A DNA stretch of 64,000 nt, taken from positions 7,102,001 to 7,166,000 of the forward strand of contig NZ_CP022203.1 in assembly GCF_002305895.1 (NCBI RefSeq). Reading direction: 5' to 3'. This document shows, in pieces, positions 1 through 64,000 of the stretch. Position numbers and translations under genes: made by a program. Numbering within the stretch: position 1 is the stretch's first letter; each line of letters starts with the position of its first letter. The notes below the pieces were generated by a model. The model worked only from the letters and a program-made list of their open reading frames with translations, was not told the DNA's origin and did not search any database. This DNA is from Corallococcus macrosporus DSM 14697. GTDB lineage: Bacteria > Myxococcota > Myxococcia > Myxococcales > Myxococcaceae.

Positions 1-963
1 GACCTCGAAGAGGTCGATGTCCGACAACTGACACTGGGCGCGCGCCAGGAGCTGGCGGATGGCCGGCGCGGGGCCGATGCCCATGACCTTGGGGTCGCAC
101 CCGGAGATGCCCCAGTTGACGAGCCGGGCGATGGGCTTGAGGCCGTGCTGCTTCACGTAGCTGCCGGTGGCCATCACCATGGAGCCGGCGCCGTCGCAGA
201 TGCCGCTGGCGGCGCCCGCGTGCACCACGCCGTCCTTCTTGAAGACCTTGGGCAGCTTGCGCAGGCCCTCCACCGTCGTCTCCGGGCGGTTGTGCTCGTC
301 CCGGGACACCACCGTCTCCCCCTTCTTCGTCTTCAGCGTCACGGGGGCGATTTCATCCTGGAAGCGGCCCGCCTCCTGCGCGGCGGCGAAGCGCTGCTGG
401 GTGAGGACGGCGTACGCGTCCACCTGCTCCTGCGTGAGCGAGTAGTCCACCGCGAGCTGCTCGGCGGTGAGCGCCATGGCTTGGCCGGTGTAGCTGTCGG
501 TGAGGGCCGTCCACAGCATGTCCTCCAGGCTGCCCTTGCCCAGCGGCAGGCCCCAGCGGGCGCCGCGGATGACGTGGGGCGCCTGGCTCATGGACTCGGT
601 GCCGCCGGCCAGCACGACGGAGGCCTGCTCGGTGAGCATCAGCTCCGCCGCCGTGACGAAGGCCTGGAAGCCGGACCCGCACAGCCGGTTCACCCCCAGG
701 GCGGGCACCGGGACGGGCACGCCGGTGCGCAGGCCCACGTGGCGCGGCAGGTAGATGGCGTCCGCGCTGGTCTGCACCACGTTGCCGTAGACGACGTGCT
801 GGACGTCCTCCGGCGACACCTTCGCCTGGGCCAGCGCGGCCTTCGCCGACTCCACGGCGAGGTCGGTGGCGCTGAGGTCCTTCAGGCTTCCCCCATAGGT
901 ACCGAACGGGGTGCGCTTGCCGGACAGGAAGTAGATTTCCTCGTTCTTGGACACGCTCTTCAT
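1..963 (-). CDS. Acetyl-CoA acyltransferase (thiolase), 3' end cut by window
   Basis: Thiolase that condenses or cleaves acyl-CoAs in beta-oxidation or acetoacetyl-CoA metabolism. The frame opens at an ATG at 963 and runs off the left edge after 321 codons. The N-terminal half shows the ExVxGKRTPFGxYGG-like entry motif (residues 12-25) and the nucleophilic cysteine in NRLCGSGFQA (Cys95), followed by the GGTESMSQAPH loop. A normal family member is about 390 residues, so roughly 70 C-terminal residues carrying the second catalytic Cys and His are outside the window; the last visible residues (DLFEV) are where NEAFA would follow. Substrate range cannot be told from sequence. It lies upstream of nothing visible to its left and 76 bases from the next gene. 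Confidence 0.93.
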   Translation of the reverse strand, partial: MKSVSKNEEIYFLSGKRTPFGTYGGSLKDLSATDLAVESAKAALAQAKVSPEDVQHVVYGNVVQTSADAIYLPRHVGLRTGVPVPVPALGVNRLCGSGFQAFVTAAELMLTEQASVVLAGGTESMSQAPHVIRGARWGLPLGKGSLEDMLWTALTDSYTGQAMALTAEQLAVDYSLTQEQVDAYAVLTQQRFAAAQEAGRFQDEIAPVTLKTKKGETVVSRDEHNRPETTVEGLRKLPKVFKKDGVVHAGAASGICDGAGSMVMATGSYVKQHGLKPIARLVNWGISGCDPKVMGIGPAPAIRQLLARAQCQLSDIDLFEV

Positions 964-1039
964 GGTGGTCGTCTACCTACTCTCATGGGGCGCGCGGTGC
1001 ACGCGCGCCGTGACGTCGTGACGTGTGGGACGGACGGCC

Positions 1040-1687
1040 CTAGGGCCCGCGCTGCCCGAAAAAGGCGCTGGCGACGATGGCAAGCGCGATGACGGTCCAC
1101 AACAAACCTTGGAGGTTCTGTTTCCGGATTTCCTTGCGGCCGAGCCCCTGGTACCAGGAACGCCCGGCGGCCACCCTGCCTTCCCAGGTGAACTCCCCGG
1201 CGGGCCGCAGCCCCTCCAGGCGGCGCAGGTGCGCGCGCAGCAGGCGTTCGGGCGGGGCGTCCTCCAGTGAACCCGACAGGTAGACGCCGGGGCGCTCCAC
1301 GGCCGGGCGCCGGTAGTCGGCGGTGATGACGAAGCCGCCGGAGGCCAGGGGGGTGAGGAGGTACAGGCGGGGCACGTCGCCCTGCCCCACGTGGAGCGTG
1401 GCGAAGACGCGCTCCCCCGGGTGCGCCCAGTCATACGAGCGCGTGGCGCGCTGCAGGCGCGGCTTCTCCTCGTGGCTGCCCAGCGGCACGAAGCCCAGCG
1501 CCTGGAGCTGGTTGGCGCGCCCCGACAGCTCCAGCGGCAGGTCCATCTGGTCCGCGGGGGCCTCCGGCTCCACCCGCACGCTGGACGGGAAGAGGAAGAG
1601 GATGCCGCGCCAGACGTTCATCCACAGCAGCACCAGCGCCAGCACCAGGCCGGCGACGGCGATGCCCAACTCGACGAGGATGTTCAT
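1040..1687 (-). CDS. Two-helix membrane protein of unknown function
   Basis: 215-residue protein not assigned to a named family. Residues about 3-31 form a strong hydrophobic segment after the short start MNILVELGI, and a second hydrophobic helix lies at the C-terminus (about 192-210, ending FFGQRGP). The soluble middle part, about 150 residues, has no motif I recognise. The frame is open further upstream to 1975, but that part overlaps the neighbouring isomerase gene and has no family content, so the ATG at 1687 directly before the first membrane helix is preferred. It sits between the thiolase and the isomerase in the same direction; a shared transcript is possible but gaps are 76 and 136 bases. 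Confidence 0.7.
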   Translation of the reverse strand: MNILVELGIAVAGLVLALVLLWMNVWRGILFLFPSSVRVEPEAPADQMDLPLELSGRANQLQALGFVPLGSHEEKPRLQRATRSYDWAHPGERVFATLHVGQGDVPRLYLLTPLASGGFVITADYRRPAVERPGVYLSGSLEDAPPERLLRAHLRRLEGLRPAGEFTWEGRVAAGRSWYQGLGRKEIRKQNLQGLLWTVIALAIVASAFFGQRGP

Positions 1688-1823
1688 TGCGGAGAGACCT
1701 CCCGGCGCACCCGCCCCCACGCCGCGTGCGCGAGGGGCCGGATGAAGGAGGTCGACAAGGCGGGCCGACCGGAGACCATGGCTCCGGGACCCTAGCGGAA
1801 AGCGGCGCCCGCGTGCGCTGGCT

Positions 1824-2480
1824 TCAGCGCCGGGACGCGCTCGCAGGCAGGGTGCGCCAGCGCTCGACGGCCTCCGGGGTGAGCGGGTCCTCCCCGCGCA
1901 GGAACTGCTCCAGGTGCCCCAGCGAGTCCACGCCGAAGAACAGCTCGTCGTCCGCCAGGTAGGTGGGCACGCCAAAGGCCCCGGCGGCCACCGCGGCCTC
2001 GGTATTCTGACGGACCCGGTCCTTCACCGGCTGTGTCTGCGCGGCCGCGAGCAGCGCCTGGGCGTCCAGCCCCGCGGCCTCAATCGCCGCGCCCACGGCC
2101 TCGGGCGACTCCGCCCCCTTCCCGCCGCCCCAGGCGGAGGCATACAGCGCGCTCACCAGCCGGCTCCGGGACTCCACGTCCTCCACGGCGGCCGTCACGC
2201 GCAGCGCGAGCAGCGGATTGAAGGGGTGCGTCGGCGGAGGCGCGAAGGGCACGCCGAAGTCATGGGCGATGCGGAAGGTCTGCTTGAACAGGTAGCCGCG
2301 CTTGGCGGCGACCTCCGCGGGGCCGATGTTCCCCGTGGCGTTGAGCACCCCCGCCAGCAGCACGGGCACCGGCTCCACGGCGCGGCCCTGCCTCGCGGCG
2401 AGCGCCGGCAGGCGCTGCCAGGCCAGGTAGGCATACGGTGAGATGTAGTCCAGCAGGAATCGCACGGGGGGGTGGGCCAT
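1824..2480 (-). CDS. 2-hydroxychromene-2-carboxylate isomerase family / DsbA-like thioredoxin-fold protein
   Basis: 218-residue thioredoxin-fold protein of the kappa-class GST / HCCA isomerase type (DSBA domain). The N-terminus FLLDYISPYAYLAW (residues 8-21) matches the family's glutathione-binding start, where a Ser stands in place of the DsbA CxxC; the conserved helical insertion and the cis-proline loop GVPTYLADDELFFG (about residues 170-183) follow. Such enzymes isomerise aromatic degradation intermediates or act as glutathione-dependent oxidoreductases; the true substrate is unknown here because no aromatic catabolism genes are nearby. The start at 2480 puts the family motif at the expected distance from the N-terminus. 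Confidence 0.85.
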   Translation of the reverse strand: MAHPPVRFLLDYISPYAYLAWQRLPALAARQGRAVEPVPVLLAGVLNATGNIGPAEVAAKRGYLFKQTFRIAHDFGVPFAPPPTHPFNPLLALRVTAAVEDVESRSRLVSALYASAWGGGKGAESPEAVGAAIEAAGLDAQALLAAAQTQPVKDRVRQNTEAAVAAGAFGVPTYLADDELFFGVDSLGHLEQFLRGEDPLTPEAVERWRTLPASASRR

Positions 2481-2557
2481 GGCCCCAGTCTAACGCCCCC
2501 CGTCCGGGCCGTGAGGACACAGTCCCGGCGACTTTCCAGCGGCACAGGGACGCCGGC

Positions 2558-5500
2558 TCAGGCGCTCTGACGGAGCGCCCCGGCCCGGCGCTGGAGCGCG
2601 CCCCGCAGGGAGCTGGTCAGCGCCAGCAGGCTGGAGGCCCGCGCGTCGGTGAAGGCCGCCTCCGCCGCCTCCAGCGCCACCACCGCCGCCTCGGAGTCCC
2701 GTGCGCGCTCCGCGAGCGACAGGCGCACCAGCCCCACCTGGAGCACGTTGCCCGTCAGCTCCGCCAGCGTGAGCGCGCGGCGCAGGTGCTGCACGCCCTC
2801 CTCGCCCGGCATCAGCGCGGCCAGCGCGCGGCGGGCGAGGATTTCGTCCCACGGGTTGGCCAGCACCGGGTCCACCGCCCGCGCCAGCGCCGCCTCCGCC
2901 GCGTCCTGCGCCGCGACCAGGTTGCCCTGCTCCCGCTCGAAGCGGGACTGGTAGACGCGCAGCAGCGTCTCCATGCGGATGCCGTCCTCCCGCGCCGCCG
3001 CCAGGGCCGCCGGCAGGGACTCGCGCGCCGCCGCCGCGTCCTCGAAGAGCACGTCGCGGCAGGCCTGGTACACCCGCAGGTGACACTGGAGCCACCGGTC
3101 CTCCGGCAGCACCCGCGCCAGCGCCTCGGCGCGGGCCACCACCGCGGCCACGTGCTCGTGCTCGCCGCGCTCCAGGTAGTACGGCGGCGTGAAGAGGGCC
3201 AGGTTGCGCTCCATCAGCCGGGGGTTGCCCAGCCGCCGCACCAGCTCCGTCTTCTCCGTGAAGGCCGGGACGAAGGACGCGCCATCCCCGGTGAAGGCGG
3301 CGCGCGTCACCACGGCGCACAGGTGGAAGCCGCGCACGTCCGTGAGCCCGTGGGCCTCCGCCACGGCGTACCCGTCGCGCAGGGCCTGCGCGTCCAGCGG
3401 CTCGCCGCGCAGCGCCAGGTTCATGTTCATCGTGTAGCCGCCCATGCCCAGCGCCCACGCCAGGCGCTTGGGCAGCCGGCCCGTCACCTTGCACAGCCCG
3501 CGCAGCCGCTCCAGCTGCTCGAACTGCGCCTCCAGCACGCCCGCGAAGCGGCCCGTGTAGGCGCACAGCTGCGCCGGCGCCAGCAGCGTGGCGGCGCGGT
3601 AGGGGGACACCTCCGGCTGCTCGGCCCGGACGCGCGCCAGCAGCGCCTCCAGCTCCTCCGTGCGGCCCATGCTGGCCAGCGCCATGGCCTGGAGGATGCG
3701 CAGCTCGGCCTGCTTCCAGAAGATGTCCGCTGCGGAGGAGAACGCGTCCGCCTCACGCTCGCGGAACAGCGCCTTCAAGCGCGCGGGGCGCTCCGGCTCC
3801 GGCGCGGCGCACGCGGCCTCCAGCGCGGCCAGCGCCTGCGCCCGCCCCGCCTCCAGGTCCACCGTGGCGGCCCAGTGCTCGCCCAGCTTGCGCGCGAAGA
3901 CGAGCGAGGTGGGCGGGTCGCTCGCGGAGCCCAGCTCCACCATCGTCACCCAGATGCGCAGCAGCAGCCGGTCCCGCCCCGGGAAGTCCGGCGCGGCCTG
4001 GAGCAGCGTCGCCGCTTCCTTCAGCAGCAGCGTCGCCTCCAGCAGCGCCTGCGCTTCAATGGCGGCCCGGCCCGCGTCCAGCAGCGGGCCAATGGCCAGC
4101 TCCGGCTCCGACGAGCGCAGGTAGTGCCACCCCACCGTGCGCGACAGCTCCGACCGCGCCGAGTGCAGCGTCTGGAGCGCCAGCGCCACGCGGCCGTGCG
4201 CCACGCGCCGCTCCTCCTCCGGCGTGCTGTCGTAGATGGCCTGGTGCACGGTGTCGTGCGTGAAGACGTAGCGGCCCTCCACCTCCTGGAGGAACTGCCG
4301 CTCCACGATGCCGTCCAGCACCGCGAACAGCTCGGACTCGGGCAGCTCCGCCAGCGCGCGGAGCATGGGCAATTCCAGGCTGCGGCCCGCGGGCGCCAGC
4401 CGGCGCAGCAGCGACACCTGCTCGGCGGGGGCGCTGCCCAGGCGGGCAATCACCGCGTCGTGGATGCTGGCCGGCAGGGGCCGCGTGTCCAGGCCCGCGT
4501 CGGCGGTCCACCGGCCGCCCACCCGCGTCAGCGCGCCCTCCTCCACCAGCGCGCGCAGGCACTCGGTGGCGAAGAAGGCGTTGCCGCCCGTCGTCTCATG
4601 CAGCCGCGTGACGAAGGCCTCGGGCACGCTCAGCCCCGGCAGCGCCAGCTCCACCAGCGTGCGCACGTGCTCGGCCGCCAGCGGCTCCAGGTCCATGCGG
4701 GTGGTGATTTTCTCGTCCACCGTCTGGAAGGCCAGGCTCAGGCGGCTCAGCTCGCCGTTGCGGAACGTGCCCACCACCATGCCGCGCGTGCCGTACAGCG
4801 CGCGGATGAGGACGTTGAGCACCTCCAGCGTGGCGCTGTCCGCCCACTGCAGGTCCTCGAAGCACAGCACCAGCGTCATCCGCCGGCCCAGCGCCTGCAC
4901 CCACTCCGCCAGCGCGCCGAAGAAGGCCAGCTTCTCCTCGCCCACCACGGGGTGCACCTCCCCCGCGTCCGGCGTCAGCCCCGGCAAGAGCTGCCGCAGC
5001 TTCGGCGCCAGGCGGTCCATCATCTCCCCGGGCGTCAGCGGCACCAGGCAGCGCACCGCCTGGACGATGGGCGTCAGCGGCGCCTGCCCTTCCGCGCGGC
5101 ACTGGCCCCGGCCGAAGGGCAGCTCCGCCAGCTTCGCCTGCAGCTCGAACTCCTGGAGCAGCCGCGTCTTGCCCACGCCCGCGGGCGCGCCGATGAGCAC
5201 CGCCTTGGACTGGCCCCAGTCCGCCTCCGCCAGGCCGTTCATCAGCGCTTCCAGCTCCGCGGCGCGGCCCACCACCTCCGGCACGTGCAGGTAGCTGGCG
5301 CGCGCCGACAGCGGCTCCTCCGGCATCGGCTCGCCGCTGGCGTGGCAGAGCGCCTCCATCAGCTCGCTGGCGTCCTGGAAGCGCTCGCGCGGGTCCTTCG
5401 CCAGCAGCAGCAGGATGATCTCCTCCAACTGCGGGTCCACCGGGCAGATGGTGGACGGCCTGGGCGGCGGCCGCGTCAGGTGGTCCGCCAGCAGCGCGGC

Positions 5501-6268
5501 CGGGGTGTTGCGCTTGAAGGGCAGCCGGCGCGTGGCCAGGTAGTAGGCCATCACGCCCAGCGAATAGAGGTCCGCGCGCCCGTCGATGCTCGCGCCGCGC
5601 TGCCACTCCGGCGCCAGGTACTCCAGCGTGCCCTTGAGCCGGCCGGGGCTGGGTGTGCCCAACTGGTGCATCACCCCGAAGTCCATCAGCTTCACCGCGC
5701 CGGCGCTGGTGATGCGGATGTTGCTGGCCTTGATGTCGCAGTGCACGTACAGCCGCGAGTGCAGGAACGCCAGGACCTGGGACATCTGGATGAGCACCCG
5801 GTACAGCGTGCGCGTGTCCAGCGGCGACTCACGCCCCAGCGAGCTCAGGTCCTGCCCGTCCACCACCTCCATGGTGATGAAGCGGTTGCCGGCCTCCGTC
5901 ATGCCCCAGTCGAAGACCTTGAGCGTGCCGGGGTGCTGGAGCTTCTTCATGGCGAAGAACTCGTGCCGGAACATCAGCACCAGCTCCTCCGTCTTGCCCG
6001 CCGTCAGGCCCGCGGGCACCTGCATCTCCTTGAGCGCCACCCGGCGGTGCTCGTGCAGGTCCGTGGCGAGCCAGATGCGGCCCATGCCACCCTCGCCCAG
6101 CAGCCCCTCCACCCGGTAGCGCCCCGTCACCACCATGCCCACGGCCAACGAGCGGCGCTCCCCGGCGCGCGCTCCCGGCAGGGTGATGGGCGTGCGGATG
6201 CGGTCCCCCCACGAACTTGGAGGACGGCTGCGCTCGTCCAGGACGGCTGTCTTCTCCTCGTCGCTCAC
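2558..6268 (-). CDS. Ser/Thr protein kinase fused to AAA ATPase and helical-repeat domain
   Basis: 1236-residue signalling protein. Residues 51-310 are a Hanks-type kinase: glycine loop LLGEGGMG (56-63), Lys80, catalytic loop HCDIKASN (176-183, Asp178) and DFG at 196-198. The residue before the catalytic Asp is Cys, not Arg, so it is a non-RD kinase. From about 330 it carries an AAA_16/MalT-like NTPase: Walker A GAPAGVGKT (360-368) and Walker B LVLCFEDLQWAD (466-477). The remaining 700 residues are alanine- and leucine-rich helices resembling TPR-like repeats. This architecture is frequent in myxobacteria; input signals and targets are unknown. It is transcribed alone, divergently from the protease lipoprotein, with a locally AT-richer stretch around 6290-6325 that may hold the promoter. 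Confidence 0.95.
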   Translation of the reverse strand: MSDEEKTAVLDERSRPPSSWGDRIRTPITLPGARAGERRSLAVGMVVTGRYRVEGLLGEGGMGRIWLATDLHEHRRVALKEMQVPAGLTAGKTEELVLMFRHEFFAMKKLQHPGTLKVFDWGMTEAGNRFITMEVVDGQDLSSLGRESPLDTRTLYRVLIQMSQVLAFLHSRLYVHCDIKASNIRITSAGAVKLMDFGVMHQLGTPSPGRLKGTLEYLAPEWQRGASIDGRADLYSLGVMAYYLATRRLPFKRNTPAALLADHLTRPPPRPSTICPVDPQLEEIILLLLAKDPRERFQDASELMEALCHASGEPMPEEPLSARASYLHVPEVVGRAAELEALMNGLAEADWGQSKAVLIGAPAGVGKTRLLQEFELQAKLAELPFGRGQCRAEGQAPLTPIVQAVRCLVPLTPGEMMDRLAPKLRQLLPGLTPDAGEVHPVVGEEKLAFFGALAEWVQALGRRMTLVLCFEDLQWADSATLEVLNVLIRALYGTRGMVVGTFRNGELSRLSLAFQTVDEKITTRMDLEPLAAEHVRTLVELALPGLSVPEAFVTRLHETTGGNAFFATECLRALVEEGALTRVGGRWTADAGLDTRPLPASIHDAVIARLGSAPAEQVSLLRRLAPAGRSLELPMLRALAELPESELFAVLDGIVERQFLQEVEGRYVFTHDTVHQAIYDSTPEEERRVAHGRVALALQTLHSARSELSRTVGWHYLRSSEPELAIGPLLDAGRAAIEAQALLEATLLLKEAATLLQAAPDFPGRDRLLLRIWVTMVELGSASDPPTSLVFARKLGEHWAATVDLEAGRAQALAALEAACAAPEPERPARLKALFREREADAFSSAADIFWKQAELRILQAMALASMGRTEELEALLARVRAEQPEVSPYRAATLLAPAQLCAYTGRFAGVLEAQFEQLERLRGLCKVTGRLPKRLAWALGMGGYTMNMNLALRGEPLDAQALRDGYAVAEAHGLTDVRGFHLCAVVTRAAFTGDGASFVPAFTEKTELVRRLGNPRLMERNLALFTPPYYLERGEHEHVAAVVARAEALARVLPEDRWLQCHLRVYQACRDVLFEDAAAARESLPAALAAAREDGIRMETLLRVYQSRFEREQGNLVAAQDAAEAALARAVDPVLANPWDEILARRALAALMPGEEGVQHLRRALTLAELTGNVLQVGLVRLSLAERARDSEAAVVALEAAEAAFTDARASSLLALTSSLRGALQRRAGALRQSA

Positions 6269-6524
6269 GAAGTGGAACCGGCGCGGTCAGCGAAATGCAG
6301 AAGTTAATGGGATATCACGTTTCCTCGCGGCAGGCACACATCATCGGTGCCATGCCGACGTTGAGTGGAGCACCGCGCGAAAGGCCCTGGCGGGCAAGGA
6401 CCTGACGACACGGGGCCCGTCCGGACGGCCGCCCCGCGGCCCTGCGCCGATGGCCCGAAAGCGTGGGTGCACATCCTCCCCTGGAAGAGACGCCGCCCCG
6501 GAGGGCGGGCCACGGGGGCGACGG

Positions 6525-7352
6525 ATGAGGCACATGGGGTGGAGGACGTGGCTGGGTGCTGGACTGGGCGCGGCGCTGCTGACGGCCTGCCAGACGGAGG
6601 AGGAATCACCGCCGGACCTGGACGACGTGGCGGCGGCGACGGTGACGCTGGAGCCGGGCCACTGCGCGGGCGTGGTGGTGGAAGACGGCCGGCACGCCCT
6701 CACCGCGGCGCACTGCCTGCGGACGGAGGACCGCCGGGTGCACCTGTCCTTCCTCGACGGGCGCCGGCTGGGCGCCAGCGCCGTGCATGTGGACCGGGGC
6801 CGGGACGTGGCCATCCTCCGCCTGGACGCGCCAGCGTCGGTGCGCCCGCTGGAGGTCGCCCAGGCGCTGCCCACGCCCGGAGCGCCGCTGGTGTTCGCGG
6901 GCCGCAATGACCGTCCCGGCGAGCCCCAGGAGGCCCTGCTGGAGCGGCTGGGCCCCTGCCCCTCCCTGCCGGAGGTGCCGGCCGCGCTCTTCACCACCAT
7001 CCGAGGCAAGCCGGGAGACTCTGGCGCGCCGCTGGTGGATGCCCGGATGCGGGTGGTGGGGCTGGTCCACGGCGGCGCGGCCTGCCGCATCGCCGCGCCC
7101 ACGGCGGGGCTCGGGGAGGTGGTGGCGCGGCTCTCCCGGGGCGGGCCGGCCCTGGCGCGCAAGGCGCCTCCCCTCCGCCGCCAGGCCGCCCTCCCTTCAG
7201 CGGGCCCTGGCGCCATTGCCTCCGGGCGCCTCCGCTCCGAAGTTGAGGCGGACGGGGCAACCTCACGCCCTCCCGACCCACGGAGACGGCACCATGGCCG
7301 GCAAGAAGGACAAGGGCCCACAGGACGCGCGGCCCAGGGACATTGGCGATGA
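6525..7352 (+). CDS. Trypsin-like serine protease lipoprotein
   Basis: 275-residue secreted S1-family protease. The start at 6525 gives a lipoprotein signal peptide with lipobox LTAC (Cys22), so it is predicted to be membrane anchored outside the cytoplasm. The catalytic triad is readable: His63 in LTAAHC, Asp93 in RGRDVAILRL and Ser165 in GKPGDSGAPL. The frame is open upstream to 6135 but that extension runs into the divergent kinase gene. The last 20 codons overlap the start of the next gene (7294) in a different frame, and the C-terminal 60 residues are low-complexity and Arg-rich, so the functional enzyme probably ends near residue 210. Confidence 0.83.
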   Translation: MRHMGWRTWLGAGLGAALLTACQTEEESPPDLDDVAAATVTLEPGHCAGVVVEDGRHALTAAHCLRTEDRRVHLSFLDGRRLGASAVHVDRGRDVAILRLDAPASVRPLEVAQALPTPGAPLVFAGRNDRPGEPQEALLERLGPCPSLPEVPAALFTTIRGKPGDSGAPLVDARMRVVGLVHGGAACRIAAPTAGLGEVVARLSRGGPALARKAPPLRRQAALPSAGPGAIASGRLRSEVEADGATSRPPDPRRRHHGRQEGQGPTGRAAQGHWR

Positions 7353-7629
7353 CCAGCAGGCGGGCTTCCACGCGGGGGAGGACTTCCAGCCGCGCAACCG
7401 CGGGCAGGTGGCGGACGCCCAGGACCGCGGCGCGGCGGACATCGCACGGCACCTGGCACGCGAGCGTGGAGACGCGCCCCCCCATGCCGACACACCGTGG
7501 GAGGCCCGCGTGGAGCGCGGCGAGGAGTGGACGTCCCAGGACGTACCGGAGCGGGAGGCGCGCGGCGACGAGGAGCCCGACTCCGCCGTCTCGCGTCAGG
7601 GCCTCGTGAGCCCCCCACCCGAGGAGTAG
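7294..7629 (+). CDS. Small hydrophilic hypothetical protein
   Basis: 111-residue, strongly charged protein with many Asp, Glu, Arg and Gly and no hydrophobic core, likely disordered. I recognise no family. The start ATG at 7294 overlaps the tail of the protease gene by 59 bases and is preceded by a GGAGACGG ribosome-binding sequence. Codon use (G/C at third positions) supports coding from this start to the TAG at 7627-7629. The N-terminus MAGKKDKGPQ resembles small stress or seed-type disordered proteins only in composition; no function is claimed. Confidence 0.6.
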   Translation: MAGKKDKGPQDARPRDIGDDQQAGFHAGEDFQPRNRGQVADAQDRGAADIARHLARERGDAPPHADTPWEARVERGEEWTSQDVPEREARGDEEPDSAVSRQGLVSPPPEE

Positions 7630-7731
7630 GCCCCGCGCCCCGCGTCCCACGAAACCCAGGGGTGCTGGCCACCCCCTCTTGCCCCGGCTGGCGCGTGGGG
7701 TGATGCTGAGGCATTAGCCGGGGGAGCGCGT

Positions 7732-8193
7732 GTGAACCGGGCACCGCCGGGCGGCTGCCTCCCTGAGAGTCGGGGTGTCGTGAAGCCGAAGGTCCTCATC
7801 GTCGAGAACTCATGGACGATGCGGGAGACGCTCCGTCTCCTGCTCTCCGGCGAGTTTGACTGCACCACGGCGGCCGACGGCGAGTCGGGGCTCCAGCAGG
7901 CCCTGGCGCACCCGCCCGACGTGCTCATCTCCGACGTGAACATGGACGGGATGGACGGCTACGCGCTGTGTGGCCGCTTCCGTTCCGAGCCCACGCTCAA
8001 GCACATCCCCGTCATCTTCGTCAGCGGCTACGCGCCTCGCACGGAGGGGCCCGCGGACCAGCCCGTCCCGGACGCGTACCTCGTCAAGCCGGTGAAGCCG
8101 CCGGTGCTCATCGCCCAGCTTCACGCGCTGCTGCGTCGCACGGAGGCCGTCACCCCGGCCACGCCCACCGTCCAGCCCGCCTGGAAGAGCTGA
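7732..8193 (+). CDS. Single-domain response regulator
   Basis: Two-component receiver (CheY-like) protein with no output domain. Counting from the GTG at 7732, the phospho-acceptor is Asp68 in VLISDVNMDGMDGY, the switch Ser/Thr lies in VIFVSGY, and the conserved Lys is in YLVKPVKPP. The acidic pocket near the N-terminus is VEN rather than the usual VDD. A GGGGAG ribosome-binding sequence precedes 7732; an alternative GTG at 7780 would start right at the domain (KPKVLIVEN) and give 137 residues. No partner histidine kinase is adjacent, so it may be an orphan regulator serving a kinase or chemosensory system elsewhere. Confidence 0.88.
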   Translation: MNRAPPGGCLPESRGVVKPKVLIVENSWTMRETLRLLLSGEFDCTTAADGESGLQQALAHPPDVLISDVNMDGMDGYALCGRFRSEPTLKHIPVIFVSGYAPRTEGPADQPVPDAYLVKPVKPPVLIAQLHALLRRTEAVTPATPTVQPAWKS

Positions 8194-8307
8194 GACGGCG
8201 CGGCGCGCCCCGACTGAGAGGACGGGCGCCGGCCGCGCTGGACCGCGGGAGGGCCACGGGTCCCCCGGACGTTGCCACCCTGAACGGGTGACACGCGGGG
8301 TGCTCCG

Positions 8308-8727
8308 GTGACGATTCGATGCAAGCGGGCGTACGAAGCGGCGAGCCGCGCGGATGGGCGGCGCTTCCTGGTGGACCGGCTGTGGCCGCGAGGCGTGCGG
8401 AAGACAGAGCTCCCCATCGAAGCCTGGCTGAAGGACGCCGCGCCGAGCCCCGAGCTGCGGAAGTGGTTTCAACACGACCCCGCCCGCTGGCCCGAGTTCC
8501 GCCGCCGGTACGCCGCCGAGCTCGCGGCGAACCCCGCCGTGTGGCAGCCCCTGCTCGAAGCCGCGCGCCAGGGCACGGTGACGCTCGTCTACAGCGCCCA
8601 TGACCCCGAGCACAACAACGCGGCGGCCCTGCGACAGTTCCTCGAGGAGGCGACGGCCAGCGCCGCCCCGGCGAAGCCGCCATGCGCCTCGCGGCGCGGC
8701 CGGGCCCGCTCGGCGCGGCACCGCTGA
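8308..8727 (+). CDS. DUF488 family protein
   Basis: 139-residue protein of the DUF488 (YeaO-like) family. Family hallmarks are CKRAYEAASRADGRRFLVDR at the N-terminus followed by LWPRGVRK, the WFQHDPARWPEF segment and the closing YSAHDPEHNNAAALRQFL block, which spans nearly the entire expected domain of about 115 residues. The GTG at 8308 places the first family motif within a few residues of the N-terminus. The C-terminal 20 residues are Arg/Ala-rich extension. Biochemical role of the family is not established. It stands alone and converges on the purine operon, with 26 bases between stop codons. Confidence 0.85.
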   Translation: MTIRCKRAYEAASRADGRRFLVDRLWPRGVRKTELPIEAWLKDAAPSPELRKWFQHDPARWPEFRRRYAAELAANPAVWQPLLEAARQGTVTLVYSAHDPEHNNAAALRQFLEEATASAAPAKPPCASRRGRARSARHR

Positions 8728-8753
8728 CGTGCCGCGCCTCCCGCCACCGCGGC

Positions 8754-9098
8754 TCAGCTCCCCCGGTACGTGGAGTAGCCGAAGGGGCTCAGCAGCAGCG
8801 GGACGTGGTAGTGCTCGTCCGGCGCGGTGAGCTCGAACACCACCGTCACCGACGGGTAGAAGCCGCGGACGCCGAGCGCCCGGAAGTACGCCCCGGTGTC
8901 GAAGGCCATCCGGTAGATGCCCGGCTCCACGCGCGAGCCCTGGGGCAGGAAGTCGCGCACGCGGCCGTCGTCGTTGGTGACGCCGCGAGCCAGCGCCTTC
9001 CATTCGCCCGAGGCCTCCTGCAGCTCCAGGGTGATGGGGACACCGGAGGCCGGACGGCCCCGGTGCGTGTCGAGGACATGGGTGGACAGGGTGCTCAT
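8754..9098 (-). CDS. uraH: 5-hydroxyisourate hydrolase
   Basis: 114-residue transthyretin-like enzyme that hydrolyses 5-hydroxyisourate, the first product of urate oxidation, to OHCU. The N-terminal motif LSTHVLDTHRGRPA (residues 4-17), the central Arg-containing strand, and the exact C-terminal tetrapeptide YRGS that marks HIU hydrolases rather than transthyretin are all present; length is typical. The start at 9098 overlaps the stop of the OHCU decarboxylase gene in an ATGA, so the two are translationally coupled. It is the last gene of the urate-to-ureidoglycolate operon. Confidence 0.96.
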   Translation of the reverse strand: MSTLSTHVLDTHRGRPASGVPITLELQEASGEWKALARGVTNDDGRVRDFLPQGSRVEPGIYRMAFDTGAYFRALGVRGFYPSVTVVFELTAPDEHYHVPLLLSPFGYSTYRGS

Positions 9099-9607
9099 GA
9101 CGCCAGCAGCTTCTCCAGTCGGATGCGGGTGATTTTCGCCTGCTCGCCGGCGGCGATGCGCAGCTCCTCGTCCGGCGCGTTGTCCAGCCGCTCGCGCAGC
9201 AGCGCCAGCATCTCCGCCGCGCTCTTGCCCGTGGCGCACACCAGGAAGATGAAGCCGAAGCGCTGCTCGTAGGCGGCGTTGCCCTCCGCCAGGCCTTGCA
9301 ACACCGCCTCGTCCGCGCCCTGCACCCCGCCCTGCTCCTGCGAGGACCACGTCGCGGTGGACGCGAACTTCGCGCGCAGCTGCGCCACGTCACCGATGCG
9401 CGGGTGGTGCGTCATGGCCTCGCGCCAGTCGTCCGGCCCCGTCTGCTTCCAGAGCCACGCCGACTCGGCGAAGAGGTGCTCCGCGTCGCGGAAGGGCCGC
9501 GCGCGCACCATGCCGTCCGCCCAGCGGGACGCGCCGCAGCAGCGCATCAGCTCCGCGCGCGCCTCCGACGGCAACAGGGCGTTGAGTCGTGTCAGTCCGC
9601 CGCTCAT
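9095..9607 (-). CDS. uraD: OHCU decarboxylase
   Basis: 170-residue enzyme that decarboxylates 2-oxo-4-hydroxy-4-carboxy-5-ureidoimidazoline to S-allantoin. The family signature HHPRIGD, holding the catalytic His, is at about residues 67-73, preceded by the SAWLWKQ helix; the helical C-terminal half with FGFIFLVCATGKSA is also typical. The chosen start at 9607 overlaps the allantoicase stop (ATGA at 9604-9607); the longer open frame to 9760 lies inside the allantoicase gene. It acts directly after UraH, which is encoded next in the operon. Confidence 0.96.
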   Translation of the reverse strand: MSGGLTRLNALLPSEARAELMRCCGASRWADGMVRARPFRDAEHLFAESAWLWKQTGPDDWREAMTHHPRIGDVAQLRAKFASTATWSSQEQGGVQGADEAVLQGLAEGNAAYEQRFGFIFLVCATGKSAAEMLALLRERLDNAPDEELRIAAGEQAKITRIRLEKLLAS

Positions 9608-10626
9608 GCCGGCTTCCCGTGGACCCGCAGCCGGCTCACGCCGCCGTCCGGGTAGATTTTCAGGCGCACGTGGGTGAAGGGCCCCTTCGCCGCCAGCTCG
9701 GACTCGTAATGGTGACGGTGGTGCGCCTGGAGCTTCGTGCGCGGCAACAGCTCCGTCCACGCGATGTCATGCGCGTTGGCGAAGTCCACCACGGGCTCGC
9801 GCAGGTAGCAGCCTTCGATGGAGCAGGTGTCCGGGTAGTTGCCCTTGAAGAAGGCCGTGTCCACCTCCACGCGCTGCACGGTGCCGGGGACGGCGAGCTT
9901 CACCACAATCCAGTCGAAGCCGGGCAGCACGCGCTTGCGCCGCGTCTCCCAGCCCTCGCCCATGTTGGCGGCGCGCCCCGGGAGGATGAGGTTGTCCTTG
10001 GGGCCGAAGAAGGAGTCGTTGCACGCCACCACCGTGCCGCCGTTCTCCGCCGCCGCCAGGTCCACCGTGCCGTCGGCGCGGGACAGCCGCTCGAGGTCCG
10101 GCCGCACCTCGCCGTGCACGCGGAAGCGGGCCACGCCGCCGTCCGGGAAGATGTTGAGGCGCAGGTGCGTCCAGCGCTTGTCGCTGACGATGGGGAACAG
10201 GTTGCGCGTGCCGCCCTGCAGCTTGAGCTGCGGGAGGATGGGCGTCCACGTCGCGGCGGCCAGGGCCTCGGGCGTGGGCGAGCCCTCCACCTCCAGCGCG
10301 TCCACCGAGGCGTACTCCGGGAAGTTGCCAAGGAAGTGGTTGGTGTCGATGTCCACGCCGCGCACCACGCCCGGCAGGCCGAGCTTGAGGATGCACCAGT
10401 CGTGGCCCGGCACGCGCTTGCGGCGCGACTCCCAGCCGTCCATCCACTTGCCGTTCTCCGTGAACTTGCCGGGGATGAAGACGCCCCGGCCCGGCTTCAG
10501 CAGGTTCTCCTTCCCCGCGAAGAACTCATCGCTGGCCAGCAGCGCCTGTCCGCCCACGTTCTCCGCGGCCAGGTCGATGAGCTCGGTGAAGGCAATCCGC
10601 AGCTTTCCCTCGTCGGGTGCGTGCAT
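9604..10626 (-). CDS. alc: Allantoicase
   Basis: 340-residue enzyme hydrolysing allantoate to ureidoglycolate and urea. The protein is an internal duplication, as in known allantoicases: both halves contain a DxFFxxKxNLxxPGR segment followed by GWExRRKR (about residues 33-70 and 205-240), a DWxxxKLxxPG strand, a DTxxFxGNxP loop and a final RLxIxPDGGVxRxRVHG strand. Its stop overlaps the uraD start. 22 bases separate it from the upstream allantoinase gene, so all four are one transcript. No ureidoglycolate lyase gene is seen in the window. Confidence 0.96.
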   Translation of the reverse strand: MHAPDEGKLRIAFTELIDLAAENVGGQALLASDEFFAGKENLLKPGRGVFIPGKFTENGKWMDGWESRRKRVPGHDWCILKLGLPGVVRGVDIDTNHFLGNFPEYASVDALEVEGSPTPEALAAATWTPILPQLKLQGGTRNLFPIVSDKRWTHLRLNIFPDGGVARFRVHGEVRPDLERLSRADGTVDLAAAENGGTVVACNDSFFGPKDNLILPGRAANMGEGWETRRKRVLPGFDWIVVKLAVPGTVQRVEVDTAFFKGNYPDTCSIEGCYLREPVVDFANAHDIAWTELLPRTKLQAHHRHHYESELAAKGPFTHVRLKIYPDGGVSRLRVHGKPA

Positions 10627-10648
10627 GGTGTCTTGTCTCCCAGGTGCT

Positions 10649-12019
10649 TCAAGCAGCGGCGCGCGCGCCCACGGGGCGGCGCACCCATTGTCCCACCGGG
10701 CGCGGCAGCGGCTGGCCGCGCTCGAAAACCTTCGTCCCCCGCAGGAACGTCATCTCCACCACGCCCGTCAACGTCCGGCCCGCGTAGGGCGTTATCGGAT
10801 GACGGTGTAGCAGGCGCTGGGGCTCCACGGTGAACGAAGCGTCCGGGTCGAACACCACCAGGTCCGCGTCCGCGCCGGGCGCCAGCGTCCCCTTCACGCC
10901 CGCAAGGCCCACCAGCCGCGCCGGGGCTTCGCACATCCAGCGCACCAGCGACTCCAGCCCCAGCCCGCGCCGCCTCGCCTCCGTCCACACCGCCGGCAGG
11001 CTGAGCTGCAACGACGCGATGCCGCCCCACGCCGCGCCGAAGTCGCCGCGCTCCAGGTGCTTCAGCGCGGGCGTGCACGGCGAGTGGTCCGACACCACCA
11101 GCTCGATGTCCCCGCGCGCCAGCCCCGTCCACAGCCGCTCGCGGTTCTCCGCCTCGCGGATGGGCGGCGCGCACTTGAAGTGGGTGGCCCCGTCCTCAAT
11201 CTCCTCCGCCGTGAAGCTCAGGTAGTGCGGGCACGTCTCCACCGACACGTCCAGGCCCTCGCGCCGGGCCTCGCGCAGCACGGGCAGCGCCTCCGCGGAG
11301 GACAGGTGGACGATGTGCACGCGGCAGCGGTGCGCGCGCGCCAGCGCCACCATCATCCGGATGGCGTCGTTCTCCCAGCGCTTCGGGCGGGACGCCAGGT
11401 AGCCGCGGTACGTGCGCGCGTCTCCGCCGGGCGACAGGCCCTCCACCGGGGACTCCAGCTCCGCGTGGACGATGAGCGGGATGCCCCGGCGCGCGAGGAT
11501 GGGCATGGCCACGTCGAGCACCTCGCGCGTCGCGTGGGGGAACTCGTCCACGCCGGAGGGGCACAGGAAGCACTTGAAGCCGGCGATGCCCGCGTCGATG
11601 AGCGCCTCCAGCTCCCCCGCGTTGCCCGGGATGACGCCGCCCCAGAAGGCGTGGTCCACGTGACAGCGGGCGCGGGCCGCGTCGGCCTTCAGGTGGAGCG
11701 CCTCCAGCGTGGTGGTGGGCGGCAGCGAGTTGAGCGGCATGTCCACCACCGTGGTGATGCCGCCGGCCGCCGCCGCGCGCGTGGCCGTCTCGAAGCCCTC
11801 CCACTCCGTGCGGCCGGGCTCGTTGATGTGCGCGTGGCTGTCCACCACGCCGGGCATCACCACCTTGTCACCCACGTCCAGCACCGGCAGCCCGGAGGGA
11901 AGCTCCGCGTGGGACACCAGCGCGGCGACCTTGCCCTCGCGCACCACGACCGCCGCCTCGCGCACGCCTTCGCCCGTGACCACGCGTCGGGCGCGCACCA
12001 CGAACTGCTCTCCACTCAT
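10649..12019 (-). CDS. allB: Allantoinase
   Basis: 456-residue amidohydrolase-superfamily enzyme that opens the hydantoin ring of allantoin to allantoate. Metal site motifs are visible: DSHAHINEPGRTEWEGF at the first strand (His pair), GFKCFLCPSG with the bridging Lys expected to be carboxylated, the His in VHAELES, the His in HIVHLSSAEA, and the Asp in VVSDHSPC. This order and the adjacent allantoicase favour allantoinase over dihydroorotase or hydantoinase. Its start codon overlaps the stop of the flavoprotein gene (ATGA at 12016-12019). Confidence 0.95.
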   Translation of the reverse strand: MSGEQFVVRARRVVTGEGVREAAVVVREGKVAALVSHAELPSGLPVLDVGDKVVMPGVVDSHAHINEPGRTEWEGFETATRAAAAGGITTVVDMPLNSLPPTTTLEALHLKADAARARCHVDHAFWGGVIPGNAGELEALIDAGIAGFKCFLCPSGVDEFPHATREVLDVAMPILARRGIPLIVHAELESPVEGLSPGGDARTYRGYLASRPKRWENDAIRMMVALARAHRCRVHIVHLSSAEALPVLREARREGLDVSVETCPHYLSFTAEEIEDGATHFKCAPPIREAENRERLWTGLARGDIELVVSDHSPCTPALKHLERGDFGAAWGGIASLQLSLPAVWTEARRRGLGLESLVRWMCEAPARLVGLAGVKGTLAPGADADLVVFDPDASFTVEPQRLLHRHPITPYAGRTLTGVVEMTFLRGTKVFERGQPLPRPVGQWVRRPVGARAAA

Positions 12020-13482
12020 GGCTCGAATTCCTTCTCGTCGTAACCCGCCAGGGACTCGAAGAACGCGTCCCGGTCATCCAGATAGAGCTGCCGCGTCACT
12101 CCGGACACGAGCCGGGGCAGGCCGTACTTCATGCCGGAGATGCTCGCGCCCCCGAAGCCCAGCGACAGCAGGCAGCCGAAGGTGAAGTTGAAGATGCCCT
12201 GGAGCCAGGGCGCCTGCCCCGGGTGCTTCTCCTGCAGCTCGAAGTGCGCGCCCAGGTACGGGTGGCGCCGCAGGTCCGCGTGCGACTGGCCCTCGGGCGG
12301 CGTGTACCGGTCCTTCCACAGCGCGATGTCCCCGTGGAGGCCCGCCAGCTCCGGGCGCAGCGACAGGTCCGTCACCGTGCCGCTGCCGATGATGAGCTTG
12401 TCGAACAGGAATCGCCCATGGGGCGTGGTGACGCGCGCCTGGCCGTCCACCTCCTCCGCGCCGAGCCAGGGGCTGCCGCCGTGCAGGTGGAACTGGGGGA
12501 AGGCCCGCGCCCGGGCGAAGGTGTCCGACGGCGGGAGCTGCCCCATCTCGAGGATGCGGTGGATGAAGCGCCAGCGGTCCGCGTCCGGCAGGTCCGCGTG
12601 GTGCTTGAGGAAGCCCACGAACTCCGCCCAGCGGTAGGGGTTCACGTTGGGCAGCGTCTTGCGGCGGTAGAAGAGGTGCACCTCGGCCGCGCCGTGCTCC
12701 AGCGCCACGGAGGCGTTGTCGAACGCGGAGGCCCCCGCGCCGAGCACGCCCACGCGCTTGCCGCGCAGCGCCTCGAAGTCGATGGCGTCGCGCGTGTGGG
12801 CGTACAGCTCGCGCCGCAGGCCGGCCACCACGGACGGCACCTCCCAGCGCCCCGAGCCGTCAATGCCCGTGGCCAGCACCACCTTGCGCGCGTGGACCAC
12901 GTCCGTGGCGCCGCCGCGCGTGCCCGTGAGCGGGATGGTGAAGCAGTCGTCCTCCGCGCTCCAGGCGATGGCCCCCGCGCGCGCGCCGCAGCGCACGGGG
13001 ATTTCGAGCGTGCGGCGGTACCAGTCGAGGTAGTCCGCCCACAGCTCCTTGGGGATGCGGACCACCGCCTCCCACGAGCCTTCACCGTGCCGCGCCTCGT
13101 ACCAGGTCTGGAAGCAGAGGTTGGGCAGGTTGTGGTCCGGGCCCGTCAGGTGCTTGGGCGTCCGCAGCGTGTGCATGCGGGCGAAGGTCTTCCACGGCCC
13201 GGCGAGCCCCTGCTCGCAGTCATCCACCACGAGCAGGTTCGTGACGCGCTCCCGCATCAGCCCGAAAGCGGCGGTGAGCCCGCTCTGCCCACCGCCGATG
13301 ATGAGCACGTCCAGGACGGCCTGGCCGTCCCGCGTGCGGCGCGGCAACACCCAGGGTCTGCGCGGATACTCCAGTTGCTCCAGGTCCTTGCGGATTCGAG
13401 CTTCCAGCGCGTTGAGAGCAGGGGCGGAGGGCGGCTCGGCGGGGCTCGAGGGGACGCGCATGCGCCCATCGTACTCGCGCAC
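12016..13482 (-). CDS. FAD/NAD(P)H-binding monooxygenase-like protein, candidate urate hydroxylase (HpyO type)
   Basis: 488-residue flavoprotein. A FAD-binding GxGxxG (VLIIGGGQSGL, about residues 58-68), the GPWKTFARMHTLRTPK region and a second dinucleotide fold VGVLGAGASAFDNA near residue 245 give the two-fold layout of flavin monooxygenases. It is the first gene of the urate operon and is coupled to allB by a 4-base overlap. The operon lacks a classical urate oxidase but encodes the two following steps, so the simplest inference is that this protein converts urate to 5-hydroxyisourate, as HpyO, a known non-homologous alternative to HpxO, does. The family match to HpyO is from memory and unverified. 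Start is GTG 13482; an ATG at 13461 is an alternative. Confidence 0.8.
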   Translation of the reverse strand: MREYDGRMRVPSSPAEPPSAPALNALEARIRKDLEQLEYPRRPWVLPRRTRDGQAVLDVLIIGGGQSGLTAAFGLMRERVTNLLVVDDCEQGLAGPWKTFARMHTLRTPKHLTGPDHNLPNLCFQTWYEARHGEGSWEAVVRIPKELWADYLDWYRRTLEIPVRCGARAGAIAWSAEDDCFTIPLTGTRGGATDVVHARKVVLATGIDGSGRWEVPSVVAGLRRELYAHTRDAIDFEALRGKRVGVLGAGASAFDNASVALEHGAAEVHLFYRRKTLPNVNPYRWAEFVGFLKHHADLPDADRWRFIHRILEMGQLPPSDTFARARAFPQFHLHGGSPWLGAEEVDGQARVTTPHGRFLFDKLIIGSGTVTDLSLRPELAGLHGDIALWKDRYTPPEGQSHADLRRHPYLGAHFELQEKHPGQAPWLQGIFNFTFGCLLSLGFGGASISGMKYGLPRLVSGVTRQLYLDDRDAFFESLAGYDEKEFEP

Positions 13483-13631
13483 CGCGTCAGGGGGCCAACG
13501 TCGCCCCGGAAGGAAGGGGAATTGTCAAAAACCCCAAGGGTTCACTGGGGGTTACGTCACCTTCCATGCTTCCCCCACGGGGCTGCTTGGCTATGCTGCG
13601 CGCCCTTCGTTTCCGCCCGAGGTGAATCCGC

Positions 13632-15287
13632 GTGATCAACGCCCATACCCGCGTCCCGCCGCCGAAGAACGAGCCCGTCCTCTCCTATGCGCCCGGCACC
13701 GCCGAGCGCCGTGAGGTGCAGGCCGCGCTGAAGCGCATGTCCGGCGAGCAGCTCGACATCCCCGTCATCATCGGCGGCAAGCACATCCGCACCGGCAAGA
13801 CGGACACGGTGCGCATGCCGCACAACCACCAGCACGTGCTGGCCACGCTGCACGAGGCGGACGCCAGCCACGCGGAGCAGGCCATCCAGGCCGCGCTGGC
13901 CGTCAAGGACGAGTGGGCGCGCATGCCCTTCCAGTCGCGCGCCGCCATCTTCCTGCGCGCCGCGGAGCTGCTGGCCTCGCGCTACCGCCCCATCCTCAAC
14001 GCCGCCACCATGCTGGGGCAGGGCAAGACGGTCCACCAGGCGGAGATTGACGCCGCGTGCGAGGCCATCGACTTCATCCGCTTCAACGTCCACTTCGCCG
14101 AGCAGATCCTCGGCTGGCAGCCGGAGGCCGCGCACCAGACGTGGAACATGACGGACTACCGCCCGCTGGACGGCTTCGTCTTCGCGGTGGCGCCGTTCAA
14201 CTTCACGGCCATTGCCCTCAACCTGGCCACCGCGCCGGCCATCATGGGCAACGTGGTGCTCTTCAAGCCGTCCTCCACCGCGGCCCTGAGCGCCTGGTAC
14301 ATCATGGAGCTGCTGCGCGAGGCGGGCCTGCCCGACGGCGTCATCAACATGCTCCCGGGTGACGGCCCCACGGTGGGCAACCCGGTGCTGGCCAGCCCCC
14401 ACCTGGGCGGCATCCACTTCACCGGCTCCACGCCGACCTTCAACGCCATGTGGCGCACGGTGGGGGAGAACATCTCCCGCTACAAGCAGTACCCCCGCAT
14501 CGTCGGCGAGACGGGCGGCAAGGACTTCATCGTCGCCCACCCGTCCGCGGCGGACGACCTGGAGGCGCTCGCGGTGGCCATCGTCCGCGGCGGCTTCGAG
14601 TACCAGGGCCAGAAGTGCTCCGCGGCCAGCCGCGTCTTCATCCCTGAGTCCCTGTGGCCCAAGCTGAAGCCGCGCGTCCAGGCGCTCATCAGCGAGATTC
14701 GCATGGGCGACGTGTCCGACTTCCGCAACTTCATGGGCGCCGTCATCGACGAGAAGTCCTTCAAGAAGGTCTCCTCGTACATCGACCTGGCCAAGAGCGA
14801 CAGCGGCGCCAGCATCGTGGCCGGCGGCGAGGTGGACCGGAAGCAGGGCTGGTTCGTGAAGCCCACGCTGGTGCAGCTCGACAGCCCCACGCACCGCATC
14901 CTCCGCGAGGAGATCTTCGCGCCGCTGGTGGGCCTCAACGTCTACCCGGATGCGAAGTACGAGGAGACGCTGCGCGAGGTCGACCAGGCCGCCGCCTACG
15001 CCCTCACCGGCGCGGTGTTCGCGCGCGACCGGAAGGCCATCGACACTGCGCTGCGCGAGCTGCGTCACGCGGCGGGCAACTTCTACATCAACGACAAGCC
15101 CACTGGCGCCGTCGTGGGCCAGCAGCCCTTCGGTGGTGGCCGCGCGTCCGGCACCAACGACAAGGCCGGCTCGGCGCTCAACCTGGTGCGCTGGACGAGC
15201 CCCCGCACCATCAAGGAGACCTTCGTCCCGCCCGTGAAGGTGCCCTACCCCTTCATGGACAGCGACCCGAACGAAGGCGCCATCTGA
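13632..15287 (+). CDS. pruA: L-glutamate gamma-semialdehyde dehydrogenase (1-pyrroline-5-carboxylate dehydrogenase)
   Basis: 551-residue NAD-dependent aldehyde dehydrogenase that finishes proline catabolism by oxidising glutamate semialdehyde to glutamate. The length and the sequence match the stand-alone mitochondrial-type (ALDH4) branch: VAPFNFTAIALNLATAPA, the NAD loop FTGSTPTF, the catalytic Glu in GETGGKDF and the nucleophile in GQKCSAASR (Cys at about residue 322), and the C-terminal PFGGGRASGTNDKAG block. It begins with GTG at 13632 just after a GAGGTGAA site. The proline dehydrogenase gene is not adjacent. 12 bases separate its stop from the epimerase gene. Confidence 0.95.
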   Translation: MINAHTRVPPPKNEPVLSYAPGTAERREVQAALKRMSGEQLDIPVIIGGKHIRTGKTDTVRMPHNHQHVLATLHEADASHAEQAIQAALAVKDEWARMPFQSRAAIFLRAAELLASRYRPILNAATMLGQGKTVHQAEIDAACEAIDFIRFNVHFAEQILGWQPEAAHQTWNMTDYRPLDGFVFAVAPFNFTAIALNLATAPAIMGNVVLFKPSSTAALSAWYIMELLREAGLPDGVINMLPGDGPTVGNPVLASPHLGGIHFTGSTPTFNAMWRTVGENISRYKQYPRIVGETGGKDFIVAHPSAADDLEALAVAIVRGGFEYQGQKCSAASRVFIPESLWPKLKPRVQALISEIRMGDVSDFRNFMGAVIDEKSFKKVSSYIDLAKSDSGASIVAGGEVDRKQGWFVKPTLVQLDSPTHRILREEIFAPLVGLNVYPDAKYEETLREVDQAAAYALTGAVFARDRKAIDTALRELRHAAGNFYINDKPTGAVVGQQPFGGGRASGTNDKAGSALNLVRWTSPRTIKETFVPPVKVPYPFMDSDPNEGAI

Positions 15288-15299
15288 GCTGAGGCACGC

Positions 15300-16148
15300 A
15301 TGAACGGCCCGTCCCCCGGCATCGCAGGCCTGGACACGTACGCGCTGGTGGACGGCGGGTGCCGCGTGGAGGTCATCCCTTCACGCGGGGCCATCGTCAC
15401 CCGGATGTGCGTGGACGGTGACGAGCTGCTGTACCTCGACGAGGCCACGGTCGCGGACCCGGCGAAGAACGTGCGCGGGGGCATCCCCGTGCTGTTTCCC
15501 ATCGCCGGGCCGCTGCCGGGGGACACCTACTCCGTGGGCGGGCAGGCGTACTCGCTGCCGCAGCACGGCTTCGCGCGGAAGCTGCCGTGGACGGTGCGGC
15601 AATCGGACGCGTCACGGCTGGTGGTGGCGCTGTCCTCCAGCGAGGAGACGCTGCGCCACTTCCCGTGGCGGTTCCATGTGACGTTGACGTTCTCGCTGAC
15701 CGGCGGGCGGCTGACGCTCGACTCCGAGGTGGAGAACCAGGACACGCGGCCCATGCCGCTGCACCTGGGCTTCCACCCGTACTTCCGCGTGCCGGACGCG
15801 GCGAAGGCGCAGGCCCGCGTGGACACGGACGCCACGCGCGCGTGGGACAACTGGCGCGGCCAGGACGTGGCCTTCACCGGGTTGACGCTCACCGAGGAGG
15901 AAGTGGACCTCCACTTGAAGGACCACTCCAAGCCGGGCACCACGTTGGAGCGGGGCCCCGGGCTCAAGCCCATCCGGCTGTCATGGAGCCCGGAGTACCG
16001 CGTGCTCGTCGTGTGGACGCTGCTCGGGAAGGACTTCGTCTGCGTGGAGCCGTGGACCGCCGCCAAGGGCGCGCTGGCCACCGGCGAAGGGCTGCCGCAG
16101 GTGCAGCCTGGAGCGCGGATGTCGCTTCGCTTCGACATCCAGGGCTGA
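15300..16148 (+). CDS. Aldose 1-epimerase family protein
   Basis: 282-residue galactose-mutarotase-fold protein, closer in length and motifs to the hexose-6-phosphate mutarotase (YeaD) type than to GalM. Visible marks are the GGIPVLFPIAGPLPG loop, QHGFARKLPW with a conserved His, HLGFHPYFRVPD with the catalytic His, and the C-terminal acidic residue in VCVEPWTA. It should interconvert alpha and beta anomers of an aldose or its phosphate. It follows pruA by 12 bases in the same direction, likely on one mRNA, though no metabolic link between them is apparent. Confidence 0.87.
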   Translation: MNGPSPGIAGLDTYALVDGGCRVEVIPSRGAIVTRMCVDGDELLYLDEATVADPAKNVRGGIPVLFPIAGPLPGDTYSVGGQAYSLPQHGFARKLPWTVRQSDASRLVVALSSSEETLRHFPWRFHVTLTFSLTGGRLTLDSEVENQDTRPMPLHLGFHPYFRVPDAAKAQARVDTDATRAWDNWRGQDVAFTGLTLTEEEVDLHLKDHSKPGTTLERGPGLKPIRLSWSPEYRVLVVWTLLGKDFVCVEPWTAAKGALATGEGLPQVQPGARMSLRFDIQG

Positions 16149-16182
16149 GCCGCAGGGCCAGCCCCCTCCCGGGGCGACTCCC

Positions 16183-16254
16183 GGAGCTCGCTGTTCGGAA
16201 ATGTCGGGACATTTGCGGCGCCAAAACCCCCGACATTTCAGAACAGCGAGCTCC
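16183..16254. repeat. 26-bp near-perfect inverted repeat with nested dyad
   Basis: Arms at 16183-16208 and 16229-16254 are complementary at 25 of 26 positions, separated by a 20-base spacer. The left arm plus spacer also holds a smaller dyad, AAATGT-CGGG-ACATTT, and the spacer contains GGCGCC. It lies between two converging genes, so a bidirectional transcript end is possible, but there is no flanking T-run on either strand. Arm length exceeds that of ordinary terminators and resembles a mobile or dispersed repeat unit. Confidence 0.75.
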
Positions 16255-16340
16255 CGGCCTCCTTCGCTTCGGGGATGGCCCCTCCCCTACCGACAGCCGT
16301 GAGCATCGCCGCCCGGCAGCGGTGGGCCCGCAGTCCACGC

Positions 16341-17261
16341 TCAGGTGCCAGCCGCAGACTCCGTCAGGGCGAGCAACTCGGCACGCAACCAGCGGCTGCG
16401 CGGGTCGGCGTCCGCCTGCCGGTGCCAGTAGACGTGGAGCTCCAGCGGCGGCAGTGACAGCGGCATGGGCAGCAGGTGGTTGCCCAGCGGCGCGTGCAAC
16501 GCCTCCGCGCGCCGCCTCGGCATGGTCAGCAGCAGGTCGGAGTCCGCGACGAGCTTGAACGCGGCCTCGTAGTGCTGGCAGCGGATGACGACCTCCCGCT
16601 GGTAGCCCAGGCGGCTGAGCACCAGGTCCTCCACGGCCAGCCCGGTGCGGCGCGAGGACACGGTGACGTGCCGGGCCGCCATGTACTTCGCCACGTCCAG
16701 CCTGCGCCGGCTTCGACTCACCACGCAGAAGGTGTCTTGCAGCAAGGGCATGCGCTTCAGCTCCGCGCCGGTCTGCTGCTCTACGTCGATGGAGAGGTCG
16801 AGCCGCCCCGACGCGAGGTCCCGCTCCAACCGCGCCCTGTCCAACCGGACGCTGGAGATTCGAACCTCCGGAGCGTGCGCTCTCAGGCGCGCGACGAGCA
16901 GCGGCAGAATCGACGGCTCCAGCACGTCGTTCATCGCCACCGTGAAGTGCCCCACGTCCCGGCGCGGGTCGAAGTCGCGTCCGCGATGAACCGCCTGCTC
17001 GAACAGCGCCAGCGCCTCCCGAATCTCCGGGGCCAGGCGCTCCGCGAACGCCGTGGGCGCCACGCCCCGCCCCTCCCGGACGAACAGCGGCTCCCCAAGC
17101 TGCTCACGAAGGCGGGCCAGCGCATGGCTCACGGCCGACTGGCTGAGGAACAGGACCTCCGCCGCCCGCGTCAGGTTCCGCTCCCGGAGCACCACGTCGA
17201 AGACCCGGAAGAGGTTGAGGTCCAGCCGGGCCAGCCGCCCGGAATCCTGAACTGGGTTCAT
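16341..17261 (-). CDS. LysR-family transcriptional regulator
   Basis: 306-residue LTTR. The N-terminal winged helix-turn-helix is clear: DLNLFRVFDVVLRERNLTRAAE followed by LFLSQSAVSHALARLREQLGEPLFVREG (about residues 14-65), and a type-2 periplasmic-binding-like effector domain follows from about residue 95 (GHFTVAMNDVLEPSILP). The NLTRAAE spelling is typical of the NodD/SyrM/PhzR-like branch. It is divergent from the acyl-CoA dehydrogenase operon with only about 60 bases between start codons, so it probably controls that operon; an 8-base palindrome GATGCATC at 17287-17294 lies in this gap. The inducer is unknown. Confidence 0.93.
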   Translation of the reverse strand: MNPVQDSGRLARLDLNLFRVFDVVLRERNLTRAAEVLFLSQSAVSHALARLREQLGEPLFVREGRGVAPTAFAERLAPEIREALALFEQAVHRGRDFDPRRDVGHFTVAMNDVLEPSILPLLVARLRAHAPEVRISSVRLDRARLERDLASGRLDLSIDVEQQTGAELKRMPLLQDTFCVVSRSRRRLDVAKYMAARHVTVSSRRTGLAVEDLVLSRLGYQREVVIRCQHYEAAFKLVADSDLLLTMPRRRAEALHAPLGNHLLPMPLSLPPLELHVYWHRQADADPRSRWLRAELLALTESAAGT

Positions 17262-17320
17262 GACGACACATGACCAACATTCACTGGATGCATCAAGGCC
17301 CGGTGCGCAGGATGAAGGCC

Positions 17321-18556
17321 ATGGACTTCGAGCCCAGCGAGCGAGCCAAGGACTACCTGGAGCGCGTGAAGCGCTTCATGAGCGAGCACATCCTCCCCGC
17401 GGAGAGCCGCTACCACGAGGAGCTCCGAGCCACCGCCCAGGGCGGCGACTGGAAGACGTGGCGCGTGCCGCCCGTCATGGAGGAGCTGAAGGCCAAGGCG
17501 AAGGCCCAGGGCCTGTGGAACCTGTTCCTCCCGGACGAGAAGCTCGGCGCCGGGCTCAGCACGCTGGAGTACGCCCCCATCGCCGAGGAGACGGGGCGCA
17601 GCTTCATCGCCCCCGAGGTCTTCAATTGCAGCGCCCCGGACACCGGCAACATGGAGGTGCTCTGGAAGTACGGCTCCGAGGCACAGCAGGAGCGCTGGCT
17701 GAAGCCGCTGCTGGCGGGGGACCTCCGCTCGGTGTTCTGCATGACGGAGCCGGACGTGGCCTCGTCGGACGCCACCAACATGGCGGCCACCGCCATCGTC
17801 GATGGTGACGACATCGTCCTCAACGGCAGCAAGTGGTGGTCCAGCGGCCTGGGGCATCCCAACGCGAAGGTGGCCATCTTCATGGCCCGCACGCCCGACA
17901 CCGGCGGGGACCGCCACCACCAGCACTCCATGGTGCTGGTGCCGCTGGACGCGCCGGGCGTGAGCATCCGCCGCATGCTGCCCGTGTACGGCGACTACGA
18001 CGCGCCCCACGGCCACGGCGAGGTGCACTTCGACAACGTGCGCGTGCCGCGTGACAACGTCATCGCCGGCCCGGGGATGGGCTTCGAGATTGCCCAGGGC
18101 CGGCTGGGGCCGGGGCGCATCCACCACTGCATGCGCTGCATCGGCGCGGCGGAGCGCTCCCTGGAGCTGATGATTGACCGGGGCATGAAGCGCACGGCCT
18201 TCGGGAAGCCGCTCCTCAACCTGGGCGGCAACCGCGAGAAGGTGGCCGAGGCGCGCATCGCCATTGACCAGGCGCGGCTGCTGACGCTCTACGCGGCGTG
18301 GAAGATGGACCAGGTGGGGGCGCTGGGCGCCATGACGGAGATTTCCGCCATCAAGGTCGTCGCGCCAAGTGTCCTCCAGAAGGTGGTGGATGACGCCATC
18401 CAGCTTCACGGGGGCGCGGGCGTATCCCAAGATACGCCGCTGGCGGGCTTCTTCGCCCAGGCGCGCAGCCTGCGCCTCGCGGATGGCCCGGACGAAGTAC
18501 ACAAGGGTCTCATCGCCCGCATCGAGTTGTCGAAGCGGGGCTTCTCCCGGAGCTGA
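17321..18556 (+). CDS. Acyl-CoA dehydrogenase, ACAD10/11-LvaC-like
   Basis: About 411-residue flavin dehydrogenase. FAD-site motifs FCMTEPDVASSDATNMAA and WWSSGLGHPNAKV, the RLGPGRIHHCMRCIGAAERSLEL helix and the C-terminal HGGAGVSQDTPLAGF block match the ACAD10/ACAD11 branch, which acts on 4-phosphorylated acyl-CoAs rather than on plain fatty acyl-CoAs. Its operon contains an APH-like kinase, the second half of animal ACAD10/11, which supports this. The frame is open from an ATG at 17270; starts at 17312 or 17321 leave room for the divergent promoter and put an AAGG sequence before 17321. Confidence 0.9.
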   Translation: MDFEPSERAKDYLERVKRFMSEHILPAESRYHEELRATAQGGDWKTWRVPPVMEELKAKAKAQGLWNLFLPDEKLGAGLSTLEYAPIAEETGRSFIAPEVFNCSAPDTGNMEVLWKYGSEAQQERWLKPLLAGDLRSVFCMTEPDVASSDATNMAATAIVDGDDIVLNGSKWWSSGLGHPNAKVAIFMARTPDTGGDRHHQHSMVLVPLDAPGVSIRRMLPVYGDYDAPHGHGEVHFDNVRVPRDNVIAGPGMGFEIAQGRLGPGRIHHCMRCIGAAERSLELMIDRGMKRTAFGKPLLNLGGNREKVAEARIAIDQARLLTLYAAWKMDQVGALGAMTEISAIKVVAPSVLQKVVDDAIQLHGGAGVSQDTPLAGFFAQARSLRLADGPDEVHKGLIARIELSKRGFSRS

Positions 18557-18561
18557 CGGCC

Positions 18562-19386
18562 ATGGCCACTCAACGCATCTTCATCACCGGTGGTGCCAGC
18601 GGACTTGGCAAGGCCATCGCCCTGCGCTTCGCTCGCGCCGGGTGGAAGGTCTGCATCGGCGACGTCAACGACGCCCGGGGCGAGGAGGCGCTCAAGGAGC
18701 TCGCCGCCCTGGCGCCCCAGGCCCACTCCCTGCGCTGTGACGTGCGGCGCGAGGAGGACCTGCGCGAGGCCCTGGACTGGCTCACGGCCCGGTGGGGCGG
18801 CGTGGACGTGGTCATCAACAACGCCGGGGTCGCGCAGGCGGGCGCCATCGAGGACGTGTCGATTGACGACTGGCAGTGGATCATCGACATCAACCTGCTG
18901 GGCGTCGTGCGCGGGTGCAAGGTGTTCACCCCCGCCTTCAAGAGGCAGGGCCACGGCCACATCGTCAACGTGGCGTCCATGGCGGGGCTGCTCGATGTGC
19001 CGCTGATGAGCAGCTACAACGCGACCAAGGCCGCCGTCGTCTCGCTGTCGGAGACGCTGCACAACGAGCTGGCGGAGCACGGCATCGGCGTCAGCGTCGT
19101 GTGCCCGTCCTTCTTCAAGACGAACCTGGGTGACTCGCTGCGCACCACGGACCCCCGGCTGGGGGCCACCATGGCGCGGCTGCTGGAGCGCTCCGCCATC
19201 ACCGCGGATGACATCGCCAATGACGTCTTCGACGCCGTGGCCGAGCGCGGCTTCTACATCCTGCCCCACGCGGACGGCCGCAGGGCCTGGCGGATGAAGC
19301 GCCTGCTGCCGCGCGAGCTCTACGCCTGGGTCCTGCGCCGGAACACGCGGGGCATGCGCCCTGGCGCGCATTCGAAGGCCGGCTGA
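18562..19386 (+). CDS. SDR-family NAD(P)-dependent oxidoreductase
   Basis: 274-residue classical short-chain dehydrogenase. TGGASGLGKAIA (residues 9-20) binds the cofactor, NNAG is at about residue 90, and the catalytic Ser and SYNATKAA (Tyr-x-x-x-Lys) are near 140-160. The DVNDARGEE stretch after the second strand has an Asp where NAD-preferring members have one. It lies 5 bases after the acyl-CoA dehydrogenase and before the APH-like kinase, so it probably oxidises or reduces a hydroxy- or keto-acyl-CoA in the same route. Confidence 0.93.
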   Translation: MATQRIFITGGASGLGKAIALRFARAGWKVCIGDVNDARGEEALKELAALAPQAHSLRCDVRREEDLREALDWLTARWGGVDVVINNAGVAQAGAIEDVSIDDWQWIIDINLLGVVRGCKVFTPAFKRQGHGHIVNVASMAGLLDVPLMSSYNATKAAVVSLSETLHNELAEHGIGVSVVCPSFFKTNLGDSLRTTDPRLGATMARLLERSAITADDIANDVFDAVAERGFYILPHADGRRAWRMKRLLPRELYAWVLRRNTRGMRPGAHSKAG

Positions 19387-19403
19387 GGAAGGGGCCACCC
19401 CGC

Positions 19404-20477
19404 ATGTCACCGACCGCGACCATCGACCCCGCTGGCGCCGTGCGCACGGGCGAGGAGCTGAACCTCCCCGCCGTGGACGCCTGGCTCAAGGCCCAGGTCC
19501 CCACGCTGGAGGGCTCGCCGGAGGTCACGCAGTACGCGGGCGGCGCCTCCAACTGGACGTACCGGCTGAAGTACCCCAACCGGGACCTCATCCTGCGCCG
19601 GCCTCCCGCGGGGACGAAGGCGAAGTCCGCGCACGACATGGCCCGTGAGTTCACGGTGCAGCAGGCGCTGAAGCCGGCCTACCCCGTGGTCCCCACCATG
19701 GTGGGCCTGTGCCAGGACCCGGCCGTGCTGGGCTCCGACTTCTACGTCATGGAGCGCATCGAGGGGCTCATCCCGCGCAAGCACCTCCCCCGGGGCCTGG
19801 CGCTGGACGCGAAGCAGACGCGCGAGCTGTGCCTCAACGTCGTCGACAAGCTGGTGGAGCTGCACGCCGTGGACCCGGCGGCGGTGGGCCTGACGCCGCT
19901 GGGCAAGGGGCCGGGCTATCCCACGCGGCAGGTGGAGGGCTGGTCGGCGCGCTACGAGAAGGCGCGGACGTGGAACGTCGCCAGCTTCAGCGCCGTGCGG
20001 GACTGGCTCAAGGCGAACACGCCCGCGGACCTCGCCACCTGCGTCATCCACAACGACTGGCGCTTCGACAACGTGGTGCTCGCGCCGGAGGAGCCCACGC
20101 GCGTCATCGGCGTGCTGGACTGGGAGATGGCCACCCTGGGCGACCCGCTGATGGACCTGGGCAGCGCGCTGGCCTACTGGGTCCACGCCGATGACGACTT
20201 CGTGATGCGCTCCACGCGGCGCCAGCCCACGCACCTGCCCGGCATGCTCCGGCGTGAGGAGGTCGTGGAGTACTACCTGGACCGGACGAAGCTGAAGCCC
20301 GCCAACTGGACCTTCTACGAGGTGTTCGGCCTCTTCCGGCTCGCCGTCATCGCGCAGCAGATTTATTACCGGTACCACCACAAGCAGACGCGCAACCCCG
20401 CGTTCAAGAACTTCTGGGTGCTGGTCAACTACCTCGGCTGGCGCTGCCACCGGCTCATCCGCAAGGGGGCCCGCTGA
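19404..20477 (+). CDS. APH-like phosphotransferase, ACAD10/LvaA-type hydroxyacyl-CoA kinase candidate
   Basis: 357-residue aminoglycoside-phosphotransferase-fold kinase. Motifs: glycine-rich GGASNWTYRL, the lysine-containing strand LILRRPPAGTK, Brenner loop VIHNDWRFDNVVL (about residues 214-226) and metal-binding VLDWEMATLGDPLMDLG. The ending YYRYHHKQTRN is characteristic of the ACAD10/ACAD11 kinase branch and bacterial LvaA, which phosphorylate the 4-hydroxyl of acyl-CoAs. Neighbouring ACAD and SDR genes fit that role. The stop codon shares one base with the next start (TGATG at 20475). Confidence 0.88.
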   Translation: MSPTATIDPAGAVRTGEELNLPAVDAWLKAQVPTLEGSPEVTQYAGGASNWTYRLKYPNRDLILRRPPAGTKAKSAHDMAREFTVQQALKPAYPVVPTMVGLCQDPAVLGSDFYVMERIEGLIPRKHLPRGLALDAKQTRELCLNVVDKLVELHAVDPAAVGLTPLGKGPGYPTRQVEGWSARYEKARTWNVASFSAVRDWLKANTPADLATCVIHNDWRFDNVVLAPEEPTRVIGVLDWEMATLGDPLMDLGSALAYWVHADDDFVMRSTRRQPTHLPGMLRREEVVEYYLDRTKLKPANWTFYEVFGLFRLAVIAQQIYYRYHHKQTRNPAFKNFWVLVNYLGWRCHRLIRKGAR

Positions 20478-21169
20478 TGGGCGTGGTGTACCTCGTCCGG
20501 CACGGACAGGCGTCTTTCGGCGCGGCGAACTACGACCAGCTCTCGGAGACGGGGCGGGTGCAGGCCCGGGTGCTGGGTGAAGTCCTCCGCGAGCGGCTGC
20601 CTCGCGTGGACACCGTCGTCACCGGCACCCTGGCGCGGCACCGGCAGACGGCGGAGGCGTGCCTCGCCGCGCTCGGCTGCGACACCGCCTCCGTGCAGAC
20701 CGCGGGCTTCAACGAGTTCGACCACGAGGAGGTCGTCGCCCGGCACACGCCGCGCTACGCGGACCCGGAGGTGCTCCGGGCGGAGCTGCTCCAGACGGAG
20801 TCGCCCCGGCGCGCCTACCAGGCGCTCTTCACCGACGCCGTGGCCCGCTGGGTGGCCGGCCAGCACGACGCCGAGTACACCGAGCCCTGGTCCGCCTTCC
20901 GCCAGCGCTGCCTCCGCGCCTTCGACGCCCTCATCCAGGAGATGGGCGCCTCGAAGAACGCGCTCGTCTTCACCTCTGGCGGCACCATCACCGCCATCTG
21001 CCAGGAGCTGCTGCGCATCCCGGACGAGCACGCCTTCCGGCTCAACCTGACGCTGGCGAACTGCGGCCTCTCCAAGGTCATCTACAGCGCGCGGGGCCGC
21101 TACCTGTCCACGCTCAATGAGCACAGCCACTTCGAGGGCGCAAGGCGCGAGCTGCTCACCTACCGCTGA
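20477..21169 (+). CDS. Histidine phosphatase family protein
   Basis: 230-residue phosphoglycerate-mutase-like phosphatase. The catalytic motif is VRHGQASFG near the N-terminus (His9), with the second Arg in GTLARHRQTAEAC and the second His-containing loop at FTSGGTITAI, where the usual His of the SHGG-type motif is replaced by SGG. Stop-start overlap with the APH-like kinase gene makes it part of the acyl-CoA operon; it may remove a phosphate from a pathway intermediate, which is inference only. Its last 10 bases overlap the end of the converging Ada-like gene. Confidence 0.9.
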   Translation: MGVVYLVRHGQASFGAANYDQLSETGRVQARVLGEVLRERLPRVDTVVTGTLARHRQTAEACLAALGCDTASVQTAGFNEFDHEEVVARHTPRYADPEVLRAELLQTESPRRAYQALFTDAVARWVAGQHDAEYTEPWSAFRQRCLRAFDALIQEMGASKNALVFTSGGTITAICQELLRIPDEHAFRLNLTLANCGLSKVIYSARGRYLSTLNEHSHFEGARRELLTYR

Positions 21170-22071
21170 GCCCCGGCGAGCGACAGGTCCTCGCCGCCGC
21201 GTCCCACGTGGGCCACGAGCTCGTCGTCCGCGCCGGCGTACCGCAAGTCTTCCCACGCCAGCATCGCCCGCTTGCGCGAGGCGCCCCAGCGGTACTCACC
21301 GAAGATGCCCGTCTTGCGCAGCACGCGGTGACAGGGAATCAGGAGCCCCACGGGGTTGTCCCCCACCGCCGAGCCCACCGCGCGCATCGCCTTCGGCTTG
21401 CCGATGGCGCGCGCCAGGTCCTCGTACGTCGTCACCTCGCCCGAAGGCACGCGCAGCAGCGCCTGCCACACCTGCACCTGGAAGGGCGTGCCCCGCACCA
21501 GCACCGACAACGAAGGGGCCGCCGCGCCAGGGGGCCTCGGCTGGAAGATGCGCTCCATCCACGGCGCCGTGTCCTCGGCGGACGCCACGAACGTGGCCCG
21601 AGGCCACTCGCCGCGCAGCGCGGCCAGCGCGTCCTCCGCCGCCGTCCCCGAGAGGAAGTGCAGGCCGCAGATGCCGCGCTCGCACACGGCGAGGAGGCAC
21701 TCGCCGAAGGGCGACGCGTGGACGCCGTAGCGCACGGTGAGCCCTTCACCGCCCAGCTTGTACTCGCCGGGCGTCATCGCCGTGAGGGTGACGAAGAGCT
21801 CGTGCAGCCGGCCGCTGCCCGACAGCCCCACCTCCAGCGACGTCTCCAGCACGCTGCGACGCTCGGCCAGCAGGCGCCGGGCCGAGCAGAGGGTGTGCAC
21901 CTGCACGAAGCGCTTGGGGCTGATGCCCGCCCACTGGGAGAACAGCCGCTGGAAGTGGAAGGCGCTCAAGCCCACATGCGCGGCGGCGTCCTCCAGCGAC
22001 GGCTGCTCCTGGGCATGCGTGTCGAGATAGAGGATGGCTTGTTCGATACGTGCGTAGTCGCTGGATGCCAT
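21160..22071 (-). CDS. AraC-type regulator fused to methylated-DNA-cysteine methyltransferase (Ada-like, lacking the N-terminal zinc domain)
   Basis: 303-residue two-domain protein. Residues about 3-100 are an AraC helix-turn-helix pair (SLEDAAAHVGLSAFHFQRLFSQW and SLEVGLSGSGRLHELF). Residues about 125-285 are an O6-alkylguanine-DNA alkyltransferase with ribonuclease-like N-domain and the active site IPCHRVLRKTG, whose Cys takes the alkyl group irreversibly. The Ada N-terminal phosphotriester (zinc) domain is absent, so it resembles the shorter Ada-type proteins that combine AraC and OGT. The ATG at 22071 is preferred; an upstream in-frame ATG at 22152 adds residues without family content. 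Confidence 0.93.
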   Translation of the reverse strand: MASSDYARIEQAILYLDTHAQEQPSLEDAAAHVGLSAFHFQRLFSQWAGISPKRFVQVHTLCSARRLLAERRSVLETSLEVGLSGSGRLHELFVTLTAMTPGEYKLGGEGLTVRYGVHASPFGECLLAVCERGICGLHFLSGTAAEDALAALRGEWPRATFVASAEDTAPWMERIFQPRPPGAAAPSLSVLVRGTPFQVQVWQALLRVPSGEVTTYEDLARAIGKPKAMRAVGSAVGDNPVGLLIPCHRVLRKTGIFGEYRWGASRKRAMLAWEDLRYAGADDELVAHVGRGGEDLSLAGAQR

Positions 22072-22214
22072 ACCGTCGCTCCGGGTCAGTTCGTTCAGCC
22101 TGGGTATGTCCGCGGGCACACGAAGGAGCAACCCGGTTCTTGCGCCGTCCACGCGCTCCAGGCGTGCTTCGGCCCACGGTGTCGCCGTGACACCCGACCC
22201 TGGAAAGGAACATC

Positions 22215-22583
22215 ATGTTGACGGAGGAAGACATCCAGGCCGCGGAGGCCGCCTTGAGGCAGGCCATGCTGTCGAGCGACGTCGACACGCTCGACGCGCT
22301 GCTCTCCGACGACCTCCTCTTCATCAACCACGCGGGCCAGCTCTTCGACAAGGAAGCCGACCTCGCGCCACACCGCTCGGGCGCGCTGCGGCTCACCCGG
22401 TTGGACTTCACCGAGCAGCAGATGCGCTACCTCTCCGCCGGCGCCGTGGTCGTCGTGCGCGCCTCGGTATCCGGCGAGTTCCAGGGAGCCCGCTTCGAAG
22501 GAGACTTCCGCTACACCCGCGTGTGGCAGCTCGTGGATGACGCCCCGCAGGTCATCACCGCGCACTGCACGGCGCTGGGCTGA
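22215..22583 (+). CDS. SnoaL/DUF4440-type nuclear transport factor 2 fold protein
   Basis: 122-residue NTF2-like protein. The pattern EDIQAAEAALRQAMLSSDVDTLDALLSDDLLFINHAGQLFDKEADL is typical of the DUF4440/SnoaL-like branch, a cone-shaped fold used as an enzyme or binding domain; the C-terminus FRYTRVWQLVDDAPQVITAHCTAL supplies the closing strands. A GGAAAGGAA ribosome-binding sequence precedes the start. A short dyad, GGTGTC-N5-GACACC (22178-22194), lies 20 bases upstream. It is divergent from the Ada-like gene; its substrate is unknown. Confidence 0.85.
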   Translation: MLTEEDIQAAEAALRQAMLSSDVDTLDALLSDDLLFINHAGQLFDKEADLAPHRSGALRLTRLDFTEQQMRYLSAGAVVVVRASVSGEFQGARFEGDFRYTRVWQLVDDAPQVITAHCTALG

Positions 22584-22811
22584 CTTGACTGCGGGAAGGC
22601 GAGCGCTTATCCGTTACCGCCAATGACGGCGCTCCGTGCCATGTGTCGAATGTCGATGCCGGGTGGGCTCATGCCCTCCAGGTTCGGCTGACGTCCGTCG
22701 GCCCGGCCCTGGCGAGCCACCGAGCCCATCCACCCGCGAGGGTTGGTGGGCTTCGTCGTTCCTGGACGCGCGGCCCTGCCCTCACACGTCCCACCGAGGA
22801 GCAGCGCCCCC

Positions 22812-24143
22812 ATGAGCACGACACCGCACCACACGTCCGCCCCGCGCCTCTTCGACGTGGCCCTGCCCGACCTCACGCTGGAGGCGGGCGCCCGCGTCAC
22901 GAACCACCTCGTCCGAGGCTGGTGGTGGGGCCCCGAGGACGACGTGCCCTGGCTCCAGTCCCGCGCGAGCGTCCTGTCCGAGGACGACGCCCAGGCGAGC
23001 CCACCGCGCGTCGTGCGCCGCGGCGTGGCCGAGTGGCAGGCGCTGGCGGCCCAAGCCCGCCAACGGGCCCCCGCGCGCGCGCCTCCGGCCGTGCCCACGG
23101 TGCTGCTGGTCCACGCGCTCACCGGCGACATGCGCGCGGGTGGCAAGGGCGGCTGGTGGGAGCCGCTCATCGGCCCGCGGCGCGCGCTGGACCCGTCCCG
23201 CATGCGGCTGCTCTGCTTCAACAACCTGGGCTCCTGCTATGGCACCTCGGGCCCGGCCGACGAGGGCTTCCCCATGCGGACGGACGACGCGCGCTTCGGC
23301 GCGCCACCGCCGGCGGCCAAGGGCGACCTGCGCCTGGACGAGGAGCGCCTGCCAGCCACCGTCACCCCGTGGGACCAGGCGCGGAGCATCCTGCTGGCCA
23401 TGGACGCGCTGGGTCTGGACGAGGTGGAGCTCGTCACCGGCGGCTCGCTGGGCGGCATGGTGGTGCTCTGCCTCGCGGCGCTCGCGCCGGAGCGCTTCGC
23501 GCGCCTGTCCCCCATCGCCACGACGGAGTCCGCCACCGCGTGGGTGGTGGGCCTCAACCACGTGGCGCGGCAGGCGCTGCTGATGGCCCCGGGCTTCCCC
23601 GAGGCTCCCCGCCGCGGCCTGGAGCTGGCCCGGCAGCTCGCGATGCTCACCTACCGCGCGGAGCCCGGCCTGGAGGCGCTCCAGGGCCGCCCCGAGGCGT
23701 GGTCCTCCCGCGCGCTGCACCCCATGCACAGCTACCTGGAGTACCAGGGCCAGAAGCTGGAGGCCCGCTTCGACGCGCGCGCGTACCTGGCGCAGCTCGG
23801 CGCCATGGACCACCACGACTTGTCACGTTTCCCGGGGGGCGGCCTGGCCCGCATCCGCGCGAGCGCGCTGTGCGTGGGCATCGACACCGACCAGCTCTTC
23901 TTCCCCAGCCACATGGCGGCGCTGGCCCGGCGGCTGCGCGAGCGCGGCGTCCACGCCGAGCACGCCACGCTGTCCAGCCTCCACGGCCATGACGGCTTCC
24001 TGCTGGAGTGGGACGCCCTGGCCGTCCTGCTGGGGCGGGCGCTCGCCCTGCCCACGGACCGGGGACTGGCGCACGCCTTCCCGCGCTGGCCGGAGGCGTC
24101 CGCGCGCGCCGCCCTCAGCCCACCTTCCGGGACGAAGGCGTGA
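22812..24143 (+). CDS. Homoserine O-acetyltransferase family alpha/beta hydrolase (MetX-like)
   Basis: 443-residue alpha/beta-hydrolase of the homoserine acyltransferase family. MetX-type landmarks are LVHALTGDMRAGGKGGWWEPLIGPRRALD (start of fold), CFNNLGSCYGTSGPADEG, the nucleophile elbow GGSLGG (Ser212), and the acid and base in GIDTDQLFFP and LHGHDGFL. Classical MetX is about 350-380 residues; an N-terminal extension of roughly 90 residues and altered spelling of GSCYGT make substrate assignment uncertain. It may acylate homoserine for methionine synthesis or act on another hydroxyl compound. A 228-base leader precedes it, in which I see no riboswitch consensus. Its end overlaps the converging channel gene by 29 bases. 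Confidence 0.82.
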   Translation: MSTTPHHTSAPRLFDVALPDLTLEAGARVTNHLVRGWWWGPEDDVPWLQSRASVLSEDDAQASPPRVVRRGVAEWQALAAQARQRAPARAPPAVPTVLLVHALTGDMRAGGKGGWWEPLIGPRRALDPSRMRLLCFNNLGSCYGTSGPADEGFPMRTDDARFGAPPPAAKGDLRLDEERLPATVTPWDQARSILLAMDALGLDEVELVTGGSLGGMVVLCLAALAPERFARLSPIATTESATAWVVGLNHVARQALLMAPGFPEAPRRGLELARQLAMLTYRAEPGLEALQGRPEAWSSRALHPMHSYLEYQGQKLEARFDARAYLAQLGAMDHHDLSRFPGGGLARIRASALCVGIDTDQLFFPSHMAALARRLRERGVHAEHATLSSLHGHDGFLLEWDALAVLLGRALALPTDRGLAHAFPRWPEASARAALSPPSGTKA

Positions 24144-25215
24144 CCACGGGCACCGGCTCATGGTGCGACCACAGCGGCGGCTCCGCCTCGTGGGTGAAGG
24201 CGCGCATCCGCCGGTACTCCGGATAGGACGCCTGGAGCGACAGCACGTCTCCGGCCCGGATGACCTCGTCACCGGCCGGGTGGAGCCGCTCCTCGCCATG
24301 GCGCTGGAGCGACAGCGCCAGGCAGCCGAACCTGTCCCGCACCTCGGAGATGGTGAGGCCCGGCAGGCCCTCGCGCGCCTCGAACAGCGAGACGACCATC
24401 AGGTGCTTGGCCAGGTGGAAGGAGTGGACGATGCGCGGGTCCATGGCCGCCAGCGCCATGGCCGGGGCCGCCAGCGACGAGCTGGAGAGCGCCTCCGCCT
24501 TGAACGTCTCCCGCACCTTGCCGCTCAGGTCATCGTCGAAGAGGCGGATGACCACGCGGATGTCCGGGTTGAGCTTGCGCGCGTCCAGGGCGATGTTGAG
24601 GTTGGCCAGGTCGTCATCCGTGGCGCAGACGATGGCGGACGCGTCCTTCACGTTGGTGCGCGGAAGGCACAGCGGGCTGCGCGTGTCGTCGATGAGCAGC
24701 GGCACCAGCTCGTCACGCAGCGCGGACACGAAGGCCGCGTCCTCGCGCTTCTCCACCACCACCACGTCCTTGCCCATCTCCCGGAGCTGCGTCACCACGC
24801 GGTAACCCACGCGCCCGGCGCCACACACCACGACGTGGCCCTTCATCGTCTCGGAGACCACTTCAATCCACTCCTTGTCGTTCTTGTGACGGGCGAAGAA
24901 GAGGTAGGCGAAGCGCACCACACCATCCGCCACCAGGGCAATGCCCGCGGGCGGAATCACCAGGTTGAGCAGCTCCAACAGCCAGTCGTCCACGTAGGGC
25001 AGCGACGGCTCGCCGTAGAGCAGGAAGTAGGTGTGGTGCAGCGCCTCGCCGAAGTCGATGCGCTCGCCACCCGGCCCCCGGAAGCGCCAGTGGAAGAGCA
25101 CCGGCGCCCCCAGGAACAGCACCGCGGAGAGCACCAGCGTGGTGCGGAAGCGCCGCACCAGCGCCCGCAGGTAGCGCAGATTGGCCCAGAAGTGCCGGCG
25201 GGACGGCTTCATCAT
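24115..25215 (-). CDS. Two-helix ion channel-like protein with TrkA-N/TrkA-C (RCK) domains
   Basis: 366-residue membrane protein. Two hydrophobic segments (about 24-42 and 79-106) flank a pore-helix-like stretch; a Rossmann RCK domain follows with VVVCGAGRVGYRV (about 128-140) and the acidic end of strand two in VVVVEKRED, and a TrkA-C-like domain (GLPGLTISEVRDRFG... to RAGDVLSLQ) closes it. The pore loop reads YFLLYGEPSLPY and lacks a recognisable TVGYG filter. A GAGGAG ribosome site precedes 25215/25212. It is the third gene of the tatB-tatC operon, 10 bases after tatC. Confidence 0.85.
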   Translation of the reverse strand: MMKPSRRHFWANLRYLRALVRRFRTTLVLSAVLFLGAPVLFHWRFRGPGGERIDFGEALHHTYFLLYGEPSLPYVDDWLLELLNLVIPPAGIALVADGVVRFAYLFFARHKNDKEWIEVVSETMKGHVVVCGAGRVGYRVVTQLREMGKDVVVVEKREDAAFVSALRDELVPLLIDDTRSPLCLPRTNVKDASAIVCATDDDLANLNIALDARKLNPDIRVVIRLFDDDLSGKVRETFKAEALSSSSLAAPAMALAAMDPRIVHSFHLAKHLMVVSLFEAREGLPGLTISEVRDRFGCLALSLQRHGEERLHPAGDEVIRAGDVLSLQASYPEYRRMRAFTHEAEPPLWSHHEPVPVVTPSSRKVG

Positions 25216-25225
25216 TGCTCCTCGA

Positions 25226-26455
25226 CTACGACGCCGGGGTGATGCCCGTCTCCGCTTCGTTCTTCGCGCGCCGCCGCTCCACCATCCACACCAGCAGCAC
25301 GCCCAGCTCGTAGCAGAGCAGCATGGGGCCGGCCATCAGCGACAGGTTCACCACGTCCCCGGTGGGGGTGATGATGGCCGCCGCGATGAGGCACACCACG
25401 AAGGCGTGGCGCTGGTACTTGAAGAGCCAGGACGACTTCACCACGCCCACCACGCCCAGCAGCGCCATGACGAGCGGCAGCTCGAAGATGACGCCGAAGG
25501 CGAGGATGAGCAGCAGCACCAGCGAGAGCTGCTCGTGCATGGACAGCATGGGCCGCGTCCACCGCGCCGCCTCGTGCGCCGCGTGCGCCGTGGCCAGCTC
25601 CTTCTCCAGCCGCCACAGCCCCGCCAGCTCCTCCGAGCGCGTGGGCGCGATGCCCGCCAGCAGGCTGGCCGAGCCATCCATGGCCGCCGCCGCCGCCGCG
25701 AAGTCCTTCTTCTCGAAGGCCGTCACGGCATCCACGCGCTTCTCCAGCGCCTGCCGCAGCACGCCGCGAGCCTGCGCGCCGTAGCCCACTGACGCCGCGT
25801 CCAGCAGCCGTCCCAGGCCGTCCAGCCGCCCCGTCATCTCCACGCTGGCGGCGGGCGCGACCTCCGGCGCGGGCGCCTGCCCCGCGCCGTCGGCGCGCAG
25901 CGTGGTGCTCGTCTCCTTGGCGATGCGGCCGGCCTCCTCCGCCTCGCCCAGGCGCAGGAAGCGCAGGGCGTCATCCGCGCGCAGCCGGGCCGTGTCCAGG
26001 CGCTGCTCCAGCGCCAGCGTCTCCTCCTCGTTGAGGAGGAAGGTGAACATGGAGGGCAGCACCGCGAAGTAGCAGAAGGCGGCGCCCACGAGGAAGGCGA
26101 TGGAGCCGAACGCCACGAAGGGCGCGGCGAAGCGGCGCTCCTCCGGGTACAGGCCGGGCGACACGAAGCCCCAGATCTGCATCAGGATGACGGGCGTGGT
26201 GAGGAAGATGCCGCAGTACACGCCCACCTTCATCAGGACGTTCAGCTCTTCGATGCCGGACGTGTAGATGAGCGCGCGGTTCTCCGGCGGCAGCGCGTCC
26301 AGCACCGGCTGCATCAAGAGGCCGAAGATCGGCTTGGCGAAGACGAGCGAGACCGTCCCCAGGACGAGCACCGCGATGGTGCACCGCATGAGGCGCGTGC
26401 GGAGCTCCGTCAGGTGCTCCGCCAGACTCATGCGAAAGTCAGCGTCGGGGTTCAT
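25226..26455 (-). CDS. tatC: Sec-independent protein translocase TatC with large periplasmic insertion
   Basis: 409-residue polytopic receptor of the twin-arginine translocase, against about 250-260 residues in most bacteria. Family marks: MSLAEHLTELRTRLMRC at the N-terminus, GFVSPGLYPEERRF in the first cytoplasmic loop, AYF-like FCYFAVLPSMFTFLL ending helix 3, and LAFGVIFELPLVM for helix 4 with the conserved Glu. Between helices 3 and 4 (residues about 142-303) lies an Ala/Glu-rich, mostly helical insertion of about 145 residues, which by TatC topology faces the periplasm. It is encoded 18 bases after tatB. No tatA is seen here. Confidence 0.95.
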   Translation of the reverse strand: MNPDADFRMSLAEHLTELRTRLMRCTIAVLVLGTVSLVFAKPIFGLLMQPVLDALPPENRALIYTSGIEELNVLMKVGVYCGIFLTTPVILMQIWGFVSPGLYPEERRFAAPFVAFGSIAFLVGAAFCYFAVLPSMFTFLLNEEETLALEQRLDTARLRADDALRFLRLGEAEEAGRIAKETSTTLRADGAGQAPAPEVAPAASVEMTGRLDGLGRLLDAASVGYGAQARGVLRQALEKRVDAVTAFEKKDFAAAAAAMDGSASLLAGIAPTRSEELAGLWRLEKELATAHAAHEAARWTRPMLSMHEQLSLVLLLILAFGVIFELPLVMALLGVVGVVKSSWLFKYQRHAFVVCLIAAAIITPTGDVVNLSLMAGPMLLCYELGVLLVWMVERRRAKNEAETGITPAS

Positions 26456-26473
26456 GGGCGGGGGGCTCAGGAC

Positions 26474-27013
26474 TCAGCTCCGTTTCGGGGCGTTGCGCGC
26501 CACCGTCCCCGGGAGGGGTGACAACGTGGGCGTGGTGGCGGAGGGAGCAGCAGGCTCCGGGGGCACCTCGGCGGCGGCCTCCGCGGCCGGCTCCGGGGAC
26601 GCCGCGTCCGCGGCGGACACCTCGCGAGGCCCCTGCGCGTCCAGCTCCAGCACCTGCGTGGAGGACGAAGGCGAGCCCGCGTCCGGGGGCGAGGCCGCGT
26701 CCGGCGGCGAGCCCGCGTCCGAGGGCGGCGCCGCGCCGTCCGTGGCGGGAGCGTCCGGCGCCCCCAGCGACGACGGCGGCTGGGGCGCGAAGCGCGTCCC
26801 CGGCCGGACAGGCGCGGAAGGAGGCTCACCGATTTCCTGGTCCATGGCGTAGAACTCGCGCTCCACGACGTTGCGGACCTCATCCGTCTGGCGGCGGAAC
26901 TCACGCAGGAACTTGCCGATGCCGCGCGCCAGCTCCGGCAACCGCTGCGGCCCGAGAATGAGCAGCGCGGCCACCAGGATGAACACCATTTCGCCTGCGC
27001 CGATGTTGAACAT
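26474..27013 (-). CDS. tatB: Sec-independent protein translocase TatB
   Basis: 179-residue Tat component. The N-terminus MFNIGAGEMVFILVAALLILGPQRLPELARGIGKF is a short membrane helix, Gly-Pro hinge and amphipathic helix as in TatA/B; Glu8 and the following long charged helix with QTDEVRNVVEREF favour TatB. The C-terminal half is a Pro/Ala/Ser-rich low-complexity tail containing repeats of SPPDA, probably disordered. Start at 27013 has a perfect AGGAAAA site before it. First gene of tatB-tatC-channel. Confidence 0.92.
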   Translation of the reverse strand: MFNIGAGEMVFILVAALLILGPQRLPELARGIGKFLREFRRQTDEVRNVVEREFYAMDQEIGEPPSAPVRPGTRFAPQPPSSLGAPDAPATDGAAPPSDAGSPPDAASPPDAGSPSSSTQVLELDAQGPREVSAADAASPEPAAEAAAEVPPEPAAPSATTPTLSPLPGTVARNAPKRS

Positions 27014-27145
27014 TTTTCCTGACGCGCTCCCCGGGGCAGCCCGGTTTATCGCGCCCTGGGGAGACAGGCGCAACCGTTCGTCTCGCCAAAGCATCCGCCC
27101 GTCACCCCGAGTGGACGGCAGGCAACCCCTGGGCACCCTTTCATA

Positions 27146-28429
27146 CTACGCGTGAGGCTCCGCCTCCGGCGAGAGCGGACCTGGGCCTCCTGCCGAGGGA
27201 GCCACCGCCAGGGCCCGTGCCTGCTCCGCCCGCTGCACCCGCCGCTCCACCATCCACAGCATGGCGGGGAGCAACAGCGTCAGCGCCATGGACACTCCGG
27301 CCATCCGCGAGATGCCGCCCAGGGTGCCATCCGGCAGGTCCACCAGCAGCCGGGCGCTGAGGAAGGCCCCCACCGCGGTGGCCATGTGCTGGACGGTGGA
27401 CTGGAGCGACATGAAGCGCGCCCGCTCCGCGCTGTCCGGCACCCGGGACGTCAGGGTGTGGTACGCGACGTTGCGCACCCCCATGGCCACCATGAAGCAC
27501 GAGAAGATGACGGGGATGGGCATCCACCGGGGCAGCGCCAGGAACCCCACGTAGGTGGACGCCAGCACCAGGAGCGAGCCCACCGTCCCCACCCGGAAGG
27601 GGCCATACCGGTCCACCATGGGCCCCGCCACCCGCAGGGTGACGAAGCTGGCGAGGCCTCCCACGAAGTACGGCAGCCAGAGCAGCTCCCGCGGGTAGCC
27701 CACGTTCTGCTGCAGGTAGGCGGAGAGGTTGGGGATGAGGATGAAGCCCGCCATCATCACCACCGCCGTCATCACGTAGGACACCTGGATGTCGCGGCGG
27801 CCCAGCAGCTCCAGCATGCCCACCTGGGGCCGCGGCCCGGCGCCCGCCGCCAGGTGCCCGCGCACGGGCGGCAGGTAGAAGATGGCGCCCAGCACCACCA
27901 CCAGCCCGATGGCCGCCACCACGAAGAAGGGCAGCCGCCAGCCGCCTTGCTCGGCCAGCTTCAGCGCCAGGGGCACCCCCGCCACCGACGCCACGGAGAA
28001 GGCGATCATCACCGCCCCCAGCGCCCGCCCCCGCCGCTGCACGGGGATGAGGTCCGCGACGATGGACAGCGCCAGCGAGGTGGCCGGCCCGCCGAAGATG
28101 CCCGCCACCACGCGCGCCAGCAGCAGCGTGGGCAGCCCGGTGGCCAGGCCGCCCGCCGCGGTGGCCACCACCAGGCCCAGCATGGACACCGCCAGCGCCT
28201 GGCGCCGGTCGAAGCGGTCCAGGAAGTAGCCGCCCAAAAGCCCCGCCACGCTGGCGGCCGCCGTGTACGCGCCGCCAATGGTGCCGATATGCGACGACGC
28301 GATGCCCAGCCCCTTCGCGAAGTCGGGCCCCAGCGGCATCACCATCACGAAGTCCAGGATGTTGACGAACTGGACCGCGCCAATGAGGAGCACCACGGCG
28401 CGCTCGGAGACCTGTCGTTGGTTCGGCAT
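27146..28429 (-). CDS. MFS transporter, drug:H+ antiporter-like
   Basis: 427-residue major facilitator with about 12 hydrophobic segments. Motif A between helices 2 and 3 is visible as GGYFLDRFDRRQALA, and the antiporter-type motif region in helix 5 (RGRALGAVMIAFSVASVAGVPLAL) places it with the DHA1 efflux branch. Substrate unknown. The start at 28429 (MPNQRQVSERAVVLL) is preferred to an upstream frame extension that overlaps the chemoreceptor gene. It lies 10 bases downstream of the chemoreceptor stop, so the two genes may be cotranscribed. Confidence 0.9.
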   Translation of the reverse strand: MPNQRQVSERAVVLLIGAVQFVNILDFVMVMPLGPDFAKGLGIASSHIGTIGGAYTAAASVAGLLGGYFLDRFDRRQALAVSMLGLVVATAAGGLATGLPTLLLARVVAGIFGGPATSLALSIVADLIPVQRRGRALGAVMIAFSVASVAGVPLALKLAEQGGWRLPFFVVAAIGLVVVLGAIFYLPPVRGHLAAGAGPRPQVGMLELLGRRDIQVSYVMTAVVMMAGFILIPNLSAYLQQNVGYPRELLWLPYFVGGLASFVTLRVAGPMVDRYGPFRVGTVGSLLVLASTYVGFLALPRWMPIPVIFSCFMVAMGVRNVAYHTLTSRVPDSAERARFMSLQSTVQHMATAVGAFLSARLLVDLPDGTLGGISRMAGVSMALTLLLPAMLWMVERRVQRAEQARALAVAPSAGGPGPLSPEAEPHA

Positions 28430-28439
28430 GAAGACGTCT

Positions 28440-30488
28440 CTACACCCGGAAGCGGCGGACCTCCGCACGCAGGATCTCCGCCTGCCGCTGGAGGTTGTCG
28501 ATGGCCTCCTCCAACTGCTTCACGGAGCGCGTCTGGTGCTCGGACACGCCCTTGATGGTCTCCACCGCCTTGAGCACCTGCTCGCTGCCCTTGGTCTGCT
28601 CCTTCTGGGCGCGGTTCAGGTGGGTGACCATCTCGTTGATGCTCTCGATGGAGCGGGTGATCTGCTTGCTGCCGTGCGCCTGCTCCTGGCTGCTGCGCTG
28701 CACGTGGGCGGTGAGCGTCTTCATCTTCTCCGCGCTCTTCATGATCTGCTCGCCGCCGCGGGCCTGCTCGTTGGAGGCCTTTGAAATCTGCTGCACCGTC
28801 TCGCTGATGCGGTGGATGGAGGCCGTCACCTGCTTGCTGCCCCGCGCCTGCTCCACGGTGGCCCGGGCAATGGCCTTCACCATCTGCGTGGACTTCTGGG
28901 TGCTGTCGTTGATTTTGCGCAGCGCCCCTTCCGCCTCCCGGCCGAGCTGCACGCCCTCCTCCACGCTGCGCACGCCCTGGTTCATCACCACCACGGCGTT
29001 GCGGCTCTCCTCCTGGATGCTGCGGATGAGCTCGGCGATCTCCTTCGTGGACGCGCCGGTGCGCTCGGCCAGGTCCTTGATTTCCTCCGCCACCACCGCG
29101 AAGCCCTTGCCGTGCTCCCCGGCCTGCGCGGCGATGATGGCCGCGTTGAGCGCCAGCAGGTTCGTCTGCTCCGCCACGTCGTCGATGACGTTGAGGATGT
29201 TGCCAATCTCGGAGATGCGCCGCCCCAGGCTGTCGATGACGCTGGCCGCGCTGCGGCTGGTGTCCTTGATGCGGTCGATGCCGGTGAGCGTCTTGCGCAG
29301 GGACTCCACGCCCGTCTGCGCGTCCTCGAAGACCTGCTCGGACAGGCGCGCCGTCTCCTTCGCGTTGGCCTCCACCTGGCCAATGGCGGCGTCCATCTCA
29401 CTGATGGCCGACGAGGTCTCCTCCGTGGAGGCGGACAGCTCCTGGATGTTGGTGGCCACCTCCTTGATGGAGAAGGTCATCTGCTCGATGGCGCTGGTGG
29501 TCTCCTCCACGCTGGCCGCCATGGCCTGGACGTTCTCCGCCACCTCGTCGTTGGTGGCGGCCATCTCCATGATGGAGGAGCTGCTCTCCTCGGCGCTCTG
29601 GTAGAGGACCTCCACGTTCTCCGCGATGCCGCGCAGCGAGGCCATCATCTCCACCATGGAGGAGGACGTCTCCTCCACGCGCGCCTGCACCGTGCCCGCG
29701 CCGGACGACACCGTGGTGCCGGTGCGGTGGATCTGCTCCACCACGCCCGCCACCACGTCCGACACGCCGCGCACCCGGCCCAGCGTGTCCCGCCAGCTCT
29801 GGGCGATGCGGTTGAGCGCCTCGGCCAATTGGCCCAGCTCGTCCTGGGTGCCCACGTCCACGCGTCCGGTGAGGTCCGCCTCCGCCAGCCGCCGGGCCAT
29901 GCCCATCATCGCGTCCAGCGGGACGAGGATGAAGGCGCGGGAGATGAAGAAGGCCACCAGCAGGAAGAGCCCCAGGCCCATGCCGAACGCCAGCAGCACC
30001 AGGCGCTGCAGCTCGGTGACGACCGCGTCCAGCCCGGTGTGGTCCAGCACCACCAGGGCCTGCCCCGCCACGCCGCCCGACAGCGTCACCGGCCGCGCCA
30101 CGGCGCGGTCGCCGTTGGTGAAGCGGAAGCCGTCCAGCCCCCGGCCCTCCCGGGCCTTCAGCTCCGCCAGGAACCACGCGGGCGGCTGGGCCGGGTGGGT
30201 GGCCAGCACCTGCCCCCCGCTGGAGAGCACGGCCAGCACCTTGAAGTCGTCGTCCCCGTCGCGCAGCCGCTCCAGGCTGTCGGGCAGGGCCGCGGCGGGC
30301 TGGGCCGTGAGCATGCTGACGGCCTGACGGGCGCGGGCCTCGCCCCGCGTCTGCAGGCGCTGCTCCAGGTGGGCCTCCACGCGCGAGGGGACGACGAAGA
30401 AGAGCGTCCCCAGGATGAGGGCGAGGACGAGCGCGAAGGAGCCGAGCAGCAGCCGGCGCAGGCCGGGTTTCTTGAACCGGAGAGCCAA
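28440..30488 (-). CDS. Methyl-accepting chemotaxis protein
   Basis: About 682-residue chemoreceptor. An N-terminal membrane helix (residues about 15-35), a small periplasmic domain of about 150 residues, a second helix, a HAMP domain ([27 protein letters not shown]) and a long coiled-coil signalling region follow. The hairpin tip that binds CheA/CheW is clear in [29 protein letters not shown]. Near the C-terminus four copies of an EQxxGSxQI unit recur every 28 residues. The start is uncertain: no ATG is in frame near the membrane helix, so TTG at 30488 is given, with GTG at 30515 as alternative; neither has a strong ribosome site. No che genes are adjacent. Confidence 0.9.
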
Positions 30489-30599
30489 GACGGGGCACTG
30501 TAGGGAGGGAAACACCGGCAGGGCAAGAACAGGGCGCCAGCGCCGCTCGCCCCCCAGGGGCGCTGACTTCCCACCTGGCGGATGCGTAAGGTCTCCCCG

Positions 30600-31625
30600 A
30601 TGTCCTCCACCCTGCTCCTGACGGACCCGCTCTTCTTCCAGCACGACCCTGGCCAGGGCCACCCGGAGTCGCCCTCGCGGCTGCGGCGCATCCTCGGGGT
30701 GCTGGCGAGCACGCCGGTGAAGGGAACGGTGATGACGGCGCCGCGCTCCGCCACGGCGGCGGAGCTGGCGTCGGTCCACACGCCGGAGCTGCTGGCGTAC
30801 CTGGCGAGCCTGAGCGGGCACGTCTCGCAGTTGGACCCGGACACCCATGTGTCGCCGGACAGCATCGACGCGGCCCGGCTGGCGGCGGGCGCCTCCGTGC
30901 AAGCGGTGGAGGCGGTGATGCGCGGCGAGGCCCGCAACGCCTTCGCGCTGGTGCGCCCGCCCGGGCACCACGCCGAGCCCGACAAGGCCATGGGCTTCTG
31001 CCTGTACAACAACGCGGCCATCGCCGCGGAGGCGGGCCGGAAGCTGGGCGCCGAGCGCGTGCTGGTGCTCGACTGGGACGTGCACCACGGCAACGGGACG
31101 CAGGCGGCGTTCTGGTCGCGCCGGGACGTCATGTACCAGTCGGTGCACCAGTTCCCCTACTACCCGGGCACGGGCGCGGCCCAGGAGACGGGCACGGGCG
31201 AGGGCGAGGGCTACACCGTCAACGTGGGGCTGCCGGGCGGCAACTCGGACGCGGACTACGGGATGATTTTCGAGGAGCTGCTGCTGCCCGTGGCGGAGGC
31301 GTACCGGCCCCAGCTCATCCTCGTCTCCGCGGGCTTCGACTCGCACCAGCACGACCCGATTGGCGGCATGGACGTCAGCGAGCGCGGCTTCGCGGCCATG
31401 TGCTCGGCGATGAAGTCCCTGGCGGACAGCGTGTGCCAGGGGCGGCTGGTGCTGCTGCTGGAGGGCGGCTACTCGCTGGAGGGCCTGTCCCAGTCCGTGC
31501 ATGCCTGCGTGGAGGTGCTCGCCGGGCGCAGGGACAGCTTCCCCACGGGTGACACGCACGCGGACGCGAGGGACGCGCTGAGGACCAGCCGCGAGGCGCT
31601 GCGGCCGTACTGGCCCCACGTGTAG
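30600..31625 (+). CDS. Histone deacetylase family protein (acetoin utilization / acetylpolyamine amidohydrolase type)
   Basis: 341-residue zinc-dependent deacetylase of class II HDAC/AcuC-like type. Catalytic residues can be read: the [12 protein letters not shown] pair of His (122-124), zinc ligands Asp160 and His162 in [11 protein letters not shown], and the second Asp in [12 protein letters not shown]; the transition-state Tyr loop appears as [10 protein letters not shown]. Start at 30600 follows an AAGG site; ATG at 30582 is an alternative. It likely deacetylates acetylated lysines or small acetylated amines. It is divergent from the chemoreceptor. Confidence 0.93.
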
Positions 31626-31719
31626 AGAGACGTTGGCTGGAAGGCGGGCCAGCCCTCGCGCCGCTGTTCTTCGACGGGCAACCATGCAAGAAGCCCCCGC
31701 GGACCCACGGGAGGACTGC

Positions 31720-32481
31720 ATGGCGGAGATGAGCTACCGGACGGCGCTGGTGACGGGCGCGTCGAGCGGCCTGGGACGCGGACTGGCGCTGTGGCTCGCC
31801 AGGCGCGGCGCGCGCGTGTTCGCCGCCGGACGGCGCCTGCCGCAGCTTCAGGCCCTGCGGGACGAGGCCCAGGCCGCGGGCGTCACCGTGGAGCCCGTGG
31901 AGTTGGACGTCACGCAGGCGGACGCCACCCTGGAGCGCATCCGCGCGCTGGACGCGGAGTGCGGAGGCCTGGACCTGGTGGTGGCCAACGCGGGCGTGGG
32001 CGGCACCACGAACGCGAAGAAGCTGCCCTGGGAGCGGGTGCGCGGCATCATCGACACCAACGTCACCGGCGCCGCCGCCACGCTGAGCGCCGTGCTGCCG
32101 CAGATGGTGGAGCGCAAGCGCGGCCACCTCGTGGGCGTCTCCAGCCTCGCCGGCTTCCGGGGGCTGGCGGGCCACGCGGCCTACTCCGCGTCCAAGGCCT
32201 TCCTGTCCACCTTCATGGAGAGCCTGCGCGTGGACCTGCGCGGCACCGGCGTGCGCGTCACCTGCATCTACCCCGGCTTCGTGAAGAGCGAGCTGACGGC
32301 CACCAACAACTTCCCCATGCCCTTCCTGATGGAGACGGAGGACGCGGTGGAGCGAATGGGCAAGGGCATCCTCCGGGGTGACGCGGAGCTGTCCTTCCCC
32401 TGGCAGCTCGCGGTGCCCACGCGGGTGGCGAAGCTCCTGCCCAACCCCCTCTTCGACGCGGCCGCGCGCCGGCTGCGCTGA
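31720..32481 (+). CDS. SDR-family NAD(P)-dependent oxidoreductase
   Basis: 253-residue classical short-chain dehydrogenase. [20 protein letters not shown] (residues 9-28) binds the cofactor, NAGVG lies near residue 90, and the active site is [21 protein letters not shown] with Tyr and Lys in YSASK. An Arg after strand two (AGRRLPQL) suggests NADP preference. The start at 31720 is preceded by GGGAGG; the frame is open upstream. It precedes pyrF by 29 bases. Its substrate is not predictable. Confidence 0.92.
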
Positions 32482-32510
32482 CCTTCCCCGCTTCCTTCCG
32501 GAGACGCCCG

Positions 32511-33377
32511 GTGACGACACCCCAGCCCTTCGCCCACCGCTTCAGCCAGCTCGCCGAGCAGCGCTCGCCGTTCTGCCTCGGCATCGACCCGTCGAGAGAC
32601 CTGCTCACGCGCTGGGGCCTGCCGGACAACGCCCAGGGCCTGCGCGACTTCTGCGAGCGCGTGGCGGACGCGGCGGGGGACTCCGTCGCGGTGGTGAAGC
32701 CGCAGAGCGCCTTCTTCGAGCGCCACGGCCCCGCGGGCCTCCAGGTGCTTCAAGACTTGATGCGCCGCTTCAAGGCCCAGGGCACCCTCACGCTGCTGGA
32801 CGTGAAGCGCGGGGACATCGGCTCCACCATGGACGCCTACGCGCAGAGCGTCTTCGGCGAGGGCAGCGCCTACGAAGCGGACGCGGCCACCTTCACCGCC
32901 TACCTGGGCCTGGGCGCGCTGCTCAAGACGCTGGAGCGCGCGCGCGCGTCCGGCGCGGCGGCCTTCGTGGTGGTGCGCTCCTCCAACCCGGAGGGCACCT
33001 CGCTCCAGAATTCGCGCGGAGCGGACGGCCGCACCGTGGCGGAGGCCCTGGCGGACGGCCTGCGCGCCTTCAATGAAAGGCCCGGCCCGGACGCGGCGCC
33101 GGTGGCGGGCGCCGTCATGGGCGCCACGCTCCCGGACTCGGACCGCGGCGTCGTCGAGCGGCTCGGCGGCGCGCTGCTGCTCACGCCCGGCATCGGCGCG
33201 CAGGGCGCCGGCTTCGACGACTTGAAGCGCCTGTTCGCCGGGCGCGAGGCGCAGGTCATCCCCACCGCCACGCGCTCGGTGCTGGAGGCGGGGCCGGACA
33301 CCGCCGCCCTGCGCCAGGCGCTGGAGCGGCACCTGGCGCCGGCGCGCGCCTTCCGGGCTACTGCGCGCCCATCATGA
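32511..33377 (+). CDS. pyrF: Orotidine 5'-phosphate decarboxylase (type 2)
   Basis: 288-residue last enzyme of UMP synthesis. The longer type-2 subfamily is shown by FCLGIDPSRDLLTRWG, the catalytic Lys/Asp network in LDVKRGDIGST (residues 96-106), the phosphate-binding region RSSNPEG and the closing LLTPGIGAQG loop. GTG at 32511 directly follows the SDR gene. The final 20 bases overlap the converging PBP1A gene. Other pyr genes are not in the window. Confidence 0.95.
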   Translation: MTTPQPFAHRFSQLAEQRSPFCLGIDPSRDLLTRWGLPDNAQGLRDFCERVADAAGDSVAVVKPQSAFFERHGPAGLQVLQDLMRRFKAQGTLTLLDVKRGDIGSTMDAYAQSVFGEGSAYEADAATFTAYLGLGALLKTLERARASGAAAFVVVRSSNPEGTSLQNSRGADGRTVAEALADGLRAFNERPGPDAAPVAGAVMGATLPDSDRGVVERLGGALLLTPGIGAQGAGFDDLKRLFAGREAQVIPTATRSVLEAGPDTAALRQALERHLAPARAFRATARPS

Positions 33378-35931
33378 ACTGGTCCACGTCGACCGTGTTC
33401 TTGTCGGGCACCGCGTCCTTCGGCTCGGTGCCCTTCTTGAAGAACATCAGCTCCGAGTCCCGGGCGCCCGCGGGGGCAATCTTCCCCGTCTTCTTGTCGA
33501 TGTGCAGCCGCACCAGGTCCATGGACTGCCAGGGGTAGAACTCCGACTGCGGCCGGCCCTCCAGCGCGCGCTTCATGTAGTTGAGCCAGATGGGGAGCGC
33601 GGCGCGGCCGCCCGTCTCGTAGCGGCCCAGCGGGTGCGGGTTCAAGTCGTAGCCCACCCACGCCACCGTCACCAAATCCCGGGTGTAGCCGGCGAACCAC
33701 GCGTCGAAGGAGTCGTTGGTGGTGCCCGTCTTGCCCGCGGCCGGCTTGCCCAGGCGGTTGGCGGGGCCGCCGGTGCCCTGGAGCACCACGCCGCGCAGCA
33801 GGTGCGTGAGGATGAAGCCGACCTCCGGGCTCATCACCTGCTCGCCCGGCTCGAAGAGGCGCGCGTAGCCGGCGGCCACGCGGTCCTGCAGGGGCGCCCA
33901 CGCGTCGTCGAAGGCGGTGTGGTCCTCCAGCGTGCGGCCCCAGCGGTCCTCAATCTTGCGGATGAAGTGCGTGGGCTTCTTGCGGCCGTAGCGGTTGAAG
34001 GTGGCGTAGGCGTTGGCCAGGTCCACCGGGTACACGCACGAGGAGCCCAGCGCCGCGGAGAAGTCCATGTTCATGGGCGTGGTGATGCCCAGCTTCTGGC
34101 TCCACGCGGCCATGTTGTGCACGCCCACCGCGCCGAAGGTCTTCACCGCGGGCACGTTCAGCGAATTGACCAGCGACGTGCGCAGGAGCACCTCGCCCTC
34201 GAACTTGTCGCTGTAGTTGGCCGGCTTCCACGACACCTTGGTGTCCGGGTCGTGCTCGACAATCGGCGAGTCCACGAGGACGGTGGCCTCCGTCCAGTCG
34301 AGCTGCTCCAGCGCCGCCGAGTACACGAAGGGCTTGAAGGAGCTGCCCGGCTGACGGCACGCCTGGAAGGCGCGGTTGAACTCGTTGTCGTCGAAGTCGT
34401 AGCCGCCCACCATCGCGGTGAGGTACTGGCGGTGCGGGTCGATGGAGACGAGCGCGCTCTGCGCCTCCGGCGTCTGCTCCAGGCGGAAGAGCTTCACGCC
34501 CTCGCTGGGGATGTCGTCCGCGAGCCGCTTGTCCCACTGCTCCTTGTCGTCCGTCAGGTCCTTCTTCGTCACGTGGCGCACCACGATGACGTCGCCCTCG
34601 GAGATGGCCCTCTTCACCGAGGAGAGCATCATCGCCGGGTAGTAGCCCTCCGGGTTCACCTTGCGCGCCCAGCGCATGCCCAGGAGCGGCAGCCGGCCGG
34701 CGTGCCCGCCCACCTGCACGTCCGCGCCCTTGCCGTCCGAGTCAATGGACGTGACGACGGCGACGTAGAGCCGGTTCTCCACCAGCTCCTGCGCGCCCAT
34801 CACCTTCTTCGCGCGGTCGATGAAGGCGCGGATGGCCTCCTTCGACGCGAGCTGCTCCACCGGGCCGCGCCAGCCCTGGCGCTTGTCCACCGCCAGGAGG
34901 CCGTGGAGCACCGCGTCCTGCGCGGCGCGCTGGCGCTCGCTGTCCATGGTGGTGAAGACCTTGAGGCCGGCCTTGAGCAGCACGGGGTTGCCGTAGCGCT
35001 CCACCACGTCCTTGCGCACCTGCTCCACGAAGTACGGCGCGAACTCGTGGAACACGTCCTCCACCGGGTACACCTTCACCGCTTCGGCGTTGGCGGTGTC
35101 GTGCTCCTCCTGCGAAATCATGCCCTCCGCCAGCATGCGGCGCAGCACGTAGGAGCGGCGCTTGCGGGCCGCCTCCGGGCGCAGGAAGGGCGAGTAGCGG
35201 CTGGGCGCCTGCGGCAGGCCCGCGATGAGCGTCATCTCCCCCAGCGTCAGGTCGCGCACGTCCTTGCGGTAGTAGTTCTCCGCCGCGCTCTGCACGCCGT
35301 AGCTGTGGTGCCCGAGGAAGACGTTGTTGAGGTAGAGGTAGAGGATCTCCTCCTTCGTCAGTGCCTGCTCCAGCCGCAGGGCGAGGATGGCCTCGCGAAT
35401 CTTGCGGGTGATTGTCTTGGCGGTGGCGGACTTGTAGCCCTCCGCGGAGATGAGCACCGCCTTCGCGGTCTGCTGCGTCAGCGTGGAGCCACCCTGGATG
35501 CCGCCCGAGCGCAGCCCCAGCTTGGAGGCCACCGTCTTGAAGCCGGCGCGCGCGGTGCCGAGGATGTCGACGCCGAAGTGGTCGAAGAAGCTGGAGTCCT
35601 CCGACGCGATGAAGGCCTGGACCAGGCGCTTCGGAATCCGCTCGTAGGGCACCACCTTGCGGCGCTCTTCGTAGAACTCGCCGGCCAGCACCGCGTCGTC
35701 CGTGTAGACCTCGGTGACGATGGGCGGCCAGTACTCGTCCACCTTGGGGATGGCCGGCAGCCCATCCGCGTACACGTAGTACACGGTCGTCACGGCAATC
35801 ACGGCGGCCGTGGCCCCCGTCAGCGCCAGCCATCCCGCGGTCTTCAGGAGGAACTTCCACCAGCGCTTGGGGGGGACGCCCTCGAGCACCAGCTTCGAGC
35901 GGCTGCGGTCAGCGGATTTAGGGTCGGACAT
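33358..35931 (-). CDS. Class A penicillin-binding protein 1A (bifunctional peptidoglycan glycosyltransferase/transpeptidase)
   Basis: 857-residue peptidoglycan synthase anchored by a membrane helix at residues 32-54. The GT51 domain follows: catalytic Glu111 in IASEDSSFFDHFG and GGIQGGSTLTQQTAK (143-157). An OB-like insertion occupies about 400-480. The transpeptidase domain carries SxxK at 530-533 (PGSSFKPF), SxN at 590-592 and KTGT at 734-737. It builds and cross-links the wall at the periplasmic face of the inner membrane. The start at 35931 is preceded by an AAAAGAAA stretch, not a strong ribosome site. It converges with pyrF, overlapping by 20 bases. Confidence 0.95.
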   Translation of the reverse strand: MSDPKSADRSRSKLVLEGVPPKRWWKFLLKTAGWLALTGATAAVIAVTTVYYVYADGLPAIPKVDEYWPPIVTEVYTDDAVLAGEFYEERRKVVPYERIPKRLVQAFIASEDSSFFDHFGVDILGTARAGFKTVASKLGLRSGGIQGGSTLTQQTAKAVLISAEGYKSATAKTITRKIREAILALRLEQALTKEEILYLYLNNVFLGHHSYGVQSAAENYYRKDVRDLTLGEMTLIAGLPQAPSRYSPFLRPEAARKRRSYVLRRMLAEGMISQEEHDTANAEAVKVYPVEDVFHEFAPYFVEQVRKDVVERYGNPVLLKAGLKVFTTMDSERQRAAQDAVLHGLLAVDKRQGWRGPVEQLASKEAIRAFIDRAKKVMGAQELVENRLYVAVVTSIDSDGKGADVQVGGHAGRLPLLGMRWARKVNPEGYYPAMMLSSVKRAISEGDVIVVRHVTKKDLTDDKEQWDKRLADDIPSEGVKLFRLEQTPEAQSALVSIDPHRQYLTAMVGGYDFDDNEFNRAFQACRQPGSSFKPFVYSAALEQLDWTEATVLVDSPIVEHDPDTKVSWKPANYSDKFEGEVLLRTSLVNSLNVPAVKTFGAVGVHNMAAWSQKLGITTPMNMDFSAALGSSCVYPVDLANAYATFNRYGRKKPTHFIRKIEDRWGRTLEDHTAFDDAWAPLQDRVAAGYARLFEPGEQVMSPEVGFILTHLLRGVVLQGTGGPANRLGKPAAGKTGTTNDSFDAWFAGYTRDLVTVAWVGYDLNPHPLGRYETGGRAALPIWLNYMKRALEGRPQSEFYPWQSMDLVRLHIDKKTGKIAPAGARDSELMFFKKGTEPKDAVPDKNTVDVDQFMMGAQ

Positions 35932-35963
35932 ACGCGTTTCTTTTCGGCCTCGCGGGCTTCAAC

Positions 35964-36920
35964 TCAGGGCACCAATGCGGCCCGCTTGAGCACATCTCGG
36001 AGCTCGGCGGCGAGGGGGGCCTCCACGGCCACCTTCGCGCCGCCTTCGGGATGCGGGAATTCGATGCGCTCGGCGTGCAGGAACAGCCGTTTGAGCCCCC
36101 AGCGCGCCCGCACGTCGCGGTTGAAGGCGAAGTCTCCGTACTTCTTGTCCCCGGCCACCGGATGTCCGATGGCGGCCAGATGCCTTCTTATCTGATGCGT
36201 GCGCCCTGTCTCGATGGCGCAGGACAGGAGCGCCGCCTCGCCCGACTGCTTGACGACCTTCCACCGGGTGACGGCCGCCTGCATGTTCACCCCACGACGG
36301 GCCTTGGACTCGGCCGTCTGCTGGTGCTCCGCCAGGGGCAGGTCGATGACGCCCGAGTCCCGGGGCATCTTCCCCTTCACCAGGGTCAGGTAGCGCTTGC
36401 GGGACAGGCCGTGGGTGAAGACCTCGGTGAAGTGCACCATGGCCGGGCGCCGCTTGGCCACCAGGATGACGCCGGAGGTCTCCCGGTCCAGCCGGTGTGC
36501 GGGCGAGGCCGCGAAGTCGTTGCGGACGGCCTTGGGCCCCAGGTAGGCGCGCACATAGTCCACCAGCGTCCCGCCGGTGATGCCGCTACCGGTATGGACG
36601 GCCATTCCACTGGGCTTGTCCACGGCCATGAGCCAGTCGTCCTCTCGAAGGATGACCAACCGGCTGGGGTCCACCGGCGGTGGAGGGGGGTCCACTTTCG
36701 GACGTTCCGCCCCCACGAGCTGCTGCTCGTCGCCGCGGATGGTGAGCACGTCTCCTTCGGACAGCAACTGCTCGGGCTGCGCACGCTTCCCGTTCACCCG
36801 CACCTTCTTGGTGCGAATCATCTTGAAGAGGTGGCTCACCGGGACATTGGGGAGCCGTTTGCGCAGGTGCTTGTCCAGCCGCATCCCGGCGGTGTCGGCT
36901 TCGATTCGGTACTCGATCAT
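35964..36920 (-). CDS. RluA-family pseudouridine synthase
   Basis: 318-residue rRNA/tRNA-modifying enzyme. An S4 RNA-binding domain (residues about 13-65, RLDKHLRKRLPNVPVSHLFKMI) is followed by a catalytic domain in which the nucleophilic Asp145 lies in PAHRLDRETSGVILVAK and the conserved late motifs GRTHQIRRHLAAIGHPVAGDKKYG are complete. Presence of S4 and length fit RluC/RluD rather than RluA or TruC, so it probably acts on 23S rRNA; which positions cannot be deduced. It is divergent from the pentapeptide gene with about 44 bases between starts. Confidence 0.93.
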   Translation of the reverse strand: MIEYRIEADTAGMRLDKHLRKRLPNVPVSHLFKMIRTKKVRVNGKRAQPEQLLSEGDVLTIRGDEQQLVGAERPKVDPPPPPVDPSRLVILREDDWLMAVDKPSGMAVHTGSGITGGTLVDYVRAYLGPKAVRNDFAASPAHRLDRETSGVILVAKRRPAMVHFTEVFTHGLSRKRYLTLVKGKMPRDSGVIDLPLAEHQQTAESKARRGVNMQAAVTRWKVVKQSGEAALLSCAIETGRTHQIRRHLAAIGHPVAGDKKYGDFAFNRDVRARWGLKRLFLHAERIEFPHPEGGAKVAVEAPLAAELRDVLKRAALVP

Positions 36921-36964
36921 TTGTGCTGGCGCATGGACCAGACCATACGAATAATCCCGGGTCC

Positions 36965-38431
36965 ATGGCGAAAGCCCCCAGTATCGAGAAGCTCCTCCAG
37001 AGTGGCTCGGCGGAATGGAACCGGATGCGCAAGTCCGGCCAGGTCGCCACCGACCATACCGGCGCCACCTTCACTCAACTGTTCTCCGCCAACACGGACC
37101 TGTCCGGGCTGGGCCTCATCGGCTCGGAATGGGACCGGTGCGACCTGTCCAAGGTCAACTTCCGGGACGCGGACCTTTCCAACGCCTACTTCCACGGCGG
37201 CCGGCTCCAGGACTGCGACTTCCGGGGTGCGAACCTCGAAGGCGCGACGTTCGAAAAGCTGAAGTTGCTGCGGTGCGACTTCACGGGCGCCAAGGGGCTC
37301 GAAGACATCGAGATGGACGACGTGGACATGGACCGCGTCGTCGGTCTGGATGGCGAGGAGGCCCCGCCGCCGCCACCGCCGCCCGCCCAGGGCATCACCG
37401 CCTTCACGCGTGAGCAGCGCGAGAAGGCCCTGGGCGTGCAGGCCGCCGCGGCGCTCCAGGGCGAGCCCGTCAGCGACGAGCTGCCGCCCTTCCGGCCCCA
37501 GGACCCGCCCGGCTCGCTCTTCTTCCGGGCGCTGAAGCGGATGGGCGTGCCCCCGCTGTGGGTGCTGGACGTGCCGGGCCTGCGCCCGCTCCTGCCGCAG
37601 CGGCTGCCCCCGGGCAGCTCGCTGGAGACGCTCTACCGCGAGGCGGTGAAGACGCGGCTGGAGAACAAGAAGCCCGCGGCGGACCCGGCCGTGGTGGACC
37701 GCGCGCAGAAGGCGCTGCGCATGGGCGCCAAGGACGCCCCGGTGGCGGCCATGTACCTGCGCGAGGTGGGTGTGCTGCCCCTGTTCCGCTTCGCCGCGGC
37801 CCAGGTGCTCAAGGGTGCGCTGAGGGAAGAGGTGGACGTGGATGACCTCACGGGCTCCATCGACCCCCGCACCACCGGCGCGCTCCTGGAGCTGCGTTTG
37901 ACGCACGAAGTCGTGGAGCACCTGCAGGAGGCGCGGCGCCGGCTGGCGGCCACGCAGCTCTACACGTCGCTGCTGGAGGCGGGCTTCAACCCGGAGAACA
38001 ACTGGGACGAGGCGCTGGACTCGAGCGACGCGTCGCTGGAGCTGGCGCAGCTCGCCACGGGGGATGACCGCAACGCCCTGCTGGAGGGCTTCCAGGTCTT
38101 CGCGGCGCTGCCGGACGAGGCGCGGCTGCGGCGGCTGGCCTACCTGGCCGAGTCCGTCACCAACCTGGAGCTGGTGAGCCGGCTGCCGGAGGGCATGGAG
38201 CCGTCGTGGCTCAACGGCCCCGAGACGCGCGAGTGCCACGACCGGGAGATGACGTACGTCCAGTCGCTGAAGGCGGAGGAGATTCCCGCCAAGGTGGCGG
38301 CGCTGGCGAAGGAGGAGCTGGGCGTCCCCGAGGGTGAGGTTCCCGAGGAGAGCGAGGGCGACCTCTTCGTCCACCTGCGCTGTGACGTGTGCGGCAAGGA
38401 GAAGCTCATCGTCCAGTCGCCGGAGGAGTAG
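36965..38431 (+). CDS. Pentapeptide-repeat protein with long alpha-helical C-terminal region
   Basis: 488-residue protein. Residues about 27-105 contain a short pentapeptide-repeat run of A(D/N)LxX units (TDLSGLGLIGSEWDRCDLSK, DADLSNAYF, GANLEGATF), expected to form a small right-handed beta helix. A Glu/Pro linker with seven consecutive prolines follows, then about 330 residues of helix-rich sequence of no recognised family. The end has a single CDVCGKEK knuckle. The start at 36965 (MAKAPSIEKLLQSG) sits right before the divergent synthase gene. Function unknown; scaffolding or protein interaction is conceivable. Confidence 0.85.
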   Translation: MAKAPSIEKLLQSGSAEWNRMRKSGQVATDHTGATFTQLFSANTDLSGLGLIGSEWDRCDLSKVNFRDADLSNAYFHGGRLQDCDFRGANLEGATFEKLKLLRCDFTGAKGLEDIEMDDVDMDRVVGLDGEEAPPPPPPPAQGITAFTREQREKALGVQAAAALQGEPVSDELPPFRPQDPPGSLFFRALKRMGVPPLWVLDVPGLRPLLPQRLPPGSSLETLYREAVKTRLENKKPAADPAVVDRAQKALRMGAKDAPVAAMYLREVGVLPLFRFAAAQVLKGALREEVDVDDLTGSIDPRTTGALLELRLTHEVVEHLQEARRRLAATQLYTSLLEAGFNPENNWDEALDSSDASLELAQLATGDDRNALLEGFQVFAALPDEARLRRLAYLAESVTNLELVSRLPEGMEPSWLNGPETRECHDREMTYVQSLKAEEIPAKVAALAKEELGVPEGEVPEESEGDLFVHLRCDVCGKEKLIVQSPEE

Positions 38432-38453
38432 CCGTCCGGAGCAGGTCGATGCC

Positions 38454-38510
38454 CGCGGGGCCGCGGGGTCCGGGAGGTGCTCCCGGACCTGGCGGCCCCG
38501 TGGTGTTTCT
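38454..38510 (+). terminator. Strong hairpin between converging genes, putative terminator
   Basis: A perfect 9-bp stem GTCCGGGAG / CTCCCGGAC with a GTG loop (38468-38488) is enclosed by a second pairing of GGGGCCGC with GCGGCCCC, followed by GTGTTTCT on the plus strand. It ends the pentapeptide gene and may also serve the Imm49-like gene from the other side. The T-run is short, so efficiency is uncertain. Confidence 0.5.
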
Positions 38511-38540
38511 GGCGGACGGGGTTACCGGCCGCCCCGGCCC

Positions 38541-39359
38541 TCAGCCCTGCGCCAGCGTGACGCCAGGGAAACCCAGGGGTTCAAAGGGCGCGTAGTCCCG
38601 GCGCCGGGCCAGGTCTGGGCAGAACCGGTACTCGGGCGCCACCTTCAGCCCCAGGGACTCGGCGATGTGCAGCAGCGCCAGTCCCTCCACCAGCACGTAG
38701 CGGTTCGGCTTGAAGGTGTAGTCCCGGGCCAGCGCCGAATCTCGCCAGGGGTCGGCGATTCGCTTCATCCGGGCGGCATGCGCGTCGAGGAGCTCCCTGA
38801 AGGCGCGCTCGAACGCCTCCGAGTCCCGGACGAACAGCGCCTTGGCCACATCCAACCGTGCGTCTGTCCCTCCTTCGAGCGCGCCCTCGAACTGCGCGAG
38901 CAAACGCTCGAGCGCGGCGGGCTCCGGTTGAGGAAGCGCGATGAGCAGGTGCAGGAAGCGCGCATAGGCGAAGTCGTCCGCGTACTCCTCTCCCTGCGTC
39001 CAGGTCTGGGCCGAGAGCGAGGCCAGCCCTCGTGCCAACGGCCATTGCGCCGCGGCCACGGCATCCAGGAAGGCGTCATTCAGGCTCGCCCGGCGGTATG
39101 ACGCATTCGCAGCGCCACCGCGCTCCAGGAAATACCTCCAAGTGAGCGCTGACTGGATGAGCCCGTGGAAGAAGCCGTCGATGTCCGCGTCCTCCAGCAG
39201 CAGGCAGATGGCGTAGGCGCGGTGGTGCCGCGCCAGGTCCAGGTAGACGCGCCCCTTGCTGTCGACATCGGGCTGCTGCGAGGCGCTCTCCGCCAGGGCT
39301 CCAAGATACAGGATGAGGTCTTCCTTCAATCGCGTCAGCGCCACGGCCCCCCCGTTCAA
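38541..39359 (-). CDS. Imm49-like immunity protein
   Basis: 272-residue all-helical protein that I assign to the Imm49 immunity family from its overall pattern: an N-terminal helix, the ARHHRAYAICLLLEDADIDGFFHGLIQSAL region, the WTQGEEYADDFAYARFLHLLIALPQ acidic segment and the C-terminal block LARDYTFKPNRYVLVEGLALLHIAESLG. Such proteins neutralise polymorphic toxins. It begins with TTG at 39359 in a TTGA overlap with the Imm11-like stop. It is the last gene of the PAAR/toxin operon. Family identity rests on recall, not a search. Confidence 0.75.
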   Translation of the reverse strand: MNGGAVALTRLKEDLILYLGALAESASQQPDVDSKGRVYLDLARHHRAYAICLLLEDADIDGFFHGLIQSALTWRYFLERGGAANASYRRASLNDAFLDAVAAAQWPLARGLASLSAQTWTQGEEYADDFAYARFLHLLIALPQPEPAALERLLAQFEGALEGGTDARLDVAKALFVRDSEAFERAFRELLDAHAARMKRIADPWRDSALARDYTFKPNRYVLVEGLALLHIAESLGLKVAPEYRFCPDLARRRDYAPFEPLGFPGVTLAQG

Positions 39360-39952
39360 TAAGTGAACGTGCCAGGCGGCACGAACTGGATGCCCGTCAA
39401 GCCCGCTTCGTTGACGCGCCCCATGACATCGTCTCGGAAGAGAGGGCGATGGGGGAAGCGGCGCATCCTGAAGAGCGAAACGTCCGCGTCAATGCGCTGC
39501 GCATCCAGCACCAGCCGGTCGATGCTGATGAACACCTCGCGGTTGATGGGGTTCTCATCCGCGACGGTCTTCTCCATGTCGATGCAGTCCTGAAGCACGA
39601 CCTGGTGCACGATGAAGAAGGGCCCCTTCTCGACCCGGCCCTTGTGGTTGATGACAGAGACGGGGAGAAACTCGTTGTTCTTCAAGGGCTGAGCTTCCAG
39701 CACCGCTCGCGCCCGAGCAGACGCAACGAGCAGGCCATTCATGTTCTTGATGAAGTCCTCCGTCCGAATGTCATTTGGGAACTCCTCGCTCATCTCGAAG
39801 CGAGCGTCGCGAGGAAACCCATCCTTGCGCGAGAGCCCGTCGAACAACTCATAGTCCCGCTCAACCCCCAGCAACGCCCCCAGGCGGCACGCGCCTCGCC
39901 CTATCCTGGCCAGCCCCAACACGTAGCTCATTGCGTCCTCGCTCCTGCTCAT
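39356..39952 (-). CDS. Imm11-like immunity protein (DUF1629)
   Basis: 198-residue protein matching the Imm11 (formerly DUF1629) pattern: a mixed alpha/beta body, the LPVSVINHKGRVEKGPFFIVHQV core and the closing RPLFRDDVMGRVNEAGLTGIQFVPPG segment, which is the family's typical C-terminus. Such proteins protect the producer from its own contact toxin. ATG at 39952 overlaps the AHH nuclease stop (ATGA); a second ATG at 39931 has a better ribosome site. It is immediately downstream of the toxin candidate, the classical immunity position. Confidence 0.75.
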   Translation of the reverse strand: MSRSEDAMSYVLGLARIGRGACRLGALLGVERDYELFDGLSRKDGFPRDARFEMSEEFPNDIRTEDFIKNMNGLLVASARARAVLEAQPLKNNEFLPVSVINHKGRVEKGPFFIVHQVVLQDCIDMEKTVADENPINREVFISIDRLVLDAQRIDADVSLFRMRRFPHRPLFRDDVMGRVNEAGLTGIQFVPPGTFTY

Positions 39953-40701
39953 TTTCGGAGGGGGTCAGATGTCGCTTCCATCACGTAAGGCTCGTGCCAG
40001 TCCGTCGCCTCCGGGTCATTCTGGCGTTTCCATTGCTTGATGCTGGTGCTTCTGGACTTCAGGCGCTGTCGAAACCTGGTTTCAAGTCGCGTGAGCGCGT
40101 CCTGCACGGCCTGGAAGGTCGCCTTGGAAATCCGGTGGGCATCCTTCTCCTTGTTGAGCACCTGCCACACGTTCTCCATCAAGGCCGAAGTCACGACGTC
40201 ATTGTATTCGGTATGGCCGAATGACACGGGGAGATGGATGGCGATGGTCTCCGGGCTCATGTTGGGGCCACCTGAGACAATCTTGTCGAGCCACCGTTGC
40301 CGGAGCCGTGCTTCCTGTTCGTTGAACTTGCTGACGTACTCTCTCGCCTTCCCCTCGGGGTGCCGCAGCTCGTCCAACGTGCGCTGTCGTTGATAGTGAA
40401 GCGCGTAGATGTTGAAGCTGGGCATCCCCAGCATGTTCGAAGGGCGGTTGATGTTGTACGGCGTAATCCACTTCACCCGCTCGATGTACGCCTGATTCGG
40501 ATGGTTCTCCGTGGACCGGAAGAAGGCATTCTGCGGGAGCAGGTGGTGCGCATTGGCCCAGGGGCCCAGGTATCCGTCCCCTCCGGACCTGCATGAGCGG
40601 CCGTACCGCCGATGCTCGGGCATGCCCTCGTCGTGTTTATGAAACCAGCCCTTCCGCTCCTTCATGAGTTCGTTGATATCGAGATGCGCTTCATCTGACA
40701 T
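39949..40701 (-). CDS. AHH-motif nuclease, candidate type VI toxin effector
   Basis: 250-residue hydrophilic protein. Residues 49-60 read WANAHHLLPQNAF; the AHH triad (51-53) is the signature of the HNH/EndoVII-superfamily AHH nucleases used as toxin domains. A helical C-terminal half of about 150 residues follows. No signal peptide or membrane helix is visible. It lies downstream of a PAAR-like gene and an adaptor-like fusion and upstream of two immunity-like genes, so the inferred role is a DNA-degrading effector delivered by T6SS. The assignment of DNase activity is from family knowledge; the start overlaps the upstream stop by 11 bases. Confidence 0.75.
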   Translation of the reverse strand: MSDEAHLDINELMKERKGWFHKHDEGMPEHRRYGRSCRSGGDGYLGPWANAHHLLPQNAFFRSTENHPNQAYIERVKWITPYNINRPSNMLGMPSFNIYALHYQRQRTLDELRHPEGKAREYVSKFNEQEARLRQRWLDKIVSGGPNMSPETIAIHLPVSFGHTEYNDVVTSALMENVWQVLNKEKDAHRISKATFQAVQDALTRLETRFRQRLKSRSTSIKQWKRQNDPEATDWHEPYVMEATSDPLRK

Positions 40702-43213
40702 CTCCGCCTCCTGGGAAGGGGCCGGTCAGCACGAAGGCTCCCGCGCCTCCGTCGTCGTCCGCGCCCCAGACAAGACAATGGCGGCCAGGCACGCGCCCCA
40801 ACTCGAAGGCACGCACAGCGAAACAGAGCGCGGCGGGCGCCGTCGCCGCCCCGATTTCGCCGAAGGAGAGCGCTGGGAACCACTCCGCGGGATTCGTCAG
40901 GAGCCCGCGCGAACGAAGCGTCACGAGCGCCAGTCCCCAGGCATAGGCCTGACGCTCGGCACCGTTGAGGCTCCCGATGCTCAACGCCACCTGGCGGCCG
41001 TCCACGCCACTTCCTACCAGTGCCCCCGACAGCGTCTCCGCGAGAGCCATCCCCGCGTGCGGAGCGATTGCGCCATTGGCGCGCGGTGTCGCGGTGACGC
41101 TCGGCCCCTCCAGCATGCAGCACGGGGTTGAATGTGGGCCCGCGCATCGCTCACGCCCCAAGAGGACGAAGGCGGCACACTCTCCGGGCGTGCAGCCCAC
41201 GGGCTGCTGAGGAGCCTTCAAGCGGCGTGTTGCCTTGAGTGCCTCCAGGACAGGCGTATCCATGAGACTGTCGACGCCGCCCACGATGCAGTGGTCCAGG
41301 CCCCCGAGCTCCAACTGCTTCCGGGCCTCCTGGAGCGCATGGAAGTAGCCCAATCGTCCCTCGAAATACAGCCGATGCGAGGCCAGCCCACCGAGGGGCG
41401 GGATGAGCCTCGCCAGGATGGGCAGGAGGTGCCGCGCACAGCGCTGGGGCAGCGCGCCTGCTGCCTCGCCGAAGGACTCCTCCATCGCTTCGCCCTGAAC
41501 GTCCGCCTCCTTGAGAAGGGCCGCTGCGCCCGCCGCGACGAGAGAACCGTCAGGCAAGGCGAGGAACAAGCCCGTCCGGGGCATGTCCAACGAGGGGACA
41601 CCGCGCAAGAGGTCGCGCAGCCCCGCGGTAGCGAGCCGCACCAGGCGCGCCAGGCCGGTGAACCCTTCGGTGATGACTGGGATGACGCATCCGGATGCGG
41701 CTCGCATCTCCTGGGCATCCGCGTCCCAGACGTGGACTTCGTCGCTGGCGACGACGCGTGAAAGCCCTGCCCTGCTCGCAGCGCAACTCTCCACGGCGCT
41801 GTCTCCCAGCGGCGAGGCCATCCCGAGCGCGCACACCGAGAGGCTCCCGGGCCGCGACCGCTCGCGTGCCGCGGGCCGCGGGCTCACGCCTGCATTGCTT
41901 GGAGCCTTCGCCCACGTCACCAGCCCCTGCATTCGCTCGAAACCCTGGTCCGAGAACTTTCCAGCGAGCTGGGCTCCCACCACTTCGCGCTTCTGTTGCA
42001 CCGCCCAGGCGTGCAGGGACACAACGTGGGCACCTCGGCTCCGGATGGCCAACTCCAGCGCATGCACAGGCCGTCTGCGTGCCGAGCCATGCTCCAGTGC
42101 CGCAAGAAGCGAGCTCCCGGTCCAGGCGCCGCCGGAGAGAAACCGGCCATCAGGTCGCCACTCCCGGCGTGTTCGCGACCACCACGCAGACACCTCGTCC
42201 GGTTCGGGTATCGGCAGGTCATCCTCGGGTCGCGGCCGAAGGTCGGCGTCGAGGTCTTCCTCTTCGAGTGGCACCAGGGCGTCGTCGGGCGCGGACGGTT
42301 GAAGCACGAAGCGCTCCGTCAGCTTCAACCCCGTCATCGCGGAGAAGGCCTCTCCCGCCAACCGGGCGACAGGCGCCTCGCGCCGTAACAACTCAACGCA
42401 GGCTTCCACCGCCGGCAGGCGACCGCTGAATCCCAACGCCCACAAGGCCTCCCGCGTCCACGTTCCCGATGAGAGCACGTCCACGACCCAGGTGAGCTCG
42501 CGCGCGGCTCCTCCCAATGCGAGAACCACCAATGGGAATCCCAACGGGCCTCGGCGGAGCCTCACCCGCTCCACGCACTCCGCCCAAGTCTGTCCAGGCG
42601 CGTGGACCAGGCCTGCTTCAGCGGCCGATTGCCAGACGATGTCCTCCGGAGACTCAAGCCCCCGCTGGAGCCCCCAGGAAGGCATGGACCGGGGAACACG
42701 CGCGCTCCAACGAAATGCGGCCGCCTGGACCTGCGTGTCTTCGGAGCACCACCAGGGTTGGAGGTCGAAATCCGGCCCACGCTTCCATTGCGCCAGGACG
42801 TCCATCGCGACGGATTGCGCCCACGGTGCCCCTTCCTTCACGAGTTCCCGCAGCATCGGCTCGATGCGTGGGCACGCTCGGGTGCCCAGTGCCCCGGCCA
42901 GGGCTTCTCGCTGCTCCCGGGCCCCGTCGGAGATGAACGCCGCGAGCACCCCGAGCGCGGCGGCGTCATCGCGCGCCATCAACGTCAACACGGCCACGGC
43001 CGCCCGCGCTGGCTCCTCGTGCAAGGCTGCCTCCAACAACTCCAGGACTTGCGGCGCTGTCGCCAGCCCCAATGCATCGACATGGGCTTCGAGCCTGCTC
43101 TCGATTTTCTCTACATCGACCAGGGAGAACTCCGGAGAGCACAGCGCGCGCTGCCGCCGTTCCCAGAGGAAGGCAGCCTCGTCCAAATGCTCTTCGATGT
43201 TGTCCCAGCGCAT
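40691..43213 (-). CDS. HEAT-repeat (TIGR02270-like) and degenerate thiolase/beta-ketoacyl-synthase fusion, T6SS adaptor candidate
   Basis: 840-residue protein with two parts. Residues about 1-330 are helical repeats with alanine/leucine spacing that fit the TIGR02270-like (HEAT/armadillo) family; a loosely ordered acidic linker follows. From about 470 (SLSVCALGMASPLGDS) the protein has the thiolase/beta-ketoacyl-synthase fold: GLDHCIVGGVDSLMD near 665 and the C-terminal half SIGSLNGAER...ALCFAVRAFELG. The position normally holding the catalytic Cys lies in a YFEGRLGYFHAL-type stretch with no Cys, so it is probably inactive as an enzyme. HEAT-like and thiolase-like proteins are known neighbours of T6SS PAAR/VgrG effectors. 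It is 27 bases after the PAAR-like gene. Confidence 0.8.
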   Translation of the reverse strand: MRWDNIEEHLDEAAFLWERRQRALCSPEFSLVDVEKIESRLEAHVDALGLATAPQVLELLEAALHEEPARAAVAVLTLMARDDAAALGVLAAFISDGAREQREALAGALGTRACPRIEPMLRELVKEGAPWAQSVAMDVLAQWKRGPDFDLQPWWCSEDTQVQAAAFRWSARVPRSMPSWGLQRGLESPEDIVWQSAAEAGLVHAPGQTWAECVERVRLRRGPLGFPLVVLALGGAARELTWVVDVLSSGTWTREALWALGFSGRLPAVEACVELLRREAPVARLAGEAFSAMTGLKLTERFVLQPSAPDDALVPLEEEDLDADLRPRPEDDLPIPEPDEVSAWWSRTRREWRPDGRFLSGGAWTGSSLLAALEHGSARRRPVHALELAIRSRGAHVVSLHAWAVQQKREVVGAQLAGKFSDQGFERMQGLVTWAKAPSNAGVSPRPAARERSRPGSLSVCALGMASPLGDSAVESCAASRAGLSRVVASDEVHVWDADAQEMRAASGCVIPVITEGFTGLARLVRLATAGLRDLLRGVPSLDMPRTGLFLALPDGSLVAAGAAALLKEADVQGEAMEESFGEAAGALPQRCARHLLPILARLIPPLGGLASHRLYFEGRLGYFHALQEARKQLELGGLDHCIVGGVDSLMDTPVLEALKATRRLKAPQQPVGCTPGECAAFVLLGRERCAGPHSTPCCMLEGPSVTATPRANGAIAPHAGMALAETLSGALVGSGVDGRQVALSIGSLNGAERQAYAWGLALVTLRSRGLLTNPAEWFPALSFGEIGAATAPAALCFAVRAFELGRVPGRHCLVWGADDDGGAGAFVLTGPFPGGGDVR

Positions 43214-43240
43214 GCCTCGCCCCTGAAGTCGACGCCGAGT

Positions 43241-43705
43241 TCAGAACGCCTTTTCGCAGCTCAAGCAGACGGGTGTGCCGGGAGCCTGGCTGGCGGCGAC
43301 CACGGGGCCCTGCATCACGGGAGACGGTGGCGCGTTCTTGTCGTTGTGCAGCATGAGGTCGAGGGCCCGGGGTACGTTCTTCCCCTCGAATTTCACGTCG
43401 AAGGAGTAGTTGACGAACTCCGCCTTTCCGCGAGTCGTCCCCGACGCTATCCCTCCGCCCGCCGTCCCCGCTTCATCCCCAGTGCTGGTGCTGAAGCACG
43501 AGTCCTTCAAGCAGACAGGGTTGCCCGAAACGGAGACCGTCTTGCTCGCGTTGCCCGTGTCTGACGCCCTGGCGATGTTCGGATACGGAATCGGGACGGG
43601 CCCGGCGGGGCTGGGCGTTTTGCAGAGGTCGGGAAACGACACCGTCACGCCCCCGCTGTCCTGGGTGATGACGGACAGACGATTCACTCCGACCGTGCTC
43701 GCCAT
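43241..43705 (-). CDS. PAAR-like (DUF4150) domain protein
   Basis: 154-residue PAAR-like protein of the DUF4150 group. The start MASTVGVNRLSVI and the following SGGVTVSFPDLCKTPSPAGPVPIPYPNIA block are diagnostic; GNPVCLKDSCFSTSTGDEAGTAGGGIASG and a C-terminal PVCLSCEKAF supply the cysteines typical of a metal-stabilised spike tip. It should cap a VgrG trimer and carry the cargo encoded downstream. An extended frame reaching 43834 has no family sequence, and ATG 43705 gives the usual length. First gene of the five-gene toxin operon; no vgrG is in the window. Confidence 0.9.
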   Translation of the reverse strand: MASTVGVNRLSVITQDSGGVTVSFPDLCKTPSPAGPVPIPYPNIARASDTGNASKTVSVSGNPVCLKDSCFSTSTGDEAGTAGGGIASGTTRGKAEFVNYSFDVKFEGKNVPRALDLMLHNDKNAPPSPVMQGPVVAASQAPGTPVCLSCEKAF

Positions 43706-43872
43706 TGCCTCTCCCAGGGCGCCTCGATGCCGCCCGGATGACGGACAGCCAGCGCCTACGAGGACATGAGAGGCAGGACCGGCTACGTGGGGTCCACGAA
43801 CAGCCAGTCGCCTGTTCGAAAAGCGGAACTGCATGCCCTCCGCATCCAGAACCGCACACCGAACCGCCCTAC

Positions 43873-43890
43873 AGGCCCATGGATGGGCCT
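43873..43890. repeat. Perfect 8-bp-arm dyad in the gap upstream of the PAAR operon
   Basis: AGGCCCAT-GG-ATGGGCCT is fully complementary between arms, lying 168 bases before the PAAR-like start and 26 bases after the MOSC stop. It could be an operator for the toxin operon or an RNA hairpin at the 3' end of the MOSC transcript; no T-run follows it on either strand, so neither role is certain. The rest of the 210-base gap shows nothing I can identify. Confidence 0.45.
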
Positions 43891-43915
43891 TCGCGCAACC
43901 ATCAGCGCGCAGCCG

Positions 43916-44503
43916 TCACGGTGCTGGCAGCACGTACGTCACCGGCCTGGGCAGCACGACCTTCACGGTGTCACCGGCGCGGATGACGCCGGGGCGCTCC
44001 ACCCAGGCCACCAGGCCCCGGCGCTGCCACGCGGCCTTCACGAAGCGGCTCGCCACCTTCGGCACGTCCGGGTGATGCGCCTCGATGACGCGCCCGGGGC
44101 CGATGCAGGGCTCGTTCTCCCCTTCCACCACCAGCGTCGTGTCCTCCGGGAAGAACAGCCGCGTGCCCGGCGGCAGGTGCGTCAGCCGCGGCACGCCCGC
44201 CACCTCCAGGTTCGCGCCCAGCCACGACGCCAGCACGCGCGGAAGCGCCAGGGCCTGCGCCACCTCGGCCAGCTCCTCGGTCGACACCAGGGAGAACTGC
44301 CGCGTGTTGCGGATGGGCGTGCCCTTGGGAAACCACGGCGTGCGCACGTCCGCCGCCCGCGTCAGGCCCGCGTGCCGGTCGCCCTCCAGCCCCTCGAAGG
44401 ACACCCGCGCCTCGGGCAGCTCCTTCGTCACGAAGCTCTTGCGCTCGGTACACACGAGGACGTGCACGATGCGTCCTTCCAACTGCGGCGTCTTGCGGGC
44501 CAT
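43916..44503 (-). CDS. MOSC domain-containing protein
   Basis: 195-residue MOSC-fold protein (molybdenum cofactor sulfurase C-terminal domain). The motif GLEGDRHAGLTRAADVRTPWFPKGTPIRNTRQFSLVS is the family's N-terminal block, and LGANLEVAGVPRLTHLPPGTRLFF, with GPGRVIEA, completes the beta-barrel domain. The invariant Cys expected near ENEPCIGPG is present. Such proteins bind molybdenum cofactor or handle sulfur. It starts at 44503 (MARKTPQLEG); upstream in-frame sequence to 44587 is shadow. It follows the exonuclease gene by 37 bases. Confidence 0.9.
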   Translation of the reverse strand: MARKTPQLEGRIVHVLVCTERKSFVTKELPEARVSFEGLEGDRHAGLTRAADVRTPWFPKGTPIRNTRQFSLVSTEELAEVAQALALPRVLASWLGANLEVAGVPRLTHLPPGTRLFFPEDTTLVVEGENEPCIGPGRVIEAHHPDVPKVASRFVKAAWQRRGLVAWVERPGVIRAGDTVKVVLPRPVTYVLPAP

Positions 44504-44540
44504 CACCGTCCTTCTACCGAATCCAGCCGTCCGCCGCGCG

Positions 44541-45518
44541 TCAGAACAGTCCGAGCTGCTGCGGCTTCCCACCCAGCGGGCGCGCATCCATTCCCGCGTC
44601 GCGCAGCGCCTGCGCCAGCTCCTCCGCGAAGCCGTGACACGTCAGCACCTCCCGCGCCCCGGTGGACTTCGCGTAGCCCACCAGCCCGGGGAAGTCCGCG
44701 TGGTCCGACAGCGGGAAGGCCACATCCGCGCCGTAGCGCCGCACCGCGCCCCGGTCCACCGCCCACCCTGTCAGCACCGCCGTCGCCCGAGGCCACAGCG
44801 GCGCCAACGCCCCGCCCCGCGCGTGGTGCGGAGGGAAGAAGAGCACCTCGCCCGGCTCCACCTTCCCGTCGTAGCAGCGCAGGTTCTCAATGGGCACGCC
44901 CAGCTCCGCGTAGAGCTGCGCCACCTCGTAGATGGAGGAATGCGCCACCAGCGGGAAGCCACGTCCCGCCAGGTGCTTCATCGCCTCCTGGCTCTTGCCC
45001 AGCGGATAGCCCAGCAGCACCGGCACGGCGCCGCGCTCAAGCTGCATCCGCAGCCACGCCTCCACCTGCCCCAGCACCTCCGGACGCGGCGGGAAGCGGT
45101 AGCGCGGATGACCGAAGGTGGACTCGATGACGAGCGTGTCGCACTCGGCCACCTCCGTCGCCTCGGCGGTGAGCGACGGCGCCACGTTGAGGTCCCCGGT
45201 GTAGACGATGCGGCGCCCATCTGGCCGCGTCACCCGGAGCTGCGCGCTGCCCAGGATGTGCCCCGCCGGCAGCAACTCCAGCACCAGCGGCCCCAGCTCG
45301 AAGGGCTGCCGGAAGGGCACCTCGCGCGGCTCACGCACCGGCCCCAGGCGGTGCGCCATGAAGCGCAGCGTCGCCGCCGTGGCGATGGTGCTCTCGTGCC
45401 GGGCGATGTGGTCCGAATGCCCGTGACTCACGAAGCACAGCGGTGACTTGCGCTTCGCGTCCAGGGACAGGGGGGTGCCCGACAGGTGCATCCCGTTTCG
45501 CCGCAGCTCCACACTCAT
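44541..45518 (-). CDS. MBL-fold metallo-hydrolase, mRNA 3'-end processing/exonuclease-like
   Basis: 325-residue metallo-beta-lactamase-fold nuclease, resembling the bacterial family annotated as mRNA 3'-end processing factor or exonuclease. The metal signature SHGHSDH is at residues 31-37; the second metal Asp is in VYTGDLNV, and the beta-CASP-like region carries CDTLVIESTFGHPRYRFPPRP and SDHADFPGLVGY. Related bacterial genes often sit beside an ATP-dependent ligase gene; none is here. It is followed by the MOSC gene 37 bases downstream. Substrate, DNA or RNA, is not resolved. Confidence 0.88.
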   Translation of the reverse strand: MSVELRRNGMHLSGTPLSLDAKRKSPLCFVSHGHSDHIARHESTIATAATLRFMAHRLGPVREPREVPFRQPFELGPLVLELLPAGHILGSAQLRVTRPDGRRIVYTGDLNVAPSLTAEATEVAECDTLVIESTFGHPRYRFPPRPEVLGQVEAWLRMQLERGAVPVLLGYPLGKSQEAMKHLAGRGFPLVAHSSIYEVAQLYAELGVPIENLRCYDGKVEPGEVLFFPPHHARGGALAPLWPRATAVLTGWAVDRGAVRRYGADVAFPLSDHADFPGLVGYAKSTGAREVLTCHGFAEELAQALRDAGMDARPLGGKPQQLGLF

Positions 45519-45626
45519 GGGAAGGGCCCCGGGTATAGCGCGTCCACGCGCCCGTGGCCGCCCTCACTTCACCGCCCTGCCCGCCCGGCTGGTGGCCAGG
45601 CCCGGCACAGCCATGCGCGCGAGGCT

Positions 45627-46568
45627 CTACCGCGCCGGCACCCGCGCGCGCCACCAGTCCCAAGCCGCCGCGCCCACCTCCGACATCAGCACGCCCGACA
45701 GGATGAGCGCGCCGCCGAACCACTCGCGAGGCCCCAGCACCTCGTAGCCCAGCAGCACCGAGTACAGCGCGGCGAACACCGACTCCAACGAGTAGATGAG
45801 CGCCGCGCGCACCGCCGTGGTGCGCGCCTGCCCCCAGGTCTGGATGCTGATGGCCACCGCGCTGGCGAACACGCCGCAGATGAACACCGCGCCCACGAAG
45901 GACGGATGCCACGCCACGCGCCGCTCCACGAAGGGCAGGCACAGCGCGGACAGCAGCGCCACCGTCCAGAGCTGCACCGCCACCAGCCCCATCACCCCCT
46001 GCTTGGGCGCATGCCGCTCCGTCATCAGGATGTGGCACGCGTAGGCCACCGCGCAGCCCAGCGACAGCACGTCTCCGGATGTCAGGCCGCCGCTCTCCAG
46101 CCCCGCGTCCGGCTGCGTGAAGAAGTAGAGCCCTACCGCCGCCAGGCCCACGCCAAGAAGCGAGGTGAACTTCGGCGCCTTCCGGTAGAGCACCATCGAC
46201 AGCAGCGGCACCAGCAGCACGCACAGCCCGGTGATGAACGCCGAGCGCGAGGGCGTGGTGGTGGTGAGCCCCACCGTCTGCAGCGAGAAGCCCAGGAAGA
46301 GGAAGGTGCCCAGCATCGCGCCGCTGCGCAGGTTGCGCGCCGTCAGCACCTGCCGCCCAGCCAGGACGCTCAGCACCGTCGCGCCCACGAGGAAGCGCAG
46401 CGTGAGGAAGCTGAAGGGGTCCCCATGCCCGAGCGCGTCCTTCACCACCACGAAGGTGATGCCCCAGAACGAGGTGATGAGCGCCAGCGCCCCATCCGCG
46501 CGAAGCCGCTGCGCGCGCGAAGGAGGCTCCGTCGCGCCCCCCAGCATGTCGGACGTCGAGGTGCTCAT
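45627..46568 (-). CDS. DMT (EamA) family transporter
   Basis: 313-residue drug/metabolite transporter with ten hydrophobic helices in two EamA repeats; the first repeat starts with LITSFWGITFVVVKDAL and the second with GDVLSLGCAVAYACHILMTER. The N-terminal 20 residues are a soluble, Ser-rich lead. It probably exports a metabolite or amino acid by proton exchange; no substrate can be named. It is encoded between the GNAT fusion (upstream, 112 bases) and the exonuclease, all transcribed leftward. Confidence 0.9.
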   Translation of the reverse strand: MSTSTSDMLGGATEPPSRAQRLRADGALALITSFWGITFVVVKDALGHGDPFSFLTLRFLVGATVLSVLAGRQVLTARNLRSGAMLGTFLFLGFSLQTVGLTTTTPSRSAFITGLCVLLVPLLSMVLYRKAPKFTSLLGVGLAAVGLYFFTQPDAGLESGGLTSGDVLSLGCAVAYACHILMTERHAPKQGVMGLVAVQLWTVALLSALCLPFVERRVAWHPSFVGAVFICGVFASAVAISIQTWGQARTTAVRAALIYSLESVFAALYSVLLGYEVLGPREWFGGALILSGVLMSEVGAAAWDWWRARVPAR

Positions 46569-46680
46569 GTTCCTGTTCCACCGGAGAGGATGACGCCGGG
46601 CGCGCCACGGACGTCCCGCCGGCCACGGCCGCGGGCTTTTTGACGCAGCCCGGGCGGCCGCGCAACCTCCGGCGGCGCAC

Positions 46681-47658
46681 CTACAGGACGCGCTCGACGA
46701 CGACCAGCCGCTTGGAGCGGCCCGTGGCGTCCCAGGCCTCGTTGGCCTCCCGGGTGAGCGCCTCGCCCGCCCGCTGGAACCCCAGGCGTTCGAACGTGCG
46801 CAGCGACGCCGTGTTGTCGTCGTCCACGTCCGCCAGGACGCGCGGCTCGCCCTGCCGCCGGGCCTCCGCCATCAGACACTCGAGGAGCCCCGTGGCCACG
46901 CCCATGCGCCGCACGCGGGGCGCCACCACCAGCGAGCGCACCCAGACGCCCTCCAACTGCAAGCCTTCCTGACGGTACGAGTCCACCCAGGCGAAGCCAT
47001 GCATCCGCCCCTCGGCGTCGAAGGCCCCCGCCGCGGCGCCCCGGCGCTGCGCGTCCGTCAGCCCCCACCGTTCGCGGAGCTGACGGCGCAGGAAGCCGGG
47101 TGACACCACCAGCCGCTCACTGGCGAAGGCCAGGAGCGCGTCCAAATCGCCCGCCGTCAGGAGCCGCACCTCCAGCGGCCCCACCAGCCGGTGGCGGAGC
47201 GGCAACGACCATCCGGAGAAGAGGAAGTCCCACACACCCCGAGACACTAGCCGGGTCCGGGGCCAGGCCCACGCCGTGGACGCGGCCTGTTGCGCCAGCC
47301 ACAGCGCCGGGCGCAGGGGCCTGGGCAGGGGCAGCACCCACCGCCCTCTCCGGAGGGCCACCACCCGGCCCAGCGTCACGCCGCCCGGGGCATCCTGGGC
47401 CCCCAGCAGCGAGGCCGTCCGCCAGGGCTGCGTGGACACCACCACGTGCGCCACCAGCTCGCGGCCCTGCCGCATCAGCGCCACGTCGCCCGAAGCCAGC
47501 GCCCCCGGGCCACAGCGCATCACCCGCACCGAGTCCCCGGCCCGCAGCAACGGGAACAGGCTCCGGCCCGCGCCCCGCACCCACAGCCGGTGCCCCGGAG
47601 GCAGCGCCTCCAGCACGTCCAACAGCACCTCTGCGGAGGAGGCTTTGCGCGAAGGCAT
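46681..47658 (-). CDS. Signal-peptidase-like (S24/S26) domain fused to GNAT acetyltransferase
   Basis: 325-residue fusion. Residues about 20-105 resemble the catalytic half of S24/S26 peptidases: LPPGHRLWVRGAGRSLFPLLRAGDSVRVMR with Ser33, then LASGDVALMRQGRELVAHVVV. The Lys of the Ser-Lys dyad is replaced by His71, so peptidase activity is doubtful. Residues about 155-325 are a GNAT domain with acetyl-CoA loop VWVRSLVVAPRVRRMGVATGLLE and the C-terminal FERLGFQRAGE. Both parts are on one frame with no sign of frameshift. Start at 47658 is preceded by no overlapping gene. Confidence 0.83.
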   Translation of the reverse strand: MPSRKASSAEVLLDVLEALPPGHRLWVRGAGRSLFPLLRAGDSVRVMRCGPGALASGDVALMRQGRELVAHVVVSTQPWRTASLLGAQDAPGGVTLGRVVALRRGRWVLPLPRPLRPALWLAQQAASTAWAWPRTRLVSRGVWDFLFSGWSLPLRHRLVGPLEVRLLTAGDLDALLAFASERLVVSPGFLRRQLRERWGLTDAQRRGAAAGAFDAEGRMHGFAWVDSYRQEGLQLEGVWVRSLVVAPRVRRMGVATGLLECLMAEARRQGEPRVLADVDDDNTASLRTFERLGFQRAGEALTREANEAWDATGRSKRLVVVERVL

Positions 47659-47826
47659 GCTCCCAGCCTCACGTGCCCACCGGCCCTCTGGAGCACGCGC
47701 GAAATCTACCTGTTGCCCGGTGCACACACCAACCGCTGGCGGAGCCCACCCGCGTCCGCGCGCCCCCCGCGGAGCGCGGGAGCGCAATAAGAGGAGGCCG
47801 CGCGCGAAGCGGGACAAGGAGGCCCC

Positions 47827-48372
47827 ATGGACACGGCACAGGAAGGTTCGATGGCGCCCCGGCCCGGCTGGTGGAGCCGCCACTGGCGCTGGGCCCTCGC
47901 GCTGGGCTGCCTGGGGATGCTGGCCTCCTGCATCGGCCTGGGCGTGCTCGCCACCTACCTGGGCTTCTCCTCCCTGGGGCAATCCGACGCGCACCGGGAA
48001 GCGGTGGCCATCGCCAGCGGGGACGCGCGGGTGCGCAGCGCGCTGGGGACGCCCATTGAGAGCGGCCTGCCCAGACGCAGCTCCGTGCAGAGCCGCAATG
48101 ACGTCTCACGCGCGCAATTCGCCCTCCCGCTGGAGGGCCCCGACGGCGAAGCCACGCTGCACGCGCAGGGCGAGAAGCGCGGGGACGGGCCCTGGCGGTT
48201 CAACAACCTCATCGTCGCGCTGCGTGACGGCACGTTCATCGACCTGCTGCGCGCCGAGCCCCCACAGCGACCCGAGCTCCCCCTGCCCGCCGAGCCGCCC
48301 TACGCGGACGAGGCCCCCGAGCCCGGAGAGGAAGCAGCGCCGCGCGACGCGGGCCGCGAAATCGACCTGTGA
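47827..48372 (+). CDS. Coa1-family (cytochrome c oxidase assembly factor 1-like) membrane protein
   Basis: 181-residue protein with a membrane helix at about residues 23-48 (WALALGCLGMLASCIGLGVLATYLGF) and an extracytoplasmic domain resembling the Coa1/Tim21 fold. The HREAVAIASGDARVRSALGTPIESG segment and the paired strands of SRAQFALPLEGPDGEATLHAQGEKR match the bacterial Coa1 proteins. The C-terminus is a Pro/Glu-rich tail. A perfect AAGGAGG site precedes ATG 47827. Role in oxidase assembly is known for the yeast protein; bacterial function is inferred at best. Confidence 0.8.
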   Translation: MDTAQEGSMAPRPGWWSRHWRWALALGCLGMLASCIGLGVLATYLGFSSLGQSDAHREAVAIASGDARVRSALGTPIESGLPRRSSVQSRNDVSRAQFALPLEGPDGEATLHAQGEKRGDGPWRFNNLIVALRDGTFIDLLRAEPPQRPELPLPAEPPYADEAPEPGEEAAPRDAGREIDL

Positions 48373-48415
48373 AAAAGCGAAGGGGCGGCGCGGGGAGGTT
48401 CCCCACGTCGCCCCT
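48372..48415 (-). terminator. Putative rho-independent terminator of the acyl-CoA dehydrogenase-etfBA operon
   Basis: Read leftward after the etfA stop, an outer AGGGGCG / CGCCCCT pairing with inner GGGGA / TCCCC is followed a few bases later by TTTTT (complement of 48372-48376). The T-run touches the last base of the Coa1-like stop codon. The fit is good for the minus strand; on the plus strand no T-run follows. Confidence 0.55.
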
Positions 48416-48448
48416 GCTTGCTTCAGGGCACGGCCGTGCCCGTCGGGA

Positions 48449-49414
<966 letters not shown>

Positions 49415-49450
49415 TTGGATGTCTCCGTAGAGTGTTGGCGGGCGGGACGC

Positions 49451-50248
49451 TCAGACGACCTTCGCCTCGTTGCGCAGCTTCTCGACCAGGGTGGGCACGT
49501 CCTCGACCTTGATGCCGGCCTTGCGCGCCGGGGGCGAGGACAGCTTCAGGACCTGGATGGCCGGGGTGACGTCCACGCTCAGCTTGGCCGGCGTCAGCTC
49601 CTCGATGGGCTTGCTCTTCGCCTTCATGATGCCCGGGAGGCTGGCGTAGCGCGGCTGGTTGAGGCGCAGGTCGGTGGTGACGACGGCGGGGAGCTGGCAC
49701 TCCACCGTGGCGAGCCCGTTGTCGACCTCGCGAATCACCTGCACGCTCTTCTTGTCCGCGGACAGGACGATGGCGGGGACCTTGTTCTTCTCCTGCTCGC
49801 TCTCCATGGACTCCACCTTGGAGGCGAAGGTGGCCTGGCCCCAGCCGAGGAACTCGGCGAGGTACTGGCCCACCTGGTTCTGGTCATCGTCGATGGACTG
49901 CTTGCCGAGGATGACGAGGTCCGGACTCTCCTTCTCCACGACCTTCTGGAGCAGGCCCGCGATGCCGAGCTGATCCAACGGGCCGGTGTGGTTCACCCAC
50001 ACGGCGCGGTGCGCGCCCATGGCCAGGGCGTGCCGGAGCTGCTCCTGCACTTCCTTGCCGCCGATGGACACCACCACGACTTCGCCCTGGTGCTTCGCGA
50101 CGAGCCGGAGGCCTTCTTCGACGCCGATTTCATCGAAGGGGTTGATCTTGTACTTCAGCCCCTCCTGAACGATGCCCGAGCCATCCGGCTTGACCTTGAT
50201 CTTCGACTCGGGGTCTTCCACGCGCTTGGCGGTGACGAGGATCTTCAC
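49451..50248 (-). CDS. etfB: Electron transfer flavoprotein subunit beta
   Basis: 265-residue AMP-binding subunit of ETF. The beta signature VTAKRVEDPESKIKVKPDGSG begins the protein, GLKYKINPFDEIGVEEGLRL follows, and the AMP-binding region LVILGKQSIDDDQNQVGQYLAE (about residues 118-140) is the family's diagnostic motif. GTG at 50248 is the start, preceded by TAAGGAGAA. It partners with EtfA and takes electrons from the acyl-CoA dehydrogenase encoded just upstream. Confidence 0.97.
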   Translation of the reverse strand: MKILVTAKRVEDPESKIKVKPDGSGIVQEGLKYKINPFDEIGVEEGLRLVAKHQGEVVVVSIGGKEVQEQLRHALAMGAHRAVWVNHTGPLDQLGIAGLLQKVVEKESPDLVILGKQSIDDDQNQVGQYLAEFLGWGQATFASKVESMESEQEKNKVPAIVLSADKKSVQVIREVDNGLATVECQLPAVVTTDLRLNQPRYASLPGIMKAKSKPIEELTPAKLSVDVTPAIQVLKLSSPPARKAGIKVEDVPTLVEKLRNEAKVV

Positions 50249-50365
50249 GGCGGTGCTTCTCCTTACGGGAGAGGAGTTTGGAATTCGTGTGAACAGCCTG
50301 GGTTAATAGGCATCCGGGCGTCACGGCGGCAATGGGAAACGGCCGCCGGACGGGGTGCCGCGGCG

Positions 50366-51502
<1,137 letters not shown>

Positions 51503-51525
51503 GGGGACCTCGTGACGGGTTCGGC

Positions 51526-51547
51526 TCGTTGACTCTGGAGTCAACGA
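51526..51547. promoter_or_regulatory. 22-bp palindromic operator upstream of the acyl-CoA dehydrogenase-etfBA operon
   Basis: TCGTTGACTC-TG-GAGTCAACGA is perfectly complementary over 10-bp arms. It starts 24 bases upstream of the dehydrogenase start codon and contains TTGACT, usable as a -35 element on the leftward strand. Size and symmetry are those of a TetR/FadR-type acyl-CoA-responsive repressor site. No such regulator gene is in the neighbourhood. Confidence 0.65.
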
Positions 51548-51615
51548 ATACATGCCGCGGCGCGAAATCGCCAGTGCAACCCGCGGGGAAGCGGAGGAGA
51601 GCCCGGTCCAGTTTT

Positions 51616-51656
51616 CTCAAAAAAACAGGCTCCAACCCCACGGGGGGATTGGAGCC
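51616..51656 (-). terminator. Rho-independent terminator of the transaldolase gene
   Basis: On the minus strand after the gene at 51692, the arms GGCTCCAA.CCCC and GGGG.TTGGAGCC form a strong stem (51628-51656), immediately followed by seven T residues (complement of 51619-51625). This is a canonical terminator for leftward transcription and the clearest one in the window. Confidence 0.88.
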
Positions 51657-51691
51657 ATGCAAAGCACATTTAGTCTGTATTTCCCGAGGGG

Positions 51692-52363
51692 TTACTTGGA
51701 CGCAGGCGGCCTGGCGGCCTTGGGGACCTTCTCCCAGTCGGCGAGGAACTTCTTGATGCCGGCGTCGGTGAGCGGGTGGTTGGCGAGCTGGGTGATGACG
51801 TTGTAGGGCAGCGTGGCCACGTCCGCGCCCAGGCGGGCGGCCTGGAGCACGTGGACGGGGTTGCGCACGCTGGCCACCAGCACCTGCGTGTTGAAGTGCT
51901 CGTAGTTCCGGTAGATTTCCAGGATGTTGGAGATGAGCTCCATGCCGTCCTGGGAGATGTCATCCAGCCGGCCCACGAAGGGCGACACGTAGGTGGCGCC
52001 GGCCTTGGCGCACAGCAGGGCCTGGTTGGCGGAGAAGCAGAGCGTGACGTTGGTGCGGATGCCCTCGGCGGTCAGCGCCTTGGTGGCCTTCATGCCCTCC
52101 ACGCCCATGGGAATCTTCACCACGACGTTGTCGTGGATCTTCGCCAGGGAGCGGCCCTCCTTGATGAGTTCGTCCGCTTCATTGGACACACATTCGGCGC
52201 TGATGGGGCCATCCACGATGGAGCAGATTTCGCGGATGGTCTCCTCCAGGCCCCGGCCCACCTTGGCGAGCAGGGACGGGTTGGTCGTCACTCCGTCCAC
52301 GCAGCCCATGGCGTGGGCCTTGCGAATCTCCTCCACGTCGGCGCTGTCGATGAAGAACTTCAT
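51692..52363 (-). CDS. Transaldolase / fructose-6-phosphate aldolase-like (TalC type)
   Basis: 223-residue class I aldolase of the short transaldolase subfamily. The start [34 protein letters not shown] is diagnostic and the Schiff-base Lys is in [13 protein letters not shown], about residue 86. Length (about 215-225) fits the TalC/FSA group rather than TalA/B. It transfers dihydroxyacetone units between sugar phosphates in the pentose phosphate pathway or acts as an aldolase. The start at 52363 has a GGAGAGGGA site. Monocistronic, with the terminator just downstream. Confidence 0.93.
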
Positions 52364-52495
52364 CTCGTCCCTCTCCTGAAGGTGGAATGTGCCCCGGCCG
52401 AAGGAGGCCGGGCGAGCAGGCGCGTAACCGATGCCCCCCCATGCGTCAAGGGTGGCCACCACCGGGGGGCGGAGGTAGAAGGCCGGACACTGAAC

Positions 52496-53554
52496 ATGGC
52501 CCGCTCCTCTCGCTCCGTTGCCAAGAAGCCCCGCCTGCGCGCCCTCCCCGGCCGTCCCGCCCAGGCGCCTGCCGTCCTCCCCGACGCGGAGGCCACGCTC
52601 GCCTACGCGCGCAGCGTGCTGGAGGCGGAGGCCCGCGCCATCCTGGGTGTCACCGAGCGCCTGGGCGACGACTTCCTGCGCGCCGTGCAGCTCGTGCGGG
52701 ACTGTGCGGGCCAGGTCATCGTCACCGGCATGGGCAAGGCGGGCCACATCGGCCAGAAGCTGTCCGCCACGCTGGCCTCCACCGGCATCCGCTCCGTGTA
52801 CCTGCACCCGGCGGAGGCCGTGCACGGCGACCTGGGCCGCGTGGGCCGGGGCGACGTCATCCTGGCGCTGTCCAACAGCGGCTCCACGGAGGAGCTCATC
52901 CGGCTGCTGCCGTCCTTCAAGCGGATGCAGACGCCCGTCATCGCGCTCACGGGTGACGCGAAGAGCCCGCTGGGCCGGGGCGCGGACGTGGTGCTGGACA
53001 TCGGCGCCATCGCGGAGGCGTGCCCCATGGGGCTGGTGCCCACGGCCTCCACCGCCGCGCTGCACGCGGTGGGTGACGCGCTCGCGATGACGGTGCTGCG
53101 CTCGCGGCCCTTCGGCACGGAGGACTACGCGCTCCTGCACCCGGGCGGGAAGCTGGGCCGCTCCGTGCAGCGCGTCTTCGAGCTGATGCGCACCGGCAAC
53201 GCCAACCCGCTGGTGCGCGACACCTCGCCCTTGTCCGCGGTGGTGGGGGTGATGACGAAGACGCCGGGCAGGCCGGGCGCCGCGTGCGTGGTGGACAAGG
53301 CTGGGAAGCTGGTGGGCATCTTCACCGACGGCGACCTGCGCCGCCGCGTGGAGGCGGGCCTCACCGACTTCACCGTGCCCGTGCGCGAGCTGATGGGGAA
53401 GCGTCCGCGCTGCGTGACGCCGGAGACGCTGGTGCTCACCGCCGCCACGCAGATGCGCGAGCTGCGCGTGGACCAGCTCCCCGTGGTGGACGTGGAGGGC
53501 CGCGCGGTGGGCCTGCTGGACGTGCAGGACCTGCTGGCCGCGAAGTTCGTCTGA
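52496..53554 (+). CDS. KpsF/GutQ (KdsD)-family arabinose-5-phosphate isomerase
   Basis: 352-residue sugar-phosphate isomerase that makes arabinose-5-phosphate for Kdo in lipopolysaccharide. The SIS domain (residues about 50-200) holds [20 protein letters not shown] and SNSGSTEEL; two CBS domains follow ([33 protein letters not shown] and [13 protein letters not shown]). KdsD is slightly shorter; a 30-residue Arg/Pro-rich N-terminal extension is seen. It is the only gene in its direction here, divergent from transaldolase and ending 20 bases from the TPR gene. Specificity is inferred from family. Confidence 0.92.
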
Positions 53555-53574
53555 GCGCGGGCGTGCTGGGCGGA

Positions 53575-54924
53575 CTACTTGCCCAGCTTCGCCTGGAGGC
53601 TGGCCTTGTTGGGGTAGTCCGGCGCGTCGGTGGCCAGCTTCTCCCACAGGGCCTTGGCGCCCTTGTCGTCGCCCTTGGCCTTGAGCGTGTCGCCCAGCTT
53701 CTCCACGGAGAGCGGGTCGGACTGCACGGCCACGCCCCACACGCGCGCCGCCATGGGGCGCTCCAGGCCCACCAGGGCCCAGGCCATGCCCGCCTTCGCG
53801 CGGCCGTTCTCCGGCTGGAAGGGCACCACGCGCGTGTAGTTGGCGAGCGCCTCCTGATACTGGCCCTTCGCCAGGAGCGCCTCGCCCTCCTCCACCAGCT
53901 TCGCCAGGCCCTGCTCCAGCTCCGGCGTGCGCTCGGTGTTCTTCACCGCGTCCACCATCTCCTGGGACAGCGGCCGGGGCGCGTCTGGCGCGGAGGGCGC
54001 GGCGGCCGCGGGCGCCTGCGACAGGCGGATGCGGCGGTCCTCGGCGCGCGAGGCCAGGAGCTGCTTGCGGCCCCCCGCCTTCACCGTCTCCTCCACCAGC
54101 GCCGCCATGCGCTTCGCCATGGGCGCGCGGTACGAATCCGGATGCGCCGCGGCGACGGCCTCGAAGCCCTTCCCCGCCTCCTTCAGCGCCGCCACGTCCT
54201 CGCCCTTCGTCTCGAAGAGCAGCGCGGCGCGCGCATAGAGGGCGTCCTCGTGCCGGGGCTCCACCTCCAGCACGTCGTCATAGGCCGCCAGCGCCTTGGC
54301 GCCTTCGTTGGACAGGTAGAGCGCGTTGGCGTGCATCACCGCCACTTCCAGCACCGGCGTCAGCGCCGCGCGCGCGCAGGCCGCCGCGCCCGCGGTGTCA
54401 CCCTTCCTCGCGCGCTCCTGCGCGGCCGCCCCCATGTCCTCCACCGGCGTGTTCACGGTGAAGCCGCAGCCCGCCGCCTCCGCGGTGGGAACGGCGGCCT
54501 TGCCCAGCTTCTTGCGCTGCGCCAGGAACAACGTCCGCGTGGGCTTCGCGCGCTCCACCGCCTGCTGGAGGTAGGTGACAGCGTCCGCGTTGCGGCCATT
54601 CACGTAGTACAGGCGGCCCAGCGACGCGGCGATTTCAAAGGTCTTCTCCCGGCCCGCCAGCCCCTCCGTGGAGTCGAGCTGCTTCAGCAGCTCCTCGGCG
54701 GACGGCGGCGCCCGGCCCGTGCCCGACATGGGCGGGTGCCCCGGCGGGAGCTGCTCTGGCTGGATGCTGGGGGCCACGCCCTCGGTCGGCGGGTGGCCCT
54801 CCGGCATGCCGGAGGTGGCGGGCGAGGCCTGGGTCCCCGGAGGGATGACCGGGTGGCCGGGGGGCAGCGTGGAGGGCTCTGCGCTCAGCAGCGCCGCGGT
54901 GGCCAGGGCAAGGGACAGGGTCAT
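53575..54924 (-). CDS. Secreted TPR-repeat protein with Pro/Gly/His-rich N-terminal region
   Basis: 449-residue protein with a signal peptide-like start [17 protein letters not shown], an N-terminal stretch containing repeated GHP units (LPPGHP, PEGHP), then about 350 residues of TPR-like helical repeats: [47 protein letters not shown] and [27 protein letters not shown] are clear. TPR domains mediate protein binding. Its start overlaps the folK stop in an ATGA, so the choice of start is well supported. Function unknown; it is the last gene of the eight-gene operon. Confidence 0.85.
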
Positions 54925-55445
54925 GTGTCGTTGCTCGAGTAGCTCGCTTCCGGCCACCACGTGGCCTCGCTCCTGCGGACATCCTGCGGGGCGAGTTTCC
55001 CGAGGAGCTCCTTCACCGACATCCCCAGTACCGGATGACGCAGGTGTGGCGCCAGCTCAACGAGCGGCTCCAGGGCGAAGCGGCGCTTGTGCAGCTCCAG
55101 GTGGGGCACCTGCAGCGTGGGGTCGGCCACCACCTGTCCCTCCCAGAAGAGGATGTCCAGGTCGATGGTGCGCGGGCCCCAGCGCACCTCCCGGCGGCGC
55201 CCCAGGTCCTTCTCAATCTGCTGGAGGATGCAGAGCAGCCGCTGCGGCGGCAGGCCACACTCCAGGGCCACCACCGCGTTGAGGAAGCGCGGCTGCGGCG
55301 GCCCCACGGGGGCGCTGTCGAAGAGCGAGGAGCAATGGAGCACGGCCACCGCGTCGATGCGGGACAGCGCGGACAGGGCGGCGACGAGGTGATTCTCTCG
55401 CTCCCCCTCGTTGGAACCCAATCCCACGTAGACGGTGTCGCTCAC
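54921..55445 (-). CDS. folK: 2-amino-4-hydroxy-6-hydroxymethyldihydropteridine diphosphokinase
   Basis: 174-residue HPPK, which pyrophosphorylates the pterin precursor in folate synthesis. The start VYVGLGSNEGERENHL and the family signature RRREVRWGPRTIDLDIL with catalytic Asp pair are present; length is typical. The stop overlaps the TPR start and the start overlaps the stop of the FAH-family gene, both in ATGA. Other folate genes are not in the window. Confidence 0.95.
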   Translation of the reverse strand: MSDTVYVGLGSNEGERENHLVAALSALSRIDAVAVLHCSSLFDSAPVGPPQPRFLNAVVALECGLPPQRLLCILQQIEKDLGRRREVRWGPRTIDLDILFWEGQVVADPTLQVPHLELHKRRFALEPLVELAPHLRHPVLGMSVKELLGKLAPQDVRRSEATWWPEASYSSNDT

Positions 55446-56212
55446 GGCTCCATCTCAACAGGGTTCACCAGGGTCCCGATTCCCTCCAGCTCCACCTCCA
55501 CCGTGTCCCCGGCCGACAGCTTCCCCACCCCCGACGGCGTCCCGGTGCTGATGAGGTCCCCGGGCAGCAGCGTCATGATGTGGGAGATGAACGACACCAG
55601 GCGCGCGGGGCTGAAAATCATGTCGGACGTGCGGCTGTCCTGGCGCACCTGCCCGTTCACGCGGCACACAATCTGGAGGTCGTCGGGGGACAGGCCCGTC
55701 ACCGCCCAGGGCCCCGCGCAGGCGAAGGTGTCGTAGCCCTTGGCGCGGGTGTGCTGGACCTCGCGGCGCTGGACGTCGCGCGCCGTCACATCGTTGAAGC
55801 AGGTGAGGCCCCAGATGGCGCGCGCGGCGGTGGACTCGTCGGCGTTCTTCAGCTTCTCGCCGATGACGAGCGCCAGCTCCGCCTCGTAGTGGACCTCCTG
55901 GCTCGCCTTGGGGATGCGGATGGGGGCGCCGGTGCCGTTGAGCGCCGTGGAGGGCTTGGTGAAGATGAGCGGCTCGGGCGGCACCGGCTTGCCCATCTCC
56001 TCCGCGTGCTTGCGGTAGTTCTGGCCGATGCAGACCACCTTGGACGCGTCCGAGGGCACCAGCAGCGTCAGCGAGGACAGCGAGCGGTGGATGCCCGTCT
56101 CCTTCGCGCCGGCCCAGGGCGCGGCGGTGAGGACCACCACCTCGGAGCCCTCCACCCGGCCGTGGTGGGCCCGGCCCTCGTGCAGGAAGCGGCAGTAGCG
56201 CGCGGTCGTCAT
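55442..56212 (-). CDS. Fumarylacetoacetate hydrolase family protein
   Basis: 256-residue member of the FAH family (acylpyruvase, oxaloacetate decarboxylase or 2-hydroxyhepta-diene-dioate isomerase type). Motifs: [35 protein letters not shown], the metal ligands [18 protein letters not shown] and the closing [18 protein letters not shown] block. Its metabolic substrate is not clear from context, being placed in the lysine operon; acting on a keto-acid side product is a guess. Start and stop overlap neighbours by four bases each. Confidence 0.92.
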
Positions 56213-57021
56213 GAAGTCCTCTGGAGGCCGAGCACGTCGGCCATGTCATGGAGGCCAGGCGCGCGCCCCGCCACCCAGCGCGCGGCCCTCAGCGCGCCAG
56301 CAGCGAACTGGTCTCGGTTGGTGGCGCGGTGCGTGAGCTCGATGCGCTCGCCCTCGCCGAAGAAGTAGACGGTGTGCTCGCCCACCACGTCGCCGCCCCG
56401 GAGCGTCTGCACACCAATCTCGCGCGCGGGCCGCGCGCCAATCTGCCCGTGCCGCGCGAAGGCGAGGTCCTCCTGGGTGCGCCCCAGGGCCTCCGCCAGC
56501 ACGTCCGCCAGCCGCAGCGCGGTGCCGCTGGGCGCGTCCTTCTTCATGCGGTGGTGCGCCTCCAGCACCTCCACGTCGAAGCCCGGCCCCAGCACCCGCG
56601 CCAGCTCCGCGGCCATGCGGATGACCAGGTTGACGCCCACCGACATGTTCGGCGCGGCGACGATGGGCACCGCCTTCGCGCTCTCGGCCAGCGCCGCGGA
56701 CGCCTCGGGCGAGAAGCCGGTGGAGCCCACCACCAGCGCCACGCCGCGCGCGGCGCACACCTTCGCGTGCGCCACGCTCAGCTCCGCGCTGGTGAAGTCG
56801 ATGACGACGTCCGCCCCCGCGTCCAGCGCCCGCTCCAGGCTGTCCACCGCCAGCACGCCCACGGGCCCCAGCCGCGCGGCCACCCCGGCGTCCTGCCCCA
56901 CGGCGGCGCTGCCCGGACGCGCCGTGGCGCCCACCACCCGCAGGTCACCCGCCTCGTGCGTCAGGCGGAGCAACGTGCTGCCCATGCGGCCGGTGCTGCC
57001 GGTGATGACGGTGCGAATCAT
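56209..57021 (-). CDS. dapB: 4-hydroxy-tetrahydrodipicolinate reductase
   Basis: 270-residue enzyme for the second committed step of lysine/diaminopimelate synthesis. The cofactor loop [15 protein letters not shown] opens the protein, [15 protein letters not shown] follows, VGSTGFS and the substrate motif [19 protein letters not shown] (Lys, His, catalytic) are complete, as is the GxxGE-type [23 protein letters not shown] at 57021 gives the cofactor motif at the usual distance; the open frame beyond overlaps dapA. It follows dapA by 38 bases. Confidence 0.97.
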
Positions 57022-57059
57022 GTCTGCCACGCTCCAGATTGAGGCGGAATGCGGGAGGC

Positions 57060-57947
57060 TCAGCCGTTGAGCAGCCCGAGCTGGCGCATGGCGTCTCGAA
57101 GCTTCGCGGCGTTGGGCTCGGTCATCTGCACCAGGGGCAACCGCACTTCGGGCCCGAACAATCCCATGACGTGCAAACCCCACTTCACGGGCGCGGGGCT
57201 GGACTCGATGAAGAGCAGCCGGTGCAGCGCGTTCATCCGCACCTGGAGGTCGCGCGCCACCGCGATATTCCCCGCGCGCGCCGCCGCCACCAGGTCCGCC
57301 ATCATCCGCGGCGCGATGTTGGAGGACACGGAGATGACGCCCTTGCCGCCGCAGGCGATGAAGGGCAGCACGGTGAAGTCGTCACCGGACAGGAGCGTCA
57401 TCCGGTCGCCGCACTTCTCCAGGATGTCGATGGCCCGCGGCATGCTGCCGGTGGCCTCCTTGAGCGCCACCACCTCGGGGATGTCACACAGCCGCAGCAC
57501 CGTGTCCGGCAGCAGGTCCACGCCCGTGCGGCCCGGCACGTTGTAGGCGATGATGGGGAAGCCCGGGTGCGCCCGGGCCACCGCGCGGTAGTGCTCCACC
57601 AGGCCCGCCTGGGTGGGCTTGTTGTAGTACGGCGTGACGATGAGCGTGCCGTCCGCGCCCGCCTCGCGCACGCGGCGCACCCCTTCGATGGTCTCCGCGG
57701 TGCTGTTGGAGCCGGCGCCGCCCACCACCGTCACGCGGCCCTTCGCCTCCTCCACCACCACCTGCACCGCGCGGGCGCGCTCGTCGGCCGTCATCGTCAC
57801 GGCCTCGCCGGTGGTGCCCATGGGGACCAGCACGCTGGTGCCCCCTTCAATCTGCTGGCGGACCAGCGCCCGGTAGGCGGGCTCGTCCAGCGCCCCGTTG
57901 CGGAACGGAGTGGCCAGCGCCGTCATGGAGCCTTCGAAGGTCTTCAT
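57060..57947 (-). CDS. dapA: 4-hydroxy-tetrahydrodipicolinate synthase
   Basis: 295-residue class I aldolase condensing aspartate semialdehyde with pyruvate. The motifs [20 protein letters not shown], the Tyr-containing [23 protein letters not shown] and the Schiff-base Lys in [10 protein letters not shown] (about residue 164) are as in the family; length is exact. ATG at 57947. Between lysA (16 bases upstream) and dapB. Confidence 0.97.
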
Positions 57948-57963
57948 GCCGGGGCTTATATGT

Positions 57964-59205
57964 TCAGGCCCGCTCGCCGCGCCAGAGTTCCTCGACGCGC
58001 TCCCGCTCCCGGACCACGCGCCACGCCGCTCCGTCCACCAGCACCTCGGCCGGGCGCGGCCGGGAATTATAGGTGGACGACATACTCATGCCGTACGCGC
58101 CCGCGCTCATGAAGGCGAACAGCTCGCCTGCCTGCGGGAGCACCAGGGGCCGTGCCTTCGCCAGCACGTCGGTGGACTCACACACCGGCCCCACGACGTC
58201 TACCTCCACTGCCTTGCCCCGCCGCTTCACCAGCGGCTGGAGGCCGTGGTGCGCTTCGTAGAGCGCGGGGCGCAGCAAGTCATTCATGCCCGCGTCCACC
58301 ACCACGAAGTGCCGCGCCGGCGTCTTCTTCCGGTACAGCACGCGCGTGAGCAGCACGCCCGCGTTGCCCACCAGCGCCCGGCCCGGCTCCACGATGAGCG
58401 TGGCGCCCGTGGCCCCCGCGGCGGCCAGCACGGTGCGCGCGTACTCGTCCGGCGACGGCGGCGTCTCGTCCGAATAGGTGATGCCCAGCCCGCCGCCCAC
58501 GTCCAGGTAGGCCAGCGGATGCCCCTTCTCCTTGAGCGCGGAGTACAGCCCCGCCACCTTGGCCAGGGCCGCGCGCAGGGGCGCCGTCTGGGTGAGCTGC
58601 GAGCCGATGTGGCAGTCCAGCCCGGTGGCGACCAGGCCCTTCAGCTTCTTCGCGCGCGCGTAGAGGGCCACCGCCTCCTCGAAGGGCACGCCGAACTTGG
58701 ACGTCTTCAGGCCCGTGGAGATGTACCGGTGCGTGCGCGCGTCCACGTCCGGATTCACGCGCAGCGCGAACGGCGCGCGGCGGCCCAGGCGGCGGCCCAC
58801 GGCGTCCAGCGCCTCCAGCTCCTCGGCGCTCTCCACGTTGAAGAGGAGGATGCCCGCGGCCAGCGCCGCCTCCATCTCCTCCTGCGTCTTGCCCACGCCG
58901 GCGAACACCGTCTTCCTGGCGTCCCCACCCACGTGCCGCACCCGGGCCAGCTCACCGCCGGAGACGATGTCGAACCCGCCGCCGCGCTCGGCGACGAGCC
59001 GGAGGATGGCCAGGTTCGAGTTGGCCTTCACCGAGTAGCAGATGAGGTGCGGCCGGTCTCCGAAGGCCTCCGTCACCACCCGGACGTGCCGGGTGAGCGT
59101 GGCGGTGGAGTACACGTAGGTGGGCGTGCCCACGGACTCGGCGATGGCCTGGAGCGGCACATCCTCCGCGTGGAGCACGCCCTTGCGGTAGGCGAAGTGA
59201 TTCAC
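57964..59205 (-). CDS. lysA: Diaminopimelate decarboxylase
   Basis: 413-residue PLP enzyme making lysine from meso-diaminopimelate. The PLP-binding Lys lies in CYSVKANSNLAIL (about residue 58), the HIGSQ motif and GGGLGI are in place, and the C-terminal CESTDVLAK and SAGAYGMSMSSTYNSRPRPAEV give the second-domain active site. The GTG at 59205 overlaps the upstream lipoprotein stop as GTGA, so the start is firm; the open frame to 59382 belongs to the lipoprotein region. It forms the lysA-dapA-dapB block. Confidence 0.97.
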   Translation of the reverse strand: MNHFAYRKGVLHAEDVPLQAIAESVGTPTYVYSTATLTRHVRVVTEAFGDRPHLICYSVKANSNLAILRLVAERGGGFDIVSGGELARVRHVGGDARKTVFAGVGKTQEEMEAALAAGILLFNVESAEELEALDAVGRRLGRRAPFALRVNPDVDARTHRYISTGLKTSKFGVPFEEAVALYARAKKLKGLVATGLDCHIGSQLTQTAPLRAALAKVAGLYSALKEKGHPLAYLDVGGGLGITYSDETPPSPDEYARTVLAAAGATGATLIVEPGRALVGNAGVLLTRVLYRKKTPARHFVVVDAGMNDLLRPALYEAHHGLQPLVKRRGKAVEVDVVGPVCESTDVLAKARPLVLPQAGELFAFMSAGAYGMSMSSTYNSRPRPAEVLVDGAAWRVVRERERVEELWRGERA

Positions 59206-59441
59206 AGGACTCCCGCGTCCGTGGACTCCGGAGGCGACAGCGGCGTCTCCACGCCCGTCCCCGGCGTGGGCGTCAGGGTGGGCCCCGACGGATCCAGCGG
59301 TCCTCGCTCCGACTCGGGGGGCGGCGGCTGCGTCTGGGTCGCCGGGGCGGACGGCGGCCGGGGCGGCCCCTTGATGCCACACGCCGCCAGCGCCAGCGAC
59401 AGGCTGGCGGCCACGAGGAGCGGAGCGAGGACGTGGCGCAT
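59202..59441 (-). CDS. LptM-like small lipoprotein
   Basis: 79-residue lipoprotein. The signal peptide ends in the lipobox LAAC (Cys21), directly followed by GIKGPPRPP, which is the hallmark of the LptM/YifL family (CGxKGPL-type). LptM helps assemble the LptD outer-membrane LPS transporter in enterobacteria, and yifL-like genes commonly lie just before lysA, as here. The tail is Pro/Thr/Gln-rich and disordered. Its stop overlaps lysA; three bases separate it from the TIGR04551-type gene upstream. Confidence 0.78.
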   Translation of the reverse strand: MRHVLAPLLVAASLSLALAACGIKGPPRPPSAPATQTQPPPPESERGPLDPSGPTLTPTPGTGVETPLSPPESTDAGVL

Positions 59442-59443
59442 GG

Positions 59444-61270
59444 CTAGAACTGCATCCCCAGCCAGGCGCGGATGGTCTGCGGCGTGTCGAGGTCGAGGCG
59501 CGCCGTCTCGTCGAACTCCTGCAGGCCGCTCATCGGGAACAGGATGCCGTAGGCGATGCCGGCGATGAACCCGTCCTCCGTCTTGTAGTCCGCGCCCACG
59601 TTGACCTCCAGGCCCAGGGCCTTGTTGGTGAACGACGGCGTGGACTCCGCGTAGACGGCCTGCGAGTAGATGACGCGGCCGTAGAGGTCGAAGCCGTCGG
59701 TGATGGTGTACTTCGCCGACGGGCGGACGTAGATGGCGTCCGTCACGCCGACGAGCAGCTCGCGCCACAGGATGAGGTCGATGCGGTAGTCGCGGTTGAA
59801 GCGGAAGTTGCGGATGGCGTTGTCCTCGCAGCCGCCCGTGCCACAAGCATACTGCGGGCCCTCGAAGTCACCCGGCGCGGTCCGGCCGTTGGTGCCCGAG
59901 CCCGGGCGGCCCGGCTGGTTGCCGAAGCCCGCCGCCTTGTCGCCGGAGGCGAAGCCCAGCTCCAGGTTGAGCGACAGCTTCTGGTCCAGCAGCCGCAGCT
60001 CGCCCTGCGCCACGCCGCCGAACTGGGCAATGGTGAGGCTCTGGTTGAGCGTGGGGTCGTTGATGCCGCCCACGTCCAGCGCGCGGTTGCCGATGCGGCC
60101 GAGCTGGGCGGCGGCCTCGAACTCGATCCGCCAGTTCTTCTCCTCGTACTTCAGCCACAGGTCCGGAACGAACATCGTCGCGTCGCGCGGGATGAAGCCG
60201 GTGTTCTGGCCGTTCGTGGTGGAGCCGTCGTACTCCCACTTCTGGGTGCGGTAGGTGAAGTGCAGGCCGTACTGGAGCACGCCCTGGTTGTTGTCCAGCT
60301 TGGAGCGGATGACCTGGTCGGTGTCCCGGCGCGCGATGGCAATCACCCAGCTATGCGCGTCATCGGACTGGGTCAGGTCAATGGGCTCACCCACGGTGCC
60401 GCGCGTGTCCTTGACGCCCTCATCGTTGAAGTCCAGCATCGGCGTCACGTACCAGCCCTCGAAGGGGTTGGTGACGAACTGGACGCGGTCCACGGTGTCG
60501 CCGAAGTCGCAGTCGAAGCAGGTGCCGTCGTTGCGCAGCATGCCCAGGCCCCACTGGCTGCCCATGCGGCCGAAGCGCAGGATGCCCACCGGCGTCTTCA
60601 CCTCGCCGTAGGCGCGGCGCAGCTTGATGGAGTCCTGGAGCGCATCCGCCAGCGGGTCCTGGCTCTCCGAGAAGATGCCGAAGAGGTTGCGGGTGTTGCC
60701 GGGCAGCAGCGTGTCCGGCATGGCGCCCATGATGAAGTTGTCCAGGCCGAGGACCTCCATCTTCAACGCCACCTGCTCGGAGATGTTGAAGGTGGGCTCC
60801 AGGCGCACGCGCATGGTGGCGAAGGACTGGGTGTTCTCCTGCGGGCTGCGGGGCGAGCGCGGGAAGAGCTCCCGGCCGGGCGCCTTGCCCAGGTCGAACT
60901 TGTAGAAGAGCGTGGGGCGGACGCGGAAGTAGCCGTCGAGCGTGAAGACCTCGAGCTTGCGCCTCTCCTCCGGGAACTCCTCGGCCCACTCGTCCGTGGC
61001 GCCAATGGACTGCTTGGCGGCCTCGGCGCGAATCTCCTCGCGCAGCTCCTCCTTGAGGGCCTCCAGGTCGTCGCGGCTGACGCTCTCGCGAGCGGAGGGC
61101 ACGGGCGTGGCCTCCACGGGCGCGGCGGGAGCGGCTTCAGCGGGTGCGGCGGGAGCGGACTCCGCGGGTGCGGCTTCCGCGGGCGCGGGCGGGCTACCCT
61201 CCGGCACCGGCGTCTGCGCGGTGGCCGTGGACGAAGCGACGAGTAGCGCCGCCAGCAGGGCGTGAGACAT
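59444..61270 (-). CDS. TIGR04551-like outer-membrane beta-barrel protein
   Basis: 608-residue protein with signal peptide MSHALLAALLVASSTATAQ, a Pro/Ala/Glu-rich segment of about 45 residues, a charged short coiled stretch (DDLEALKEELREEIRAEA), then a beta-rich body with many alternating aromatic strands (YGEVKTPVGILRFGRMG, GYFRVRPTLFYKF, WLKYEEKNWRIEFEA) and a terminal aromatic residue (MQF). This is a barrel-like outer-membrane protein matching the myxobacterial TIGR04551 family from memory. Start at 61270 has a GGAG site. First gene of the eight-gene operon; function unknown. Confidence 0.83.
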   Translation of the reverse strand: MSHALLAALLVASSTATAQTPVPEGSPPAPAEAAPAESAPAAPAEAAPAAPVEATPVPSARESVSRDDLEALKEELREEIRAEAAKQSIGATDEWAEEFPEERRKLEVFTLDGYFRVRPTLFYKFDLGKAPGRELFPRSPRSPQENTQSFATMRVRLEPTFNISEQVALKMEVLGLDNFIMGAMPDTLLPGNTRNLFGIFSESQDPLADALQDSIKLRRAYGEVKTPVGILRFGRMGSQWGLGMLRNDGTCFDCDFGDTVDRVQFVTNPFEGWYVTPMLDFNDEGVKDTRGTVGEPIDLTQSDDAHSWVIAIARRDTDQVIRSKLDNNQGVLQYGLHFTYRTQKWEYDGSTTNGQNTGFIPRDATMFVPDLWLKYEEKNWRIEFEAAAQLGRIGNRALDVGGINDPTLNQSLTIAQFGGVAQGELRLLDQKLSLNLELGFASGDKAAGFGNQPGRPGSGTNGRTAPGDFEGPQYACGTGGCEDNAIRNFRFNRDYRIDLILWRELLVGVTDAIYVRPSAKYTITDGFDLYGRVIYSQAVYAESTPSFTNKALGLEVNVGADYKTEDGFIAGIAYGILFPMSGLQEFDETARLDLDTPQTIRAWLGMQF

Positions 61271-61346
61271 GGGCAACGATCTCCAGGGCCACCTGGGGCG
61301 GCCGGGTCTGAAAGGCGGGCGATTCAAGCCACCGGACCGAGGGGTG

Positions 61347-62219
61347 TCAACGCTTACCAGGGCGGGCCTTCGCGCCGTCAACGGCCGGCGCCCCCGGCTC
61401 GGCACGGCGGCCGTCCCGGGGCTGGCACCGGGGGCAGAAGTGGGTGGTACGGCCGCCCTGGGTGAAGGACTCGACCTGGGTGCCGCACTGGGAGCATGGG
61501 CCCCCGGCGCGACCGTACACCAGGAATGGATTCTCCGAGCGCCCCTCCTCCAGGTACACCGGCTCCTCCCCTTCCTGCTCCTTGAGGCCGAAGTCGATGG
61601 AGGCGCGGATGGCCTGCACCAGCCGCTTCCACTCCTCCGGCGTCAGGGTGCCGGGCAGGCGGCAGGGGTGGAGGCCGGCGCGGAAGAGCGCCTCGGCGGC
61701 GTGGATGTTGCCCAGGCCGGAGATGCGCTCCTGGTCCATCAGCGCCACCTTCAGCTCCCGCCGGGAGGCGCCCAGGGCCTGCTCGAGCTGCCCCGAGGTG
61801 AGGCCATCCGCCAGCGGATCCCTCCCCAGGATGCGCACCGCGTCCAGCTCCCGCAGGCGCGAGGCGGGCGCCGGCTCCAGGCGGCCGAACATCCGTGGAT
61901 CGGAAAAGTGGATGACCTGGCCGTCATCCAGGTGGAACCGGGCGCGGCTGTAGGGCGCCACCTGGCCCTCGGCGCGGCGGACGAACTTGCCCGTCATCCC
62001 CAGGTGCCCCATCAACCCCCGGCCGCCCTCGAAGGCGAAGAGCAGGTACTTGCCCCGGCGGACCAGCGACTCCAGGCGGCCGGTCAGCAGGTTGAACTGC
62101 TGGCGCTCGGCGCCCCGGAAGATGCGGGTGTCCTCGGATTCGGTGCGCACGAGGCGCCGGTCGCTGAACCAGCGCACCAGGTTGCGCCGGGCGATTTCGA
62201 CTTCGGGTAGCTCAGGCAT
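61347..62219 (-). CDS. mutM: Formamidopyrimidine-DNA glycosylase
   Basis: 290-residue base-excision enzyme removing oxidised purines. The start MPELPEVE gives the catalytic Pro2/Glu3; the conserved Lys is in VRRGKYLLF (about residue 56), the H2TH region in ERISGLGNIHAAEALFRAG, and the C-terminal zinc finger CSQCGTQVESFTQGGRTTHFCPRC is complete. A basic 28-residue extension follows the finger. ATG at 62219 must be the start because the N-terminal Pro is catalytic. It lies 76 bases upstream of the operon and in the same direction. Confidence 0.96.
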   Translation of the reverse strand: MPELPEVEIARRNLVRWFSDRRLVRTESEDTRIFRGAERQQFNLLTGRLESLVRRGKYLLFAFEGGRGLMGHLGMTGKFVRRAEGQVAPYSRARFHLDDGQVIHFSDPRMFGRLEPAPASRLRELDAVRILGRDPLADGLTSGQLEQALGASRRELKVALMDQERISGLGNIHAAEALFRAGLHPCRLPGTLTPEEWKRLVQAIRASIDFGLKEQEGEEPVYLEEGRSENPFLVYGRAGGPCSQCGTQVESFTQGGRTTHFCPRCQPRDGRRAEPGAPAVDGAKARPGKR

Positions 62220-62423
62220 CCTGCGGGGCACATACACCGGCGGGGCGCCCCACGCACCGCCAACCTGCCGGGCAGCCAACACCGGCCCCCGGCCCGGGCG
62301 GAGACCGGATGCCCGGAGGCTTGCACCACGCGGCCCTTGAAGGCAGGTGCCGATGTGGGCCAGCGTCCCGCAATCCCGCGCGGCAACGCGGCGAAGACCC
62401 CTGGCACGAAAGGCACCACTCGC

Positions 62424-63248
62424 ATGCAGCGCATCCTCGTGGCGGTACTCGGACTCACCCTGACAACGGGCCTGTCGGCGGGCTGCACCCAGCAGCGCAT
62501 CAGCGCGGAGAAGGCCGTGGCGCGCGCCTTCATCTCAGACGAGGAGGAGGAGAAGCTCGGCAAGCAGGTCAAGGCGGAGCTGGAGACGAAGGAGAAGATC
62601 AAGTACGTGGAGGACCCCGCCGTCGTCGACTACGTGCGCGGCATCTCCGCCAGCATCCTGAAGCAAGCCTCCAAGGACCGGCCCGGGGTGAAGTGGAAGA
62701 TCCACGTCATCGACGACCCGAAGACGGTCAACGCGTTCGCCACGCCCGGTGGCTACCTGTACGTGTACACGGGCCTCATCCTGGCCGCGGACACGGAGGC
62801 GGAGCTGGCCGGCGTCATGGCGCACGAGGCGGGCCACGTGGTGGGCCGGCACTCGGCGCGCGCCATGGTCAACCAGATGGGCCTGCAGACCATCACCCAG
62901 GCGGCGCTGGGGAAGAACCCGGGCACCGTGGCGCAGATCGCCGCGCAGCTCGTGAGCGGCGGCACGATGCTGGCGCACGGCCGCGGCGAGGAGATTGAAG
63001 CCGACGAGTACGGCGCGCGCTACGCCTCCGGCGCGGGCTACGACCCGCGGGGCCTCGTCACCTTCTTCGAGAAGCTCCAGAAGGAGCAGGGTGACACGCC
63101 CGCGATGATGAAGTGGCTGAGCACCCACCCCACCAACCGGGACCGCATCGCGAACATCCAGAAGATCATCTCGGAGAAGAAGCTGCGCGGCAGCAACAAC
63201 GGGCCGGGCGGGCTGCCCCCCATCAAGCAGTCGCTGGGCGGCAAGTAG
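62424..63248 (+). CDS. M48-family metalloprotease lipoprotein (BepA/YggG-like)
   Basis: 274-residue zinc protease anchored by lipidation: signal peptide with lipobox LSAGC (Cys21). The zinc motif HEAGH is at residues 134-138 and the third ligand Glu is in EEIEADEYGARYA. Family motifs NAFATPGGYLYVYTGLI and LSTHPTNRDRI are also complete. Such periplasmic proteases degrade misfolded outer-membrane proteins. The ATG at 62424 gives the lipoprotein start; upstream in-frame sequence has no signal. Divergent from mutM with a 204-base gap. Confidence 0.93.
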   Translation: MQRILVAVLGLTLTTGLSAGCTQQRISAEKAVARAFISDEEEEKLGKQVKAELETKEKIKYVEDPAVVDYVRGISASILKQASKDRPGVKWKIHVIDDPKTVNAFATPGGYLYVYTGLILAADTEAELAGVMAHEAGHVVGRHSARAMVNQMGLQTITQAALGKNPGTVAQIAAQLVSGGTMLAHGRGEEIEADEYGARYASGAGYDPRGLVTFFEKLQKEQGDTPAMMKWLSTHPTNRDRIANIQKIISEKKLRGSNNGPGGLPPIKQSLGGK

Positions 63249-63252
63249 CCGT

Positions 63253-64000
63253 TCAGTGCAGCGTGGAGGAGCGGGGGTCCTGCTCCTCCACGGTGGGCTC
63301 GGGCTCCTTGCCCCGGGCCACGCGCCGCCGCCACCGGAAGCGCGCCAGCTTCGAGCGCATGGCGGTGCTGGCGCTCTTGGCCGCGCCAGCCGTCTTCAGG
63401 GGCGGCTCCAGCGGCGCGGGCTCGTCGAAGCCACGCGCCCCCTTGGACTTCCCCTCCGCCGAGGCGTGCTCGAGGATGGCGTTGACTTCGCCGCCCAAGA
63501 TGAAGATGAGCCCGGAGAGGTAGAGCCACAGCAGCAGCACCATCACGCCGCCGATGGAGCCGTACGTGACGTTGTACTGGCCGAAGTGCTCCACGTACTG
63601 CGTGAAGCCCCAGGTGCTCGCCAGCCACAGGCCGGTGCCCAGCACGGAGCCGGGGGTGATGTACTTGAAGCGCTGCTTCACGTCCGGCAGCAGGTAGTAG
63701 CAGAGCGCCAGCACCAGCATCACCAGCGACGCGGTGAAGGGCCAGCGCAGCCAGGACCACACCAGGTGGAAGGCGTCCACGAGCTGCAGCTTCCCCGCCA
63801 GCCACAGCCCCAGCCGTCCGCCGAGCAGGAACACGGCGAAGGACAGCGGGATGAGCAGCGAGCCCATCACCGTCACCAGCATCGCCAGGCCCTGCGTCTT
63901 CCAGAGGGGCCGGGACTCCGTGACGTCGTAGGCCAGGTTGAGCGCGGTGCGCAGCGCGTTCACCCCGCGTGACGCGGACCACAGCGTGATGACCAGACCG
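63253..64000 (-). CDS. YihY/BrkB (virulence factor BrkB family) membrane protein, 5' end cut
   Basis: C-terminal about 249 residues of a YihY/BrkB-type inner-membrane protein. Hydrophobic segments (about six in the full family) are seen, with the family motifs TLWSASRGVNALRTALNLAYD, VWSWLRWPFTASLVMLVLALCYYLLPDVKQRFKYITPGSVLGT and GSIGGVMVLLLWLYLSGLIFILGGEVNA. The C-terminal 55 residues are basic and soluble. The frame continues past 64000, so the true start lies outside. Its stop is 4 bases from that of the protease. Confidence 0.88.
   Translation of the reverse strand, partial: GLVITLWSASRGVNALRTALNLAYDVTESRPLWKTQGLAMLVTVMGSLLIPLSFAVFLLGGRLGLWLAGKLQLVDAFHLVWSWLRWPFTASLVMLVLALCYYLLPDVKQRFKYITPGSVLGTGLWLASTWGFTQYVEHFGQYNVTYGSIGGVMVLLLWLYLSGLIFILGGEVNAILEHASAEGKSKGARGFDEPAPLEPPLKTAGAAKSASTAMRSKLARFRWRRRVARGKEPEPTVEEQDPRSSTLH

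Follow-up and report, generated by a model that had tools for sequence, protein, structure and literature searches.

What is the large periplasmic insertion in the TatC protein of Corallococcus macrosporus DSM 14697, how was it acquired, and what does it contribute to the translocase? We explored this question in a stretch of 64,000 nucleotides of the genome (NZ_CP022203.1, positions 7,102,001 to 7,166,000; hereafter the window). The tatC gene runs from position 26455 to 25226 on the minus strand and encodes 409 aa from ATG to stop; it was identified by its open reading frame, by Pfam and NCBIfam profiles, and by a phmmer match to a PDB entry. The preliminary description, a model's reading of the letters, had given the right coordinates (25226-26455), to which the minus strand has to be added, and had named the product TatC, a name that is borne out by PF00902 (208.2 bits, cut-off 25.1) and TIGR00945 (184.4 bits, cut-off 132.7). 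The profile search found one TatC in the 8.97 Mb genome. A second in-frame ATG lies at 26431 (codon 9, MSLAEHL), and the true start may be there, eight codons in, because the match to the M. xanthus structure 9E03 begins at residue 9.

In Gram-negative Tat operons, tatC usually adjoins tatB. The same is found in the window, where tatB (26474..27013, minus strand; 179 aa, with Glu8) lies directly upstream, 18 bp before tatC. The tatB product scored 47.8 bits with PF02416 and 51.4 bits with TIGR01410, the latter slightly below the cut-off of 56.5. The pair is flanked by an MFS transporter before tatB and by a TrkA-N protein directly after tatC (24115-25215, minus strand; 366 aa, TrkA-N and TrkA-C domains, N-terminal hydrophobic stretches). 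Relatives of both flanking genes also surround tatC in M. xanthus, and many Myxococcaceae have a relative of the 366-aa protein close to tatC.

The PF00902 profile is split by the insert, in that profile positions 1-132 fall on residues 13-147 and the remainder lies past the insert. The first half of the TatC core (TM1-TM3, residues 9-145, with HLTELRTR) is encoded at 26021..26431, and the second half (TM4-TM6, residues 300-398, profile positions 133-208), which starts TRPMLSMHEQLSLV, at 25262..25558, both on the minus strand. In the genome search, the two profile parts, 1-132 and 133-208, were each above the cut-off within one stop-free open frame. We measured the excess against 43 loci with an ordinary loop, which have 2-6 aa at the same place, and found that periplasmic loop 2 is enlarged by residues 146-299 (25559..26020, minus strand). 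The insert therefore lies between TM3 and TM4, as was first noticed; its length is 154 aa, slightly above the 145 residues first proposed. Its composition (Ala 24%, Leu 13%, Arg 10%, Glu 9%) and a structural model that is nearly all helical agree with the earlier reading of an Ala/Glu/Arg-rich helical segment. The GC3 of the insert is 0.96, and its substitutions relative to M. xanthus number 6, 5 and 21 on codon positions 1, 2 and 3, respectively. Because GC3 is so high and the changes are mostly at third positions, the insert is coding sequence. A frame shift, an assembly artefact and chance were ruled out as sources, since the same insert recurs in 93 genomes and is seen in a solved structure. 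No paralogue of the insert was detected in this genome (best other match, E 0.04).

The long loop has already been described in M. xanthus. Its loop 2 was printed in 2012 as 183 residues, by that paper's own boundaries, compared with 19 in E. coli (PMC3712464). Deme et al. (Nat Microbiol 2026; PMC13323110) picked M. xanthus for its large periplasmic insert and solved the insert both alone (crystal, 9E0S) and in the TatBC complex (cryo-EM, 9E03), the latter without substrate and without TatA. They reported that the inserts form an ordered homotrimer, both when crystallised alone and within the complex, which augments TatC-TatC interactions over the periplasmic face of the TatC trimer and would obstruct an exit through the centre; they argued that the edge of the core complex is where transport occurs. 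The argument about the insert is repeated in a 2026 review (PMC13186574). Thus, the observation of the insert, its structure and one mechanistic implication are already in the literature.

Our phmmer search against PDB sequences showed that two chains match through the insert, 9E03_A over its whole length (window TatC residues 9-409, E 1.7e-243) and 9E0S_A, the insert alone (residues 134-312, E 5.8e-102). The M. xanthus protein and the window protein share the loop, the insert, the insert length and the predicted subunit fold; they are the same protein, and differ by the small sequence changes of another Myxococcus species. The M. xanthus orthologue at locus L084 is 94% identical to the window TatC in the insert and 95% identical in the core. 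Among the sequences compared, the nearest relatives are Myxococcus, with M. xanthus at 94% in the protein and about 91% in the surrounding DNA. The TatC of Nitratifractor salsuginis (9E02) also has a large periplasmic insert; however, according to the same structural paper, it is in a different periplasmic loop, is unrelated, and is disordered in the complex (PMC13323110). The E. coli TatC (9DZZ) has the core fold and (TatBC)3 architecture in common with the M. xanthus and window proteins (PMC13323110), whereas its second periplasmic loop has 19 residues (PMC3712464).

The whole periplasmic domain (residues 134-313; 25517..26056, minus strand) was modelled as a monomer with AlphaFold2 from 14 sequences. 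The model (mean pLDDT 85, pTM 0.80) consists of predicted helices at model residues 2-35, 39-57, 70-115, 119-134 and 138-166, followed by the start of TM4. It superposes on 9E03 with Z 25.1 and on 9E0S with Z 24.1 (TMq 0.81-0.83; Foldseek E 3.5e-17). With about 154 aa between TM3 and TM4, homology to 9E0S and the 9E0S subunit fold, the window protein belongs with the Myxococcus-type TatC. Fold relatives beyond TatC were just generic helical bundles (Z at most 7.1, Foldseek E at least 0.34), which does not imply that the fold is unique. Sequence searches found no convincing outside relative of the insert, and the weak matches that they returned are no proof that none exists. No Pfam name could be assigned reproducibly: PTS_IIA was matched in 2 of 40 members (best E 0.00055) and DUF7595 in 5 of 40 (best E 0.022).

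We surveyed 174 genomes of one phylum, Myxococcota, 160 of which have TatC. The insert profile matched every one of the 93 TatC-bearing genomes in families f1, f7, f8 and f9, which belong to the same order; f1 is Myxococcaceae and f7-f9 are its sister families, f9 presumably being Vulgatibacteraceae. The insert was absent from the other 67 TatC-bearing genomes, which represent every family but these four and include f2-f6 of the same order (f3 probably being Anaeromyxobacteraceae) and f10 of the same class. Two further weak profile matches were not counted as the insert, one in G147, spanning just 18 residues leading into TM4, and one in G078 (E 0.007). Direct measurement in 85 locus entries showed two sharp groups of extra loop length, 142-165 and 2-6 residues, with no intermediate lengths among these entries. 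In a tree of the TatC core built without the insert and rooted by midpoint only, all 30 carriers were on one side of a branch with support 98/94. This distribution fits a single gain, before f9 split from the other carriers. The alignment across Myxococcota that had been suggested for locating the onset of the insert thus confines it to f1 and f7-f9; the lineage specificity that had been supposed is upheld, and within the phylum the insert is not general to TatC, being absent from 67 of the 160 TatC-bearing genomes and from every family but four.

No TatC match was obtained in G066, G071, G078, G101, G106 and G118 (f1) or in G142 (f8), although completeness is 89-100%. An assembly gap is likelier than loss of the gene, because several of these assemblies are in hundreds of contigs; G078 (80) and G142 (30) have fewer. 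Another record, L073 (BNCN01000001.1), is titled Comamonas sp. KCTC 72670; its tatC is 93% identical to that of the window, as is 6.6 kb of its DNA at 90%, and judged by sequence it looks like a mislabelled Myxococcus.

The rate of change differed between the two parts of the protein. The dN/dS was 0.19-0.59 in the insert and 0.09-0.39 in the core, and in the farthest carriers identity was 21-30% in the insert and 54-68% in the core. Relative to M. xanthus, identity was 94% in the insert and 95-97% in the core. Some insert positions are near-invariant across carriers, and the strongest conservation is at the junction TRPMLSM-EQLS, which is partly common to loop-less relatives. With a higher rate of change than the core, yet dN/dS below 1 and a few near-invariant positions, the insert fits a structural part under loose constraint.

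For this species we observed a sequence almost identical to that of M. xanthus, a predicted subunit of the same fold, and an insert inherited throughout a single clade of the order. On these grounds the window insert is almost certainly the same domain, forming the same trimer, as that of M. xanthus. The all-helical insert would continue from TM3, fold over the periplasmic face and re-enter TM4, and here, too, would form a homotrimer with the inserts of two other TatC copies. Judged from the M. xanthus structure, this trimer may hold the (TatBC)3 core together like a staple and close the TatC cup on its periplasmic side, transport then taking place at the outer edge. We consider it quite probable that this published periplasmic domain, a stapling cap, is the best explanation overall. 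Whether stapling is a needed function is an evenly balanced matter. We found no report of an insert deletion or interface mutant, and the M. xanthus parts consulted in PMC13323110 deal with purification and structure, so that the stapling role is read from structure. Against stapling, the complexes of E. coli and N. salsuginis form trimers although they have no M. xanthus-type insert, and faster evolution down to 21-30% distant identity is little for a strongly demanded interface.

Alternatively, the insert may be a dispensable ornament that was acquired once and has since been tolerated and kept by inertia. Its tolerance would be explained if the central periplasmic face is off the transport path, as the argument for transport at the core-complex edge implies (PMC13323110); the insert evolves faster than the core, and the nearest relatives in the same order manage without it. 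However, not one loss was seen in 93 genomes, even in small carrier genomes of 2.1-3.0 Mb (g22, g43), lengths in the measured carriers stay within 142-165 aa, with no intermediates, dN/dS is below 1, and some residues are near-invariant across carriers. We regard the ornament reading as somewhat unlikely. At the other extreme, a helical domain for which no outside origin is recognised may have entered the translocase core a single time, in the ancestor of Myxococcaceae and the sister families f7-f9, and now be an indispensable lid or stabiliser of the core complex peculiar to that clade, which we think unlikely; if it were true, the Tat system of the carriers would depend on a part that others do not have.

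Two further roles assign the insert to a partner. Besides forming the trimer, it might serve to dock or sense some periplasmic partner or ligand, and its weak fold matches do include the four-helix domains with which chemoreceptors bind ligands in the periplasm (Z about 5). However, such matches are at the level expected for unrelated helical bundles, a sulphate on a crystal axis often comes from the buffer, and we know of no periplasmic partner of the insert, which also counts against this role; we judge it improbable. The preliminary description had placed the insert where TatA, TatB and signal peptides approach, and had proposed tuning of the translocase there. An insert that guides substrate or TatA would accord with the finding that substitutions in the P1 and P2 loops of E. 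coli TatC inactivate transport (PMC3712464). This placement is not supported by the M. xanthus complex, in which the inserts contact each other from TatC to TatC, or by the E. coli structures, in which signal peptides contact TatC and are clamped by TatB (PMC13323110). A guiding role is thus very unlikely. Contacts of the insert during transport may nevertheless occur, since the solved M. xanthus complex contains neither substrate nor TatA and we know of no substrate-bound one. We also considered whether the insert makes up for the missing glutamine that contacts TatB (Q215 in E. coli), and rejected this, since the segment TPTGDPFNL, which lacks this glutamine, is also found in insert-less relatives.

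With the trimeric cap as the preferred reading, the insert offers a natural test of whether Tat transport uses a central pore. Having the centre of the TatC trimer covered by a structured lid throughout a clade fits edge transport better than central transport, an argument already made from the M. xanthus structure by Deme et al. (PMC13323110) and in the 2026 review (PMC13186574). The single-gain distribution is the only addition to published knowledge made here: the lid is no peculiarity of a single species, and looks like a single old gain that was kept in every sampled TatC-bearing genome of the clade.

Another large insert was seen in the phylum. In TatC proteins of family f16, which are about 380-400 aa long, it is the first periplasmic loop, linking TM1 to TM2, that is enlarged, by an unrelated insert of some 130 aa; the second loop is ordinary. 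Examples are encoded at L060:2449-3591 and L061:2482-3651, both on the plus strand, and the insert also occurs in L062 and L063; the genomes are G013, G014 (with two such tatC genes) and G015. Pfam gave no match to this insert, and its best sequence hit among solved structures, the histidine kinase 8pdc, was unconvincing (E 0.12). The insert shows alternating strand-like and helix-like stretches, and the TatC proteins that carry it are 44-50% identical to one another.

Follow-up and report, generated by a model that had tools for sequence, protein, structure and literature searches.

In Myxococcus xanthus, toxins of the AHH class (Toxin1-4) are paired with Imm11-family proteins (Imm1-4), each with a single-domain PAAR. 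Deleting the PAAR eliminates colony boundaries; truncated toxins break down DNA and are bound and neutralised by the Imm proteins (PMC12077131, PMC12077181). MXAN_0050/MXAN_0049 is an AHH/Imm11 pair tested by others (PMC12077131, PMC12077181). TvpD, a protein of type VI secretion system (T6SS) spike assembly, is a proposed structural chaperone (PMC13373197). Here we analyse a five-gene cassette within a 64-kb window (the whole stretch of DNA under study) of a myxobacterium, a predatory and social bacterium of soil. The cassette carries a free-standing PAAR, an AHH toxin and an Imm11 gene downstream of it, with the T6SS encoded elsewhere, and on this predicted gene content it belongs to the Myxococcus AHH-Imm11-PAAR kin-discrimination loci (PMC12077131, PMC12077181). 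In content it does not stand out from other T6SS nuclease cassettes of this known group; what is new is that the role of its Imm49-family gene is open to well-supported doubt. Our main reading, to which we give a probability of roughly 0.75, is of a mobile T6SS AHH-Imm11 cassette that would depend on a distant VgrG and would combine a scaffold fusion, an Imm11 antidote and a probable Imm49 accessory.

Gene content and insertion site

Open reading frames in the window place five intact, leftward genes at the coordinates given in a preliminary description of this DNA. The PAAR and fusion genes are separated by 27 bases, the fusion and toxin genes overlap by 11 bases, and the toxin-Imm11 and Imm11-Imm49 junctions are overlaps of 4 bases each, bearing out the compact arrangement described there. 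The PAAR/DUF4150, TIGR02270, Imm11 and Imm49 assignments of that description were likewise all recovered in profile searches. No sigma-70-like promoter was matched for the cassette, a test that is uninformative in a GC-rich genome. The features are as follows.

43241..43705, minus strand: DUF4150/PIPY-type PAAR spike tip, 154 aa, with the PIPY motif (PF13665, E=1e-39)
43244..43336, minus strand: C-terminal tail of the PAAR, NAPPSPVMQGPVVAASQAPGTPVCLSCEKAF, with CxxC at about 43256-43267 (conserved among tailed PAARs)
40691..43213, minus strand: 840-aa fusion of HEAT/armadillo-like and thiolase-like (TvpD-like) halves (TIGR02270 and PRK06147 matches)
41987..43213, minus strand: HEAT/TIGR02270 half of the fusion (profile match and comparison of fusions)
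40724..41845, minus strand: thiolase-like half of the fusion, with apparent replacement of the catalytic Cys and both His of ketoacyl synthases (profile match and alignments)
39949..40701, minus strand: predicted AHH/HNH-EndoVII type nuclease toxin, 250 aa, with AHH at about 40543-40551 (signature residues; paralogues match PF14412)
39356..39952, minus strand: Imm11 immunity protein, the likely antidote of the adjoining toxin (PF07791, E=1.6e-10; adjacency and co-diversification with the toxin)
38541..39359, minus strand: Imm49-family protein, predicted all-helical and TPR-like, a proposed delivery accessory (PF15575; AlphaFold model, mean pLDDT 91.6; co-occurrence with CxxC-tailed PAARs)
38521..43925, no strand: inserted cassette segment, absent from sister genomes (empty-site comparison)
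38453..38503, no strand: hairpin beside the left edge of the insertion, lying between a convergent pair of host genes (also at the empty site)

At least seven related genomes have an empty site at this position. In the closest relatives the flanks are 91-96% identical, the left flank ending at about 38520 and the right beginning at about 43926. At the empty sites these flanks lie about 15-25 bases apart, indicating that about 5.4 kb was inserted between convergent pentapeptide-repeat and MOSC genes. The cassette has a GC content of 66% and its flanks one of 69-73%; no direct repeats were seen on reading across the insertion boundaries, and no integrase is present among the cassette genes. A clean, recent insertion is demonstrable from this comparison of sequences, and the empty site provides a T6SS example of how kin-discrimination cassettes come and go among close relatives.

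The AHH toxin and its likely antidote

The focal toxin carries the full residue set (A51 H52 H53, N89, H156, H163 and Y166) of the published Tox-AHH signature '[AG]HH, N, H, H, Y' (PMC3482391), and in an alignment of 33 toxins H52, H53, P94, H156 and H163 are invariant, with N89 and Y166 nearly so. A Pfam search gave no match of this protein to PF14412 (AHH), although five paralogous toxins of the same genome (L032-L036) exceed the cut-off, such that the AHH call in the preliminary description is upheld by signature residues and paralogues but not by a Pfam match of the focal toxin itself. The predicted structure is too weak (pLDDT 75) to confirm an HNH/EndoVII fold and has no Foldseek match in the PDB at E<0.001, and a sequence search of the PDB returned no convincing relatives. 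By analogy with the M. xanthus toxins, we infer that the protein cuts DNA. Elsewhere in the same genome, at about 268 kb, a DUF4150-AHH toxin fusion is followed by Imm11 without Imm49 (L040); here a toxin of this class appears to be delivered in the form of a specialised effector.

For comparison, custom profiles were run on 144 neighbourhoods and then on eight more. PAAR, HEAT, thiolase-like, toxin, Imm11 and Imm49 domains co-occur in 58 loci, more than expected by chance, and in 47 after removal of duplicates; these 47 distinct loci, each with all six domains and one toxin, are the basis of the adjacency and correlation figures. A scan of contigs with the fusion as a single sequence gave no match, and the profile scan was successful. 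Two loci (L112 and L116; BNCN01000007 and BNCN01000005) are titled Comamonas sp. KCTC 72670 but lie on contigs of a genome placed in the window's genus, and the title looks wrong.

Toxin and Imm11 adjoin each other in 47 of 47 loci, followed by Imm11-Imm49 in 40, HEAT-thiolase-like in 36, thiolase-like-toxin in 29 and PAAR-HEAT in 26. With the four other genes controlled, the partial Mantel correlation between toxin and Imm11 is 0.35, whereas that between toxin and Imm49 is 0.02 and not significant (n=47 loci). When the set was thinned to 30 loci, these values became 0.44 and 0.11 (p=0.08), and the difference between the two correlations was positive in 99% of subsamples. In the full set PAAR and HEAT also co-diversify (0.38); Imm11-Imm49 values are 0.26-0.32 and Imm49-PAAR values about 0 across the full and thinned sets. 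Since adjacent genes also travel together, toxin-Imm11 co-diversification is support short of proof. The preliminary description had left the protector of the nuclease as a matter of inference between two immunity genes; constant adjacency and co-diversification make Imm11 the likely cognate antidote, whereas Imm49 shows no co-diversification with the toxin after control.

Imm49 follows CxxC-tailed spike tips

The preliminary description had counted Imm49 as a second immunity protein. The family match scores 33.1 bits against a cut-off of 30.1 (E=5e-8), a fold search with the focal model returned TPR-like matches at E>0.1 only, which are suggestive at most, and the PDB held no convincing sequence relatives. 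Across five complete genomes, a Pfam Imm49 match was found near 18 of 31 Imm11 loci with DUF4150 versus 4 of 67 without (Fisher p=4e-8), a Pfam-based count that under-detects the family (Imm49 at L036, L188, L189, L192 and L197 was found by custom profiles only) but whose direction holds. With custom profiles, Imm49 was found in 61 loci whose PAAR carries a CxxC tail of about 30 residues, while none accompanied the 24 PAARs without a tail or the 19 fused to a toxin, giving 43 loci with neither tail nor Imm49. In these tails PPxPxxQ precedes CxxC; the first motif is present in 64 of 64 tailed PAARs and the second in 63 of 64, and at L133, where the tail has no CxxC, Imm49 is absent. Among loci with both AHH and Imm11, 60 have a tailed PAAR with Imm49, 15 are tailless without it, and two score as short with Imm49 (L114 and L190).

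The apparent exceptions can each be explained. L114 and L125 are cut by the end of the stretch; L031 is a stretch that is too short, and L044, covering the same place, has Imm49. At L190 (L190:6860-7230) the DUF4150 gene is frameshifted, with a tail containing CPEC in another frame and the other cassette genes present. Outside the cassettes, a gammaproteobacterium of the BD1-7 clade (L224) encodes Imm49 (PF15575, E=4e-13) downstream of TssC, an Hcp-like gene and ClpV, in the order DUF6484, tailed PAAR, HEAT, DUF2169, Imm49, TvpD; neither a toxin nor Imm11 is present in this T6SS core operon. Because Imm49 tracks the CxxC-tailed PAAR, is absent at the 15 tailless AHH-Imm11 loci and occurs in the L224 operon, we lean modestly towards a role for the focal protein in assembling or loading CxxC-tailed tips, as an accessory rather than as a second antidote. 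More tentatively, at somewhat less than even odds, T6SS-linked 'Imm49' proteins may in general be misnamed and belong to spike assembly, as a widespread factor for recognising proline-rich CxxC-tailed DUF4150 tips and loading free-standing toxins together with HEAT and TvpD.

The competing view, that Imm49 is a second immunity protein against this AHH toxin clade or against the toxins of rivals, is a real possibility that we nevertheless judge somewhat improbable. It has in its favour the family name (Pfam; Zhang 2012), the frequent adjacency of Imm49 to Imm11, its co-diversification with Imm11 and not with PAAR, and the fact that its occurrence tracks a single broad group of toxin clades. Toxins of the tailless loci mostly form a separate clade, which largely confounds PAAR type with toxin clade; part of the link between Imm49 and the tail could therefore reflect a single ancestral association. 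Some PAAR-less loci also keep TvpD, toxin, Imm11 and Imm49, and L186 has Imm11 and Imm49 only, both of which count against our main reading. Set against immunity are the missing overall toxin-Imm49 co-diversification, the absence of Imm49 from tailless and nearly all PAAR-less AHH-Imm11 loci, its presence without toxin or Imm11 at L224, and loci in which it stands apart from the toxin-Imm11 pair and next to HEAT/TvpD (L035, L191, L194-L196). Its evolutionary rate resembles that of Imm11 and also of HEAT/TvpD and is uninformative on role, and a literature search of limited scope found no report linking Imm49 to T6SS delivery. If Imm49 is an accessory, the immunity annotation is misleading here and screens for immunity would be aimed at the wrong gene.

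Proposed delivery through a distant T6SS

The genome that contains the window is complete, measures 8.97 Mb and is grouped in one genus with 26 others; the named ones among its relatives are Myxococcus. Genome-wide there are 13 DUF4150 loci, 12 substantial TIGR02270 proteins, eight DUF2169 proteins and two VgrGs, one of them next to a single T6SS core cluster (VasE, DotU, IcmF, ImpA, VipA, VipB, Hcp and gp25) far from the cassette and the second elsewhere. Of these genes the window holds only the focal DUF4150 and TIGR02270; as the preliminary description had stated, no vgrG or T6SS core gene lies within the 64 kb. Its proposal of an effector module that loads on a distant VgrG gains support from the family content, the remote core cluster and the two VgrGs.

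The focal PAAR is 67-73% identical to six free-standing paralogues, and seven loci of this genome (L031-L037, the focal one included) combine a free-standing PAAR of about 154 aa with HEAT, thiolase-like, AHH toxin, Imm11 and Imm49; six sister cassettes of the focal type are thus found among the 13 DUF4150 loci. In one of them (L031/L044, 61-69 kb) four Imm11 genes share a cassette and the thiolase-like gene is on the opposite strand. At L184 (same genome, 100-111 kb), L124, L134 and L141 a thiolase-like gene accompanies toxin, Imm11 and Imm49, and neither PAAR nor HEAT was detected in the stretch covered; these cassettes perhaps borrow a spike tip.

No DUF2169 chaperone adjoins the focal PAAR, and the nearest of the eight DUF2169 genes is about 720 kb away. 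The lack of DUF2169 and VgrG in cis, like the toxin's failure to reach the Pfam AHH threshold and the want of a PDB match for its model, counts against our main reading. With TvpC also missing in cis, the cassette could be a stranded remnant unable to fire without its own VgrG, DUF2169 and TvpC; this is unlikely given that all five frames are intact, that the genome supplies DUF2169 and VgrG genes elsewhere, and that M. xanthus single-PAAR cassettes also lie apart from the T6SS yet are functional (PMC12077131). In the mobile-cassette reading, the DUF4150 tip would cap a VgrG encoded elsewhere, the HEAT-TvpD fusion would serve as a catalytically dead scaffold that helps to assemble the tip with the free-standing toxin, and a DUF2169 chaperone, possibly with TvpC, would be borrowed from other loci. 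The Imm49-family protein would assist assembly or loading at the CxxC-tailed tip, the AHH toxin would be injected into neighbouring cells to cut their DNA, and Imm11 would protect the producer and its kin. Such a scheme points to how spike tips that lack a toxin may acquire a separate one, by means of a conserved tail and accessory proteins.

A recurrent HEAT-TvpD fusion

Residues 2-409 of the fusion match TIGR02270 (264 bits, cut-off 206.8) and residues 457-830 match nearly the whole of NF004798/PRK06147 (E 9e-49). As the latter score of 166 bits is below the equivalog cut-off of 342, the thiolase-like half classifies by profile as a divergent PRK06147/TvpD relative without equivalog status. 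The two halves resemble T6SS spike-assembly proteins, namely TvpD and, as we infer from gene order, the armadillo-like gene of DUF2169 synteny type A (PMC11883445), to which TIGR02270 would correspond.

Both domains share an open reading frame in 30 of 103 HEAT sequences of the comparison set, and the HEAT and thiolase trees each show five or six changes between the fused and unfused state, indicating that fusion was gained or lost repeatedly; the predicted single-frame protein is uncommon yet recurrent in other genomes. A deltaproteobacterial metagenome-assembled genome encodes the opposite order, TvpD-HEAT (L156:5678-8257), and Myxococcus eversor AB053B (L079/L113, ORF L113:5980-9066) encodes HEAT, thiolase-like and AHH toxin domains in one frame of 1029 codons, the toxin replacing the last ~50 residues of the thiolase domain. 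The existence of both fusion orders suggests that the HEAT and TvpD halves work in contact, and the HEAT-TvpD and HEAT-TvpD-toxin frames support physical association of these proteins. A proposal of direct thiolase-toxin contact was dropped, as their co-diversification (0.33 overall) was not robust to subsetting (0.19 in the non-adjacent and 0.01 in the adjacent subset).

In alignments with ketoacyl synthases, with motif equivalences read by eye, FGE.GAA replaces GH and LNG replaces HGT; the catalytic Cys and both His appear not to be conserved, making a scaffold role likely. That the thiolase-like half is instead an active ketoacyl synthase, modifying the toxin or making a small molecule, is very improbable, as weak sequence similarity to such enzymes is offset by the apparent replacement of these residues and by the chaperone role proposed for its relative TvpD. 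As one polypeptide, the recurrent fusion should make the poorly understood accessory proteins of synteny type A easier to study.

Comparison with known systems

As in the Tvp class II systems represented by P. aeruginosa PA0096-PA0098/Tse7 (PMC13373197), and as in synteny type A of DUF2169 (PMC11883445), the focal cassette pairs a DUF4150 tip with a PRK06147/TvpD protein, and it shares an armadillo-like gene with synteny type A. Unlike them, it keeps the toxin separate from the PAAR, fuses TvpD to HEAT and adds an Imm49-family gene, and TvpA (DUF2169) and TvpC (DUF6484), which characterise Tvp class II, are absent in cis. The AHH-Imm11 pair is shared with SitA5 loci, which function in outer membrane exchange and have no PAAR (PMC12077181); PAAR-less AHH-Imm11 loci counted here, picked by PAAR absence and not by Sit identity, almost never have Imm49. 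With the M. xanthus Toxin1-4/Imm1-4 loci (MXAN_0050/0049 type) the cassette shares an AHH nuclease, Imm11 directly downstream, a linked single-domain PAAR and a single distant T6SS. It differs from them in the fused HEAT and TvpD and in its absence from sister genomes at this site. The available portions of the M. xanthus accounts are silent on Imm49, HEAT and thiolase-like genes, and it is the Imm49 neighbour of such pairs that the present analysis has examined.
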